A stretch of 52,612 nt of DNA from a bacterium (lineage in GTDB: Bacteria > Sysuimicrobiota > Sysuimicrobiia > Sysuimicrobiales > Segetimicrobiaceae): positions 1 to 52,612 of the forward strand of contig DASYZR010000115.1 in the NCBI GenBank assembly GCA_035945995.1, read 5' to 3'. Below the pieces are notes generated by a model. The model did no database searches, was not told the DNA's origin, and saw nothing but the letters and a program-made list of their open reading frames with translations. The position numbers were made by a program, and so were the translations under genes. Shown here one piece after another: positions 1 to 52,612 of this stretch (positions are counted from its first letter, which is position 1; each line of letters starts with the position of its first letter).

Positions 1-1
1 C

Positions 2-463
2 GAGGCCGCGGCCGAATCGCACATCGCCGCCGGGGACGGGATCGCGGCGATCGTCGACGCGCAGGGTGCCGCGGTGCTCCGCGATCCCGGCCGCGGGGCG
101 GCCGCCGCGGACGCGCTGCGCCGGGTGGTCGCGCTCTATCACGGCCGGCCGGTGCACCGGACCGAAGACGGGCGGCTCGACGAACTCGCGGCGACGTACG
201 GCGCGGGCGCGCTGATCCTGTTTCGGCGGTTCGTAAAATCCGAGATCGTAGCCCTGGCGCTCGGCGGGGGCTGCCTGCCGGCCGGCATCACGCGGCACGT
301 GATTCCCGGGCGGGCGCTGCGTCTCAACACGCCCCTCGCCTGGCTGGCCGATGCCGGCGCGCTCCCCATCAAGCAAGCGGCGCTGGACGCGCAACTGCGG
401 CAGCGCTGGCAGGCGCACGGGGTGCGCCACTACGCCGAGCCCACATTTCTGTTCGACGAGTAG
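2..463 (+). CDS. C-terminal part of an unrecognised protein (5' end outside the window)
   Basis: The reading frame is open from the first bases and ends at TAG 461-463, so the start lies upstream of the window; about 153 residues are visible. The ATG at 74 is only an internal methionine candidate. No family motif is recognised. The visible part alternates hydrophobic and charged stretches, contains a GGGC segment followed by a conserved-looking RHVIPGR stretch, and ends in acidic FLFDE. It stops 3 nt before the cysteine synthase start, so it is probably co-transcribed with the sulfur/redox genes that follow. A role in sulfur carrier chemistry would fit the context, but nothing in the sequence shows it. 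Confidence 0.6.
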   Translation, partial: EAAAESHIAAGDGIAAIVDAQGAAVLRDPGRGAAAADALRRVVALYHGRPVHRTEDGRLDELAATYGAGALILFRRFVKSEIVALALGGGCLPAGITRHVIPGRALRLNTPLAWLADAGALPIKQAALDAQLRQRWQAHGVRHYAEPTFLFDE

Positions 464-466
464 CCG

Positions 467-1429
467 ATGAACGACGCCACCGTGCAGCCCGGCACCGCCT
501 ACGCCGGCCTGCCCCCGGCATCGGGGACGTCCCTGCTGGATCGGATCGGCCACACCCCGCTGTTCCGGCTGCGGCGCCTCGCCCGGCACCTGCCCCGCGC
601 GGTGGAGGTGTACGTCAAAGCGGAATGGTTCAACCCGGGCGGCTCCGTCAAGGACCGGCCGGTCCTCCGGATGCTCGCGGACGCGGAGCGGGAGGGGCGC
701 CTCCGGCCGGGCGTCACGATCCTCGACTCGACGTCCGGAAACGCAGGCATCGCCTACGCGATGATCGGCGCGGTGAAGGGCTACCCGGTGCAACTCGTGA
801 TGCCGGCCAGCGCGAGCGCGGAGCGCAAGCACATCATCGCCGCGTACGGCGCGCGGATCGTTTTCTCCGATCCGCTGGAGGGCAGCGACGGGGCGATTCT
901 GCTGGCGCGCCAGATCTACGCCGAGGCGCCGGAACGGTATTTCAAGCCGGACCAGTACAACAACCCGTCCAATTGGCGGGCGCACTACGATACCACGGCC
1001 GTCGAGATCCTCGAGCAGACGGCCGGCCGCATCACGCACTTCGTGGCGGGACTCGGCACGACCGGCACGGTCGTCGGGACGGGGCGCCGGCTCCACGAGG
1101 CCAACCCGCGAATCCGAGTCGTGGCCGTGGAGCCGGACGGCCCGCTGCACGGACTGGAAGGATTGAAGCACATCGCGTCCTCGATCATCCCCGGGATTTA
1201 CGATCCGTCGGTGCAGGATGAGACGGTCCCGATGGGCACCGAGGCGGGTTACGCGATGGCGCGGCGTCTGGCGCGAGAAGAAGGAATGCTGGTCGGCGAG
1301 TCGGCCGGCGCCGCTGTGGAAGCGGCGCTGCATCTGGCCGCCCGGCTTCGCGAGGGGGTGATCGTCGTCGTCGCCCCGGACGCCGGGGACCGCTACTTCA
1401 GCACCCCGCTGTGGCGGGACCTTGCGTGA
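467..1429 (+). CDS. cysM: PLP-dependent cysteine synthase (CysK/CysM family)
   Basis: A 320-residue fold-type II PLP enzyme that makes cysteine from an activated serine and a sulfur donor in the cytoplasm. The PLP lysine is K62 in NPGGSVKDR, the substrate loop TSGNAG is at residues 89-94, and the phosphate-binding glycine/threonine loop (GTTGT) lies near residue 200. Length is normal for the family. The start ATG at 467 is 3 nt after the preceding stop. The next gene encodes a JAMM peptidase. In mycobacteria the CysM-Mec pair uses a thiocarboxylated carrier protein (CysO) as sulfur donor and Mec releases the cysteine. I infer the same pathway here, although no CysO-like carrier gene is visible in the window. 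Confidence 0.9.
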   Translation: MNDATVQPGTAYAGLPPASGTSLLDRIGHTPLFRLRRLARHLPRAVEVYVKAEWFNPGGSVKDRPVLRMLADAEREGRLRPGVTILDSTSGNAGIAYAMIGAVKGYPVQLVMPASASAERKHIIAAYGARIVFSDPLEGSDGAILLARQIYAEAPERYFKPDQYNNPSNWRAHYDTTAVEILEQTAGRITHFVAGLGTTGTVVGTGRRLHEANPRIRVVAVEPDGPLHGLEGLKHIASSIIPGIYDPSVQDETVPMGTEAGYAMARRLAREEGMLVGESAGAAVEAALHLAARLREGVIVVVAPDAGDRYFSTPLWRDLA

Positions 1430-1519
1430 CGTCCGCCCCCAGGGATTCGCTCCGCACCGGCGAGTGCCCGGGAGAGGGGCGCGGGGGTCCGGGGGCTTTC
1501 CGTTTTCGGACAGTTGGGC

Positions 1520-1525
1520 TACAAT
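1520..1525 (+). promoter_or_regulatory. Candidate -10 element (TACAAT) before the JAMM-Rrf2-sigma operon
   Basis: TACAAT sits 24 nt upstream of the GTG start at 1550. It lies in an 80-bp gap after the cysteine synthase gene, just after a TTTTCGG stretch, and is followed by GGAAAGGAA, a plausible ribosome binding site. No good -35 element is visible. An internal promoter here would let the regulatory genes be expressed apart from cysM. Confidence 0.35.
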
Positions 1526-1549
1526 CGTGGCGGAAAGGAATCCGAACCG

Positions 1550-2005
1550 GTGGCGGTACGCCTGACCTGGGCGCAACGCGAACAAATCGTGGCACAGGCG
1601 CGCGCCGAAGCGCCGAACGAGTGCTGCGGCATGTTGCTCGGCCGGGGCGATACCGTCGAGGAGGTATTCCCGGGTCGAAACGTGGACGGGACGCCGCGGA
1701 CGCGGTATGAGCTGGATCCACATGATCAGCTCCGGGCGTTCCGCCTCATGGATGAACGGGGGTGGGGACTCGTCGCCATCTACCACTCGCATCCGCAGAC
1801 GGAGCCCAAGCCGAGCAAGACCGACAAGGTGCTGGCCATGTATCCGGACGCCCGGTACGTGATCGTATCGCTGCGGGACCCGGCGGATCCGCAGGTGCGG
1901 GCGTGGCGGATCCTCGAGAAGACCGACGGTGACGGGAAGCCCGTGGTCGATGAGGGCGGGCACGCCGTCAAGACGGAGCTCGAAGAGGAAGTGCTTGTGA
2001 CGTGA
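1550..2005 (+). CDS. JAMM (Mov34/MPN/PAD-1) metallopeptidase, Mec-like
   Basis: A 151-residue JAB1/MPN metalloprotease. The zinc motif is complete: E24, then H79-S-H81, seven residues, S89 and D92. The GTG at 1550 is preferred over an upstream ATG (1514) because GGAAAGG lies about 11 nt before it and the domain begins right after it. Bacterial relatives next to CysM cleave cysteine from the C-terminus of a ubiquitin-like sulfur carrier. That role is inferred from the cysM neighbour. The gene ends with TGA overlapping the GTG of the Rrf2 gene by two bases, which indicates translational coupling. Confidence 0.85.
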   Translation: MAVRLTWAQREQIVAQARAEAPNECCGMLLGRGDTVEEVFPGRNVDGTPRTRYELDPHDQLRAFRLMDERGWGLVAIYHSHPQTEPKPSKTDKVLAMYPDARYVIVSLRDPADPQVRAWRILEKTDGDGKPVVDEGGHAVKTELEEEVLVT

Positions 2006-2433
2006 AAGTCAGTGCCAGGGCGGAGTACGGCATTCGAGCGCTGATCGACCTCGCCCAGCACTACGGGGAGGGGCCGGTGCAGAGCCATGAGATCGCGCGC
2101 CGGCAGGGGCTCCCGGAACCCTACCTCAATCAGCTCCTCACCACGCTGCGACGGGCCGGCCTCGTGCAGAGCAAGCGCGGGCCGAGCGGCGGACACGTGC
2201 TGGCGCGCCCGCCGGAAGGCGTGACCGTAGGCGAGGCGTTCCTGGTCCTGGAGGGCACCGTCGCGCCGTGGCTGTGCGTCGAGGAAGAGGACGCCCACTG
2301 CATCTACGCGCCAGGGTGCGGTCTCCGGCCGGTCTGGCAGGCCGTCAAGGCGGCGACGGAGGACGTGCTCAACCGGACCACCCTCGCGGACATCATCGGC
2401 CGTCCCGCGCTGGTACCCCTCAGCAAGGCGTGA
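2002..2433 (+). CDS. Rrf2-family transcriptional regulator with three cysteines
   Basis: A 143-residue winged-helix regulator. The N-terminal helix-turn-helix (about residues 10-65) has the typical RxxPGLxxxYLxQLL-like pattern and a GGxxLA wing. Three cysteines, C92, C100 and C106, fall in the segment that carries the Fe-S cluster in IscR/NsrR-type members; the spacing here (7 and 5 intervening residues) differs a little from the usual five and five. A redox or Fe-S status sensor controlling this sulfur operon is a reasonable inference. The start is GTG 2002, overlapping the JAMM stop. The stop overlaps the next gene's GTG. Confidence 0.88.
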   Translation: MKVSARAEYGIRALIDLAQHYGEGPVQSHEIARRQGLPEPYLNQLLTTLRRAGLVQSKRGPSGGHVLARPPEGVTVGEAFLVLEGTVAPWLCVEEEDAHCIYAPGCGLRPVWQAVKAATEDVLNRTTLADIIGRPALVPLSKA

Positions 2434-3014
2434 CCATTGCCGCGGCCGACCGCAGCGCCTATGAGCGCCTGATCGGCGCGCACCTGGACGGCCTGTACGC
2501 CACCGCACGCCGGCTCACCCGCAACACCGCCTCCGCGGAAGACCTGGTCCAGGAAACGATGCTCAAGGCGTGGCGGTCGTTTCACACCTTCGAGCCCGGC
2601 ACCAACGCCCGGGCATGGCTCTACCGAATCTTAATGAACACGCACTTCGACACCCACCGCAAGCAGTCGCGGGAGCCGGAAGTCGTGCCCGCCGACGACG
2701 TCGGCGCGCTCTACCTGTACGGCAAGACCCGCGACGGGATGGCCCTCGGCGAGTCCGGTAATCCCGAGCGCGAGGTCCTCGATCGGATCGTGGATGCCCA
2801 GGTGCGGAAGGGCCTGGAGGCGCTGCCGCTGCCGTTTCTCGCCGCGGTCCTCCTGGTCGACGTGCACGGATTCGCGTACCGGGAAGCGGCCGAGGTGCTC
2901 GGCATCCCGGTGGGGACGGTCATGTCGCGCCTGTACCGAGGCCGGCACGCCCTGCGCCGCCGCCTGTGGGAGTACGCCCGCGACAGGCGGCTGGTCCGCG
3001 AGGCGGCCCCGTGA
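2430..3014 (+). CDS. ECF-type RNA polymerase sigma factor (SigR/RpoE-like)
   Basis: A 194-residue sigma-70 family factor. Region 2 (about residues 10-75) contains the core-binding stretch with AEDLVQETMLKAW and the -10-binding RAWLYRIL segment. Region 4 (about 125-180) is a helix-turn-helix containing GIPVGTVMSRLYRGR. The start is GTG 2430, which overlaps the Rrf2 stop (GTGA). A longer frame running back to 2268 is rejected because it lies inside Rrf2. The stop overlaps the start of a zinc anti-sigma gene, the arrangement seen in SigR-RsrA thiol-oxidation circuits. The pairing is clear; the regulon is inferred. Confidence 0.9.
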   Translation: MTIAAADRSAYERLIGAHLDGLYATARRLTRNTASAEDLVQETMLKAWRSFHTFEPGTNARAWLYRILMNTHFDTHRKQSREPEVVPADDVGALYLYGKTRDGMALGESGNPEREVLDRIVDAQVRKGLEALPLPFLAAVLLVDVHGFAYREAAEVLGIPVGTVMSRLYRGRHALRRRLWEYARDRRLVREAAP

Positions 3015-3235
3015 ACTGCCAGGAGTGCCTGGACCAGATGTGGCAGTACCTCGACGGGGAGCTGGACCTCGTGGCGTCGGACGACCTGCGCCAGCACCTC
3101 ACGCAGTGCCGCGAGTGCTTCTCCCACGCCGAGTTCGAGCGCCGGCTCAAGGAGATGGTCCGGCGCGCGTGCGGCGGCGAGCAGGCCCCGGCGCGCCTGC
3201 GTGATCGTCTGACGAAACTCCTGAACTTGTACTGA
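3011..3235 (+). CDS. Zinc-binding anti-sigma factor (RsrA-like, zf-HC2)
   Basis: A 74-residue protein starting at GTG 3011, which overlaps the sigma-factor stop. It carries the ZAS signature H29-x3-C33-x2-C36, with two further N-terminal cysteines, C3 and C6, before a YLDGEL helix. This is the layout of mycothiol-system anti-sigma factors, in which disulfide formation releases zinc and frees the sigma factor. No transmembrane segment is present, so it acts in the cytoplasm. The cysteine content suggests that it responds to disulfide stress, matching the cysteine-producing genes upstream. It is too short to be a membrane-anchored anti-sigma. Confidence 0.88.
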   Translation: MNCQECLDQMWQYLDGELDLVASDDLRQHLTQCRECFSHAEFERRLKEMVRRACGGEQAPARLRDRLTKLLNLY

Positions 3236-3292
3236 GTCGGCGTTGCTTCGCCGTGCCGTCCGTCCCCACCGCGCGCGGCGGTTTCCCTCCGT

Positions 3293-4222
3293 ATGACGCG
3301 GCGCGGCGCGATCGACATCGGGACGAATTCCGTCCGCCTGCTGGTGGCCGACGTGGCCGAGGCCGGGCCTCATCCCGAGGTGCATCCGGTCGAGCGGGCG
3401 CTTACGATCACCCGCCTCGGTGACGCGCTGCACGCCGGAAGCCTGCTCACGCCGGAGGCGGCTGCCCGCACCGCCGCCGTGGTCGAGGCGTACGTGGCCC
3501 GCGCGGCAGCGCTCGGGGTGCCGCGGCCGCTCGTCGCGGGCACCTACGCCCTCCGCGCCGCACGCAATCCCGAGATGCTGCTCGCCCGACTACCGGTGCC
3601 GGTGCGGGTGCTGAGCGGCGAGGAGGAGGCGGCCCTCGGCTTCGATGGGGTGATCGCGGGCCTTCGTGATCTCGACCCGGCCGCACCGGCGCTGGTCCTC
3701 GACGTCGGGGGGGGCAGCGTCGAGCTCACGTGGGGGACGGCGCGGCGCGGGATCCAGGGCAGCCGCAGTCTCCCCGTCGGAAGCGTCGTCATGACGCGCC
3801 GCGCCCTCGCGCACGATCCGCCGGATCGCGGCGAAATCGCCGCGCTCGAAGGCACGCTCGCCGCATCCCTCGACCCGGTGCTCATTCCCCTGCGTCCCCA
3901 GACGCGGCGTCTCGTGGGCGTGGGAGGGACGGTCACCACCCTGGCGGCCATGGTCCAGCGCCTGTCACCCTACGATCCCGATCGCGTCCACGGGTTTGAG
4001 GTGACGGCGGAGGCCGTCGAGGGCCTGCTCGCGACGATGTGCCGCCTGCCCCTGGACGCCCGCCGGCGGCTGCCGGGTCTGCAACCGGAGCGCGCCGACG
4101 TGATCATCGCGGGCACCTTGGTGGTTCGCCACGTGCTCGGGGCGCTGGCGTGCCGCGCCATCACCGCGAGCGAGACCGATCTTCTGTGGGCGCTGGTGGC
4201 CGGCGGGGCCGCCAGCGCCTGA
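3293..4222 (+). CDS. Ppx/GppA family phosphatase
   Basis: A 309-residue member of the exopolyphosphatase/guanosine pentaphosphate phosphohydrolase family (ASKHA fold). The N-terminal phosphate loop AIDIGTNSVRLLVA is near residues 6-19, the second glycine motif DVGGGSVEL is near 140, and a GVGGT motif is near 205. The length corresponds to the two-domain core without the long C-terminal helical domain of E. coli Ppx. The start ATG 3293 has no obvious Shine-Dalgarno. Its last 62 bp overlap, tail to tail, with the methyltransferase on the other strand. Polyphosphate or (p)ppGpp as the actual substrate cannot be told apart from sequence alone. Confidence 0.88.
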   Translation: MTRRGAIDIGTNSVRLLVADVAEAGPHPEVHPVERALTITRLGDALHAGSLLTPEAAARTAAVVEAYVARAAALGVPRPLVAGTYALRAARNPEMLLARLPVPVRVLSGEEEAALGFDGVIAGLRDLDPAAPALVLDVGGGSVELTWGTARRGIQGSRSLPVGSVVMTRRALAHDPPDRGEIAALEGTLAASLDPVLIPLRPQTRRLVGVGGTVTTLAAMVQRLSPYDPDRVHGFEVTAEAVEGLLATMCRLPLDARRRLPGLQPERADVIIAGTLVVRHVLGALACRAITASETDLLWALVAGGAASA

Positions 4223-4589
4223 CGTGGGCGCAATAGGCCAGATACTCGTGCCCGAACGTTCGCCTCAACGTGGGCTCCTCGTACCAGACCACGAACAGAT
4301 GAGCGGCGAGGACAAAGAGAGCGGCATAGCCGAGAAGCGTCGGCGACTCGTAGAAGACCGCCGCACCGACCAGGGTCAGCCCAACGCCAATGTACATGGG
4401 ATTGCGCACGAAGCGGTAAGGACCTCGTGTCACCAGCCGGCGAGGCGGAGCGAAGGGTGCGGGAGTCCCTCTGCCGACAAATGCGAAGCCGGAGACGCAC
4501 CACAGCGCCAGTGCCGCACCGGCGAGCCCCAGAATCATCCCGGCCGCCGACGCCGCCAGGAGCACATACGGATCGTGGAGCAGCCCCAT
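4161..4589 (-). CDS. Isoprenylcysteine carboxyl methyltransferase/PEMT-like membrane protein
   Basis: About 142 residues if started at ATG 4589 (an upstream in-frame ATG at 4661 is possible). It has several hydrophobic helices and the family core RGPYRFVRNPMYIG, followed by a helix and EEPTLRRTFGHEYLAY, the SAM-binding region of the ICMT/PEMT superfamily. Bacterial members are integral membrane methyltransferases of mostly unknown substrate. The 3' end overlaps the Ppx/GppA coding sequence by 62 bp in the opposite direction. The 5' end adjoins the broken AhpD-like gene. Confidence 0.75.
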   Translation of the reverse strand: MGLLHDPYVLLAASAAGMILGLAGAALALWCVSGFAFVGRGTPAPFAPPRRLVTRGPYRFVRNPMYIGVGLTLVGAAVFYESPTLLGYAALFVLAAHLFVVWYEEPTLRRTFGHEYLAYCAHVRRWRPRRPPAPTEDRSRSR

Positions 4590-4590
4590 G

Positions 4591-5027
4591 CTAGCGAGAA
4601 TTTGTGAGAAAGCGACGTTCCTGAGTGTGAACCGGAATCGCACAGAAGTTGTTGGCGTCAACGCGCAGGGGCCTGGCCGCCTTGGCGTTGTAGTTTTCGT
4701 GCGCGATATGCGCCGTCAGCTCGACGATCTCCCGTTCCGAGAACAGCCGCCGGAGGTCGGCGAAGAATTCGTCCGGAACGTCGATCGGCGTGGCGCTCAC
4801 GCGGTCCGCGTATTCCAACGCGACGCGCTCCCGCTCGGACAAGGTGCCGGCCCGCCGTCCCGAGGCGAAAATCATGTTGGACAACGCTGAGGCCAGCACC
4901 GTGCGGGGGCTCGCGCACACACCTTGATCGCATTCAGCGGGCGGCCGAGCGTCAACCGCATCCAGCCTTGAATGACGCCGGTCAGGATGCCCGCCTTGCG
5001 CCCTTCCAGAGATCGGACTCGGGCCAT
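4591..5027 (-). pseudogene. Broken AhpD/carboxymuconolactone decarboxylase-like gene
   Basis: The N-terminal frame starts at ATG 5027 (MARVRSLEGRKAG) and runs to about 4910. It then shifts by one base into the frame that continues with SPRTVLASALSNMIF and ends at 4591. Restoring one base near 4908 rejoins the two frames. In addition, the segment that in the family carries the redox CxxC motif is missing: the sequence jumps from the SNMIFASGR helix directly to SERERVALEYADRV, the post-catalytic half. With both a frameshift and loss of the active site, the gene is probably dead. It is divergent from the TetR gene, which may once have controlled it. Confidence 0.6.
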
Positions 5028-5072
5028 CGCTGGTTGTCCTTTCGTCGCGACCGGGTTCTATGCTATTATTTC

Positions 5073-5089
5073 AATCATGCTGTATGATT
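5073..5089. promoter_or_regulatory. Palindromic operator candidate in the TetR divergent intergenic region
   Basis: AATCAT-GCTGT-ATGATT is a perfect 6-bp inverted repeat with a 5-bp spacer. It overlaps a good -10 sequence (TATGAT, 5083-5088) for the TetR gene. On the other strand, TTGACA (5098-5093) reads towards the AhpD-like gene. A TetR dimer binding here could repress both directions. The AT-rich character stands out from its surroundings. Confidence 0.5.
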
Positions 5090-5114
5090 AATTGTCAAGA
5101 GGGGGAACCGGGGC

Positions 5115-5723
5115 ATGTCTCCTCGCGCCTACAGCATGGAGAAACGCGGGGCGGCCGTTGCCGCGACGCGCGATCGCATCCTCGAGGCCGCCCGCCGGGT
5201 TCTTGCGCAAGACTTGGACACCGAGCTCGGCATGGACGCGATCGCCCGCCGCGCCGACGTCTCCCGCCTCACGATCTACTATCACTTCGGCTCGCGTCCC
5301 GGCCTGCTGGAAGCTTTGTTCGACTACCTCAGGATCAGAGGCAACATGCAGCGCATCGAGGAGGTGGTCCACGAGCGTGATTCGTTGGTTGCCCTCGGAA
5401 AGCTGATCCACAAGTTGGTGGGGTTCTGGTCGTCGGATCCGGGCGTGATCCGACGGCTGCGCGCCATGGCGGCGCTCGACCCGGAGATCGCCAAGGGCAT
5501 GCGGGCCCGCGACGAGCGCCGCCGGCGCGCGGTTCGCGAAATTGTCCGACGCGCGGCGGCGGCCCGAAAGAAAGAGCCGGGGCAGAACCTCGCTGCAGAC
5601 GTGCTGTTCGCGGTGATCAGCTTTGAGACATACGACGCGCTGGCGAGGGCGGGACACAGCCGCGAAACCATCATCGCGACGATCACGCGTCTGGCGCGGT
5701 GTGCGGTGGGGAGCGAGAGGTAA
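5115..5723 (+). CDS. TetR/AcrR-family transcriptional regulator
   Basis: A 202-residue regulator. The N-terminal helix-turn-helix (about residues 12-62) contains RDRILEAARRVL, AIARRADVSRLTIYYHFGSR and an LLEALF helix typical of TetR. The C-terminal ligand domain is not assignable to a subfamily. AGAGGGGGA (5098-5106) is a strong ribosome binding site 8 nt before ATG 5115. The gene diverges from the broken AhpD-like gene, and the shared region holds a palindrome (5073-5089), so autoregulation is likely. It appears intact although its former target looks dead. Confidence 0.88.
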   Translation: MSPRAYSMEKRGAAVAATRDRILEAARRVLAQDLDTELGMDAIARRADVSRLTIYYHFGSRPGLLEALFDYLRIRGNMQRIEEVVHERDSLVALGKLIHKLVGFWSSDPGVIRRLRAMAALDPEIAKGMRARDERRRRAVREIVRRAAAARKKEPGQNLAADVLFAVISFETYDALARAGHSRETIIATITRLARCAVGSER

Positions 5724-5848
5724 TCGTGTGGGTTTCTGCAACTACGGCGTCCCGCCGGTAGGAGGTCCCTCGCGCGGCGCGAATCGGAGCGCTCACACGA
5801 TGGCTGAGGACGACGAGGCGGTCGGCGCGAGCAAACCCGACCGGCGCG

Positions 5849-5980
5849 ATGGCGCCCGACGGCCCGCCTACCGTGCTCAAGGCGCTCGCCTCCTTCAACA
5901 AGGAGCTCGATCCGAAGGAGATCGATCTCAGCAAGACCTACACGGACGAATTCGTGAAGGCGGCGGTGGCCAAGCGATAG
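5849..5980 (+). pseudogene. Remnant of a NitT/TauT-type ABC substrate-binding protein C-terminus
   Basis: A 43-codon frame ending at TAG 5978-5980 reads TVLKALASFNKELDPKEIDL then SKTYTDEFVKAA. This resembles the last residues of aliphatic sulfonate/nitrate-type binding proteins. No matching upstream coding is present, so I read it as a leftover fragment, not a small gene. It adds to the picture of decay between 4.6 and 9 kb. Confidence 0.4.
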
Positions 5981-5990
5981 CGGGTTCGCT

Positions 5991-6018
5991 TTGACAGCCG
6001 CGGTCGAGATGGTATAAT
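5991..6018 (+). promoter_or_regulatory. Consensus sigma-70 promoter for tRNA-fMet
   Basis: TTGACA at 5991-5996 and TATAAT at 6013-6018 are both perfect consensus hexamers with a 16-bp spacer. Transcription would start near 6025, about 40 nt before the tRNA. It is the strongest promoter match in the window. Confidence 0.85.
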
Positions 6019-6064
6019 TTGGTTGTGCCGCGGCTGGCGCGGCGCCAATGTTCAGAGGTAGCGG

Positions 6065-6141
<77 letters not shown>

Positions 6142-6153
6142 AATAACGAAAGC

Positions 6154-6200
6154 CCGGGACGCCCGGAACGCTTGTTTATCAAGCGGTCCGGGCGTCCCGG
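6154..6200 (+). terminator. Long GC-rich hairpin after tRNA-fMet
   Basis: CCGGGACGCCCGGA pairs perfectly with TCCGGGCGTCCCGG. The stem extends inwards through CGCTTG/CAAGCG with one mismatch to a TTTAT loop, about 20 bp in total. The tail has only a short T run (CGTTTAT). It is probably the tRNA transcript terminator or a processing signal. Confidence 0.5.
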
Positions 6201-6450
6201 CGTTTATGGGGGTGTGTTACCCGGCTACACGGGAGTACCCTGGAATACCCGCCAGAGGGGTCCGCACAAAATCGCAGGAGGCCGGGCCAACACGGCGAAC
6301 CGCACCGTCACCGCGGCTCTGCGCGTCGCGATGATTCGCTGCGTGGCACGCCGCAAACGCTGGCGAACGGGAACCCGCCGCAAACGGTCTCAATGGTCGC
6401 GTCGGCGGCATGCGGCTCGGGGATCTCCAGCAACGCGAGGATAACCATCG

Positions 6451-6905
6451 CTATCTCGCATCGCGCAGGACTGCACCGCGCTCGGCCAGGCTGACGTGGC
6501 CCCGGTCGCCGAGAACGACATGGTCGAGCAGCCGAATGGCCGATGAGATCCCCGGCCTGCGCGAGTCGTCTGGTGATCTCAACGTCGGCGCGGGAGGGTT
6601 CCGGGTCGCCCGACGGGTGCACATGCGCGAGGACGAGCGCCGCGGCGTTTTGCGAGGATTGCGCACTTGAACACGTCGCGCGGATGGACGTGCGCATGGT
6701 CGAGCGCAGCGACCGCGACAAGATGAACGGCGATCACGCGATGTTTGACATCGAGCAGCAGCGCCGCGACGTGCTCGCGGTCCGCGTCGCCGATGATCGC
6801 CCGCGCGATAGTTGCGGCGTCGCCGGGATTGCGGATCGGACGTGTCTCCGCATTAAGGGTTCCCTCGCGAACTGACGCCACGCGACAGACGGGCAAGCGA
6901 TACAT
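6451..6905 (-). pseudogene. RadC-like JAB-domain gene with two frameshifts
   Basis: The conceptual protein starts MYRLPVCRVASVREG and, after rejoining three frames, covers a short RadC/UPF0758 JAB domain. It includes HVHPSGD followed by S and D (the metal motif), RRLAQAG and LLDHVVLGDRGHVSL, then stops at 6451-6453. One extra A in the AAAA run near 6640-6645 and one extra base near 6535 break the frame. The family is common on mobile elements. The N-terminal helix-hairpin-helix of full-length RadC is absent, as in the short forms. Two separate indels argue for a pseudogene, though assembly errors cannot be excluded. Confidence 0.6.
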
Positions 6906-7378
6906 CCGCGCGGACCCCCCTTGCGAATTCTGATCTCAACCGCCGCCGTTAGCTGAGGGGTTGCCCGATGCCGCGGGCGGTCAACAGCGGCCGGAGGACG
7001 TCGCGTTGGCGATCGAAGACCGTTGACGGAACGGCGGCAAGGGCGCAGGCTTATCGGAGCAGAGGCGCGCGATGGATGCTGAAGTGCGACCTTTGAACCT
7101 GTTATTCTGTTCTCATGATGAGACAGTGTGAGGTGGGGCCAAATGGCCGCTGGTGCGAGCCAAGGACTTGTTGAGCTAAAGAGACGCTTTCTGCCTACAG
7201 TCATTTTGACCGAATTGCGAAACCTACGCCGGCCCCTCAATGACGAACGACATTGAGATTGCAAGAGGACTCCCCTAGCGACTCTGCAGAACTATCGTGC
7301 CGCGTCGCGTGACTTACCGAGGACGGGCGCTGGTGCAACTCGGGCTTGACCGGAGGCCGGTAGGGGGTGGAGTGAGCT
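6906..7378. other. Intergenic stretch without recognisable genes
   Basis: No open frame here resembles a known protein. The only structure noted is a 13-bp palindrome TCTCAT-G-ATGAGA at 7111-7123. The sequence probably belongs to the decayed zone. Confidence 0.5.
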
Positions 7379-7618
7379 ATGTGTTACAACTGCGGATGCA
7401 ATATGCCGGACAATCCTATGGGCGTAGGGCACGCTGGAGCCGAACCAACAGGGAAGTCGATCACCAACAAGACCTTCGAAGAGGCCGGCAAATCCATGGA
7501 CGAGAGTGCCGACGAATCGAAGCGGAACGCTCTGGGCCTGCTGCAGAAGGTGCTCGGCGAGAAGCCTGCGAGGATCGTGAAGGATCCCTCTGGATTTGAT
7601 CGCTATGACGCTGCATAG
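7379..7618 (+). CDS. Small conserved-type protein with an N-terminal CxxCxC motif
   Basis: 79 residues beginning MCYNCGCNMPDNPMG, with cysteines at positions 2, 5 and 7. It continues through ITNKTFEEAGKSMDES and an alpha-helical NALGLLQKVLGE stretch. GGTGGAG ends 7 nt before ATG 7379. I recognise this as the type of short cysteine-headed protein found widely in bacteria and archaea without an assigned function. The cysteines could bind a metal. It is soluble, with no signal or membrane segment. It appears intact within an otherwise decayed stretch. Confidence 0.65.
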   Translation: MCYNCGCNMPDNPMGVGHAGAEPTGKSITNKTFEEAGKSMDESADESKRNALGLLQKVLGEKPARIVKDPSGFDRYDAA

Positions 7619-7719
7619 TCGTTTCCAGGGGGCTGAGTTCACCTGAGCCGTGCGCGGCGACCTGCACCCAGCGGCTCATGTTCGCGCGCCACCGCTGGCA
7701 CTCCGTGACCCGGGCGTAG

Positions 7720-8761
7720 TGGTCACGCCCACCCCGGCTTGGGCTCCGCGGATGCGGCGGCCAAGCCCGTAAGACACTTGAGGACCGTCCGCCTGTTTCC
7801 GCGCTCCTCGGCCGCGGTCAGGGTCTGGCGAAAGAGCGCCCGGGACCGCCGGTGGTCACCTTGCCGAAGCACCGCGTATCCCAAGTTATGGAGCGTCTGT
7901 CCAGTTTAATCTTGTTCTCCGCAGGCGCGCAGGAGCGGTAACGCCTCCTCATAGAGAGCCGCCGCTTTTGGATACTCCCCGCCGGCGCGAGCCGTATTGG
8001 CAAGACAGTTCAACGTCCGGGCAAGCTTCCACGTGCTCCCCCGCCCGATGCAGGGCCACGGCGCCGCTCCAGCCACTCCGCGGCCTGAGCGAGGTCGCCC
8101 GAGCCTTCCGCGGCATCGCCGCGCGCGACGTCTGTTGTCGGGGCAGGGCCGCGCGGTTCCCCATGGTGAGCAGTCCGAATCGATCGTCCACCCGGGCGAC
8201 GAACAACGACACCGCCTCAGATTGCCGCGCTCCTGCCGGCGCGAGCCCTGCGTCGACTCGGGGCAGCGACAGCGACGGTACGCGGTAGGCCAACTCGCCG
8301 GCGATTTCCAGCCGCTCGCGGCTGGTCGCGCGGATTCGGAGGTTCGGGCCCCGGCGTAAACAGGGCATCGGCCAGTCTTCCGCAGGCGTCCAGTACGTGC
8401 TCGCAGTTATCGAGCAGAAGCAGGAGCGATTTGGAACGTAGCGCGTCAATCAGTAAGTCGGGGAGTGAGCGCCCCGGCTGTTCAGCCACACCCAACGCGG
8501 CGACGACCGTGTGAGGGACGAGGCCGGGGTCGGAGAGGCCCGCCAAGTCGGCAACCCACACCCCGTCGGCATAATCCGGCAGCAGTCGACCCGCTACTCC
8601 CAGGGCGAGCCGGGTCTTGCCGCATCCCCCGCTGCGGTGAGGGTGAGCAATCGGGTGCGGGCGAGGAGACGCTTGGCCTCGGTGATTTCCCGCGCCCGCC
8701 CGAGGAAACTGGTCAGCGACATCGGGAGGTTGTTCGGCCGCGAAGCCCGTGCATCGGCCAT
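7720..8761 (-). pseudogene. Remnant of an NB-ARC/TPR (AfsR/LuxR-type) signalling ATPase
   Basis: Reading from ATG 8761 on the minus strand, the frame encodes NNLPMSLTSFLGRAREI and LLTLTA, then needs one base change in a G run to reach the Walker A GGCGKTRLAL. It continues through VWVADLAGLSDP and LLLLLDNCEHVLDA, breaks again near 8360-8400 before SRERLEIAGELAYRVPSLSL, loses a large part, and ends with TPR-like repeats (EYPKAAALYEEALPLL, NLGYAVLRQGDHRRSRALF) interrupted by TAA. Full relatives are far longer, with cyclase or DNA-binding domains. This copy is clearly degraded. Confidence 0.7.
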
Positions 8762-9218
8762 GGCGACCTCCACGGTCGCAAGAATGGGCCGCGATTACTG
8801 CCGACGTTCAGCGGAGGACGCTGCCGGTCCTCTGCCGGCTGGCCGAGATGCCGACCAGCGCGGTCTCATCGGCGACCCGCAGGCCCGGCGGCTCGATATT
8901 TCGGGGACCGCCCGCGGCCCAGATGGACAATCCAAGGTAACGCGCAGAGCGTGAATGCGCGCGCAGAAGGACACCCGTTGGGCCGGCTGCAGCGCAATGT
9001 CCCCCGTGCGGCCTCGGGTTCAGCCTGTCTTCCGCGCCGTTTCGATTGTCCGACCGCCACTGGAAGATCTGGACTCTGAACAGGGCCGGCACCCGCTATG
9101 TTGGCCGGAGACTCTCATTCGAACTGAAGCCACCCCTCCGATGATTGGGACGCCCGTAACGGATCGTCAGCAGACGAGTCTTCAGCTCCTACCATTGCGA
9201 GGATCATGTCACACATCT

Positions 9219-9234
9219 GTAACGGCGCTGTTAC
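9219..9234. promoter_or_regulatory. Palindrome upstream of the cupredoxin promoter
   Basis: GTAACGGCGCTGTTAC is a 16-bp near-perfect palindrome (one mismatched pair) that ends immediately upstream of the -35 element at 9235. This is a typical place for an activator or a repressor of the cupredoxin gene; the regulator is not identifiable. Confidence 0.5.
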
Positions 9235-9263
9235 TTGGAGGTCGCCCGCGGTACTGCTATCAT
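9235..9263 (+). promoter_or_regulatory. Sigma-70-type promoter of the cupredoxin gene
   Basis: TTGGAG (9235-9240) and TATCAT (9258-9263) are separated by 17 bp. The start point would be near 9270, upstream of the GGGGAGGG ribosome binding site at 9283-9290. Confidence 0.6.
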
Positions 9264-9296
9264 CAGGCAAGCGACTGCAGGCGGGGAGGGATGCAC

Positions 9297-9746
9297 GTGA
9301 AAATCCGGCTGACCGTGGCGACGTTTCTGGCGGTGGCGCTGCTGCTCGGCGCGAGCCTGATGACATCCGCGCAGACCACGTCGACGCGAATCATCAAGGT
9401 ATCGATGGTGTCGTACAGATTCGATCCCAGCATTGTCACGATGAACGTTGGAGATCGAATCACGCTGCAGGTCACCAACGACGACAAAGCCCATCCAGGT
9501 CGAGCGCACAGCATTGCGTCCCCGTTCTTTCAGAGCCTGAACTACACCGTGACCGGCGACGCGCAGCAAGGTGTGGCGAAAAGCGACGGCTGGAAATACG
9601 TTCTGATCGACAACGGCAAGACCGCTGAAGTGACGTTCGTGCCACAGACACCCGGACAATTCAACTTCTTGTGCGAGCAGTACAATCACGCGTCGCTCGG
9701 CCAGGTCGGGACATTTATCGTCTGGCCTGCGGGGTACAAACCGTAA
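9297..9746 (+). CDS. Secreted cupredoxin-domain protein
   Basis: A 149-residue exported protein with a signal peptide (VATFLAVALLLGASLMTSAQ, cleaved near residue 27) and one cupredoxin domain. Candidate copper ligands are the His in RAHSIAS and the Cys and His in the C-terminal loop FLCEQYNH. That loop lacks the usual methionine (SLGQVG instead), so the site may resemble red-copper or CuA-like centres more than plastocyanin. GTG 9297 is chosen because GGGGAGGG lies 7 nt before it; ATG 9291 abuts that site. It has its own promoter and palindrome. A role in periplasmic electron transfer is inferred. Confidence 0.75.
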   Translation: MKIRLTVATFLAVALLLGASLMTSAQTTSTRIIKVSMVSYRFDPSIVTMNVGDRITLQVTNDDKAHPGRAHSIASPFFQSLNYTVTGDAQQGVAKSDGWKYVLIDNGKTAEVTFVPQTPGQFNFLCEQYNHASLGQVGTFIVWPAGYKP

Positions 9747-9833
9747 CCTGGCGACCAAGTAAGTCAAGATGTGGGGAGGCTCCGGCTCGAGTCCCTCCTG
9801 CCCTTCAAGGCGGAAAGATTGAACATGATGAGA

Positions 9834-10295
9834 CTAACCGCGTCGCTGCTTTCGTGAAAGGGCCTTCTTCAGGAAATACTTCTTGTGCTGCATCGGGTAT
9901 CCATCGAGCACACCGATTTCCTCATAACCAAGTTGCTTGTAGAAGTCCGGCGCCTGGAAGCTGTGTGTGCCGAGCATCGCAACGTGACAGCCTCTGGCAA
10001 ATGCCTCCCGCTCGGCAGCCTGCATCAACTTCGATCCGAGCCCTCGTCCGCGGATGTCTTCGCTTACCCACAGCAACTTGATATCCAGACATCCTCCCCA
10101 GGTGTAAGCGTAGATGCCGGCGATCATCTGCCCGGATGAATCGCGCAGAAAAATCGCGAGTTCCTTGAAGTCGTAGATCTTCGTCTCGTCTACGTTGAAG
10201 GTGTCGATGCGATCCCTGAGAAGGTCGACCTCCAGGCCATCGGGATGCGTATCGATGTCGAACTGGGTTTGCTCCACAGTCGGCCCCCCAGACAT
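9834..10295 (-). CDS. GNAT-family N-acetyltransferase
   Basis: A 153-residue GCN5-related acetyltransferase. The acetyl-CoA loop is the RGRGLGSKLM segment near residue 82, followed by the AEREAFARGC helix and the family FYKQLGYEEIG strand-turn. It transfers an acetyl group to an unknown small substrate. Base composition is unlike the rest of the window: line 9901-9960 has 32 G/C of 60. It is the first of three minus-strand genes of similar composition, suggesting recent acquisition. Confidence 0.85.
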   Translation of the reverse strand: MSGGPTVEQTQFDIDTHPDGLEVDLLRDRIDTFNVDETKIYDFKELAIFLRDSSGQMIAGIYAYTWGGCLDIKLLWVSEDIRGRGLGSKLMQAAEREAFARGCHVAMLGTHSFQAPDFYKQLGYEEIGVLDGYPMQHKKYFLKKALSRKQRRG

Positions 10296-10327
10296 CGTCC
10301 GCGCGAGTCATCACCTCATTCTGGCAG

Positions 10328-10987
10328 TCAGATTGGCTCCCGTGTTCCCGAGACGAAGAAAAAGGAGTCGTGCACCCTCTGTCCGCGCGTATCAAAACCA
10401 AAGCGGGTTAATCTGTTTGCGAGTAAGGCCGGATGGTAATAGACTTTCACAATGCCAAAGGTACGCCCGTCAGAAGTCCTTCGAGTTTCACGAATTCCTA
10501 GTCTTTCTGGGATCGGCCTGTCTCGGAAATCCTCGCACTGGTCCACGATGAACACTTTGCCACCGGGGCGAACGGCGGTCCGCACCTTGTCCAGAAAGGT
10601 ATCCACAAGATCGGGCGGCACGTGAGAGAGCCAAAATGCCATGAACACCAAATCGTACTCACTCTCGGGCTGCCACTCGAACAGGTCTGCCTGCCGATAC
10701 TGCACTCTGGCGTCGGCGACGCTGGAGCGGTTGAGTTCGAGCATTTCGGGAGAGGCATCAATGGCGATGATTTCCTGTCCGATGTTGACCAGCTCTTTCG
10801 TCCAAATTCCGGTTCCGCATGCAAGCTCTAGGATGTGCTCGAATGGACCCATCGTGCGCAGGACGCGCTTCACCGTTTCGAATTGTTCTTGATAGGCGCC
10901 TGATCGCCCATACTCAGGTGCGCGCGCACGGTAGAATGCTATTTGCTCCCGAAGCAAGTCTCGCTCCATGGCCGGATCGTCCTTCAC
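10328..10987 (-). CDS. Class I SAM-dependent methyltransferase
   Basis: 219 residues. The SAM-binding motif I is ILELACGTGIWTKEL, followed by the acidic IAIDASPEML, a YRQADLF motif, and the post-motif LVFMAFWLSHVPP and RPGGKVFIVD strands. It is similar in layout to small-molecule methyltransferases. GTG 10987 is chosen because GGGGAGGG precedes it by about 6 nt; ATG 10969 is an alternative. It shares the low-GC character of the flanking GNAT genes. The substrate is unknown. Confidence 0.85.
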   Translation of the reverse strand: MKDDPAMERDLLREQIAFYRARAPEYGRSGAYQEQFETVKRVLRTMGPFEHILELACGTGIWTKELVNIGQEIIAIDASPEMLELNRSSVADARVQYRQADLFEWQPESEYDLVFMAFWLSHVPPDLVDTFLDKVRTAVRPGGKVFIVDQCEDFRDRPIPERLGIRETRRTSDGRTFGIVKVYYHPALLANRLTRFGFDTRGQRVHDSFFFVSGTREPI

Positions 10988-11009
10988 GGTTGCCCTCCCC
11001 GAGACCGCA

Positions 11010-11579
11010 TCAGGCCTCCAGTATTCCGACGACCTGAAACCATTGAGGCGTCGGCCGCGGGTTGTGTTGCACGGTCATGCCGATCCGCCGCATCACTGCC
11101 TTGGACGCCACGTTGTCGTATTCGGTGGTCGCTACGATGCGCCGCACGTTGAGATGCTCAAACGCAAAGCGCGTCAACGCGGCGGCCGCCTCTGACGCGA
11201 ACCCGCGACCGCGGTGCTCGGGCAAGACGGCGTAGAATAGGCCCACTTCCGGTGAGAACTTCGAATTCTCAGCGCCGCCAAAGAACGGTAGCTGGCCAAA
11301 CGGCGCGAGGCAGGGAACGAATCCGACCGAGCCGATGAGCCTTCCGGTCTCCCTCATGACAACGGCCCGATCGCCATACGGCGGCTGATGTAATTGGGCT
11401 AAGACAGCTTCCCCCAGCGCGTAGTATGTGACCCGCTCGCGATACGCCTCGGGGTCGCTTGGCCCGCCAAATGATACATGTATGAGGGTCGCGAACGCGT
11501 CGAGGTCGTCTGTTGTGAGCGGCCGTATCACCAGCCGGTTCGTTTCCAGTTCGCGCATGAGATGCACCTCGGCGACCAA
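11010..11579 (-). CDS. RimJ/RimL-type GNAT acetyltransferase
   Basis: 189 residues with the N-terminal LETNRLVIRPLTTDD signature of ribosomal-protein/alanine acetyltransferase relatives, a GLFYAVLPEHRGRGFASEA acetyl-CoA loop near residue 125, and a VRRIVATTEYDNVASKAVMRRIGM C-terminal half. The likely start is TTG 11579, 6 nt after GGAGGGGG; ATG 11558 is an alternative. It is the first gene of the minus-strand trio. Members act on proteins, peptides or antibiotics; the substrate here is unknown. Confidence 0.85.
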   Translation of the reverse strand: MVAEVHLMRELETNRLVIRPLTTDDLDAFATLIHVSFGGPSDPEAYRERVTYYALGEAVLAQLHQPPYGDRAVVMRETGRLIGSVGFVPCLAPFGQLPFFGGAENSKFSPEVGLFYAVLPEHRGRGFASEAAAALTRFAFEHLNVRRIVATTEYDNVASKAVMRRIGMTVQHNPRPTPQWFQVVGILEA

Positions 11580-11707
11580 TGTTCCCCCTCCATATTAGGC
11601 GAAAGGGTACCGGCCGTGCGACCGGCGTCAGATGTGTACGAGGCGCGCCGTGTTGCCCCGAAGCCAGCGCGTCGGAAACACAATCTCCGGGACTCGAAGG
11701 AGGCAGA

Positions 11708-12345
11708 ATGCGACTTGCAAAGCCGACGTGGCTCGTCGTGTGCGCAACCGTGGCCGGCGGCATCGCCCCGGCCGCCTTCGGTCCGTGGGCCTTGGCCGTC
11801 GGGGACCCCGCGGCGAAGGCCGAGATCATCGCCGCGTTTCGCAAACTCAACGCCCTGCCAAGCCTCCGGATTCGATGGACCGCGCCGGGGGGATGGGCGT
11901 GGCGGAGTTCGTCCAGCCAGACCAGCGGCACTTCTCCGGCAAGTCGGCCCAGGGGTCGTTGGAGATATTCCAAATCGGCACGGAGATCCGCACGCGCTAC
12001 GACTTCCCCGGCGCGTCGAGCGGGTGGCGGTGCGCGAAGAGCCGTGGGACCACCACATACTTCGATACCGACAAGATGCAGAAGGACACGACCACCGAGG
12101 TCGTCCGCAAACCGGACACCGTGATCGACGGCGCGCCGGTCCACGCCTACGCCGACGCGAAGACCAACGGCGAACTGTACGTCGGCGCACAGACGGGCCT
12201 GCCACGCCGTGCCGTCGACCCGGCGAAACCCGCCACGGCGGATCCCTACGATTACGGGGCGCCGATCACGATCACGCCGCCGCCGTGCGGGTGGGACATT
12301 CGCGCCCGCGATCGCGCGGCAACCGGACAGTCTAGCTATAGCTAA
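11708..12345 (+). pseudogene. Exported LppX/LolA-like hypothetical protein with a frameshift in a G run
   Basis: ATG 11708 follows AGGAGG (11698-11703) by 4 nt. It starts a signal peptide (MRLAKPTWLVVCATVAGG) and the KAEIIAAFRKLNALPSLRIRW segment. After the G6 run at 11887-11892 the coding continues in another frame (MGVAEFVQPDQRHFSG to TPPPCG, stop 12343-12345). One additional G restores a continuous protein of about 212 residues. The second half has the mixed beta pattern of lipoprotein-carrier-like domains, including FQIGTEIRTR and YVGAQTGLPRR. The shift could be a real lesion, phase variation or a homopolymer sequencing error. Confidence 0.6.
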
Positions 12346-12367
12346 CAGCTCCGCGGGACGGCGAGCG

Positions 12368-12766
12368 TCAGCTCGATGAGGATCGCACGCTTTCTTTCTT
12401 GATGGTCCGCACACCCCGGCCGGCGTCGTGGTAGCTGCGGGTCGCCTGGATGCCGAAGTAGACGGCCGCAAGCGTAAGGGCAAACAGCGCCCAGACGAGC
12501 GCCACCGTCTTGTTGCTGAGCTCCTGGGTCAATAACGAGATCAGAAATGCCAGCGCCGCGCCGAACGCGATCCCGAAGAAGACCAGGTGTACCGCGACCG
12601 AGCCCGCCGCCCGGCTGATCTGGTCCAGCTCCTGTTCGCTCACGCTGTACATTTCGATCACCCGGGAGACCGGCACGATGGTGACTTCCCCAACCGACGT
12701 ATGCTCCGGAGCAAGAAGGCGCGGCTTCGACATCAGAGCGTCGTCGATTTGCGGCTCCACGGCCAT
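12368..12766 (-). CDS. Hypothetical protein with two membrane helices
   Basis: 132 residues from ATG 12766, which follows GGGAGGAG by 6 nt. The N-terminal 55 residues are soluble, a VSEQELDQISRAAGS helix leads into two hydrophobic segments (VHLVFFGIAFGAALAFLISLL and TVALVWALFALTLAAVYFGI), and the C-terminus is basic and serine-rich. No family is recognised. It lies between convergent and co-directional envelope genes; the M23 gene upstream on the same strand is only about 30 bp away at its 3' end, so they may share a transcript. Confidence 0.65.
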   Translation of the reverse strand: MAVEPQIDDALMSKPRLLAPEHTSVGEVTIVPVSRVIEMYSVSEQELDQISRAAGSVAVHLVFFGIAFGAALAFLISLLTQELSNKTVALVWALFALTLAAVYFGIQATRSYHDAGRGVRTIKKESVRSSSS

Positions 12767-12797
12767 CGATTCTCCTCCCCTCACTGGGGCTGCCGTT

Positions 12798-13559
12798 TCA
12801 GTTCAAATAGCCGGTCGGATCTTGAGGGACGCCGTTCTCGAACACCTCAAAGAGCAGGTGAGGCCCGGTGCTCCATCCCGTGCTCCCGATGCGGCCGATC
12901 TCCTGACCCTGTGCCACACGTATCCCCGATTGTACCGTCCAGGCTGAGAGATGGGAGTACGCCGTCTCGAGCCCGCCGCCGTGATCGACGATGACGAGCT
13001 GGCCGTACCCGCTCTTCCATCCGACGAACCGCACGATCCCCGGATATGCCGCGACGACGGGTGCGCCCAATTGGCCGGCGATGTCCAGCCCGGTGTGAAA
13101 TTCCCGTGTCCCGAAGATTGGATGTGTCCGCCAGCCGAAGGGCGATGTCACAGCCCCGCGTGAGGGCCAGGCCAGTCGCAGCCGTTTTCCCGCGTCCCGG
13201 GTCCCGGCTGCACGCGGCGCCTGGAATGGCGCTCTGACTCGTGGTTCGCCGACCGGCGAAGGTCCGCGGCGAGAAACCAGGACCGCCACCGGGGAACTGT
13301 GTGAGAACGTTTCCCCCGGCACGACCGCCGGGGCGGCGGGGGACACCTGCGCCGCCGGATCCGAACGGGCGGCGAGCGAAAGATCGGCCTGACGCAGGTG
13401 AAGGGCCCGGTTCGTTTCCGGATGGACGAGGGCGGGATCGTCCGACGTGGGCGGGTGAACGGCGCTCCCCGCGCTGGTCAATGGCAGCATCAGTGGAAGA
13501 ACGCCCAGAATGACGACCAGCAGCATGCCCGCGGGCGCGAATAGAGCCGCACAGGGCAT
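12798..13559 (-). CDS. M23 peptidase-domain protein with an altered zinc ligand
   Basis: 253 residues from ATG 13559 (GGGAGG 4 nt before). It has a signal/anchor helix (residues 9-30), a low-complexity linker (35-125), and a LytM/M23 domain (130-253). H155 and D159 of the HxxxD zinc motif (FHTGLDIAG) and H203 (YSHLS) are present. The usual HxH motif reads H234-L-L236: the codon at the third-ligand position is CTC where the family has a CAC/CAT histidine. It is therefore probably inactive as an endopeptidase. It may act as an activator or a peptidoglycan-binding protein, as with EnvC/NlpD-type degenerate LytM proteins. Confidence 0.82.
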   Translation of the reverse strand: MPCAALFAPAGMLLVVILGVLPLMLPLTSAGSAVHPPTSDDPALVHPETNRALHLRQADLSLAARSDPAAQVSPAAPAVVPGETFSHSSPVAVLVSRRGPSPVGEPRVRAPFQAPRAAGTRDAGKRLRLAWPSRGAVTSPFGWRTHPIFGTREFHTGLDIAGQLGAPVVAAYPGIVRFVGWKSGYGQLVIVDHGGGLETAYSHLSAWTVQSGIRVAQGQEIGRIGSTGWSTGPHLLFEVFENGVPQDPTGYLN

Positions 13560-13844
13560 CGGACCTCCCTGGAGTCGTCGAACGTAAGTTGACTTATCCG
13601 CTGCCCCACGCATGAGGTCCGCAAACCTAATCGTATAATGCACATTTCCGGGGTGGATCATGACCCGCTGACGACAAGGTGGCACTATCGTGCAGTCGAA
13701 CCGCCGTCTGCGTCGGAGTATTGCGGAAGAATTCCGCCGGAATTTTCACGATGGGTTCCTCAACACTTCCCGTGGAAGGAATCGACTGCGGCTTCGGAGA
13801 GCGGGTCTGGGGAATGCGCGGGTTCGGCCGAGAAGCCTCTGTTC
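13560..13844. other. Divergent intergenic region between the M23 and aspartoacylase-like genes
   Basis: About 285 bp. A TATAAT hexamer on the plus strand (13634-13639) has no good -35 partner. An open plus frame from 13638 continues into the aspartoacylase gene but its first 69 codons look non-coding. Nothing else is supported. Confidence 0.4.
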
Positions 13845-14819
13845 ATGACGCACACGCGTCTCAGGCTCGACGAATTCGAGGTGAGCCGCCGGCCCGGGCG
13901 CCGTCGTGTGATGGTCACCGTGGACGCGAATCCCCCGGTCGACCTCCCGTTGCTCGTGATCGCCGGCGACCGCCCCGGACCGGTGTTCGTCGCGGCGGCC
14001 GGCGTTCACGGGGACGAGTACGAAGGGCCCCGGGCGCTCTGGGAGATCTACGACTCGCTGCCGCCGTCCTCCCTGTCCGGCGTGCTCGTCGGCCTCCCCA
14101 TCTGCAACCCGTGGGCATTTGCCGCGGGATCGCGCACCACGCCTCCGCAGCTCGACGGCGTCAACCTCGCCCGCACGTTCCCCGGGGATCCCGCGGGGTC
14201 TTCGACGCAGCGCCTTGCCGCGGCGCTGCTGTCGTTCGTCATGCGACTCCGCCCGTCGCTGTTTCTCGACCTCCACAGCGGCGGAGTGCGGTACCGGTTC
14301 CTGCCGGCCGTCGCCTACCGGCAGGGGCTGGGCGATACCGCTCGCGCACGCGCGGCCGCGCGTGCCTTCGGCCTCGTCAACCTCTGCCGCGCGCGGGACC
14401 ATCCGGGCACCTTCAACACCGAGACCGCACGGCGCGGCATCACGACGCTCGGGAACGAGATGACGGGCGCCGGTGGATGCCTCGACGAGGACGTCGAGGC
14501 CGACTACCAGGGCGTTCTCAACCTGCTGCGCTGGCTCGGGATGCTGCGCGACCGGCCGGCGCCGGAGGCGGCGGGACCCTTCTGGCAGACGACCGAGGTG
14601 CCGGCGCCGTCGGGCGGATGCGCGGAGGTCCTGCGTACGGTGGGCGACGCCGTGCCGGACGGCATGCCGATTGCGTCGGTGCGGTCGCCCCTGGGGGAGG
14701 TGACCGGCGAGGCGAGGGCCCCCCACGCCGGAACGATTTGGGTGACGCGGCACCTCAGGGTGATCGAGGCGGGAGAGATGATCGGCGCCGTCGCCCGGCC
14801 CGTCCCGGACGACGAGTGA
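13845..14819 (+). CDS. Succinylglutamate desuccinylase/aspartoacylase-family zinc hydrolase
   Basis: 324 residues from ATG 13845. The zinc ligands H55 and E58 lie in GVHGDEYEG and H144 in DLHSGG. The substrate-binding NLARTFPG segment is at 107-114 and the C-terminal beta domain carries the APHAGTIW barrel motif. The family (M14 fold) removes acyl groups from N-acyl amino acids such as N-acetylaspartate or N-succinylglutamate. An upstream extension to 13638 is rejected because it does not look like the family. A nitrilase-like gene follows after 92 bp, so the two may process the same amide substrate. Confidence 0.82.
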   Translation: MTHTRLRLDEFEVSRRPGRRRVMVTVDANPPVDLPLLVIAGDRPGPVFVAAAGVHGDEYEGPRALWEIYDSLPPSSLSGVLVGLPICNPWAFAAGSRTTPPQLDGVNLARTFPGDPAGSSTQRLAAALLSFVMRLRPSLFLDLHSGGVRYRFLPAVAYRQGLGDTARARAAARAFGLVNLCRARDHPGTFNTETARRGITTLGNEMTGAGGCLDEDVEADYQGVLNLLRWLGMLRDRPAPEAAGPFWQTTEVPAPSGGCAEVLRTVGDAVPDGMPIASVRSPLGEVTGEARAPHAGTIWVTRHLRVIEAGEMIGAVARPVPDDE

Positions 14820-14911
14820 GGCGCGGCGGGCGCGGGCCCGGACGGGAGACGTCCTGCACGACGACGAAGTCCTGAACGGCGAAACTCGTTTCGTTCAACC
14901 GGAGGACGCGC

Positions 14912-15730
14912 ATGCGGATCGCGTTGTGCCAGCTCGTTTCGTCCCCGCGGAAGTCCGACAACCTCGAGGCCGCGGCCGGGGCCATCCGCGAGGCGAAGCG
15001 CCGCGGCGCCGCCCTCGCGCTGCTGCCCGAGGTCTTCATGGCCTACCTGCATCCAAAGGATCCCACCACAGCGGCCGAGATCGCGGAGCCCGTGGACGGC
15101 CCGTTCGTGTCGGGATTGGCCGCGGAGGCCCGCTCCCAGCACCTCTACGTCGGCTGCGGCCTGTGGGAGACGGCATCCGGCGAGCGCGAGCGTGCGTTCA
15201 ACACGACCGTGCTGATCGGTCCCGACGGGCGCCTGCTCCTCGCCTATCGCAAGACGCACCTCTACGACGCCTTCGGGTATCGGGAGTCGGACCGCATCGT
15301 GCCGGGGACCGAATCTCCGGAGGTGGTGCGCACGCCGCTCGGGACCCTTGGGCTGCTCGTCTGTTACGAACTGCGCTTCCCGGAACTGAGCCGCCGTGTG
15401 GCCGTTGCCGGCGCCGACGTGCTGCTCCTCCCGGCCGCGTGGGTGGCCGGCCCGCTGAAGGAGCATCACTGGTCGACGCTGCTTCGGGCGCGGGCGATCG
15501 AGAACACGATGTACGTCGCGGCGGCGAATCAGGCCGGGAACGTCTTTACGGCCGGGAGTCTGCTGGTCGATCCCATGGGCGTCACGGTGGCCGCGGGCGG
15601 GGAAGACGCCGGCCTGGTGACCGGCGACGTCGATCTCGCGCGTATCGCGGCAGTCCGCGAGAAGCTGCCGGTCCTGCGGCATCGGCGGGAGAACCTGTAC
15701 GTCCCGCCTCCCGCCGGCGTCCGCCGGTAG
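14912..15730 (+). CDS. Carbon-nitrogen hydrolase (nitrilase superfamily)
   Basis: 272 residues. The catalytic triad is visible: E40 (LLPEVFM), K114 (YRKTHLYDA) and C151 (LVCYELRFPE). The EDR... and RAIENTMYV helices are also typical. The pattern is closest to omega-amidase/Nit2-like and other aliphatic amidases that hydrolyse amides to acids and ammonia. CGGAGGA precedes ATG 14912. The upstream spacer contains the inverted repeat CGAAAC-TC-GTTTCG (14880-14893). Neighbouring deacylase and importer genes suggest catabolism of an imported amide or N-acyl compound, but the substrate is not shown. Confidence 0.88.
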   Translation: MRIALCQLVSSPRKSDNLEAAAGAIREAKRRGAALALLPEVFMAYLHPKDPTTAAEIAEPVDGPFVSGLAAEARSQHLYVGCGLWETASGERERAFNTTVLIGPDGRLLLAYRKTHLYDAFGYRESDRIVPGTESPEVVRTPLGTLGLLVCYELRFPELSRRVAVAGADVLLLPAAWVAGPLKEHHWSTLLRARAIENTMYVAAANQAGNVFTAGSLLVDPMGVTVAAGGEDAGLVTGDVDLARIAAVREKLPVLRHRRENLYVPPPAGVRR

Positions 15731-15792
15731 GCACCGCTTCACCGCATCCGGACGCGGCGGGGAGGGCGAAAATCGCCGGCACGATCGGGGCG

Positions 15793-16647
15793 GTGCTCGG
15801 TCTAGCGATCCGGGCCGGCGACCGGCGCGACGAGGAACTGCTGCTGGCGCGCCGGCTCGGCTACGAAGCGGTCGAGATCAGCATGGACGGGACCGGGATG
15901 GTCTTCGGCGGCCGGCTCCATCCGGAACGGCTGCGCGAGGCCCTGCGGGCGTTCGGACGCCATCCCTTCGGCTATTCTGTGCACAGCCCGAGCAGCCTGG
16001 ACCTGCGCGACCGCCGCAACCGCGAGGCGCAACTGGATCTGGCCTGCGCGACGCTTCAATTCAGCCGCGAGGTGGGGGCGCGCGTGCTCGTCATCCACTT
16101 CGAGCGCCGGAGCGACAATTCGGAAGATGAAGCGGCGTTCACCGAGGCCATTCAGCGTCTCTCCGACGAGGCCGGCGACGTGCGGCTCGGCATCGAGAAC
16201 ATCGAGGTGGAGCGGGTCGCGCCGGTCGTCGAGCGGGTCCGCGAGATCGCGCGCCCGAACGTGATGATGACGCTCGACGTCGGCCACGCGATGCTCGCCG
16301 CGTCCCTGTTCGGGTTTGACCTGCTCGACGCGGTTCGCAGCGCGGCGCCCGTCATCGGTCACCTGCACATGAACGACAATTTCGGCCGCTACGATCCGCT
16401 GCGCCTGGAGAACTTTCCCCTGTACCGGACGCAGACCCCGGCCGACACGTTCCCGCTCGGGAAGGGCGACCTGCACCTGCCGGTGGGGTGGGGCGTCATT
16501 CCCCTCGACCGTGTGTTTGGGGTGCTCCGCGGGTATCGCGGCACCGTGATCCACGAGTACCGACACCACTTGTTCCCGGCCAGCGCCGAAGCCGACTACA
16601 CCCGCGCCCGAGCCCTGATGGGCGTGCTGGCCGGCGCGGCGCGTTAA
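15793..16647 (+). CDS. Sugar phosphate isomerase/epimerase-type TIM barrel protein
   Basis: 284 residues from GTG 15793. It is an AP-endonuclease-2/xylose-isomerase-like TIM barrel: the strand motifs LVIHFERR, LGIENIEV, MMTLDVGHA and IGHLHMNDN carry the metal-binding Glu/Asp/His residues in the expected order, and IHEYR is near the end. The start is uncertain: only a weak GGGG site precedes the GTG. The 3' end shows a 15-bp direct repeat, CGGCGCGTTAAGAAA, at 16637-16651 and 16659-16673, that spans the stop codon. It lies between amidohydrolases and an ABC importer. Confidence 0.8.
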   Translation: MLGLAIRAGDRRDEELLLARRLGYEAVEISMDGTGMVFGGRLHPERLREALRAFGRHPFGYSVHSPSSLDLRDRRNREAQLDLACATLQFSREVGARVLVIHFERRSDNSEDEAAFTEAIQRLSDEAGDVRLGIENIEVERVAPVVERVREIARPNVMMTLDVGHAMLAASLFGFDLLDAVRSAAPVIGHLHMNDNFGRYDPLRLENFPLYRTQTPADTFPLGKGDLHLPVGWGVIPLDRVFGVLRGYRGTVIHEYRHHLFPASAEADYTRARALMGVLAGAAR

Positions 16648-16750
16648 GAAACGAGGGACGGCGCGTTAAGAAAAGGGTGGCGGCCGGTCATCCCGAATCA
16701 GGGGCACGAGAGCTCCGCAATGCCAGGCGGCATATCACTTAGGGGGGTGG

Positions 16751-17905
16751 ATGTTCGTGAAACGGCTCAGCAGCATCCGCGGGCTCGTGCCGGCGGCACT
16801 CGCCGTCGCGCTCGTCGTCGTCCTGATTCCGGCGGCCGCGCCCCAAGGCGCAGCGGCGGCCGGACCGGTGACGCTCAACGTCTACATCGACGGCGACACC
16901 AATATCTTCGATCTGTGGAGCAAGTCGCTGCTCCCGGCATTCAGCAAGCGCTATCCGCAGTATCGCACGAACATGGTGGCGCTCCTGCACGGCAACGGCT
17001 CGCAGGGCGTGCTCGATAAGATTGTCGCCGCCAAGCGCGCCGGCCGCACGACGGACGTGGATCTGTGGGAAACCGAGCCGTCGTTCGTCCAGGAGGGCAT
17101 CGCCGACAACCTCTGGGTCAAGCTGAACGATAAAGTGCTGACGAACCTCGCCAAGGTGCCCGCGCAGAAGATCGCCGCCACGGGCGGCTACAGCATCCCC
17201 TACCGCGGTTCGTCGGTCGTGGTCGCCTACAACGGCCAGTTCGTGAAGACGCCGCCGAAGACGTTCGACGAGCTGGTCGCCTGGATCAAGGCCAACCCCG
17301 GCAAGTTCACGTACTGCGATCCCAACACCGGCGGCTCGGGTCAGGCATTCGTCGCCGCGGCGATCTACCGGTACGCCAGCCCGGACAAGTACGCGGGCAA
17401 CGCGTACGATCCCAAGGAAGAGGGCGCGTGGGACCCGGCATGGAAATTGCTGCGGGATCTGCAGCCCGCGATGTACAACAAGGGGTTCCATCCGAACGGC
17501 AACGTCGCCGTTCTGCAGCTCCTCGGCCAGCAGAACATCTGGATCGCCCCGGTGTGGTCCGACATGGGCCTCGACTTCCTCAAGCGCGGCCTGTTGCCCA
17601 AGACGGTGAAGCTCGAGCAAATCTCGCCGCCGCTCTTCGGCGGCGACTCGACGGTGACGCTGCCGGCGCTCTCCCAGCACCTCGAAGGCGCCCTGACGCT
17701 GCTCAACTGGCTCCTCACCCCCGAGGCGCAGACGCTCGTGATCAGCCAGGTGTCCGGCTATCCGGGCGTCGACTGGAAGTACATGCCGGCGTCGGTCCGC
17801 GCCCAGTTCGCCGACGTCGCGAAGCCGTACGCGCCGTTTCCGAACGCGAAGTACCTCGCGGATCTGAAACTGCTCTGGCATGATCGGGTGGCGGCCGGAC
17901 AATAG
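16751..17905 (+). CDS. ABC transporter extracellular solute-binding protein (family 1)
   Basis: 384 residues with a signal peptide (VPAALAVALVVVLIPAAAPQGAAA). The mature part begins with TLNVYIDGDTNIFDLW and includes IPYRGSSVVVAYNG and KTFDELVAWIKANPGKFTY, hallmarks of PotD/Fbp-like type II binding proteins. It captures a solute outside the membrane for the two permeases and ATPase that follow. GTG 16757 may be the real start because AGGGGGGTGG lies 6-8 nt before it and only 1-2 nt before ATG 16751. The ligand is not evident; relatives bind polyamines, iron, phosphonates or sugars. Confidence 0.88.
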   Translation: MFVKRLSSIRGLVPAALAVALVVVLIPAAAPQGAAAAGPVTLNVYIDGDTNIFDLWSKSLLPAFSKRYPQYRTNMVALLHGNGSQGVLDKIVAAKRAGRTTDVDLWETEPSFVQEGIADNLWVKLNDKVLTNLAKVPAQKIAATGGYSIPYRGSSVVVAYNGQFVKTPPKTFDELVAWIKANPGKFTYCDPNTGGSGQAFVAAAIYRYASPDKYAGNAYDPKEEGAWDPAWKLLRDLQPAMYNKGFHPNGNVAVLQLLGQQNIWIAPVWSDMGLDFLKRGLLPKTVKLEQISPPLFGGDSTVTLPALSQHLEGALTLLNWLLTPEAQTLVISQVSGYPGVDWKYMPASVRAQFADVAKPYAPFPNAKYLADLKLLWHDRVAAGQ

Positions 17906-17918
17906 ACGGCCCCCGGGC

Positions 17919-18764
17919 GTGACACGGGCGTCGCGGCAGGGAGCATTGGGGCTCGCCCTGGTGCTCCCGCCGCTGCTTCTGCTCGTTTTTCTCGTGGTGC
18001 TGCCCGCGGTCACGGCGGTGATCGAGACGCTCACCCCGCCCGGCGGCGGCGGGCCGACGCTTCGGAGCTACGCCCGCGTGCTGGCGGCGCGGACGGTGCG
18101 GGCCGACATCGGCTTCACGATCGCAGTGACGCTCGTCTCGGTCGCGGTCGTGTTCGCGCTGAGTTACCCTCTCGCGCTCTACCTCCGCTTCTCCCGCGGC
18201 CGCCTCTCGCGGGTGCTGGGCGTCCTGTTCATCATCCCGCTGTTCGTGCCGGTGGTGATCGCGTCGTTCGCGATGATCACGTTTCTCGTGAGCCACGGCC
18301 TGGTCTCGACGCTGCTCTACCGGCTCGGCGTCCAGTCGTTTCCGCAGCTGGTCTACAACGGCACCGGGATCATGCTCACCCAGGTCTGGGTGAACATTCC
18401 GTTCGCCGTTCTGATCCTCGGCGCCGGCCTGCAGGCCATCGACGACGCGCTGATCGACGGAGCGCGCGACGCGGGCGCCGGCCCGCTGCGCACGTTCCTG
18501 TCGATCATCCTGCCGCTCAACGCCGTGCCGACCATGATTGCGCTCACCCTGCTGTTCATCGGCGTCTTCGGCTCGTTCACGATCCCGTACCTGGTGGGCG
18601 GGAACGCCCCGGCGATGCTCGGCGTGACGATGACGAACTACCTCACCCAGTACCTGCGGCGCACGGAGGCGGTGACGATGGCGGTGCTCGCGTTCCTGAT
18701 CGCCTCCTGCGTCGGCGCGGTCTACGTGCGGAGCGTCAGCCGGCGGGAGCGGGGGACCGCGTGA
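17919..18764 (+). CDS. ABC transporter permease (first)
   Basis: 281 residues from GTG 17919, 13 nt after the binding-protein stop. About six membrane helices are visible. The EAA loop is present: DDALIDGARDAGAGPLRTFLSIILP near residue 175, which contacts the ATPase. It pairs with the second permease (4-bp overlap). Relatives are the PotB/CysT-like permeases. ATG 17880 would overlap the binding-protein gene and add a non-hydrophobic extension, so it is less likely. Confidence 0.87.
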   Translation: MTRASRQGALGLALVLPPLLLLVFLVVLPAVTAVIETLTPPGGGGPTLRSYARVLAARTVRADIGFTIAVTLVSVAVVFALSYPLALYLRFSRGRLSRVLGVLFIIPLFVPVVIASFAMITFLVSHGLVSTLLYRLGVQSFPQLVYNGTGIMLTQVWVNIPFAVLILGAGLQAIDDALIDGARDAGAGPLRTFLSIILPLNAVPTMIALTLLFIGVFGSFTIPYLVGGNAPAMLGVTMTNYLTQYLRRTEAVTMAVLAFLIASCVGAVYVRSVSRRERGTA

Positions 18765-19588
18765 ACCCCGTGCTGTGGCCGTGGGCGGCGGGCGCCCTGC
18801 GGCGGGCGGTCGGGGCGGCCGCGCTGCTCGCGCTCGCGTCGTTCATCCTCGGCCCGCTGCTCACCCTGCTCGTGTGGGCGTTCGCCGGCACGTGGCTGTT
18901 TCCGAATCTCTGGCCGGAGGTGTCGCTGCGCTGGTGGGCGTTCGTGCTCGGCAACGCCGACGTCGGGAAGGCGATCCGGATGAGCCTGCTCAGCGCGCCA
19001 ACCGCGACGCTCCTGTCGGCGGTGATCTGCATTCCCGCGGCCTACGCGTTCGCCCGGATCGACTTTCCCGCCAAACGGGTGCTGCTGCTGTCGTTCCTGA
19101 GCGCCAACGCCTTTCCGAAGATCGGCCTCTACGTCAGCATCGCGACGCTGCTGTACCGGCTCGATCTCATGGACACGTTCCTCGGCGTCGTGATGATCCA
19201 GCTCGTGAACACGCTCTTGTTCATGATTTGGATCCCGACGGGCACGTTCCGCGGCATCGACCGCAACCTTGAAGAGGCCGCCCGCGACGCCGGGGCGGGG
19301 CCGCTGCGCACGTTCTTCCAGATCACCCTGCCGATCGCGCTGCCCGGCATCATCGTCGCCGCGCTGTTCGCGTTCATCGCCGCGTTCGACGAAGCGCAGG
19401 GGACGCTGATCGTGGGAACGCCGAACCACGTCACGATGCCGGTGCTGATGTACAACCTGGTCCTCAGTTATCCCCAGCCGGTCGGGGCCGTGTTTTCGAT
19501 CCTGTTGTCGCTGCCGTCGCTGGTGCTGCTGCTGCTCGCGCAACGGTATCTCCGGGCGGGGTATCTCGCCGCGGGATACAGCCTGTGA
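18761..19588 (+). CDS. ABC transporter permease (second)
   Basis: 275 residues starting at GTG 18761, overlapping the previous stop (GTGA). PotC-like, with six helices; the EAA loop reads LEEAARDAGAGPLRTFFQITLP near residue 170. Together with the first permease it forms the membrane channel of the importer. Two copies of RDAGAGPLRTF, one in each permease, confirm a common origin. Confidence 0.87.
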   Translation: MNPVLWPWAAGALRRAVGAAALLALASFILGPLLTLLVWAFAGTWLFPNLWPEVSLRWWAFVLGNADVGKAIRMSLLSAPTATLLSAVICIPAAYAFARIDFPAKRVLLLSFLSANAFPKIGLYVSIATLLYRLDLMDTFLGVVMIQLVNTLLFMIWIPTGTFRGIDRNLEEAARDAGAGPLRTFFQITLPIALPGIIVAALFAFIAAFDEAQGTLIVGTPNHVTMPVLMYNLVLSYPQPVGAVFSILLSLPSLVLLLLAQRYLRAGYLAAGYSL

Positions 19589-19631
19589 GCGCCGCCCCCG
19601 CGTGCCGCTCCGGACGCCGCGGAGCGCCCTG

Positions 19632-20747
19632 ATGGCGCGGCTCGATCTGGTGCGGCTCGGCAAGCGGTTCGGGACCCACGCCGCGGTCTCGGACCTGACG
19701 CTCGAGGTCCGCGACGGGGAGCTCATGTGCCTGCTCGGACCCTCCGGCTGCGGCAAGACAACCACGCTGCGGATGATCGGCGGCTTCGAAGCCCCGGACG
19801 CCGGCGACATCCAGATCGACGGCCGCAGCGTCGTCGCGCTGCCGCCGGAACGGCGGCCGACCGCCATGGTCTTTCAGCGCTACAATCTGTGGCCCCACAT
19901 GACGGTCGAAGGGAACATCGCGTTTGGACTTCACGTTCGCCGCCTGCCGCGGGCGCGCATCGAGGCGAAGGTCCGCGACGCGCTGGCGCTCGTGGGCCTG
20001 CCCGGGATCGCCGGCAAGTATCCGCACCAGCTGTCCGGCGGACAGCAGCAGCGGGTCGCGGTGGCGCGCGCCCTCGTCCTCGAACCGCAACTGCTGCTTC
20101 TCGACGAGCCGTTCAGCAACCTCGACGCCCGGCTGCGCGTGCACCTGCGGGAGGAAGTCAAGCAGCTCCAGCGCACGATCCGCATCACGACGGTGTTCGT
20201 CACCCACGATCAGGAAGAGGCGCTGACGATCGCCGACCGGATCGCCGTCATGCGGGACGGAGTGTTGGAGCAGGTGGACACCCCGGCGCGGCTCTACTCG
20301 CATCCGCGCACGTTCTTTGTCGCCGACTTCATCGGCACGATGAACCTCGTGGCGGCGCGGCTCGATCGGCGCGCCGCCACGCTGGCCGCCGGGCCGTGGC
20401 GGCTGCCGCTTCCCGATGTCGGCTGGCCCGACGGGGCCGAGGTGCGCCTGGCGGTGCGGCCCGAAGACCTCGTGGTCGACCCGGCGGCTCCGCCGGCCCA
20501 GGTTCGCCGCGTGATCAATCTGGGGCACTACCTGCAGGTCCTCGTCGACGTGCCCGGCGCCGGGATGCTGCGGCTGTTCACCGACAAGCACCAGACGCTC
20601 GGGGAGGGCGCGATGATCGGCGTCGGCCTCGTCCGGGCACTGGCCTTCAAGGACGACGAGTCGGCCGAAGTCGGTGGTCCCATGCGCTCCGCGGCGGCCA
20701 CGGAGCCAGACCTAGTGAAGTACTCGCCGACAGCCGACGGCGTGTGA
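19632..20747 (+). CDS. ABC transporter ATP-binding protein
   Basis: 371 residues from ATG 19632 (GGAG 7 nt before); the upstream GTG 19602 adds an unlikely basic tail. Walker A GPSGCGKT is at 36-43, the Q-loop is MVFQRYNLWPHMT, the signature LSGGQQQRVAVARAL, and Walker B LLLLDEPFSNLDAR. The C-terminal third has the TOBE-type regulatory domain of PotA/MalK-like ATPases (FIGTMNLV, RPEDLVV). It energises import by the preceding permeases. The stop overlaps the GTG of the next gene. Confidence 0.92.
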   Translation: MARLDLVRLGKRFGTHAAVSDLTLEVRDGELMCLLGPSGCGKTTTLRMIGGFEAPDAGDIQIDGRSVVALPPERRPTAMVFQRYNLWPHMTVEGNIAFGLHVRRLPRARIEAKVRDALALVGLPGIAGKYPHQLSGGQQQRVAVARALVLEPQLLLLDEPFSNLDARLRVHLREEVKQLQRTIRITTVFVTHDQEEALTIADRIAVMRDGVLEQVDTPARLYSHPRTFFVADFIGTMNLVAARLDRRAATLAAGPWRLPLPDVGWPDGAEVRLAVRPEDLVVDPAAPPAQVRRVINLGHYLQVLVDVPGAGMLRLFTDKHQTLGEGAMIGVGLVRALAFKDDESAEVGGPMRSAAATEPDLVKYSPTADGV

Positions 20748-22009
20748 CGGCCCCGCCCGAGGCCGTACCGCCGCACCTCGGCCGGGGCGAGACGCTCGAT
20801 TACGCCTTTGCCCTCGAGGCGCCCGGCGAAGCCTGGGTTGCCCTCACGCTCACCGCGCCCGGCACGTCGTGGGCGCGTGCCGAAGCGGCCGTCGCGTGCC
20901 TCGAGGTCGACGGCCGCGCCGCGCAGCACCTCGTGCTGGCCGGAGGCGAGGACGCGGTCGAGTACGCCCGCCTCCTCGGCCGGCTCTCCGCGGGACCGCA
21001 CCGGCTGGTGCTGCGGTTTGACGCCGCGCTGTCGGCGCCCGGGGCCCACGCGTTGGAGTGCCGCGGCGTTTCCGTCCGCGCCGTGCCGGACGACGATGCC
21101 GCCGCGTTTCTGTGGCGGCACGCGCCCGTGCTCCACTACCGCACGCTCGACGGTCCGCTCGACGGTCTGACGACCGACACGCCGCTCCTGCTCTTCCACC
21201 GGCCGGTCGAGACCGCGGACGGCCGGGGCGTCGAATACCACGTGATCTACAGCCACGAGGACGCCGGCACGGATCTCTCCGGATTGCTGGCGTGCTGGGG
21301 ACATACCACCGACATCGAGTGGGTCTTCCGGGTCGTCCGCGACGGCTGCGGGCGGATCGTCCGTGAGGAGTTTCAAGGGCCGGGGCACGAAGCGGTGCCG
21401 TTTCGCGGCCGGCGCGCGCTGGGCGGCCATGCCATGCTGCAAGTGGCGTCGCGCAACGGCATGGTGACCGACCGCGTGACCTCCCCCTACCGGGCCGCGC
21501 TTGCACCCGTCGCCGCGCAGCCGGCCGGTGAGCCGCGCGAAGGCGTCCAGTACCGGTTTCCATGGATTCATCGTGTCAGCGCCCTCGAGGTGATGCGCCA
21601 GGAACGCCTCGAGCGCGAACCACGGTCCGCCACGCCCGCCGCGGCCGACCCCCGAGCCTATCTGTACGTGCAGATCAGGCGGTTGCCGCCGGGCGGCCCG
21701 GCGCCGGGCGTGGAAGCGCTGGCGCGCATCCGCGGCGCGTGGTACGGCTCGGCGTGGCACCGGCCCGACCTCGCCTTCCGCGGCCAGGACGCGGAGAGCA
21801 CGGCCGTCAAGCTGCCCCCCGGCAGCGGGGAGGACGAGATCCAGGCGATCGCACTCCGTGTGGTCGAGCCTTCCCCTTCGCCTGTCGCGCTCCGTCTTGT
21901 ACGGGCGTTCTGCCTCGACGACGCCTATCGTCCGCGTCCGTCGTTTGCGGGACCGGCCGAGTGCACGCTCGGTGCGGAGGCGCCCGAAGTGCAGGTCTGG
22001 CGGCGATAA
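20744..22009 (+). CDS. Protein of unknown function translationally coupled to an ABC importer
   Basis: 421 residues from GTG 20744, which overlaps the ATPase stop (GTGTGA). It is rich in beta strands, with no signal peptide or membrane helix. The first about 125 residues form one beta-rich module. A central segment reads VEYHVIYSHEDAGTDLSGLL, then ACWGHTTDIEWVFRVV and EFQGPGHEAVPFRGRR. This WGxTTDIEWVF pattern recalls unannotated bacterial proteins of unknown role. Tight coupling suggests it processes or senses the transported compound. The function is not known. Confidence 0.75.
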   Translation: MTAPPEAVPPHLGRGETLDYAFALEAPGEAWVALTLTAPGTSWARAEAAVACLEVDGRAAQHLVLAGGEDAVEYARLLGRLSAGPHRLVLRFDAALSAPGAHALECRGVSVRAVPDDDAAAFLWRHAPVLHYRTLDGPLDGLTTDTPLLLFHRPVETADGRGVEYHVIYSHEDAGTDLSGLLACWGHTTDIEWVFRVVRDGCGRIVREEFQGPGHEAVPFRGRRALGGHAMLQVASRNGMVTDRVTSPYRAALAPVAAQPAGEPREGVQYRFPWIHRVSALEVMRQERLEREPRSATPAAADPRAYLYVQIRRLPPGGPAPGVEALARIRGAWYGSAWHRPDLAFRGQDAESTAVKLPPGSGEDEIQAIALRVVEPSPSPVALRLVRAFCLDDAYRPRPSFAGPAECTLGAEAPEVQVWRR

Positions 22010-22025
22010 CGGCCGGCCGCCGGAT

Positions 22026-22568
22026 CTACGGTCCCGGCACCAGGTGCGCCAGGACCTCGTCGTGAGCGCGCTCATCCGCCGCGCCGTACAGCACGAAGCG
22101 GATGTGCGTCACGGATGCGAGTTTCGGCACCTCGTCGAGGACGGCGGTGAGCGCGACCCGGGCCGCGGCATCCACCGGATAGCCGAAGATTCCGGTCGAG
22201 ATGGCCGGAAACGCGATCGACCTCAGGCCGTGCCGGTCGGCGAGGGCGAGCGCGGTGCGGTAGCAGGAGGCGAGCAGCGTGTCCGCCGGTTCGTCCTGGC
22301 CGTAGACGGGCCCCAGGCAGTGGATGACGTGGCGGTTCGGCAACCGGTGCGCGCCGGTGATGACCGCCTGCCCGGGGCGGATCGGCGCGAGCGGCCGGCA
22401 CTCGGCCTCGAGTCCTGGACCCGCGGCGCGGTGGAGCGCGCCGGCGACTCCGCCTCCGGAGCGCAACTGGGCGTTGGCCGCGTTGACGACCGCGTCGATG
22501 CCGGGCTGATCGGCGATATTGCCCCGCACGCACTCGACGGTCACGCCGTGAAGCTCGCGCCGGACCAT
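22026..22568 (-). CDS. Macro-domain (ADP-ribose-binding) protein
   Basis: 180 residues from ATG 22568. It has the macro-domain landmarks: GNIADQPGIDAVVNAANAQL and GGGVAGALHRAAG at residues 15-50, and AFPAISTGIFGYP near 120. Members bind ADP-ribose or remove it from proteins or O-acetyl-ADP-ribose. An upstream extension to 22649 is possible but lacks a good ribosome binding site. It converges with the ABC operon (16-bp gap) and diverges from a DoxX-like gene. Confidence 0.9.
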   Translation of the reverse strand: MVRRELHGVTVECVRGNIADQPGIDAVVNAANAQLRSGGGVAGALHRAAGPGLEAECRPLAPIRPGQAVITGAHRLPNRHVIHCLGPVYGQDEPADTLLASCYRTALALADRHGLRSIAFPAISTGIFGYPVDAAARVALTAVLDEVPKLASVTHIRFVLYGAADERAHDEVLAHLVPGP

Positions 22569-22732
22569 TCGGCAACCGCTCCCTCCGCCCGCCGTGACGA
22601 CACAACTATACACGCCGGCCGGCTCCGATCCCGCGTGGGGTGTGCACACCCGATCGCAAATCGGATCGGGGCCCGATGGGGGGCCCGTGTCTTCTCACCT
22701 ACACTCGATGTTAGGACAAGGAGGTGGGCGCG

Positions 22733-23323
22733 GTGGCCAACGTGACGAGGCGCGGAACCATTGTAGAGGATCCACCGATTGCGCGGTTTCTCTTCGGGGA
22801 TACCCGTCTGGCGTGGTTCTGGCTGTTGGTCCGGCTCTACGCCGGCTATGAATGGTTCATCGCCGGTACGGAGAAGCTGGGCAATCCGGCGTGGACGGGG
22901 GCGAAGGCGGGGCTCGCGGTTACCGGCTTCGCGAAGGGCGCGTTGACGAAGACCGCCGGCGCGCACCCCAACGTCGCGCAATGGTACGCCGCATTCCTCC
23001 AGGGATTCGTCCTGCCGCACGCGGTCCTGTGGAGTTGGCTGATTACGCTGGGCGAGATTGCCGTCGGTGTCGGGCTGATCATCGGCCTGTTTACGGGCAT
23101 CGCGGCATTCTTCGGCGGTCTTATGAACGCCAACTACCTGCTGGCGGGAACGGTCAGCACCAACCCGATCCTGTTCATCCTCGCCACGTGGCTGGTGCTG
23201 GCGTGGAAGACCGCCGGGTATCTCGGGTTGGATTTCTACGTCCTGCCGATGCTGGGTACGCCGGGAAGACCGGGCCGGGTGTTTGCCCCGCACTCGAAGA
23301 AGGGGAATCCGATCGCGGCCTGA
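22733..23323 (+). CDS. DoxX/DoxD-family membrane protein
   Basis: 196 residues from GTG 22733 (AAGGAGG about 9 nt before; GTG 22724 is too close to it). Four membrane helices follow a cytoplasmic N-terminus: WFWLLVRLYAGYEWFIAG, AVLWSWLITLGEIAVGVGLIIG, FFGGLMNANYLLAG and LFILATWLVLAWKTAGYLG. This is the layout of the DoxD small subunit of thiosulfate:quinone oxidoreductase and of DoxX proteins linked to thiol or sulfur metabolism. Which function applies is not shown. Confidence 0.82.
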   Translation: MANVTRRGTIVEDPPIARFLFGDTRLAWFWLLVRLYAGYEWFIAGTEKLGNPAWTGAKAGLAVTGFAKGALTKTAGAHPNVAQWYAAFLQGFVLPHAVLWSWLITLGEIAVGVGLIIGLFTGIAAFFGGLMNANYLLAGTVSTNPILFILATWLVLAWKTAGYLGLDFYVLPMLGTPGRPGRVFAPHSKKGNPIAA

Positions 23324-23497
23324 CGGCCCGGGGCGGCCGAGCCAGGCTAAGCGTTGTCGCTCCAGAGGACCTGCCCGGCTCGCCGGCGGGTCCTTCTGTC
23401 ATGGGCGCACGGAACGGAGGATTGACGTCGCGGATGCGCGAAATCGCAAGCAGCCGTTTCCGCATTCGCGTGCCCGCAGCGGGGGAGAGAGAGAGAA

Positions 23498-24859
23498 ATG
23501 ATACGCTGTTGGGATCGGCGCCGGTGGTTTGCGGCGCTGTCGTCGCTGGTTCCGGTCGTCGCTCTGGTCGTCGCCCCGATCGTGTCCGCCGCTCCGGCAC
23601 CGGCGCCCCCGCAACCCGGACCGTCGATGCCGGAACTGTACCGGCGGGCGTCCCCGGCCGTCGTCTTCATCACACAGGTCGACGCCTCGGGCAAGGCGAC
23701 CTCGCTTGCCAGCGGGTTCGTCGTGTCGCCGAACGGCGTCGTGGTCACCAATCACCACGTCATCAATCCGGACCAGGGCGCCGTCCACATCCGCGTGAAG
23801 GTGCCGCGTGGCGACGTGTACACGGACGTGCGGGTGATCTACGCGGAGGAGCGGCGGGACTTTGCCGTGCTCGCGATCAAGGCCGCGGGGCTGCCCGCCC
23901 TCCCGATCGGCGACTCCGACAAAGTGGAAGTCGGCGATCGCGTGATGGCGATTGGGAATCCCCAGGGGTTGGAGCTCACGCTCACCGACGGCATCGTGGA
24001 AAGCGTCCGCCTGGACCCCCAGCGCGGCTATCGTTTTATCCAACACCAGGCGCCGATCTCACCCGGATCGAGCGGCGGTCCGCTGCTCAATATGAAGGGC
24101 GAGGTGATCGGCATCAATGCGTTCGGGTTTCGGAACGCCCAGAACCTGAACGGCGCGATTCCCATCAATTACGTCAAGCCCTACTTTAGCGATCCTGCCA
24201 CAGTGACGTGGGAGGAGTGGGGACACGTGACCGGCGCAGCGCCGCCCGCCGCACCCCCGTCCCCCACGGGGCCGCCCGCGTCCGCGGCCTGGACGCCGCC
24301 CCAGTCGTTCTTCGAGCATGTGAACGACCTCCGCACGAGCCCGGATCAGTTTCAGTTGGGCTTCGCCGCCGGCGTGTACGACGCGGTGTCGATGTTCGCC
24401 GCGGCCGCCCAGGGCACCGGGTTGAGCAGTCAGGCGACCGTCGGGCTGTTTCAGTGTATCGACACGAAGGGCGACCGTCTCGGCGAGTTGCGCGGGTGGG
24501 TGGTGGACGCGTCGCAGAACGCATCGGACGGCGACGCGGTGGTCTCCGTCGTCGTGCGGGCCTGCCAGCGCGCCTTCTCGCCGGGCTCGTTCTTTGCGCA
24601 CGTCTCCGATTTCAAGCACAAGGGCGACGACTACCAGTTGGGGATTGCCGCGGGGATCTACGACGCGGTGTCGCTGTTCGCGACCGGGGCCCAGGCAGCC
24701 GGCGGCATCGGCACCCGGCAGGTCATTGACTTCTTCCACTGTCTCGACGCCAAAGGCGACGTGCTGGCCGATTTCAGGACCTGGGTCGGAAGTGCGACGC
24801 GCGGGGCCGCGGACAAGGACGCGGCCGTGGGGGTGCTGGCCAAAGCCTGCGCGCCATGA
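23498..24859 (+). CDS. Exported trypsin-like (HtrA-type) serine protease with two Rap1a/Tai-like repeats
   Basis: 453 residues. Signal peptide at 1-32 and chymotrypsin-like domain at about 45-235, with the catalytic His in TNHHVI, Asp in RRDFAVL and Ser in SPGSSGGPL. No PDZ domain follows. Instead there is a proline-rich linker and two copies of a ~90-residue domain at about 270-357 and 364-453. Both contain SFFxHVxD, QLGxAAGxYDAVSxFA, a CxDxKGDxL motif and a C-terminal Ala-Cys. The repeat resembles the Rap1a/Tai immunity-like fold. Paired cysteines suggest disulfides outside the membrane. GAGAGAGA precedes ATG 23498. A 4-bp overlap couples it to the next gene. Confidence 0.85.
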   Translation: MIRCWDRRRWFAALSSLVPVVALVVAPIVSAAPAPAPPQPGPSMPELYRRASPAVVFITQVDASGKATSLASGFVVSPNGVVVTNHHVINPDQGAVHIRVKVPRGDVYTDVRVIYAEERRDFAVLAIKAAGLPALPIGDSDKVEVGDRVMAIGNPQGLELTLTDGIVESVRLDPQRGYRFIQHQAPISPGSSGGPLLNMKGEVIGINAFGFRNAQNLNGAIPINYVKPYFSDPATVTWEEWGHVTGAAPPAAPPSPTGPPASAAWTPPQSFFEHVNDLRTSPDQFQLGFAAGVYDAVSMFAAAAQGTGLSSQATVGLFQCIDTKGDRLGELRGWVVDASQNASDGDAVVSVVVRACQRAFSPGSFFAHVSDFKHKGDDYQLGIAAGIYDAVSLFATGAQAAGGIGTRQVIDFFHCLDAKGDVLADFRTWVGSATRGAADKDAAVGVLAKACAP

Positions 24860-25050
24860 CCGGCAGGGCGTCCGGAGCCGGGGCGGGCGTCACGGGGCCG
24901 ATCTCGGGCGGCTCGAGACGCGACCTGCGATTCTGGAGCCTGTACTTCGGGAAGCTTCTGGCGATCAGTTATTTGCTCATGCGCTTCATCATCTACGGGA
25001 CGAAAGTGCTCGCTTATTATTTCGTGCACGGCGTATGGAAGTTTTTGTGA
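24856..25050 (+). CDS. Small single-pass membrane protein
   Basis: 64 residues whose ATG overlaps the protease stop (ATGA). The N-terminal 20 residues are Gly/Ser-rich, followed by an RRDLRFWSLYF segment and a hydrophobic stretch LLAISYLLMRFIIYGTKVLAYYFVHGV. The translational coupling suggests that it works with the protease, for example as an anchor or regulator. No family is recognised. Confidence 0.6.
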   Translation: MTGRASGAGAGVTGPISGGSRRDLRFWSLYFGKLLAISYLLMRFIIYGTKVLAYYFVHGVWKFL

Positions 25051-25146
25051 GCTTTTCGTCGGACGGGATATTGTGTGCGCGTCCGGGGTATAAGGGGCTA
25101 TAGATAAGCGCGAAGGACCCGACAGCACGAGGAGGTATTTTGCGCC

Positions 25147-25872
25147 ATGTCCCGGCGGTTCATAATCGCAATCGCTGCCCTGATCCTGGCGTTGCCAAGC
25201 CTTGCCCTGTTGCCATCCCTGGTGCCATCGTCGGCGTCGGCCGTCCCCGTTCAGTTCGGCCCGGGGACGACGCCCGGAACGATCACGACGGCCACGATCG
25301 GCGGCGTCACCGGACCGGTGACCTGGGTCGGCGATGCCTGGACGATGACGGTCGCCGGCCAAACGTTCGCTATGGGAACGCTCAACACGCTGACCGATCA
25401 GGTGACGATCACGTCCATGCCCGGCCTCGCCTCCTGCAAGGCCGGTTGTACGACAACGTTAAGCCCCACGACGCTGACCGGGCCGCTGACCGGACAGGTC
25501 GGGTTCGTCAACCACGGCGCGTGGGTCTCCGCGGTTGCCCACTGGGGCACCGCGAACGGTATATCGAACCGGGGCGCGCTCGTCTCCGGCGCGGCCAAGG
25601 CAACGACCCACAAGGCGACCGGCGACCCCCCGACCACGTCGACGACAACCAATTCCACGACTGGAGGCGGGTCCGGCCGGCACGGGGGGTCGGGACATAA
25701 CGCGGTTTCCGGAAACGCCGGGGGCGGCGCCGGTACCTCGGGCGGCGGGCATTCACACGGCGGGGGAAATAGCGACCTGGCATCCGCCGGGCTGAACGCG
25801 GGCGGGGGGGGCGGCGGCGGCCACGGAGGGGACCACGGAGGGGACCACGGAGGCGGGAGCCACGGCCGCTAG
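25147..25872 (+). CDS. Secreted protein with Thr-rich core and Gly/His-rich tail
   Basis: 241 residues with a signal peptide (IIAIAALILALPSLALLPSLV). Residues 35-125 form a Thr/Val/Gly-rich beta-like region with two cysteines (SCKAGC). The tail from about 150 is low-complexity Gly/Ser/His with repeated HGGDHGG units; at DNA level GGGGACCACGGA occurs in tandem near 25830. The histidines could bind metal. AGGAGG (25130-25135) is 11 nt before the ATG. A hairpin terminator follows at 25921-25949. The function is unknown. Confidence 0.65.
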   Translation: MSRRFIIAIAALILALPSLALLPSLVPSSASAVPVQFGPGTTPGTITTATIGGVTGPVTWVGDAWTMTVAGQTFAMGTLNTLTDQVTITSMPGLASCKAGCTTTLSPTTLTGPLTGQVGFVNHGAWVSAVAHWGTANGISNRGALVSGAAKATTHKATGDPPTTSTTTNSTTGGGSGRHGGSGHNAVSGNAGGGAGTSGGGHSHGGGNSDLASAGLNAGGGGGGGHGGDHGGDHGGGSHGR

Positions 25873-25920
25873 GGTATTCGTCGCGGATCTCGCGCGATAA
25901 GGGAAGGTTCGCGCAGGAAC

Positions 25921-25949
25921 GGGACGCCGGCGCACAGCGCCGGCGTCCC
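25921..25949. terminator. Bidirectional hairpin terminator
   Basis: GGGACGCCGGCGC-ACA-GCGCCGGCGTCCC is a perfect 13-bp stem with a 3-nt loop between convergent genes, followed by GTTGTGT. The outer arm GGGACGCC/GGCGTCCC is shared with the hairpin after tRNA-fMet. Confidence 0.65.
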
Positions 25950-25969
25950 GTTGTGTCCTCACGACCAGG

Positions 25970-26419
25970 TTACGCCGCCGGCCGGCTTCCCTCCCGAAAC
26001 GCGCCGTGCTCCACGTGGACGGCAAACGCCGCGCCAAGCCGCGCCAGCGCTACCGCGGCGAGCGAGAGGCCGAAGTCTCGGATCGCGACGTCGTAGTAGC
26101 CCCGCGCGAACAGCAGGTTGATGATGATGGCCCACAGCCAGGCGGCCACCAGCCATCCGCCGACCACCGGGTCGACGGCCACGATTAGACCGGCGATGAT
26201 TTCGCCGGCGCCGGCCACCCGCATGAACGCGTCGGGCGATACCGGCAGCATCTGCGCGATCGCCGGCGCGAGGTAGTGCGACCACGGCGCCAGCAGATTG
26301 AAGAACTTGTCCGCTCCCATGGCGATCGGCGCGACCGCAAACGCGAAGCGAAGCGTCCGAAACGCCTGATGCGCCGGAAGCGGTGCCATAGGGATCCGGT
26401 CATCGAGTGTACGGGCCAT
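25970..26419 (-). CDS. DoxX-like integral membrane protein
   Basis: 149 residues from ATG 26419 (AAGGAGGGA before it). Four helices: ALRFAFAVAPIAMGADKFFNLL-type first helix, AFMRVAGAGEIIAGLIVAV, GGWLVAAWLWAIIINLLF and a final LSLAAVALARLGAAFAV helix. GADKFFNLL and GAGEIIAGL match the DoxX/SURF4-type family. The frame extends upstream to 26515 but lacks a ribosome binding site there. It lies upstream of the shared terminator. The function is not assigned. Confidence 0.8.
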   Translation of the reverse strand: MARTLDDRIPMAPLPAHQAFRTLRFAFAVAPIAMGADKFFNLLAPWSHYLAPAIAQMLPVSPDAFMRVAGAGEIIAGLIVAVDPVVGGWLVAAWLWAIIINLLFARGYYDVAIRDFGLSLAAVALARLGAAFAVHVEHGAFREGSRPAA

Positions 26420-26567
26420 CCGCGGTCCCTCCTTGATCCCCTTACCGAGAGTGTTCCAAGCCGCGCCCGCGGCCAAACGGGCCGCGGCGCGGCACGGGAT
26501 GGGAAGCGACCACATGACGCGGCAAAAGGGCGGGCGGCACGCGCAACCGCCGGCTGCCCGGCCGGGA

Positions 26568-27515
26568 TCAGTGAGACTCGGTCCCGCGCGTCTGGTTGGG
26601 ACGGATTCTCCGGTAGACTTCCAACACCGCGCTCACGTACCAGCGCGTTTCGGCGAACGGCGGAACGCCGCGGAAGCGGTACACCGCGGCCGGACCGGCG
26701 TTGTACGCGGCGAGTGCCAGCCGCGGGTCCTCGAACTCCCGGACGCAGGCGCCGAGCGTCATGGCCGTGCCGATCAGGTTCCCCCACGCGTCGCGCGGGT
26801 TCACGCCGGCCGCGCGCGCGGTGTGGGGCATGAGCTGTCCGAGTCCCATCGCGCCGCGGCTGCTGACGGCGCCCTGATTGAATTTGCTTTCCACGAAGAT
26901 CACGGCGGCCAGGAGCCACGGGTCGAGCTTCTGCTGCCGCGCGGCGGCCACCAGACGCCCGCCGAGCCACCCGGCCTGGCCGGCGCTCAACCGCGGATTC
27001 GACGCGCGGGCCAACGCGGCGACGAGCAATGTCGTGCTCTGCCCGGCCCGCGGCCTCGGCGCCGGCTGTGCGAACACCGTCAACCGAGCGAGCCATCCAT
27101 GGATGATGCGGTCCTGCAGGGCGGTGTGCGGGCGCGCGAGGCCGTGCTGGAAGTATTGGTTGGCGTCGTGCATCCTGCCGGCCGCCGTCGCCGCGATCCC
27201 GGCCCAGATCCACGGTTCGGCCGCGGTGGGGTCGGTCTGAGCCGCTTCCAAGAATACGTCGACGGCCTGCGCCGGCTCGCCGGCGCGATACCGTGCGACG
27301 CCCTCCTCGAGCAGGTCGCCGATCGCCGGCGGCTCCACCGTGGGCTGTTCGGTCCGTTGCTGGTCGGCGAATGCCGGCGCGAGCGTCCCGGCAAGCAGCA
27401 GGAAGAGGGCGGCGGTGAGGATACCGAGGCGGCCGCGGTACGGTTCCCGCGGGCATGCGGCGCGCGTGCAACGGGCTGCGCCGATCGACCCCACCATCGA
27501 CTGGGCGCCGGACAT
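26568..27515 (-). CDS. Lytic transglycosylase (SLT family) with TPR-like N-terminus
   Basis: 315 residues. An N-terminal membrane/signal helix (about 32-50) is followed by a TPR-like helical part (YRAGEPAQAVDVFLEAAQ, AGRMHDANQYFQHGLARP, residues 75-150) and the goose-lysozyme-like catalytic domain (about 180-300). The catalytic Glu is in VIFVESKFNQGAVSSRGAMG, followed by LGQLMPHTARAAGV and ALAAYNAGP. It cleaves glycan strands to anhydromuramic ends in the envelope. The upstream region contains a bulged hairpin (27571-27624). Confidence 0.85.
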   Translation of the reverse strand: MSGAQSMVGSIGAARCTRAACPREPYRGRLGILTAALFLLLAGTLAPAFADQQRTEQPTVEPPAIGDLLEEGVARYRAGEPAQAVDVFLEAAQTDPTAAEPWIWAGIAATAAGRMHDANQYFQHGLARPHTALQDRIIHGWLARLTVFAQPAPRPRAGQSTTLLVAALARASNPRLSAGQAGWLGGRLVAAARQQKLDPWLLAAVIFVESKFNQGAVSSRGAMGLGQLMPHTARAAGVNPRDAWGNLIGTAMTLGACVREFEDPRLALAAYNAGPAAVYRFRGVPPFAETRWYVSAVLEVYRRIRPNQTRGTESH

Positions 27516-27570
27516 GGCACTTGTGCTGCACGTACGTGCCCTGCGTCCGCCCGAACGTGACGTGAACGGT

Positions 27571-27624
27571 GCAGGTTCCTACCGACGGCAGAACGTTTGA
27601 GAGAACGCTTGGTAGAACCTGTGC
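27571..27624. repeat. Bulged inverted repeat with internal tandem repeat
   Basis: CAGGTTCCTACC (27572-27583) pairs with GGTAGAACCTG (27611-27621) with one bulged C. The loop holds two degenerate 12-bp units, AGAACGTTTGAG and AGAACGCTTGGT. It sits between the 3' end of the selenoprotein gene and the 5' end of the transglycosylase gene, so it may be a terminator or a leader structure. Confidence 0.4.
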
Positions 27625-27704
27625 AAGACTCTACTCGAGAAGTTCCGCGGGCGTTGCGCGCAATCCTGCCCGGAAACGGCGCGAGATGTCGGAGAACGGC
27701 GCGG

Positions 27705-28400
27705 TCAGCGCCGGGTCGCCGCGGCGACGAAGCCTGCGAGCACGGGGTGCGGACGTCCCGGCGCCGATTGCGCCTGCGGCACGAAGAGCGTCGCCAGAAA
27801 GAACGGGTGCGACGTCAGTTCCACGATGCGCGCCTCCCCGTCCGTGCCGGCGCCGCTCACGATCAGCCCGGCGCGTTCGAGCATGTCGCGATACGATGGG
27901 TTGAGGCCGTAGTTGCAATAATACGGCTCGGTGACGTGCGTGACTCCGTACAGACGCGCGGCCAGCGTCCCCGGTGCGATCACGACGGGCTGATGCTGCC
28001 CGACCAACGAACAGGCCAGGCTCGTGATCACGAGGGACCGTGCTCCGAGGTGCCGGTATTCTTCATGGTCGGCGTCCCCGATCCCGAGGACGTGGCGCGC
28101 GATCTCGACGATCGCGTGTTGAAACCCGCCTCACGTGCCGACCAGCGGAACCCCCCGCTCGCGGGCGTAGCGGACCGCGGCGATGGCCCCGTCCATGTCT
28201 CGATAGGGACTCCCGGGGGCGATCAGGAGGCCGGCAAAGTGCCGCAGCGCGGCCTGCGGGTTCGGGCCGATCGCATCCGTCGCGACCCACGCGTGCTCGG
28301 CGTCGGCGTGCGCCAGTGCCTCGTTGGTGAACCGGTGCGTGGGATTGGCAGGGTCGAGATCGCCTACCACGCCGATCAGGGGCCGCGCGGTCGCCGTCAT
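27705..28400 (-). CDS. CTP-synthase C-terminal-domain-like protein with in-frame TGA (putative selenoprotein)
   Basis: 231 codons from ATG 28400 to the stop near 27705, with one in-frame TGA at 28133-28131 (codon 90). The protein is a class I amidotransferase-like domain: IGVVGDLDP, LIAPGSPYRDMDGA, RERGVPLVGT-U-GGFQHAIVEIARHVLG, YYCNYGLNPSY, SHPFFLATLF. TGA replaces the nucleophile cysteine of the GTCGGFQ elbow. The His-x-Glu of the catalytic triad (HPE in CTP synthase) is FVPQ here, so glutaminase activity is unlikely. A hairpin fit for SECIS follows 14 nt after the TGA. I recall a protein family named 'CTP synthase C-terminal region-related (seleno)protein'. TATGAT 6 nt before the ATG suggests a leaderless transcript. 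The alternative is a nonsense mutation. Confidence 0.85.
28098..28116 (-). promoter_or_regulatory. SECIS-like hairpin in the CTP-synthase-like gene
   Basis: On the mRNA strand, 14 nt after UGA: CGCGAUC pairs perfectly with GAUCGCG around the 5-nt loop GUCGA. The loop lies 22-26 nt after the UGA and its first base is G. Both agree with known bacterial SECIS requirements (apical loop roughly 16-37 nt downstream, G in the first two loop positions). Confidence 0.75.
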
Positions 28401-28406
28401 GCGACG

Positions 28407-28412
28407 ATCATA
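28407..28412 (-). promoter_or_regulatory. -10 element for a possibly leaderless transcript
   Basis: TATGAT reads towards the selenoprotein gene and ends 6 nt before its ATG, with no Shine-Dalgarno between. Transcription would start at or next to the start codon. No clear -35 is visible. Confidence 0.4.
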
Positions 28413-28548
28413 GCACGCGAGATCCTGGGCGGCGGCTCAGGGTGCGTGCCGCCGGTGGGGCAAACGGAGCGCGGCAGGAGAGGTTCTGGCGGCGGGAGAA
28501 CAGGATGCCACTTCTTCGCGCCACCACGCTCCATCCGGAGGATCTCAG

Positions 28549-30129
28549 ATGGCACGACATGCACGAGGCGCAACGCGAGTGTCACGCCGGGAATTGCTTC
28601 GCCGCGCGGCGGGGGCCGGGATCGCCGCGGCCGCAGGCGGCGTCTTTCAGGCCGGGTGGGCCGGGCCCGTCGCGGCGCAGACGACACAAAAGCGTGAACT
28701 GATCATCGCGCAGGGCGGCGACATCTCCCGGTTCGACCCGCACATGTCCACGTCGTCGAACGACATTCGGTTGTCATTCAACGTCTTCGATAACCTGACG
28801 AGCCGCCATCCCAACGGCCGGCTGTTCCCCGCGCTGGCCACGCAATGGAAGCGGACCGATCCGACGACGTGGGAGTTCAAGTTGCTCGACGGCGTCAGGT
28901 GGCACAACGGTGATCCGTTCACCTCGGACGACGCGAAGTTCTCGATCGAGCGCACGTACGACCCGACGGCCAAGACTCTCGTGGCGACGGTGTTTACGAC
29001 GATCGACCGCATCGACGCGCCCACACCGACGTCGCTCGTGATCCATACGAAGAAGCCGGATCCGCTGCTGGCGGCGCGGCTCGCCTTCTACGGCGGGCAG
29101 ATCGTGCCAAAGAAGTACCTCACCGCGGTCGGGCCGGACCAGTTCAACGCGAAGCCGGTCGGCACCGGTCCGATCCGGTTTGTCTCGTGGGTCAAGGACG
29201 ACAAGGCCGTCTTCGAGGCGGCCCCCAACTATTGGGGCGGCCGGATCGATGCGGACCGCGTGACATTCCGGCCGATCCCGGAGACGGCGGCGCGCGTCGC
29301 GTCGGTGCTCCGCGGCGAGGTCGACATTATTACGCAGTTGCCGCCCGACCAGTGGGACCGCGTGAACCAGAACCCGACCACGATGGGCAAGGGCATCCTG
29401 TACGCCGGTCTGTGCGTGCTCGGGGTGAACTCCAAGGTGAAGCCGCTCGACAACCCGCTCGTCAAGCAGGCGATGTCGCTCGCGATCGACCGGCAGTCGA
29501 TCGTGAAGGACCTCTGGCGGGGCCGCGGCATGGTGCCGAACGGCCCGATCGCGAAGGGCGACAACCACTACGACGCCTCCCGGCCGCCGCTGCCGTACGA
29601 CCCGGCCAAGGCCAAGGCCAAACTCAAGGAAGCCAACTACCGGGACGAGCCCGTGACGATCGAGACGACCGTCGGCTACGTGGCCAATGACAAGGCGATG
29701 TCCGAGGCGATCGCCGCGATGTGGAAGGACATCGGGGTCAATGCGCGCGTCGAGGTGATCGAATACTCGGTGCGCGCCCAGCATAATCGCGACCGGAGCT
29801 TCAAGGGCCTGTGGTGGTCGGATCCGACGTCCACGCTCGGCGATCCGGACGGCATGATGTGGCGGCTCCTCGCCCCAGGGGGACCGATGGACTACTGGCG
29901 CCAGTCCGAGTTCGACAAACTGGGCAACGACGCGCGCTTCAGCATCGATGAGAACTTCCGCGACAAGGCCTACAAGCGCATGACCGAGTTGCTTCTCGAG
30001 TACCTCCCGTGGATTCCGGTGATCCAGCCGTCCGAGGACTACGGGATGCAGAAGTACGTTCAGTTCACGCCGAACGGCAACCAGCAGCTCGACATCCGGC
30101 GGTTTAACTTCCACATGCGGCGGGCGTAG
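28549..30129 (+). CDS. Peptide/nickel-type ABC transporter substrate-binding protein (family 5)
   Basis: 526 residues with a twin-arginine-type signal (SRRELLRRAAGAGIAAAAGG) ending in VAAQ. The mature protein has the DppA/OppA landmarks: LIIAQGGDISRFDPH, WEFKLLDGVRWHNGDPFTSDD, VGTGPIRFVSW, NYWGG, VKQAMSLAIDRQSIV. GGAGGAT is 7 nt before ATG 28549. It binds a peptide-like or other solute and feeds the two permeases that follow. A folded or cofactor-bearing export route is implied by the Tat motif. Confidence 0.9.
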   Translation: MARHARGATRVSRRELLRRAAGAGIAAAAGGVFQAGWAGPVAAQTTQKRELIIAQGGDISRFDPHMSTSSNDIRLSFNVFDNLTSRHPNGRLFPALATQWKRTDPTTWEFKLLDGVRWHNGDPFTSDDAKFSIERTYDPTAKTLVATVFTTIDRIDAPTPTSLVIHTKKPDPLLAARLAFYGGQIVPKKYLTAVGPDQFNAKPVGTGPIRFVSWVKDDKAVFEAAPNYWGGRIDADRVTFRPIPETAARVASVLRGEVDIITQLPPDQWDRVNQNPTTMGKGILYAGLCVLGVNSKVKPLDNPLVKQAMSLAIDRQSIVKDLWRGRGMVPNGPIAKGDNHYDASRPPLPYDPAKAKAKLKEANYRDEPVTIETTVGYVANDKAMSEAIAAMWKDIGVNARVEVIEYSVRAQHNRDRSFKGLWWSDPTSTLGDPDGMMWRLLAPGGPMDYWRQSEFDKLGNDARFSIDENFRDKAYKRMTELLLEYLPWIPVIQPSEDYGMQKYVQFTPNGNQQLDIRRFNFHMRRA

Positions 30130-30174
30130 GCTCCGGCGCGTTCGACGGGGCGGCGCAGGACTTTCCAGGTTACG

Positions 30175-31107
30175 ATGCACGGCTTCGGCGCGTTCCTCGC
30201 GTACCGGTTCTTCCGGACGCTGGTCGCGCTGTGGTTGGTCTCCTCGGTCGTCTTCGTCGTGATGCGGCTGTCCGGCGATCCGGTACCGCTGCTGCTCCCG
30301 CCCGATGCGCCGACCTCGGAGATTTTCCGCGTCCGCCACGAGTTGGGGCTCGACCGGCCGCTCATCGTACAGTACGCGGTGTTTCTCCGGAATGTCCTCC
30401 ATGGTGACTTCGGACGGTCCATTCACTTCCACGAGCCCGCGATGGGGGTGGCGCTCGGCTACCTGCCGGCCACGTTCGAGCTGGGCGCGGCCGCGTTCCT
30501 GATCGCCGTCGTCCTCGCACTGCCGATCGGGATTCTCTCCGCGGTCCGGCGCAACTCGGCCCTCGATCACGGGGCGATGGGGTTCGCGCTGATCGGCCAG
30601 TCGGCGCCGACGTTTTTCATCGGCGTGCTGCTGATTCTCGTCTTCTCGCTCCGCTTGAACCTGTTTCCGACATCCGGCCGCGGCGGGCTGGCGCACCTCG
30701 TGCTGCCCGCCGCGACCCTCGGCGCGTTCGCCATGGCGTCGATCGCCCGCATCACGCGCTCGGCGATGCTGGAGGTGCTCCGGACCGATTTTGTACGGAC
30801 GGCCCGCGCGAAGGGCGTGGCGGAGGCCGCCGTCATCCTCAAACACACGCTGAAGAACGCGTCCCTGCCGATCATCACGATCACCGGCCTCCAGTTGGGG
30901 TCGCTGCTGGGGGGCGCGATCGTGACCGAAACGGTGTTCGCCTGGCCGGGGATGGGGCGGCTTGCCGTGGAGTCCATCTACAATCGGGACTATCCCGTCG
31001 TCCAATCCGCGGTATTCATCGCGGCGGTGCTGTTCGTCGGCATCAACCTGACGCTCGACATCCTGTACGGTGTGCTCGACCCCCGCATCCGGGACGCCCA
31101 GGGATGA
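30175..31107 (+). CDS. DppB-type ABC transporter permease
   Basis: 310 residues, six membrane helices. The N-terminal helix FLAYRFFRTLVALWLVSSVVFVVMRLSGDP is diagnostic of DppB/OppB, and RTARAKGVAEAAVILKHTLKNASLPIITI is the EAA loop that docks the ATPase. It forms the channel with the next permease. The start ATG 30175 is 45 bp after the binding-protein stop. Confidence 0.9.
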   Translation: MHGFGAFLAYRFFRTLVALWLVSSVVFVVMRLSGDPVPLLLPPDAPTSEIFRVRHELGLDRPLIVQYAVFLRNVLHGDFGRSIHFHEPAMGVALGYLPATFELGAAAFLIAVVLALPIGILSAVRRNSALDHGAMGFALIGQSAPTFFIGVLLILVFSLRLNLFPTSGRGGLAHLVLPAATLGAFAMASIARITRSAMLEVLRTDFVRTARAKGVAEAAVILKHTLKNASLPIITITGLQLGSLLGGAIVTETVFAWPGMGRLAVESIYNRDYPVVQSAVFIAAVLFVGINLTLDILYGVLDPRIRDAQG

Positions 31108-31137
31108 GCCGGCCGAGGCGCGGGCGGGGAGGACCGA

Positions 31138-32091
31138 GTGGCTGACGGCCGTCCGGCCGCGGGCGTCGTCTCGACTCCCGTCCCTCCCGGCGGGGACCCC
31201 GTCGTGCGCGGGGCAGGCCCCGTCTGGCGCGGGGCGGCGATCCGTCCCGCCAGGCGCCGGGCGCGCGTACCCTGGGCGGTCCGTCTCGCCGCCGCGTTCG
31301 TCGCCGGCCTCGTCGTGGTGGCCACGGCCGCGCCGTATGTGGCACCGCAGAACCCCGAGCGCGGGTCGCTCCGGGCGCGGCTTGCGGCCCCCACGTTGCG
31401 CGCCGTGGACGGCCGGGCGCACCTCCTCGGCACCGACCACCTCGGACGCGACGTGCTGTCGCGCGTGATCTTCGGGGCGCGCGTGTCGCTCGCGGTCGGG
31501 TTTGCCGCGGTGACGGTGGGCGGCCTGGTCGGCGGCGCGCTCGGCCTGCTGGCCGGATACCACGGCGGCTGGCTCGATGAGATCGTGATGACGGTGGCCG
31601 ACGCGCAACTCGCGTTTCCGTTCATCCTGCTGGCGATCGGCATCATCGCGGTGCTCGGGCCGTCGTTCCGGAACCTCATCATCGTAGTGGGGTTGTCGGG
31701 ATGGGTCACGTACGCCCGCGTGCTGCGCGCGCAGGTGCGCGCGGTGCGCCGGCACGAGTTCGTGGACGCCATCGTCGCGCTCGGCGGGTCGGTGCCGCGG
31801 ATCGTGCTGCGCCACATCCTGCCTAACGTCGCCTCGACCTTCATGGTCATCGCCACGCTGGAGCTGGCCCGGGCGATTGTGCTCGAGGCAACGCTGTCGT
31901 TTCTCGGGCTCGGGATTCAGCCGCCGACCCCGTCCTGGGGCGTCATGGTGCAGGAGGGCCTCGAATACCTGGACAGCGCCTGGTGGATCGCGGTGTGTCC
32001 CGGTCTCGTCCTGATGCTGACGTCGATCGTCGTGAGCCGGACCGGGGACTGGCTGCGGGACGTCCTCGATCCGACCCTCCGGGGCGCGTAG
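31138..32091 (+). CDS. DppC-type ABC transporter permease
   Basis: 317 residues from GTG 31138. A proline-rich cytoplasmic N-terminus precedes six helices; HLLGTDHLGRDVLSRVIFGARVSL is the DppC/OppC family signature and FVDAIVALGGSVPRIVLRHILPN the EAA loop. No ATPase gene follows: the next gene is on the opposite strand. The importer must therefore use ATPases encoded elsewhere. Confidence 0.9.
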   Translation: MADGRPAAGVVSTPVPPGGDPVVRGAGPVWRGAAIRPARRRARVPWAVRLAAAFVAGLVVVATAAPYVAPQNPERGSLRARLAAPTLRAVDGRAHLLGTDHLGRDVLSRVIFGARVSLAVGFAAVTVGGLVGGALGLLAGYHGGWLDEIVMTVADAQLAFPFILLAIGIIAVLGPSFRNLIIVVGLSGWVTYARVLRAQVRAVRRHEFVDAIVALGGSVPRIVLRHILPNVASTFMVIATLELARAIVLEATLSFLGLGIQPPTPSWGVMVQEGLEYLDSAWWIAVCPGLVLMLTSIVVSRTGDWLRDVLDPTLRGA

Positions 32092-32138
32092 CGGTGCCGC
32101 CGCTCCGCCATAGAGGAGTCCGGCGCTCCGAGCACCTG

Positions 32139-35100
32139 TTAGAGTCCCGCCGGGGGTGACGCCGCCACCGCCGCGAGCGCGTCCGCCACGGAGGGAAAGG
32201 CGCGGAACTGCGTGCTCAGCCCGGCGATGGACACGATCCGCTCGAGCGCGGAACCGGGAGGGACGACGAGGGCGAGCGACCGCCGCTGCGTGCTCAGATC
32301 CCGCCCGAGCGCGAAGAGCGCGCGGATCGTGTGGCTGTCGATGTAGCGGACGTGCTCGAGGGAGACGATGACGGCGGCCGAGTTGTCGCGGGCGGCCTCC
32401 TGAAACGCCTGTCGCACGAATTCGAGGCAGGTGTCGTCCAGATCGCCGAACGTTTCGACCACCGGCAGTTGGGCCACCCGATGCACGCGCGCCCCGGCCG
32501 TCGGTTCGTCCGCCCCGGCGACGGCGCGCTCGCGGCCCCGCGTGAGGGTCGGATCGGCATCGTCGGGGGCCGGCGCCGGGGTGGAGCCGGCGGCACCGGC
32601 CCCCGACGTGACCGCCGGTGCTCGGGCGCCGCCTCGCCGCACCGTGACGGCGACGGTGGTGCCGGCGGATGTCCGGTCCATCTCGACCGAGTCGGCGAGC
32701 GCCTCGATGAGGCGCAAGCCGTGGCCTCCGCCGTCCGGCGCGCGCGCCGGACGCCAGCTTCCAGTGTCGCCGATGCTCACCCGCACCGCGTCCCCCTCGT
32801 GAGCGCCCTCGACGCGCACGGCGCCGTCGGCGCCCCGGTACGCGTGCTCGATCACGTTGTTCACCGCCTCCCCCACCGCGATCGTGAGGGCCACGGTCCG
32901 CGTTTCGTTGAGGCCGGCCACCCGGGCCAGCCGCCGCACCGTCTGGCGGATCAGTCCCGCGCTCGCCGGCTCGGCCGGGAGGGTGAGCTTGAACCGGGAG
33001 AACGGAGACGGATCGAGCGCGAGCGTGATGACCGCGGCGTCGTCCCCGGACTGCCGGTCGCCGACCACCCGGCGCAGGATGGCACCCGGACGATCCCCGG
33101 ACGGTGCCATCATCTCGCGCTGGGCCGCAAGGACCACGGCGTCCTGCCCCGCGACCACGTCCCGCGAATGCTCGATGAGGCCGTCGGTGTAGAGCACGAG
33201 CAGGGCGCCCTGCGGCAGCCGCACGGTCCACGAGGGGACGCTCTGCATGTGGAGGTATCCGAGCGGGACTCCGCCGGTCGGCAGGATCCGCGGGTCCTCT
33301 CCCGGCGCGGCGAGCACCGGACCCGGGTGGCCCGCCGTCGCGTAGGAAAACGCCGAGGTCACCGGATCGAAGATGCCGACGATCGCGGTTGCCATGGCGT
33401 CGCGGCCGTGCGCCAGCGCCAGGGCCTGGCTTGCCTGCGTGAGCACCCCCGCCGGATCGCCCTGGTCAAGGGCTGCGGCTCGGATCGTCTGCCGCAGCTC
33501 GGCCATCACGACCGCGGCGGCGAGCCCCCGGCCCGCGACGTCCCCGATGGACACCGCGAGGCCGCCGGACGGCAGCCGGAAGACGTCGTACCAGTCGCCG
33601 CCGACGTCGGATTCGTGGGCGCCCGGCTGGTACACGGCGTCGACGGCCAGTCCGGGCACCTGGGGGATCGCCACGGGCAGCAGCGCGCGCTGAAATGTCT
33701 CGGCCACGCGGTGTTCGCGTTCGTATAGGCGCGCCCGTTCCACCGCCTGCGCGCACTGGTGCGCGAGCGTGAGGATGAAGGTCATCTCGTCGCCGTCGAA
33801 CGACCGCGGCGCGCCGAAGTTCATGTAGAGCACCCCGAGCGCGCTGCCTCGCGTCAGCAGCGGGACCGCGGCGCGCGCCCCATGCCGGATCGTCTCGGGC
33901 AGCTCTTCGCGCGCCGGATAGTGGCCGGCGAGGTCGGCCTCGGACTCGAGCAGCACGACGCGGCCGGTGCGCATGCATTCGCCGATCCCGCCGAACTGAT
34001 CGGGCAGGAACCGATTCCAGCGTGCGACGACGTCGGCCGGATACCCCGTGGCGTGGACGAGTTCCAGCACCACCCCGTCCGTGGCGAGGAGCGAGAGCGC
34101 GGCCGCGCGCGCGCCAAGCGCGTCGACGGCCTGTGCGACGATCACCGCGGCGACCTCCGCGGGCGTGACGCTTTCGGAGAGGGCGGCCGTCATCGCCGCC
34201 AGCCGCGTCGCACGCCCGACGGCCCGCTCGGCCGTACGGCGGGCGTCCTCTTCGGTCAGGACACGCCGTCGTAGCTCCTCGGCCGCGCCGGCCCGCTCGG
34301 CGACGATGCGGGCCACCGTCAACGTGATGATGGTCATCATGCCGATGAAGAGCGACAGGTAGACCAGCGCTTCGTTCCGCTCCGGCGTCACCGACGCGAA
34401 CGGGCCGAGCCGATGGATGGTGCCCCAGACGGAGATCGCCGCGACCAGCGTCACCGCGGTGACCGCATCGCGAGGGCCGAACCGGAACCCGGCCCAGATC
34501 AGGAACGGCACAATGGCGAAGCCAAACGGAAAGCGGCTGCCGAACACCACCCCGCTCGTGGCCAGCAGGACCGCGATGAAAATCAGGCGATCGACCGCAC
34601 CGGACAGCGTCCAGCCGAGCCGCGGGGTGTCGGCCCACAGCAGCAGGAGCGGCGTCACGAGCAGGGCACCGCACGCGTCGCCCAGCCACCACGTCAGCCA
34701 CATCGGGCCGGCGATCCGCGGGGAGGCGAAGCCGCCGAGGTCGAGACTGAGCACCCCGAGGGTCGCGCTAATCGCCGTGCTCAGCGCGGCGGCGACGATG
34801 GCAAAGCGCACGATATCGTCGAGGCGGTCAAACGCCCGGCGTCCGCCCGCGTACCGGTTTACGAGGGTGACCGCGACCACCGCTTCCAACGTGTTGCCCG
34901 TGGCGATGCCGAGCGAGGTCCAGATCGTTCCGAGGGTGGTGTCGTTCGTCACGAAGGCGCCGACGAACACCCCGGGCCACGCGCGGGTTCCGAGCAGCAA
35001 GAGCCCGGCGATCGCGATGCCGGTCGGCGGCCACACGGGGCTCGCGCTGGGATGCAGGTAGGCGAGCTGCAGGCCGGTCTTGCCGGCGAGGACGTACAGG

Positions 35101-35183
35101 CCTGCGAACGCCGCGGTTTCGGCGATCCACCGCGCGGTGTAGTGATGCCGGCTAAGCGGGGCGGCCGCGGCTTCGTGGCTCAT
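32139..35183 (-). CDS. MASE1-GAF-PP2C(SpoIIE)-HATPase-STAS multidomain signalling protein
   Basis: 1014 residues. MASE1 membrane sensor with about eight helices (20-295; ASPVWPPTGIAIAG near 48). GAF domain (330-490). SpoIIE/RsbU phosphatase (500-725) with metal motifs VGGDWYDVF (527-535), GDVAGRG (547-553), YTDGLIE and GDDAAVI (713-719). RsbW-like serine kinase domain (730-850) with N-box GEAVNNVIEHA and GGGHGLRLI. Acidic/Pro-rich linker (853-898). STAS domain (900-1010) with YIDSHT, where S950 is the expected phospho-serine. Phosphatase, kinase and antagonist of a partner-switching system are thus joined. It probably controls a sigma factor or another effector in response to a membrane signal. 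Confidence 0.9.
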   Translation of the reverse strand: MSHEAAAAPLSRHHYTARWIAETAAFAGLYVLAGKTGLQLAYLHPSASPVWPPTGIAIAGLLLLGTRAWPGVFVGAFVTNDTTLGTIWTSLGIATGNTLEAVVAVTLVNRYAGGRRAFDRLDDIVRFAIVAAALSTAISATLGVLSLDLGGFASPRIAGPMWLTWWLGDACGALLVTPLLLLWADTPRLGWTLSGAVDRLIFIAVLLATSGVVFGSRFPFGFAIVPFLIWAGFRFGPRDAVTAVTLVAAISVWGTIHRLGPFASVTPERNEALVYLSLFIGMMTIITLTVARIVAERAGAAEELRRRVLTEEDARRTAERAVGRATRLAAMTAALSESVTPAEVAAVIVAQAVDALGARAAALSLLATDGVVLELVHATGYPADVVARWNRFLPDQFGGIGECMRTGRVVLLESEADLAGHYPAREELPETIRHGARAAVPLLTRGSALGVLYMNFGAPRSFDGDEMTFILTLAHQCAQAVERARLYEREHRVAETFQRALLPVAIPQVPGLAVDAVYQPGAHESDVGGDWYDVFRLPSGGLAVSIGDVAGRGLAAAVVMAELRQTIRAAALDQGDPAGVLTQASQALALAHGRDAMATAIVGIFDPVTSAFSYATAGHPGPVLAAPGEDPRILPTGGVPLGYLHMQSVPSWTVRLPQGALLVLYTDGLIEHSRDVVAGQDAVVLAAQREMMAPSGDRPGAILRRVVGDRQSGDDAAVITLALDPSPFSRFKLTLPAEPASAGLIRQTVRRLARVAGLNETRTVALTIAVGEAVNNVIEHAYRGADGAVRVEGAHEGDAVRVSIGDTGSWRPARAPDGGGHGLRLIEALADSVEMDRTSAGTTVAVTVRRGGARAPAVTSGAGAAGSTPAPAPDDADPTLTRGRERAVAGADEPTAGARVHRVAQLPVVETFGDLDDTCLEFVRQAFQEAARDNSAAVIVSLEHVRYIDSHTIRALFALGRDLSTQRRSLALVVPPGSALERIVSIAGLSTQFRAFPSVADALAAVAASPPAGL

Positions 35184-35289
35184 GTCGAGCCACGGGTGTT
35201 TCCGCGCTCCTCCGGGGACTTCCTCCGCCGTCTGCCTGAGAGGCCGGGACGCGGCGCGTTTCGGTGCCGGCGCCGAGGAGTTCTCGGCC

Positions 35290-35888
35290 GGCGATGACTT
35301 CCAGGCTCCGCCGATAGAGGAGTTGAGGACCGAGAACGGAACTCTCCTCGCCTACTACCGCCGGCGTTTCTCCGACGCGATCGCCCTGGCGCTGTTCGCG
35401 GCGTACCTGCTGCCCCAGGGAGTGCTCTTCATCCCGCTCGCGGTGATGCTGTCGCGGCTCCATCTGTTCGGCGGCATCACGGCGCTGATCGTAGTCTATC
35501 CCACGCTGGTCATTCCGTTCGGGACCTGGGTGCTCTGGACGTACTTTCACCGGCTGCCGGCCGATCTGTTCGACCATGCCCGTGCCGAGGGGCCGGGGTG
35601 CTCCGCGTGCTCTGGAACGTGGTCCTGCCGCTCTCGTGGCCGGCCGTGGCCGCCGTGGCCCTGTTTGGCGCGGCCGTCGTCTTCAACGACTACCTTTACA
35701 CGTTCACGCTCGTCTCCGGACACGAGAACATGACGCTGATGGCGGACGTGGGCAGCAACCTGCTTGACATCGACGACCCGGGCCCTACGTTCGCGGAGAT
35801 CCTTCTCGGCCTGGGGCCGGCGGCGTTCACGTGCGCCCTGTTCGCCGACGCCTTCGGGAAAGGGCTCGGGGCGGGCGTCATCGACTAG
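35290..35888 (+). pseudogene. Truncated, frameshifted MalG-type ABC permease remnant
   Basis: The frame LALFAAYLLPQGVLFIPLAV to FHRLPADLFDHARAEG ends in a wrong frame near 35595. The next frame continues RVLWNVVLPLSWPAVAAVAL and NDYLYTFTLVSG to the stop at 35886-35888. One missing base near 35590 separates them. The first about 100 residues of the family are absent, and no partner permease or binding protein lies nearby. This is a decayed fragment beside the MASE1 gene. Confidence 0.65.
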
Positions 35889-35969
35889 GCTACCCTCCGA
35901 CGGTGGCCTAGCATGAGCGAGATGCTGTTCTCCCTGCGGCCGCGCGGCCGGCGCCCCAGCCGCGACTCG

Positions 35970-36095
35970 CTAGCGCTGCTCGCCGGCGTGGCTGTTGTCG
36001 TTCTGCGGAGGCGGCGACGTGTCGCCGTGATACTGGACGGGACCGAAGAGGCCGCCGAGCAGGAAGAGCCCAAGCAAGAAAAAGAACGGTCCCAT
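35970..36095 (-). CDS. 41-residue membrane microprotein
   Basis: ATG 36095 follows GAGGAGGGAAC at a good distance. The peptide begins MGPFFFLLGLFLLGGLFGP, a single hydrophobic helix, then a polar tail (QYHGDTSPPPQNDNSHAGEQR). It lies 13 nt downstream of the cystathionine beta-lyase stop and would be the last gene of the OsmC-lyase operon. The strong ribosome binding site and clean helix argue for a real gene. The function is unknown. Confidence 0.5.
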   Translation of the reverse strand: MGPFFFLLGLFLLGGLFGPVQYHGDTSPPPQNDNSHAGEQR

Positions 36096-36108
36096 ATTCG
36101 TTCCCTCC

Positions 36109-37290
36109 TCAGCCGGTGCCGCCGGCCGCCGTCGCGAGCCGCCGCAGCCCGGCGTCCAAATCCGCCATGAGGTCCTCGACGGCCTCCAACCCCACGTGCA
36201 GGCGCAGGAGCGTCCCGGGCTCCACCCACGGCCGCACTGTGCGGACGCCTGTGAGCTGCGGCGGGGTGATGAGGCTTTCAAAGCCTCCGAAGCTCGCGCC
36301 GATCTGGAATAGCTGCAGGCCGTCGAGCATGGCCGCGACGGCCGCCCGCGACTCGGTTCGCAGCACCACCCCAAAGAGGCTCGACGACCCGGTGAAGTCA
36401 CGCTTCCACAGCGCATGGCCGGGGTCCTCGGGCAGCGCCGGATGCAGCACGCGGATGACCTCGGGGCGGCGGGCGAACCAGCGGGCCAGGTCGAGCGCCG
36501 ATTCCTCGTGCCGGCGCAGACGCACGGCGAGCGTGCGCAGCCCGCGGAGCGTCTCGTAGCACAGGTCCGGCGCCACGCAGTCGCCGAACTCGCCGACCCC
36601 GTCCTTGAGGCGCCGAAACAGCGCGTCGGTTCGGGCCGTGACCACGCCCATCATGAGATCGGAGTGGCCGGCGAGGTACTTGGTCGCCGCCTGGATCTCA
36701 ACGTCGGCGCCGTGGTCAAACGCCCGAAAATACAGCGGCGTCGCCCAGGTGTTGTCGAAGAACACGATCGCGCCGCGCTCGTGGGCCGCGGCGGCGATCG
36801 CCGGGAGGTCCTGCACTTCGAACGTGAGCGACCCCGGGGACTCCGCGTGGACGACGCGCGTGTTCGGCCGGATGAGCCCGGCGATGCCGGCGCCCAACGT
36901 CGGGTCGTAGAACGTGGCCTCGACGCCGAAGCGGGTCAACACCGACGCACAGAACGTACGCGCCGGACCGTAGACGCTGTCCGGCACCAGCACGTGATCC
37001 CCTTGGCGGAGAAATACCGCGAGGGCCTGCGTGATCGCCGCAAGACCCGACGAGGTGACGATCGACCGGGCCCCGCCGGACAACTCGGCGAGCGCCTCCG
37101 TCAGCGCGAGGGTGATGGGGGTGCCGTCGATACCGTAGTGGAAGCTGGTATACTTGCGTTCCATGCGGCGCTCGTACGCGTCCATCGTCGGAAAGACGAT
37201 GGTCGACGCGCGATGGATCGGCGGATTCACCGTCCCCTGATGCCGCGCCGGGTCGCGGCCGGCGTGCACGAGCCTCGTCTCGGGTCTCAT
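36109..37290 (-). CDS. metC: Cystathionine beta-lyase (trans-sulfuration PLP enzyme)
   Basis: 393 residues, fold-type I PLP enzyme of the Cys/Met metabolism family. The PLP lysine is in AATKYLAGHSDLMMG near residue 205; RSIVTSSGLAAITQAL and FFDNTWATP supply the cofactor loops. TKYLxGHSDxMxG is closest to MetC-type lyases that split cystathionine to homocysteine, ammonia and pyruvate. Its ATG overlaps the stop of the OsmC selenoprotein gene (ATGA), which places both in one sulfur-related operon. Gamma-synthase activity cannot be excluded. Confidence 0.82.
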   Translation of the reverse strand: MRPETRLVHAGRDPARHQGTVNPPIHRASTIVFPTMDAYERRMERKYTSFHYGIDGTPITLALTEALAELSGGARSIVTSSGLAAITQALAVFLRQGDHVLVPDSVYGPARTFCASVLTRFGVEATFYDPTLGAGIAGLIRPNTRVVHAESPGSLTFEVQDLPAIAAAAHERGAIVFFDNTWATPLYFRAFDHGADVEIQAATKYLAGHSDLMMGVVTARTDALFRRLKDGVGEFGDCVAPDLCYETLRGLRTLAVRLRRHEESALDLARWFARRPEVIRVLHPALPEDPGHALWKRDFTGSSSLFGVVLRTESRAAVAAMLDGLQLFQIGASFGGFESLITPPQLTGVRTVRPWVEPGTLLRLHVGLEAVEDLMADLDAGLRRLATAAGGTG

Positions 37291-37706
37291 CGGTCCTCCT
37301 GCAGCGTGACGTTCACGACGACCTCGGTCGCGACCGCGACCGTGCGGTACAGCGGTCAGCGGCTCCTCCAGACCTCGACCAGCCGCTCCGCCTCCGCCCG
37401 GCCGACCCCCCGCAGTTCGAAGCGCACTTCGATCCGCCGGAACTGCGCCGGGTCGGCACGATCCTGGACTCCACTGATCGTCGCGACGAGGCCGGTCAGC
37501 GGCACGCCGTTGCCCGCGGCGTAGTTCTCGATGAGCGTCACCCCGCAGGACGAGATGCCGGCGAGAAACGATTCGGTGTTGCTCAGCGCCTCGGGCTTCG
37601 TCGACGAGTCGAGCACGAAGTGATGCGCCCTCGCGCTGCTGAGCGAGCGGCCGGGCCGCCCGATCGACGCGCTGCGGACCGTGGTCACGACGCTGTCATC
37701 GGCCAT
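37287..37706 (-). CDS. OsmC-family protein with in-frame TGA (putative selenoprotein)
   Basis: 139 codons from ATG 37706 (GGAGG 6 nt before) with TGA at codon 117 (37358-37356). The OsmC fold is recognisable: FVLDSS, ESFLAGISSCGVTLIENYA with the first redox cysteine C54, RIEVRFELRG, then EVWRSR-U-PLYRTVAVATEVVVNVTL. OsmC/Ohr proteins have their second active cysteine in a CPxxxT motif, exactly where TGA stands. A SECIS-like hairpin follows. The frame beyond the TGA continues in OsmC-like sequence and ends in a 4-bp overlap with metC, so read-through is needed for normal gene spacing. The predicted role is hydroperoxide or thiol redox chemistry. Confidence 0.88.
37325..37342 (-). promoter_or_regulatory. 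SECIS-like hairpin in the OsmC gene
   Basis: On the mRNA strand, 13 nt after UGA: CGGUCGC pairs perfectly with GCGACCG around a GGUC loop located 21-24 nt after the UGA. GGUC also lies in the apical loop of the E. coli fdhF SECIS, where the G and U contact SelB. The geometry closely matches the hairpin at 28098-28116. Confidence 0.78.
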
Positions 37707-37819
37707 GCGGATCCTCCGGGGTAGGACGTCGCGCGACACACTCTTCGCGGCTCCGGCGGCCGCCATCCTGCCCGGGCCGCCGCGCCCCGGGGCAGGCGAT
37801 CCGGGCAAGACCGCGAAAC

Positions 37820-38908
37820 GTGCCCAGCGTGCGCCGCCGCCTGCCCGCCCCGCTCCGGCAGCTGACCTTCTGGTGGCTGCTGCTCCTGGTCCCCCTGTCG
37901 GCGGCCGCCGCCGTGCTCGGCCGGTGGCCGCTCCTGACCTTCCTGCTCTCGGGCGGCGCGCTGTTGCCGCTGGCCGAGTTGATCGGGATCTCGACTCAGC
38001 AGATCGGCCTCCACGCCGGTCCGCGCGTGGGCGGCGTGCTCAACGCCACGTTCGCGAACGTCACGGAGTTCATCCTCGCGATCGTGCTCGTGCTGCACGG
38101 CGAGATCACGGTCGTCAAGACCGCGCTGACGGGCTCGATTCTCGGCAATCTGCTGCTCGTACTGGGCTTCGCGCTGCTGGTCGGAGGGATGCGCCACCGC
38201 ACGCAGCGGTACAGCGCCGCGGCGGCGGGGGTGCACGCGACGTCGTTGACCCTCGCCGTGATCGGCCTGCTCATGCCGGCGCTCTTTTTCTTCACCGGCG
38301 GCCGGCCGAATGCCGGGCAAAGCGAGACGGTGAGCGTGGCCGTCGCCGCGGTGCTGATCGTTCTGTACGGCGCGGCCCTGGTGTTCACGCACCACACGCA
38401 CGAGCACCTGTTCCGGACGCCGTCGCCGGGGGAACGCCCCGACGGCGGGCTCGGGTGGGCGATCGGCGTGCTGGCCGGCGCCTCGGTGGTCGTGGCCGTG
38501 GAATCGCAGCTGCTGGTCACGACGCTCGCGCCGGCGATCGGGGCGCTGGGCCTCTCCAAGTTCTTCGTCGGCCTCGTGCTGGTCCCGCTCTTCGGGAACG
38601 TCGTCGAGCACAGCGCCGCGGTCGGCTTTGCGCTGCGCGATCAGCTCGACGTCACGCTCGAGATCGCGATCGGCTCGTCGACGCAGGTCGCGCTCTTCGT
38701 CGCCCCGGCGATCGTGTTGATCTCGCTCGCGGCGGGCCACCCCATGAACTTCATCTTCACGACGTTCGAGGTCGCGGCGGTCGGGCTGGCCGTGTTGATC
38801 GTGACCTTCATTTCGCACGACGGCCGGAGCAACTGGCTGGAGGGGGCGCAGTTGCTGGCGGCGTATCTCATCATGGCTGCCTCGGCGTTCTTCGTGAGTT
38901 CTCCGTGA
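37820..38908 (+). CDS. Calcium/proton antiporter (CaCA family)
   Basis: 362 residues with about 11 membrane helices. The two alpha repeats are visible: LNATFANVTEFILAIVLVL with TGSILGNLLLVLG in the first half, and VPLFGNVVEHSAAVGFAL with EIAIGSSTQVALFVAP in the second; the acidic residues (E in NVTE and NVVE) are the ion ligands in CAX proteins. It expels Ca2+ against H+ across the membrane. GTG 37820 is the start used; it diverges from the OsmC gene with a 113-bp gap. Confidence 0.88.
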   Translation: MPSVRRRLPAPLRQLTFWWLLLLVPLSAAAAVLGRWPLLTFLLSGGALLPLAELIGISTQQIGLHAGPRVGGVLNATFANVTEFILAIVLVLHGEITVVKTALTGSILGNLLLVLGFALLVGGMRHRTQRYSAAAAGVHATSLTLAVIGLLMPALFFFTGGRPNAGQSETVSVAVAAVLIVLYGAALVFTHHTHEHLFRTPSPGERPDGGLGWAIGVLAGASVVVAVESQLLVTTLAPAIGALGLSKFFVGLVLVPLFGNVVEHSAAVGFALRDQLDVTLEIAIGSSTQVALFVAPAIVLISLAAGHPMNFIFTTFEVAAVGLAVLIVTFISHDGRSNWLEGAQLLAAYLIMAASAFFVSSP

Positions 38909-38993
38909 CGGCGCCCCGCGCGATCAACGTGGGTGGTGTGCGCCGCCGGACGCCGCCGGTCTGGGAGATGTCGGACGGGATGCGGAGGATACG

Positions 38994-40307
38994 ATGACAC
39001 CGACGACAGGGACGTCCAGCACGAGCCGGCAGGGGGACCTGTTGGAACGCGCCGGCCGGTATCTCGCCGGCGGCGGTCTCGGACTGTTCGTGCTGCCGCC
39101 CGAGGTCAACCTCGTGATCGCCGAGGGCCACGGTAGCCACGTCACCGACGTGGGCGGCCGGGATTTCATCGACTACCACCTCGGCTCGGGGCCGGCGCTC
39201 CTCGGCCACGCGCACCCGGAGATCGTCGAGGCCGTGCAGCGCCAGGTGGCCAAGGGCTCCACGTATTACTTCCTCAACGAGCCGGTGATCCGTCTCGCCG
39301 AGCGGCTGGTGGAGGCGATCCCGTGCGCCGATCAGGTGCATTTCGTAGGCTCCGGAACGGAGGCGACGTTTTTCGCGCTCCGGGTCGCGCGCGCCGCGAC
39401 CGGCCGGTCCAAGGTGCTCAAGTTCGAGGGCGGCTGGCATGGGATGAACGACTACGCCCTGTGGGGCACGGTGCCGTCGCGGCCGAGTTCGTACCCGGAC
39501 GCGGAGCCCGACTCGCTCGGCATTCCCGAGGCGCTGCGCGGCCAGGTCCTCGTTGCGCCGTTCAACGACGCGGAACGGGCGGTCGCGATCATCGAACGCC
39601 ACGCCGCGGATCTCGCGGCCGTGATCGTGGAGCCCCTGCAGCGCGTCCTCGTGCCGGTTCCGGGCTTCCTCGCGGCGCTGCGGGACGTCACGCGCCGGCG
39701 CGGGATTCTGCTGGTGTTCGACGAGGTCGTGACCGGCTTCCGCATCGCCTGGGGCGGCGCGCAAGAGAAGTACGGCGTGGTGCCGGATCTTGCGACGTAC
39801 GGCAAGGCGATGTCCGGCGGATTCCCGATGGCGGCGATCGCCGGCCGCAGCGACGTGATGGCGCACTTCGACGCGCGACGCACAGAACGCTCGCGCCTGG
39901 TGTGGGCGAGCGGCACGCTCAACGGCAACCCGGTCAGCGCGACGGCGGGTCTCGTCGCCCTCGACGTGCTGGGCCGCCCCGGCGCCCTCGACCATTTCCA
40001 CCACATTGGCGGCCGGCTCCGCCGGGACATCGAGGTGATCGGCCGGCGCCACGGGTTTCCGGTCCAGACGCCGGGCGAGGACGCCGTCTTCGGCGTGCGC
40101 TTCACCGACCGGCGGCCGCTCCGGACCTGGGCCGATTTGCTCACCGCGGATACGGCGCTCAATCTGCGCTGGTCCATCGAAATGCTGAAGCGCGGCATCC
40201 TCGTCAATCCCAACGAGAAATTCTATCTCTCGCTGGCCCACACGGATGCCGACGTCGACCGCACGCTCGAGGCCTGCGACGTGGCGTTCGCGGCGATTCG
40301 GGCCTAG
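38994..40307 (+). CDS. Class III aminotransferase (glutamate-1-semialdehyde aminomutase-like)
   Basis: 437 residues. PLP lysine in LATYGKAMSGGFPMAAIAG near residue 270; LLVFDEVVTGFR supplies the cofactor-binding Asp; HFVGSGTEATFFALRVARAATGR and KFEGGWHGMND are family stretches. The pattern resembles GSAM/HemL-like and other omega-aminotransferases. No other tetrapyrrole gene is nearby, and a gamma-glutamyltransferase-like gene follows after 7 bp, so a different amino substrate is likely. GGAGGA precedes ATG 38994. Confidence 0.85.
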   Translation: MTPTTGTSSTSRQGDLLERAGRYLAGGGLGLFVLPPEVNLVIAEGHGSHVTDVGGRDFIDYHLGSGPALLGHAHPEIVEAVQRQVAKGSTYYFLNEPVIRLAERLVEAIPCADQVHFVGSGTEATFFALRVARAATGRSKVLKFEGGWHGMNDYALWGTVPSRPSSYPDAEPDSLGIPEALRGQVLVAPFNDAERAVAIIERHAADLAAVIVEPLQRVLVPVPGFLAALRDVTRRRGILLVFDEVVTGFRIAWGGAQEKYGVVPDLATYGKAMSGGFPMAAIAGRSDVMAHFDARRTERSRLVWASGTLNGNPVSATAGLVALDVLGRPGALDHFHHIGGRLRRDIEVIGRRHGFPVQTPGEDAVFGVRFTDRRPLRTWADLLTADTALNLRWSIEMLKRGILVNPNEKFYLSLAHTDADVDRTLEACDVAFAAIRA

Positions 40308-40314
40308 CGGCGCC

Positions 40315-42129
40315 TTGAACCCGGACGAGTCGGCCGCCCGGGGCACCGACCCGGCCTACAGTGACTGGGCGTTCAGCCTCGCCTCGACACGGCCCGTCAT
40401 CCGGGGCCGTTCGTTCATGGTCGCCTGCGGCCACTATCTGGCCTGTGTCGCCGGCCTCAGGATGTACTCGCTCGGCGGCAACGCGTTCGACGCCGGCGTG
40501 GCGATGGTCGTCGCCCAATCCGTGCTGGAATACCAGAGTTACGGCTTCGGCGGCGAAGTGCCGATCTTGATCCACGCCGCCCGCGACGGGCGGGTCGCGG
40601 CCGTCAACGGCAACACACGGGCGCCGCGGGCGGCGACGATCGAGTGGTTCCGCGACCGCGGCCTCACGCTGATTCCCGGCGACGGATTCCTGCCGGCGGG
40701 CGTCTGCGCCGTGCCCGACGCCCTCATCGCCGTGCTCGACCGGTACGGACGGCTTACGCTCGAGCAGGTCCTCGGCCCCGCGGTCGAACTGGCCGCGAAC
40801 GGGTTTCCGATGTACGAGGGGATGCGCCGGTCAATCGCGCAGCACGAGACGCGGTTCCGCGCGGAGTGGCCGACCTCGGCGGCGCTGTTCCTGCCGGGAG
40901 GGCGGATCCCGGATCTGGGAGATACCTGGCGCAATCCCGATCTCGCCCGAACCCTCGAGCGGCTGATCGACGCAGAGCACGGGGCCCGGGCCCGGGGCCG
41001 GCACGAGGCGCTGCGCGCCGCGCGGGACTGTTTTTACCGCGGTCCCATCGCGCGGGAGATCGTCGCATACCAGCGGGAGACGCAGATTCGCGATGCCACG
41101 GGCACGGTGTCGGCGGGGTTGCTGACCGAGGAGGACTTCGCCTCCTTTGACACGCGGATCGAGGCGCCGGTGAGCGTCAGGTTCCGCGGCTACGACGTCT
41201 ACAAGTGCGGGCCGTGGTCACAGGGCCCTGTATTTCTCCAACAGCTGATGCTGCTCGACGGGTTCGATCTCGCCTCACTCGGCCACAACTCGGCCGACTA
41301 CGTGCACGCGGTCACCGAAGCCTCCAAACTCGCGTTCGCGGACCGCGAACGCTATTACGGCGATCCGGAGTTCGTGACCGTGCCGATGCGCGGGCTGCTG
41401 TCGGCGGACTACGCCGCGTCGCGGCGCGGCCTGATCGATCCGCGGCGCGCGTCGCTCGATCTGCGGCCGGGCGACCCGCACCCCTTTGAGGGGACGGCGA
41501 CCCCGGCGGAGGCGGCCGCCGTCGAGGCGCGCGGGTGGGAGGGCGGGACGACCGGGACGCGCGCCGCCGATGCGGACGGCAACATGTTCTCGGCGACGCC
41601 GAGCGGCGGCTGGTTCCGCAGCTCACCCGTGATCCCGGGCCTCGGGTTCAGTCTCGGAACGCGGTGCCAGATGTTTTGGCTGCACGATCCGCGGCACCCC
41701 GGCGCGCTCGCCCCGCGCAAGCGTCCCCGGACCACGTTGTCGCCGACCCTCGTGATGAAGCACGGACGGCCCCACATGGTGTTTGGGACGCCGGGCGGCG
41801 ATCAACAGGACCAGTGGACGCTGCAGGTCTTCCTGAATATGACGGTGTTCGGCATGGACGTCCAGGATGCGATCGATGCCCCGGCGTTTCACAGCGTGCA
41901 CTTCCGGGGGTCATTTTACCCGCGCAAAGCGCGGCCGGGGGAGATGCTCGTGGAAGGCCGAATGCCCGCGGCCGTCGTGGATGGGCTGCGCGAGCGCGGC
42001 CATCAGGTCACCATGGCCGGCGACTGGAGCCTCAACTACACCACCGCGATCGTGTATGATCCGGCGCGCGGGCTCATGGAGGGCGGGGCGAGTTCGCGGG
42101 GCGAGCGCAACTACGCGCTCGGGTGGTAG
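40315..42129 (+). CDS. Gamma-glutamyltransferase-family Ntn-hydrolase
   Basis: About 604 residues from TTG 40315; the frame is open back to ATG 40246 inside the aminotransferase gene, so the start is uncertain. The family core is present: GGNAFDAGVAMVVAQSVLE and GFGGEVPILIH at the N-terminal half, and GGTTGTRAADADGNMFSATPSGG, where the self-processing threonine begins the small subunit, then FGTPGGDQQDQWTLQ. It hydrolyses or transfers gamma-glutamyl or related amides. No signal peptide is visible, unlike classical periplasmic GGT, so it may be a cytoplasmic relative acting with the neighbouring aminotransferase. Confidence 0.85.
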   Translation: MNPDESAARGTDPAYSDWAFSLASTRPVIRGRSFMVACGHYLACVAGLRMYSLGGNAFDAGVAMVVAQSVLEYQSYGFGGEVPILIHAARDGRVAAVNGNTRAPRAATIEWFRDRGLTLIPGDGFLPAGVCAVPDALIAVLDRYGRLTLEQVLGPAVELAANGFPMYEGMRRSIAQHETRFRAEWPTSAALFLPGGRIPDLGDTWRNPDLARTLERLIDAEHGARARGRHEALRAARDCFYRGPIAREIVAYQRETQIRDATGTVSAGLLTEEDFASFDTRIEAPVSVRFRGYDVYKCGPWSQGPVFLQQLMLLDGFDLASLGHNSADYVHAVTEASKLAFADRERYYGDPEFVTVPMRGLLSADYAASRRGLIDPRRASLDLRPGDPHPFEGTATPAEAAAVEARGWEGGTTGTRAADADGNMFSATPSGGWFRSSPVIPGLGFSLGTRCQMFWLHDPRHPGALAPRKRPRTTLSPTLVMKHGRPHMVFGTPGGDQQDQWTLQVFLNMTVFGMDVQDAIDAPAFHSVHFRGSFYPRKARPGEMLVEGRMPAAVVDGLRERGHQVTMAGDWSLNYTTAIVYDPARGLMEGGASSRGERNYALGW

Positions 42130-42179
42130 CGCCGGGTCAGTCGTCGTTTGACCTTCCTCACGACAAGGGGGGGGATGCT

Positions 42180-43067
42180 GTGGACGTCGGCGTTACTCTG
42201 CCCACCCAGGGCCCGCTCGCCACGCCGGATGCTGTCGCAACAATCGCCCGGCAGGCGGAGGCGCTCGGCTTCGGTTCGCTGTGGGTGACCGACCACATCG
42301 CGATGCCGCTTCGCTCCGGCAGCAAATACCCGTACAGTGCGGACGGCAGCCTTCCGTGGGACCCGGCGATCCCCTACCTCGACGCGCTGACGGTCCTGGC
42401 CTGGGTCGCCGCGCTGACGCGCTCCGTCCGGCTCGGGACCTCGGTGCTCGTGCTGCCGATGCGGCACCCGCTGCCGGTGGCCAAGGCGGTGGCCACGCTG
42501 GACGTCCTCTCCGGGGGGCGCGCGGTGCTTGCGGTCGGCGCCGGCTGGTTCGAGGAGGAGTTCGTGCTGCTCGGCCAGGCGTTCCACGACCGCGGGCGCC
42601 GGCTCGTAGACGCGGTGCGCCTGCTGCGGGCCTGCTGGGGGCCTGATCCGGTCCGGTACCGCGGCGAGTTCTACGACCTGCCGGCGTTTGCGATGGCGCC
42701 GAAACCGCCGCAGGGGAGCCGCCTGCCGGTGCTGGCCGGCGGCGAGGGCGACGCGGCGCTCCGCCGCGTCGCCGCGGTGTGCGACGGCTGGCAGCCGCTC
42801 GGACTCGCCCCCGACGCATATCGTGAACGCGCCGAGAAACTGCTGGCGTACGCCGCGCGGCACCAGCGGGCGCCGGCGGACCTCTGGCTGACGGCGCGCG
42901 TCGGTCGGGGCACGCCCGTCACGCGCGAGCTGTGCGACCGGTACGCGGCGGCGGGCGCCCGCACGCTCATCTTGGACCCGCCCTACCGCACGCTGACGCT
43001 TGACGCGGCGCGGGCGTTTCTCGACGACCTCGCCCGGACGGTGGGCGCGCGGCCCGCGCCGGCCTAA
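42180..43067 (+). CDS. LLM-class flavin/F420-dependent oxidoreductase
   Basis: 295 residues from GTG 42180 (AAGGGGGGGG before it). A luciferase-like TIM barrel: VGVTLPTQGPL, ARQAEALGFGSLWVTDHIAMP, LGTSVLVLPMRHPLPVAKAVATLDVLSGGRAVLAVGAGW and the LPVLAGGEGDAALRRVA phosphate-binding end. The GVGW/AVGAGW motif is typical of F420-type members; cofactor choice is inferred. It is preceded by the GGT-like gene and ends 9 bp from the convergent DinB-like gene. Confidence 0.88.
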   Translation: MDVGVTLPTQGPLATPDAVATIARQAEALGFGSLWVTDHIAMPLRSGSKYPYSADGSLPWDPAIPYLDALTVLAWVAALTRSVRLGTSVLVLPMRHPLPVAKAVATLDVLSGGRAVLAVGAGWFEEEFVLLGQAFHDRGRRLVDAVRLLRACWGPDPVRYRGEFYDLPAFAMAPKPPQGSRLPVLAGGEGDAALRRVAAVCDGWQPLGLAPDAYRERAEKLLAYAARHQRAPADLWLTARVGRGTPVTRELCDRYAAAGARTLILDPPYRTLTLDAARAFLDDLARTVGARPAPA

Positions 43068-43076
43068 GCGGGTCAC

Positions 43077-43658
43077 TCAAGTCCCGCGCGAAATACGGAG
43101 ACCACGCGCGCCGCGCGAGCGCGCCCCCGCGCTCCGGCGCGCATCCGCCCACCCGACGCCGGCGCCGGTCGCTGCCCGGAGACGGTCGGCGAGTTGCGCC
43201 TGGTGATACTGAATGTGGCGAATGTTGATGATCTGGTGCTCCATCTTGGGAACCTTATACCAGCTAAACCCGCTGTGTGGATCGTTGAGATCGAGCGCAT
43301 CGACGGCGTCGTCGACCGTTGAGTCGCAGATCCTCCAGTAGGCCATCACCTCGGCTTTGGTATACGGTCGGCGGGTCCGGAGGGGCGCGTCCATGCGCTG
43401 TATCCCTCGCTGGTGGTGTTCCCATGGCCGAAAAGTCCAGTTGCTCGGCTGGAGATACAGATGCGTGTAATAGAGCGTGTGGTACGCGATCCGCCAGATT
43501 GGATTGGCGTGCCCGTCCCTGCCGATCCACAGGTCATCGGGACATCGTCTGATGGCCGCCCGCAGCATCGCCAGGGTGGCGTGATACTGGCTCTTCAGCG
43601 CCGAGCGCAATGCGTCGATCGGAGGAGCGGGATGCGCCGAGCGTGCCTGCTTGCCCAT
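43077..43658 (-). CDS. DinB-superfamily protein
   Basis: 193 residues from ATG 43658 (GGAGG 6 nt before). A four-helix bundle type: LRSALKSQYHATLAMLRAAI, NPIWRIAYHTLYYTHLYL, YTKAEVMAYWRICDSTVDDAV and MEHQIINIRHIQYHQAQLADRL. The three histidines in the AYH, HTLYYTHLY and IRHIQYH segments are in the usual metal-binding places. Some members are bacillithiol/mycothiol-dependent transferases. The function here is not defined. The C-terminal 25 residues are Arg/Gly-rich and may not be structured. Confidence 0.72.
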   Translation of the reverse strand: MGKQARSAHPAPPIDALRSALKSQYHATLAMLRAAIRRCPDDLWIGRDGHANPIWRIAYHTLYYTHLYLQPSNWTFRPWEHHQRGIQRMDAPLRTRRPYTKAEVMAYWRICDSTVDDAVDALDLNDPHSGFSWYKVPKMEHQIINIRHIQYHQAQLADRLRAATGAGVGWADARRSAGARSRGARGLRISRGT

Positions 43659-44000
43659 GGCTGACCTCCAGGGAAGAACGGGAGAGGCCGGACCGGTCAC
43701 ATACTGCCGTATTCACGCCCGTTTGGGGCTCTCCCCGTCATGCCTACGAGTTCTGTGGCCCCGCTCAGCGCGTCGCCGGACCGCCCCGCCGTGAGCTCGT
43801 TCAGACATTTGCGCGCGGCGGGGCCGATTGATACCATGGGCGCATGAACCGCTTCGCCGGATCATCCGCGCAACGGCCTCGCGAGTGCATCTGTCCTCCG
43901 CGGAGGTAGCACGCCTCCGCTTCCCGGCGTTTCTGCACATCTCGTAGCACGGCCAATCGAACATTTGGGCGCCTCGTAGAGGCGATCCTGGGGGTGTCTC
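43659..44000 (+). promoter_or_regulatory. Leader region upstream of the ATP-grasp gene
   Basis: A possible promoter TTGCGC-N17-TACCAT (43809-43837) is followed by a 21-codon frame (ATG 43844). Two overlapping, mutually exclusive hairpins come next: CCTCC/GGAGG (43895-43906) and CGGAGG/CCTCCG (43901-43919). A third hairpin, CGCCTC-GTA-GAGGCG (43970-43984), lies next to the ribosome binding site. The arrangement recalls attenuators, but no ligand or leader-peptide bias is evident. Confidence 0.35.
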
Positions 44001-45056
44001 ATGGAGACGTGGAGTCCCCGCCTGGGGATTGTGTATGAGCATCCGGAGTGGTTTGCGCCGCTCTTCGCCGGGCTCGACGCGCGCGGCGTCCCGTACGACC
44101 GCCTCGATGCGAGCGCGCACCGCTTCGATGTCGATGCGGAGTTGCCGCCGTGGACGCTGGTGCTCAACCGGATGAGCCCGTCGGCCTACCTGCGGGGGCA
44201 CGGCCAGGCCATCGTGTACGCGCGCGAGTTTCTCCGCTATCTCGAGGCGTCCGGCGTGGACACGATCAACGGCGCGGACGCGTTCGCGCTCGAAACCTCC
44301 AAAGCGTCGCAGTTGCTGCTGCTTCGCCGGTTGGGCCTGCGGGCGCCGCGCACCCGTGTGATCAACCACGCGAGTCAGGCGGCCGCGGCCGCGGGCGGCC
44401 TCAGGTTTCCCGTGGCGGTGAAGCCGAACATCGGCGGGAGCGGCGCCGGGATCCGGCGCTTCGACCGGCCCGACGAGCTCGAGGCGGCGGCCGCGGCCGG
44501 CACGCTCGACTTGGGCATCGACCACACGGCACTCGTGCAGGAGTTTCTACCCGCGCGGGACGGCCATATCGTGCGCGTGGAAGTGCTCGACGGGCGGGTG
44601 CTCTACGCGATCAAGGTGTTTCCGAAGCCCGGCGGCTTCAACCTCTGCCCCGCGGACATCTGCCAGACCGATGGCGCCGACGCCGACCCGCGGGCCGCGC
44701 CCGCGGCCGCGGATGCCGTCCCGGCCGCCGGTGCTGTGAGCGCGGACCTCTGCCCGGTCGACCTGCCGAAGGTGGCGCTGCGGGTCGAGCGCGCGACGCC
44801 GCCGGAGGCGGTCTGCGGCGACGCGCTGGCGATCGCGCGCGAGGCGCGGCTCGACTTGGTGGGGATCGAGTATCTTGTGAACGATCGGGACGGCCGCGTC
44901 TATTACTACGACATCAACGCCCTGTCGAACTTCGTGTCGAACGCGCCCGCGATTATCGGCTTCGATCCTTACGTCGTGCTGGCGGAGTATCTCGTCGCGC
45001 GGCTCGGGATGCGCCGGGCCGACCGCACCGATCGGACGCCGGTACGCGCAGGCTAG
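44001..45056 (+). CDS. RimK-like ATP-grasp ligase family protein
   Basis: 351 residues. ATP-grasp fold: ALETSKASQLLLLRRLGLRAPRT, FPVAVKPNIGGSGAGIRRF (phosphate loop lysine), ALVQEFLPARDGHIVRVEVL, and LVGIEYLVNDRDGRVYYYDINAL with the Mg-binding acidic residues. Such enzymes join a carboxylate to an amine through an acylphosphate. A Cys-containing insert (FNLCPADICQT and a Pro/Ala-rich stretch, about 215-255) is unusual. It is preceded by a structured leader and followed by a strong hairpin. The substrate is unknown. Confidence 0.82.
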   Translation: METWSPRLGIVYEHPEWFAPLFAGLDARGVPYDRLDASAHRFDVDAELPPWTLVLNRMSPSAYLRGHGQAIVYAREFLRYLEASGVDTINGADAFALETSKASQLLLLRRLGLRAPRTRVINHASQAAAAAGGLRFPVAVKPNIGGSGAGIRRFDRPDELEAAAAAGTLDLGIDHTALVQEFLPARDGHIVRVEVLDGRVLYAIKVFPKPGGFNLCPADICQTDGADADPRAAPAAADAVPAAGAVSADLCPVDLPKVALRVERATPPEAVCGDALAIAREARLDLVGIEYLVNDRDGRVYYYDINALSNFVSNAPAIIGFDPYVVLAEYLVARLGMRRADRTDRTPVRAG

Positions 45057-45089
45057 CGGCCCCCTTGGTCGGGACGGTCCGTCATACGT

Positions 45090-45119
45090 GCGGCCCCCCG
45101 GCGGATGCCGGGGGGCCGC
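45090..45119. terminator. Strong bidirectional hairpin
   Basis: GCGGCCCCCCGGC-GGAT-GCCGGGGGGCCGC: a perfect 13-bp, almost all-GC stem with a 4-nt loop, between the convergent ATP-grasp and ABC exporter genes. There is no T run. Confidence 0.65.
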
Positions 45120-45230
45120 GTGCGGTACGCGCCGGCGCAGGGGGGTGCGCCGCCGCTACCGGTACTACATCAGGTATAACGTCGGCGCGGCCGCGTGTAG
45201 TTCCGGGGCGGGCTGCTCCGGGGCCGCCCG

Positions 45231-47105
45231 TCAGTCCAAGTCGGCGAACTGCAGGCGGTACAAGGTCGCGTAGATGCCGCCGCGCGCCAGCAGCGCATCG
45301 TGCGTTCCTTCTTCGACGATACGGCCCTTGTGCAGCACGAGGATCCGGTCGACGTAGCGGACCGTGGAGAGCCGGTGCGCAATCACGATCGCGGTCCGGC
45401 CGCGGAGCGCCGCCGTCATCGCCCGTTGGATCAGCGCCTCGGTCTCGGCATCCACACTGCTCGTCGCCTCATCGAGGATCAGCAGAATTTCCGGCTGGGC
45501 GGCGAGCGCGCGCGCAAACGCGATCAGCTGCTTCTGGCCCGACGACAACCCGGCGCCACGCTCATGGAGTTCGGTGGCGTACCCGCGCGGCAGCGCTTCG
45601 ATGAACCGGGCCGCCCCGGTCTGCTCGGCGGCGCGCTGGACGTCAGCGTCCGAGATGGCCGGGTCGCCGAGGCGGATGTTGTCCGCGATCGTCCCGGAGA
45701 ACAAAAACACGTCCTGCAGCACGAGCCCGACGTGCCGCCGCAGATCCCGCTGGCGGAGCCGGCGCACGTCCATGCCGTCCACGAGCACCTGTCCCCGCTG
45801 GGGATCATAGAACCGCCCGAGAAGGTTGATGACGGACGTTTTCCCTGCGCCGGTGTGGCCGACGAGCGCGACGCGTTCACCGGGCCGGATCGCGAACGAG
45901 ACGCCGCGGAGCGCCCACGCCGTCTTCCGCGGGGCCTCTCGTGGAGTCTCCCGCCCCGCCTGTCGCGGGGCAGGCGGGGCAGGCGCGGCCCCGTTCTCCC
46001 CGTAGGCGAACCACACGTCGCGGAACTCAATCGCGCCCCGGACGGGCGCAAGCGGCGCGGGTTCCGCCGCGTCTTCGATGGTCACCGGTTCGTCCAGGAC
46101 CCGGAAAATGCGCTCCGACGACGCCATGGCGGCCTGGAAGATGTTGAACTTGTCCGCGAGATCCCGCAGCGGGTCGAAAAAGCGCTCGGCGTATTGGATC
46201 GCGGCGACGAGGACGCCGAGGGTGGCGACTCCTCGGGCGATCTGCCCGCCGCCGTACCAGAGCAGGAGCGCGACGCCGAGCGCGCCGAGAAACTGAATCG
46301 CCGGATAGAATTGGGAGAAATTGCGGGTCGCCGTCAGGCTGGCCTCCAGGTGGGCCGCGTTGAGGTCGTCGAACGCCCGCAGCCGCCGTGGCTCCTGGGT
46401 AAACAGCTGCGTCACGGTCATCCCGGTGATCTGCTCGTTCAGGTAGGCGTTGATGCGGGCGAGGCGCGTGCGCACGGCGCGGTACGCTTCCCGCGACCGC
46501 AGGCGGAAGCGCTCCGTCGTCACGTAGACGATCGGCAGCACGGCAAACACCGCGAGGGCGAGCCGCCAGTCCATCCACAGCATGACGGCCAGGATGCCGA
46601 TCATCGTGAAGATGTCCCCGAAAATCGCGACGGCGCCCGACGTGATGAGCTCGTTGAGCGCGTCGACATCGTTGGTCACCCGCGTGACGAGGCGCCCGAC
46701 CGGCGTCCGCGAAAAGAAGCTCATCGACAGGCCTTGGAGATGCGTCACCATTTGTGCGCGCAGATCGGCCATCACGCGCTGGCCGACCGCCTGCATCAGG
46801 TAGCTCTGCGCCCAGCGGGCGCCGAAGCCGGCGGTCAGCACGGCGAGGTACACGGCGGCCAGGCCCCCGAGCCCGCGCATGTCCGCGCCCGTCCGGCCCC
46901 CGCCGGACGGCGGCGCGATGTACCGGTCGATGCCCACCCGGTACAAGGACGGACCGGCGAGGTCCGCGAGCGAGGCGAGGAGCAGGAGCGCGATCGCGAG
47001 CCCGACCGTCGCCGCATACGGGCGGACGTATCCGAGCAACCGCCGCACCAGCCGCGCGTCGTAGGCCCGCCCGAGGATCGGATCTTCGTCGAAGACCGCG
47101 CTCAT
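45231..47105 (-). CDS. ABC exporter half-transporter, second subunit
   Basis: 624 residues: six membrane helices (about 25-330) and a nucleotide-binding domain. Walker A is GHTGAGKT, Walker B LLILDEATSSVD with the canonical catalytic Glu, and the H-loop IVIAHRLST. The signature is LSSGQKQ in place of LSGGQ. The ATG at 47105 overlaps the stop of the upstream half-transporter gene. The non-canonical signature here and the altered Walker B in the partner would together form one degenerate ATP site, as in heterodimeric exporters such as TM287/288. It probably exports a lipid, peptide or drug. Confidence 0.9.
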   Translation of the reverse strand: MSAVFDEDPILGRAYDARLVRRLLGYVRPYAATVGLAIALLLLASLADLAGPSLYRVGIDRYIAPPSGGGRTGADMRGLGGLAAVYLAVLTAGFGARWAQSYLMQAVGQRVMADLRAQMVTHLQGLSMSFFSRTPVGRLVTRVTNDVDALNELITSGAVAIFGDIFTMIGILAVMLWMDWRLALAVFAVLPIVYVTTERFRLRSREAYRAVRTRLARINAYLNEQITGMTVTQLFTQEPRRLRAFDDLNAAHLEASLTATRNFSQFYPAIQFLGALGVALLLWYGGGQIARGVATLGVLVAAIQYAERFFDPLRDLADKFNIFQAAMASSERIFRVLDEPVTIEDAAEPAPLAPVRGAIEFRDVWFAYGENGAAPAPPAPRQAGRETPREAPRKTAWALRGVSFAIRPGERVALVGHTGAGKTSVINLLGRFYDPQRGQVLVDGMDVRRLRQRDLRRHVGLVLQDVFLFSGTIADNIRLGDPAISDADVQRAAEQTGAARFIEALPRGYATELHERGAGLSSGQKQLIAFARALAAQPEILLILDEATSSVDAETEALIQRAMTAALRGRTAIVIAHRLSTVRYVDRILVLHKGRIVEEGTHDALLARGGIYATLYRLQFADLD

Positions 47106-48931
47106 GCGTCGGGGCCCCGGGAGCCGTCCGCACGAGGCGCCGTCGTAGTACCCGCCGCCTTCGCCGCCGCGTCACCGGGCCCGGTCTCGTCGGGGTCGGC
47201 CGCTTCCAGGGCCTCGCGGAGCAACTCGCGCTCATAGAGATCGGCGTACAGGCCGCCTCGTGCGACCAACTCTTGGTGCGTCCCCTGGTCGACCACCCGG
47301 CCGGCGTCGAGGACGACGATCCGGTCCGCGCCCCGGATCGTCGAGATGCGGTGCGCGATGACGATGCTCGTGCGTGTCGTCATGACCTCTCGCAGGTGCC
47401 GCAGGATGGCCTGCTCGGTCTGGGTGTCGACGCTGCTCAGCGCGTCGTCGAGAATGAGGACGCGCGGGTCGCGCACCACGGCCCGGGCCAGCGTCGCCCG
47501 CTGGCGCTGTCCGCCGGACAGCGTGACGCCCCGTTCGCCGACCATCGTCTCGTAGCCCAGCGGAAAGTCCGCGGCGTCGACGGCGATCTGCGACACCACG
47601 CCGGCGTGGAGGACCTGCGTCCGGTCCGCCGCAGCGGCGGCCCCAAAGGCGATGTTCTCGTAGAGGGTGTCCGAGAACAGGAACGGTTCCTGCGGCACGA
47701 CGGCCACGGCGGCGCGCAGGGCCGCGAGCGGCAGGTGGCGCACGTCGTGGCCGTCCAGCAGCACCTGGCCCTCGGTGGGGTCGAGAATCCGCGGGATGAG
47801 CGACACGAGTGTCGTCTTGCCGGCCCCCGTCGGTCCCACGATCGCGACGGTTCGGCCGGCGGGAATGACGAGGTCGACGTCGCGAAGGGCCGCCGTTCCC
47901 TCGCGCACGACGCTTGTGCGGCGGAACGTGATCTCCCCCCGGATGTCCCCGATCACGAGCGGGGAGGCCGGATCGTCGATGCCCGGTGCCTCCGCGAAAA
48001 TGGCATCGAGCCGGGCCATCGACGCGCGGCCCTGCTGCCAGAGATTCGTGACCCAACCGAGCGCGATCATCGGGAAGCTCAGCCGGGCCAGATAGTACGA
48101 AAACTGCACCATCTGCCCGAGCGTCAGGGTTCCGCGGATCACGGCGCCGCCACCCTGCCACAGCAGGACGACCGAGGCGACGCCGAGGATGAGCCCGATC
48201 GAGGGCCACAGGGCGCCCTGGGCCCGGGCCAGACTCAGGTTCGCGCGGACGACGTCGTTCGACGCCGCCTGGAACCGGGCCAGCTGGTCCGGTTCCCGCG
48301 CGAACGCCTTGACGACGCGAATCCCGCTCATCATCTCCTGCACGCGCGCCGAGAGCGCGCTGAACTGCGCCTGCACCGCGTCGAAACGCCGGTGCACCTC
48401 GCGGCCGAGCAGGAAGAACACGAGCGTCGCGAAGGGGAGAATCGCCAGCATCAGCAGCGTGAGCCGCACGCTGATCGTCAGCATGAACGCCACGGAGGCC
48501 GCCAGCATCACCGTGGTGTGCACGGAGCGCATGAGGCCCACGCCGGCGACGCGCTGCACCGCCCGGAGGTCGTTCACGGCCCGCGCCATGAGATCTCCGG
48601 TCGGGATCCGCTCGAAGAAGGCCAGCGGCATGCGCTGCAGGTGCGCGAAATACTCCCGCCGGAGCTCCGTTTCCACCCGGTACGCGGCCGCCAGAATCGA
48701 CCACCGCATCACGTAGCTCGCGACGGCTTCGCCGGCCGCGAGCGCGACGAGCGCGGCCGCGTAGCCGGCCAGCGGGCCGGCCGCCATGTGCCGGCGGATT
48801 CCGTCGACGGCGAACTTGAGCACCCACGGCGACAGCTGCGCCATGGCGATCGAGACCAACCCGCCGGCGTAGCCGACGGCGTAGGCGCGCCGGTGGCGCC
48901 GGATGTACGCCCAGAATCGGCGGCTGCGCAT
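47102..48931 (-). CDS. ABC exporter half-transporter, first subunit
   Basis: 609 residues: six membrane helices (about 18-310) and a nucleotide-binding domain. Walker A GPTGAGKT, signature LSGGQRQRATLARAV (canonical), and Walker B LILDDALSSVD, in which Asp replaces the catalytic Glu. H-loop IVIAHRIST. It overlaps the second subunit by 4 bp, so the two are made together and form a heterodimer. A methyltransferase gene lies 16 nt upstream on the same strand and may modify the exported compound. Confidence 0.9.
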   Translation of the reverse strand: MRSRRFWAYIRRHRRAYAVGYAGGLVSIAMAQLSPWVLKFAVDGIRRHMAAGPLAGYAAALVALAAGEAVASYVMRWSILAAAYRVETELRREYFAHLQRMPLAFFERIPTGDLMARAVNDLRAVQRVAGVGLMRSVHTTVMLAASVAFMLTISVRLTLLMLAILPFATLVFFLLGREVHRRFDAVQAQFSALSARVQEMMSGIRVVKAFAREPDQLARFQAASNDVVRANLSLARAQGALWPSIGLILGVASVVLLWQGGGAVIRGTLTLGQMVQFSYYLARLSFPMIALGWVTNLWQQGRASMARLDAIFAEAPGIDDPASPLVIGDIRGEITFRRTSVVREGTAALRDVDLVIPAGRTVAIVGPTGAGKTTLVSLIPRILDPTEGQVLLDGHDVRHLPLAALRAAVAVVPQEPFLFSDTLYENIAFGAAAAADRTQVLHAGVVSQIAVDAADFPLGYETMVGERGVTLSGGQRQRATLARAVVRDPRVLILDDALSSVDTQTEQAILRHLREVMTTRTSIVIAHRISTIRGADRIVVLDAGRVVDQGTHQELVARGGLYADLYERELLREALEAADPDETGPGDAAAKAAGTTTAPRADGSRGPDA

Positions 48932-48947
48932 GCGGCCGGGCGGCGCC

Positions 48948-49604
48948 TTATCCGGTCATGCGGCCGACGAAGATGCCGTCCCGCAGGGGAACGACGAGGC
49001 CCGTCAACTCCGAATCCGCCACGAGCAGGCGCGTGAGTTCGCGCACGCCCTGGGTCGCGGGATCGGTCGCGGCTGGGTCCAATACGCGGCCCCGCCAGAT
49101 CATGTTGTCGACGAGCAGGATGCCGCCGCGGCGGAGGTGCGCCTTCATCACCGGGAGCGACGCCGGATAGCCCTCCTTGTCGATGTCGTTGAAGATCACG
49201 TCGAACTCACCGGCCGTCCGGCCCAGGATCTCGACCGCCTCGCCGACGTGGAAGCGCACGACGTCGGTGAGCCCAAGCCGGGCCAGATACCCGCGCGCCT
49301 GCTGCGACAAGGATTCGTCCCAGACGGCGTGGTGCACGTCGCCGCCGCCGTTGTCGCGGACGGCCATCGCAAACCACGCCGTCGAGTATCCGAAGCCGGA
49401 GCCGAGTTCGAAGACGCGCCGCGCGCCGGCGAGCCGCGTCAGCAGGTAAAAGAGCCGGCCGACAACGGGTCCGACGATCGGGAACCGGCGCTGCTCGGCG
49501 TGCGCCTCCATCTCCTGCAGCACCGGCGGCCGCGCGGGAATCAGGCTTTCGAGGTACGCGCTCAGGGCGGGCTGCGCGAGGTCCTGGTACAAATCTTTGC
49601 TCAT
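48948..49604 (-). CDS. SAM-dependent O-methyltransferase (COMT-like)
   Basis: 218 residues from ATG 49604 (GGAGGGTGA before it). Class I methyltransferase of the catechol/caffeoyl-CoA type: RRVFELGSGFGYSTAWFAMA (SAM motif), VRFHVGEAVEIL, FDVIFNDIDKEGYP with the metal-binding Asp residues, and GGILLVDNMIWRGRV. It methylates hydroxyl groups of small aromatic or similar substrates. It heads the operon with the ABC exporter. Confidence 0.87.
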   Translation of the reverse strand: MSKDLYQDLAQPALSAYLESLIPARPPVLQEMEAHAEQRRFPIVGPVVGRLFYLLTRLAGARRVFELGSGFGYSTAWFAMAVRDNGGGDVHHAVWDESLSQQARGYLARLGLTDVVRFHVGEAVEILGRTAGEFDVIFNDIDKEGYPASLPVMKAHLRRGGILLVDNMIWRGRVLDPAATDPATQGVRELTRLLVADSELTGLVVPLRDGIFVGRMTG

Positions 49605-49903
49605 CGACTCACCCTCCGATTCGGGCCGCCGCGGCGGCCCCGCAGGAGTCCGCCGCCGCCTCCCGGAGAGGGTTCGCCCCACGCGCGGGGACACCCGCCG
49701 GTCGCACAACACACGCCGGTGTATCTCGGAGGCAGCTCACGATCCTAAGAGGATTCTGTCACATTTGCGAGCGGAATTCGGCCGGATCTCATGCGACGCT
49801 TCCCTCCACGATCGTGCTACTCGCGGCCGCTTGTGTGCATAACGGTCTACAACCGGCGCGGTTCGAACCGCGCGGCGGGCGCCGCCGGTGACGCGACGGC
49901 GGG
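49605..49903. other. Divergent intergenic region
   Basis: About 300 bp between the O-methyltransferase and the second ECF sigma gene. A short inverted repeat ATCCT-AAG-AGGAT (49742-49754) is the only clear structure, in a locally AT-richer patch. No convincing promoter pair was found. Confidence 0.4.
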
Positions 49904-50476
49904 GTGGAGGACGCGGTGCCGCCACACAGTCAGCAAGGCTACGCGGAACAGCCGAGCCGTGACCCGCAGGCGTTCGGCGACGTATACGACGTTCACTATC
50001 CCCGCGTGTTCCGCTTCTTGGTCGGGCGGCTCCGCGATGCGCACACGGCAGAAGAACTGGCCGCGGACGTATTCGTCATCGCGCTGGCGTCGTTTCGACG
50101 GGGCATGCAGCCGCGCTGCATCGGCAGCTGGCTCGTCGGCGTGGCGGACCATCTGGTATCCCGTTACTGGCGGCGGCGGCGCGTCGCAGAGCGCGCGGCG
50201 CCGGAGGCCCTGGTTGAGGAGCAGGATCCCGAGGAACTCGCGATCGGCCGCATCGAGAGCGCGATGCTGTGGGAATGCGTCAATGCGCTCTCGCCCGAGC
50301 ACCGTCAGGTCTTGTTGCTGCGCGTCGTGGCGGGTCTTCGGTCCCGCGAAGTCGGCGAGATTATGAACCGGACGGACGAGGCGGTGCGCAGCCTGCAACT
50401 GCGCGCGCTGACCGCCCTGCGTTCACTCTGGAAGGAGGCATCGTCACCCGATGCCGTCGCCGGAGCCGCCGACTGA
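49904..50476 (+). CDS. ECF-type RNA polymerase sigma factor
   Basis: 190 residues from GTG 49904. Region 2 (about 22-95) contains YDVHYPRVFRFLVGRLRDA and TAEELAADVFVIALASF; region 4 (about 125-175) contains LSPEHRQVLLLRVVAGL and the helix-turn-helix EVGEIMNRTDEAVRSLQLRALTAL. There is no C-terminal extension. The first 20 residues lack family similarity, so a later start is possible. A short gene with its own ribosome binding site overlaps the 3' end and could be the remnant of its anti-sigma partner. Confidence 0.85.
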   Translation: MEDAVPPHSQQGYAEQPSRDPQAFGDVYDVHYPRVFRFLVGRLRDAHTAEELAADVFVIALASFRRGMQPRCIGSWLVGVADHLVSRYWRRRRVAERAAPEALVEEQDPEELAIGRIESAMLWECVNALSPEHRQVLLLRVVAGLRSREVGEIMNRTDEAVRSLQLRALTALRSLWKEASSPDAVAGAAD

Positions 50477-50708
50477 CGAGTTGATCCTCGAGCGTCTCTG
50501 CACCCGGCTGCGCGGCCGCGGCGGCGGGGCGGGTGAGGCGGTGGCGTCATGGAGGTCGGGCGAGTCCGGCGGCGGGCAGGGTAATGGCGGCAGCAACGAT
50601 GGCAGTCATAATGATCACAAGTCGCTGACGCTGATAGACCGTGTCCCTGCCCGCGCGCCGGCGTCCCCGCGGCCGCGGGCGCCGGCTAACTCGGCTCGAT
50701 CGGCTTGA
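50451..50708 (+). CDS. Short unrecognised frame overlapping the ECF sigma gene
   Basis: 85 codons from ATG 50451, preceded by AAGGAGG (50432-50438). The first 25 residues (PPTDELILERLCTRLRGR) look like a helical start of a sigma-associated protein; the remainder is Gly/Ser/Asn/Pro-rich and lacks any domain or membrane helix. The likeliest reading is a truncated or decayed anti-sigma gene. Its 3' end overlaps the convergent MOSC gene by about 23 bp. Confidence 0.35.
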   Translation: MPSPEPPTDELILERLCTRLRGRGGGAGEAVASWRSGESGGGQGNGGSNDGSHNDHKSLTLIDRVPARAPASPRPRAPANSARSA

Positions 50709-51159
50709 TCCCGTCTCCGATGTGAATCGTTCCCGCCTCGATGATCTGGGCCCGCAGGCCGCCGCGGTGGACCAAGCCTTGGCGGACCGGCCGGCCCGTC
50801 ACCTCCTCGAGGTGATGACACGGCTCGCAGAGCCGAATGCCCAGCAGCGTGACCTCGCCCACACGGAACTCGCGGCCGACGAGGTGGTTGAGCGCCACGC
50901 CGCGCGTCACGATGTTGCGCCGGCTGTCGCCGGCGTCGAAATCGATCTCATAGTCCCGTCGCAGCGCCTCGATCGCCTCCTCTTCGATCAGCGTCACTTC
51001 GCGGTCTGGACCGTGCGTCGTGGAGTAGGTCCCCTTGTGCGCGTAATACCGGTCCTGGTCCAGCCCTTTGCCGGGAACCGCGCGCACGGCGGCCACCGGC
51101 TTCATCGACTCCGCGGCGCGCGGTGCGACATGCAGCGATACCACTGTCCCTTTGACCAT
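50686..51159 (-). CDS. MOSC-domain protein
   Basis: 157 residues from ATG 51159. The MOSC landmarks are present: VPGKGLDQDRYY, EVTLIEEEAIEAL, SRRNIVTRGVALNHLVG and the conserved cysteine in LLGIRLCEPCHHLEEVTG. The domain binds sulfur carried as a persulfide or molybdenum cofactor, as in MOCS3/YiiM-related proteins. It is a stand-alone domain of normal size. It diverges from the TIGR01777 gene. The partner enzyme is not in the window. Confidence 0.88.
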   Translation of the reverse strand: MVKGTVVSLHVAPRAAESMKPVAAVRAVPGKGLDQDRYYAHKGTYSTTHGPDREVTLIEEEAIEALRRDYEIDFDAGDSRRNIVTRGVALNHLVGREFRVGEVTLLGIRLCEPCHHLEEVTGRPVRQGLVHRGGLRAQIIEAGTIHIGDGIKPIEPS

Positions 51160-51252
51160 GAGGTCCCCCGGTGACGCGCTCTCTGCCGTCCTGAGGTCGT
51201 TCGTGCAGGATCGGTGACGTCCCTCCGCAGAAGAGCCGCACCGCCACCGACC

Positions 51253-52149
51253 ATGCGAATCGCCATCACAGGTTCCCACGGCTTGATCGGATCGGCCCTC
51301 GCCGTTGCGTTGCAGGCCCGCGGAGACCGCGTCGTTCGTCTTGTTCGGGACGCGTCCGGCGGGGCGGGCGACGTGGCCTGGGACCCCGCGGGCGGGCACA
51401 TCGATGCCGGCGGGCTCGAAGGCGTCGACGCCGTGATCCACTTGGCGGGCGAGAGCCTGGTGTCGCGCTGGACCGCCGAGCAGAAGAAGAAGATCCGGGA
51501 GAGCCGGCTGCTCGGCACGCGGGTGCTGGCCGACGCGCTGGCCGGTCTTCACGCGCGGCCGCGCGTCATGATCGGCGCGTCGGCGGTCGGCTACTATGGG
51601 GACCGCGGGGACGAGGTGCTGACGGAGGCGTCGGGGCCCGGCACCGGATTTCTCGCGGAGCTCTGCCGGGAATGGGAGGCCGCCGCGTCGCCCGTGCGCG
51701 CGGCCGGAATCCGCCTCGCGCATCCGCGCTTCGGCATCGTCCTGGCCGGCCAGGGGGGCGTGCTTGCCAAGATGGCGCCGGTCTTCCGGCTGGGGGCCGG
51801 CGGGCCGCTGGGTCACGGCCGTCAGTATCTACCGTGGATCGCGCTCGACGACGTGGTCGGCGCCATCCTGTTCGCCGTCGACCGCAGCGATCTCGACGGA
51901 CCGATCAACGTCGTGGCTCCCAAGCCCGTGACCAACCGCGAATTCACGTCGGCATTGGGGCGCGCGCTGGGACGTCCGGCCCTGATCCCGGTGCCCGCGG
52001 CGGCGCTTCGGGCGCTCTTCGGGGAGATGGCGGATGAGGCGCTGCTCACCAGCGAGCGCGTGGAGCCGGCGCGCCTCGCCGGCGCTGGGTATGTCTTCCG
52101 CCTTCCGGACCTCGACGCGGCGCTCCGCCACGCGCTGGCCCCCGCGTAA
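51253..52149 (+). CDS. TIGR01777-family NAD-dependent epimerase-like protein
   Basis: 298 residues from ATG 51253. Extended SDR fold: MRIAITGSHGLIGSALAVAL is the NAD(P) glycine motif, DAVIHLAGES and MIGASAVGYYGDRG hold the active-site strand with YYG, and LPWIALDDVVGAILFAV with the INVVAPKPVTNREF ending are specific to the YfcH/SulA-like group. The substrate is unknown. An upstream extension to 51214 is unlikely. Confidence 0.88.
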   Translation: MRIAITGSHGLIGSALAVALQARGDRVVRLVRDASGGAGDVAWDPAGGHIDAGGLEGVDAVIHLAGESLVSRWTAEQKKKIRESRLLGTRVLADALAGLHARPRVMIGASAVGYYGDRGDEVLTEASGPGTGFLAELCREWEAAASPVRAAGIRLAHPRFGIVLAGQGGVLAKMAPVFRLGAGGPLGHGRQYLPWIALDDVVGAILFAVDRSDLDGPINVVAPKPVTNREFTSALGRALGRPALIPVPAAALRALFGEMADEALLTSERVEPARLAGAGYVFRLPDLDAALRHALAPA

Positions 52150-52154
52150 CCCGG

Positions 52155-52183
52155 TTGCGGGCATCGCGGGCGTCCGATATAAT
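52155..52183 (+). promoter_or_regulatory. Sigma-70 promoter for tRNA-Ala
   Basis: TTGCGG (52155-52160) and the consensus TATAAT (52178-52183) are 17 bp apart. Transcription would begin near 52190, giving an 80-nt leader before the tRNA. Confidence 0.7.
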
Positions 52184-52270
52184 TCAGGTCGGCTTCTCGC
52201 GGCGGATCACGCGAACACGCGGCGCGTCTATGGTGCGACGGCGCGGCCGCGCGTGACCCGCGCGCAGCGT

Positions 52271-52346
52271 GGGGACGTAGCTCAGTTGGGAGAGCGCCTG
52301 AATCGCACTCAGGAGGTCGGCGGTTCGAATCCGCTCGTCTCCACCA
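52271..52346 (+). tRNA. tRNA-Ala (anticodon CGC)
   Basis: A 76-nt cloverleaf with encoded CCA. Acceptor GGGGACG/CGTCTCC contains the G3:U70 pair that alanyl-tRNA synthetase recognises. The anticodon stem CCTGA/TCAGG surrounds ATCGCAC, with CGC at positions 34-36. The T-arm is GGCGGTTCGAATCCGCT. It has its own promoter. Confidence 0.95.
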
Positions 52347-52349
52347 TCG

Positions 52350-52612
52350 CAAAGAATTCGAACCGTCTTCCCGTACCTCGCCTTCAGGCAGCGGGTCGAG
52401 TAGGGCCAGGGTGTTGAGCGAAGACCGAGCCGTATAGTAAGGCCGGCCGATATCGCCGCGGATAGGCTCGAGGCGGAGCTGGCCGAGCAGATTCCGCAGG
52501 ACGGCATTGACCTCGTCTTCCGGAATGTGACCCTTCGTGGCTTCTGGCTCTACTCGCCGCACTTCATGGGATCTGGCGGGGGTCAGTTCAGCGAACGCAT
52601 GAACTCCGTGAG
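52350..52612 (-). CDS. Partial gene entering from the right edge, possibly a recombinase C-terminus
   Basis: The minus-strand frame is open from the window edge through HIPEDEVNAVLRNLLGQL and GRPYYTARSSLNTLALLDPL to GSNSLRWWRR, then runs on through the antisense of tRNA-Ala without a stop to 51822. The last part is the familiar antisense-tRNA reading and is not protein evidence. The part right of 52350 looks coding and, by its position at a tRNA 3' end, could be a site-specific recombinase. This is a weak call. Confidence 0.3.

Follow-up and report, generated by a model that had tools for sequence, protein, structure and literature searches.

The minus-strand gene at positions 37287-37706 of the window (the 52,612-nucleotide stretch of DNA analysed here), a member of the OsmC family of stress-protection genes, very probably codes for an OsmC-superfamily selenoprotein, in which the UGA at codon 117 would be decoded as selenocysteine (Sec); from comparisons of sequences across genomes, we put the probability of this reading at about 0.96. 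An earlier sequence-only reading had proposed Sec at the second redox position of the protein, and this proposal is now strongly supported by the Sec machinery of the genome, the conservation of the TGA, the existence of homologues with cysteine at the site and the SECIS hairpin. The features of the locus are:

37287..37706, minus strand: OsmC-superfamily gene, predicted selenoprotein of 139 residues with Sec at 117 and a Pfam OsmC match
37545..37547, minus strand: codon for Cys54, the cysteine at the first redox position (SCGVT); unchanged in all 40 members aligned, and in the column that holds Sec in other OsmC selenoproteins
37356..37358, minus strand: in-frame UGA, codon 117 (putative Sec), in the motif R-U-P-L-Y-R-T; the column holds TGA in every readable Sec-type homologue and Cys in three homologues
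37325..37342, minus strand: bacterial SECIS hairpin with a 7-bp stem and a GGUC apical loop at 37335-37332; pairs kept in 86/86 sequences
37287..37290, minus strand: ATGA in which the selenoprotein frame ends and the next gene begins (ATG 37290); this overlap is also found in the congeneric L014 and L015
36109..37290, minus strand: cystathionine beta-lyase (metC-like), TIGR01324 at 483.7 bits (cut-off 365.9), and PF01053

Conservation of the in-frame UGA

The frame opens at ATG 37706 on the minus strand, runs for 116 codons up to the TGA at 37358-37356, continues for 22 more codons and closes with a terminal TGA at 37287. Both the in-frame TGA at codon 117, with C54 present, and the 22-codon extension ending in an ATGA overlap with the next gene (37287-37290) are as the sequence-only reading had described them. 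Read through, the protein reaches 45 bits with the Pfam OsmC model (PF02566, cut-off 27.5) over residues 39-129, a match that spans the TGA, and its AlphaFold model has a mean pLDDT of 92.8, with the last strand (residues 128-135) lying beyond the UGA. The best PDB matches of the model are OsmC/Ohr proteins (1n2f, 4xx2, 2bjo), and the gathering score and the fold both place the protein in the OsmC superfamily; a PDB sequence search with the single window protein gave no match.

Orthologues were found in 13 of the 43 genomes of the window's phylum (the window's own included); they are 40-99% identical to the window protein, and all 13 carry TGA at the same codon. Two weak matches in the phylum that have no stop, L026 and L027, are other OsmC paralogues and were not counted as orthologues. 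Searches with the single window protein against genome contigs returned no match, nor did a plasmid search, and the family was recovered from genome contigs with an alignment carrying X at the Sec column. Among the best 80 of the 178 stretches confirmed in this way, the 79 loci readable across the site all have TGA at the Sec codon, a few of them being genomes already counted among the 13 orthologues of the phylum. The 79 loci are labelled as Terrabacteria ANGP1, Rokubacteria/Methylomirabilota, Chloroflexota (including Dehalococcoidia and SAR202), Thermomicrobiota, Acidobacteriota, Actinomycetota, Planctomycetota, Bacillota and Pseudomonadota (mostly Betaproteobacteria), labels that come from draft genomes and are in some cases doubtful, as for two loci labelled Bordetella. 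The window itself stems from a draft assembly of 181 contigs, where an error might in principle have made TGA from TGC or TGG; with TGA at this codon in about 90 further genomes, that explanation is already refuted by the homologues and its probability is negligible.

Three full-length homologues without TGA were found among 301 Chloroflexota genomes, and all three have a Cys codon exactly at the Sec column: L195 (CPLFRT, codon TGC), L199 (CPIYRT, codon TGT) and L201 (CPLYRA, codon TGC). An in-frame UGA aligned with the Cys of non-seleno homologues, as expected of a bacterial selenoprotein, is thus found here. In the protein tree, the Cys-type L195 and L199 group with the Sec members L067 and L076 (support 97/84), which indicates that the Cys forms arose within, or beside, the Sec forms. 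Since selA is present in the genomes of these Cys homologues, the change from Sec to Cys did not follow a loss of the machinery. The SECIS hairpin is absent from the DNA downstream of the Cys codon in L195, L199 and L201, so that the presence of the RNA element follows that of the Sec codon.

That the TGA is a genuine stop, with a 116-residue OsmC protein made and the rest untranslated or decayed, is very improbable, even though this is where an annotation pipeline that lacks rules for Sec would close the gene. The segment after the TGA (PLY.TVAVAT) is among the best-conserved parts of the protein in all homologues, which do not end at this position, and the Cys homologues run on through it; the Pfam match and the last strand of the fold likewise reach beyond the TGA, and a stop would leave the covariation of the hairpin without a reason. 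A pipeline that terminates genes at TGA would truncate such proteins before their conserved C-terminal strand.

Sec machinery and SECIS hairpin

The genome of the window (4.15 Mb, 98.8% complete) was searched for the Sec decoding machinery, and SelA, SelB, SelC and SelD were all found, the first three on one contig (C155) and selD on another:

C155:5846-7204: selA, 551 bits
C155:3862-5733: selB, 329 bits, the same frame also giving a C-terminal match
C155:1953-2043: selC (tRNA-Sec, anticodon TCA), 70.8 bits
G000:C5:47185-48105, minus strand: selD (L008/L117), 386 bits, with one in-frame TGA at the usual place (ACAGUASK)

The SelD of this genome is, by this motif, a selenoprotein itself. An Rfam scan of the window found two tRNAs and nothing else. 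Co-occurrence extends to the other genomes that carry the gene: selA scores over the cut-off in 47 of 50, and in two more (G049 and G065, where it is present as fragments) its end lies directly before selB, which brings the count to 49 of 50. In the remaining one, the draft G043, neither selA nor a selA end before selB was found.

A UGA read as a residue other than Sec, be it through a code change to Trp or Gly or through near-cognate suppression, would likewise keep the frame open. We consider this less probable still than a genuine stop: TGA also serves as the terminator of this very gene, at codon 140 in the window and likewise in several relatives; a complete Sec system is present in the genome and a SECIS element in the gene; and the homologues carry Cys at the site, not Trp or Gly.

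The perfect 7-bp hairpin with a GGUC loop that had been noticed downstream of the UGA was recovered at 37342-37325 (CGGUCGC-GGUC-GCGACCG), where 13 nt separate the UGA from the first stem base and 20 nt separate it from the loop. In a 45-nt context the hairpin forms at -17.4 kcal/mol, whereas in a 70-nt fold of this single sequence another structure has the lowest energy and the folding energy is unremarkable (z = 0.71). The hairpin is therefore unproven from one sequence, folding of single sequences being uninformative here, and it is the comparative data, in the form of pair counts, that prove it. Across 86 distinct sequences, all seven pairs (six in the stem plus the one closing the loop) are standard in every case, i.e., in 602 of 602 cells. 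When the pairing partner is slid by 1-3 positions, only 125-351 of the 602 cells remain paired; 2000 permutations average 549, and the full 602 is attained in none of them.

The pair that closes the loop joins the wobble positions of two neighbouring codons. It is GC in 52 sequences, CG in 16, AU in 15 and GU in 3, without a single mispairing. Because the kinship of the sequences inflates such raw counts, we also counted changes on the protein tree, where this pair has changed type at least 16 times and has never been broken. Two stem pairs vary as well (numbering from the U of UGA as 0): 20/29 alternates between CG and UA, with three changes, and 17/32 between GC and CG, with one.

Bacterial SECIS elements are described as having a stem of 4-16 bp, a loop of 3-9 nt with a G in its first two positions and its outer bases paired, a distance of 16-37 nt from the UGA to the apical loop and a minimum free energy of at most -7.5 kcal/mol (PMC13188914). 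The downstream hairpins of the family fall within all of these bounds, every one of those in the 86 distinct sequences being at or below -8.9 kcal/mol. Compared with the published model (PMC13188914, its Fig. 2A), the third loop position varies here (U, G, C or A) with the codon, while the preceding G is invariant, which is still inside the model.

Sec position and other OsmC selenoproteins

The OsmC-like selenoprotein catalogued so far bears the motif UxxT and was described in the Sargasso Sea survey (PMC1088965) and the GOS survey (PMC2398784); it is the only OsmC entry in an inventory of 119 selenoprotein entries (PMC13188914). From its motif and from the relatives in the window's phylum, we infer that the Sec of the Sargasso protein would lie at the first Cys. 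The earlier suggestion that OsmC-like selenoproteins are known from metagenomes thus holds as far as their existence goes, but their Sec would be at a different position, the one that matches the first Cys of the window protein. None of the openly accessible papers searched describes Sec at the second redox position of an OsmC/Ohr protein.

In line with this, several other OsmC proteins of the window's phylum carry TGA, with motifs such as UILT, UEEV, UINV, UTAV and ULTG, in genomes that mostly have selA. In all 13 of those that were aligned, U falls in the column of C54 and Cys in that of U117. The NCBIfam model for OsmC-like selenoproteins (NF041052, OsmC_like_Se, cut-off 95 bits) accepts a UILT protein at 154 bits and a UEGV protein at 128 bits, but gives the window protein and five of its relatives only 18-42 bits. 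The window family shares with the UxxT selenoprotein and with NF041052 the OsmC superfamily (PF02566), a UGA-encoded Sec and two redox positions; it differs from the NF041052 members of the phylum in showing the mirror arrangement, with Cys first and U second, and so does not have the Sec at the first redox position that goes with UxxT. As a difference in Sec position is enough to set apart subfamilies within one architecture (PMC13188914), this arrangement, together with scores far below the NF041052 cut-off, makes it quite likely that the window family is a separate and uncatalogued subfamily, defined by its Sec position, and not simply another UxxT member.

We likewise consider it likely that this uncatalogued subfamily extends across about ten bacterial phyla, with selenium at the resolving position, and that it makes up, with a first-position OsmC selenoprotein of the same genome (G000:C70:36516-36803), a natural pair in which Sec and Cys are swapped between the catalytic positions of one fold. 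The two arrangements would then coexist within a single fold, and even within a single genome, alongside the few natural Cys forms, so that kinetics could be compared directly position by position; this bears on why Sec occupies one redox position rather than another.

Several of the other OsmC genes deserve a brief description. The gene at G000:C70:36516-36803 (L171, minus strand) is a selenoprotein candidate with Sec first (AAAGULTGTLAG) and Cys second (GCPVAQT), and its type was found again in many genomes of the phylum. Further OsmC proteins with TGA at the first Cys are L149-L152 (UEEV/UEGV), L153/L156 (UINV), L158 (UTAV) and L164/L172/L178 (UILT/ULLT); the UINV and UTAV types reach 62-67 bits, under the NF041052 cut-off, and may be further unlisted subfamilies. 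L164 (G040:C1) and L178 (G013:C7) are first-position genes in draft genomes in which selA was not found and the tRNA-Sec is strong (81 and 79 bits); a gap in the assembly or a divergent selA may account for this. L148 (G042:C19:12369-12659) has its TGA upstream of the first Cys (GAUPVEL), in a column that holds Ala and Ser in the paralogues L179 and L180 of the window's genome, and is possibly a sequencing error or a pseudogene.

Predicted function and gene neighbourhood

The Ohr cycle begins with an attack of the first Cys on the peroxide, and the second Cys resolves the product (PMC5962072). The window family shares with Ohr (TIGR03561) the fold, two redox residues ∼63 positions apart and the CP motif at the second of them. 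The Glu of Ohr (E45 here) is kept together with both redox positions, and E45, R20 and R26 are each more than 90% conserved in the family. Unlike in Ohr, Sec takes the place of the resolving Cys, and the catalytic Arg of the Pseudomonas aeruginosa protein aligns with a variable column; the score of the window protein with TIGR03561 is 18.9 bits, far under the cut-off of 88.85, and OsmC subfamily models likewise fall well short of their cut-offs.

By analogy, the function we lean towards is that of a thiol/selenol peroxidase or reductase of organic hydroperoxides, working through the two-residue cycle of Ohr/OsmC proteins with a resolving Sec. Because the first Cys is the peroxidatic one in Ohr (PMC5962072), C54, which lies in the long helix, would attack and be oxidised to a sulfenic acid, and U117, at the second position (R-U-P-L-Y-R-T), would resolve it as an intramolecular selenenyl sulfide, to be reduced by a dithiol donor. 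Sec at the resolving position should quicken both resolution and re-reduction and protect C54 from over-oxidation, and a different conserved Arg, R20 or R26, would need to take over from the catalytic Arg of Ohr.

Of the two residues, Sec is usually the stronger nucleophile, which would speak for an exchange of roles, with U117 peroxidatic and C54 resolving; the protein could also be a disulfide reductase or transfer protein instead of a peroxidase, considering that Ohr-type models match it weakly and that the catalytic Arg column of Ohr is not conserved. We hold these options to be credible though rather unlikely. Against them stands the peroxidatic role of the first Cys in Ohr (PMC5962072), and the sister OsmC selenoproteins of the phylum have their Sec at the first position, which suggests that it is the first position that attacks in this fold.

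The overlap with the cystathionine beta-lyase gene had been taken to make sense only if the UGA is read through. This was overstated: a 66-nt gap would be ordinary too, and the neighbour is unconserved beyond the window's lineage. The ATGA overlap is present in all three congeneric genomes; beyond the genus, just two of 80 loci, those of the ANGP1 relatives L028 and L029, have a cystathionine beta-lyase nearby by tblastn, and none was found in the contig stretches of the other 78. We therefore rejected a conserved operon with this enzyme as a general feature of the family. The coupling, which had been put forward in support of recoding, is a lineage-specific detail with no bearing on it. On the other side of the gene, a divergent neighbour at 37820-38908 (plus strand) matches the sodium/calcium exchanger family (PF01699, 109.5 bits).
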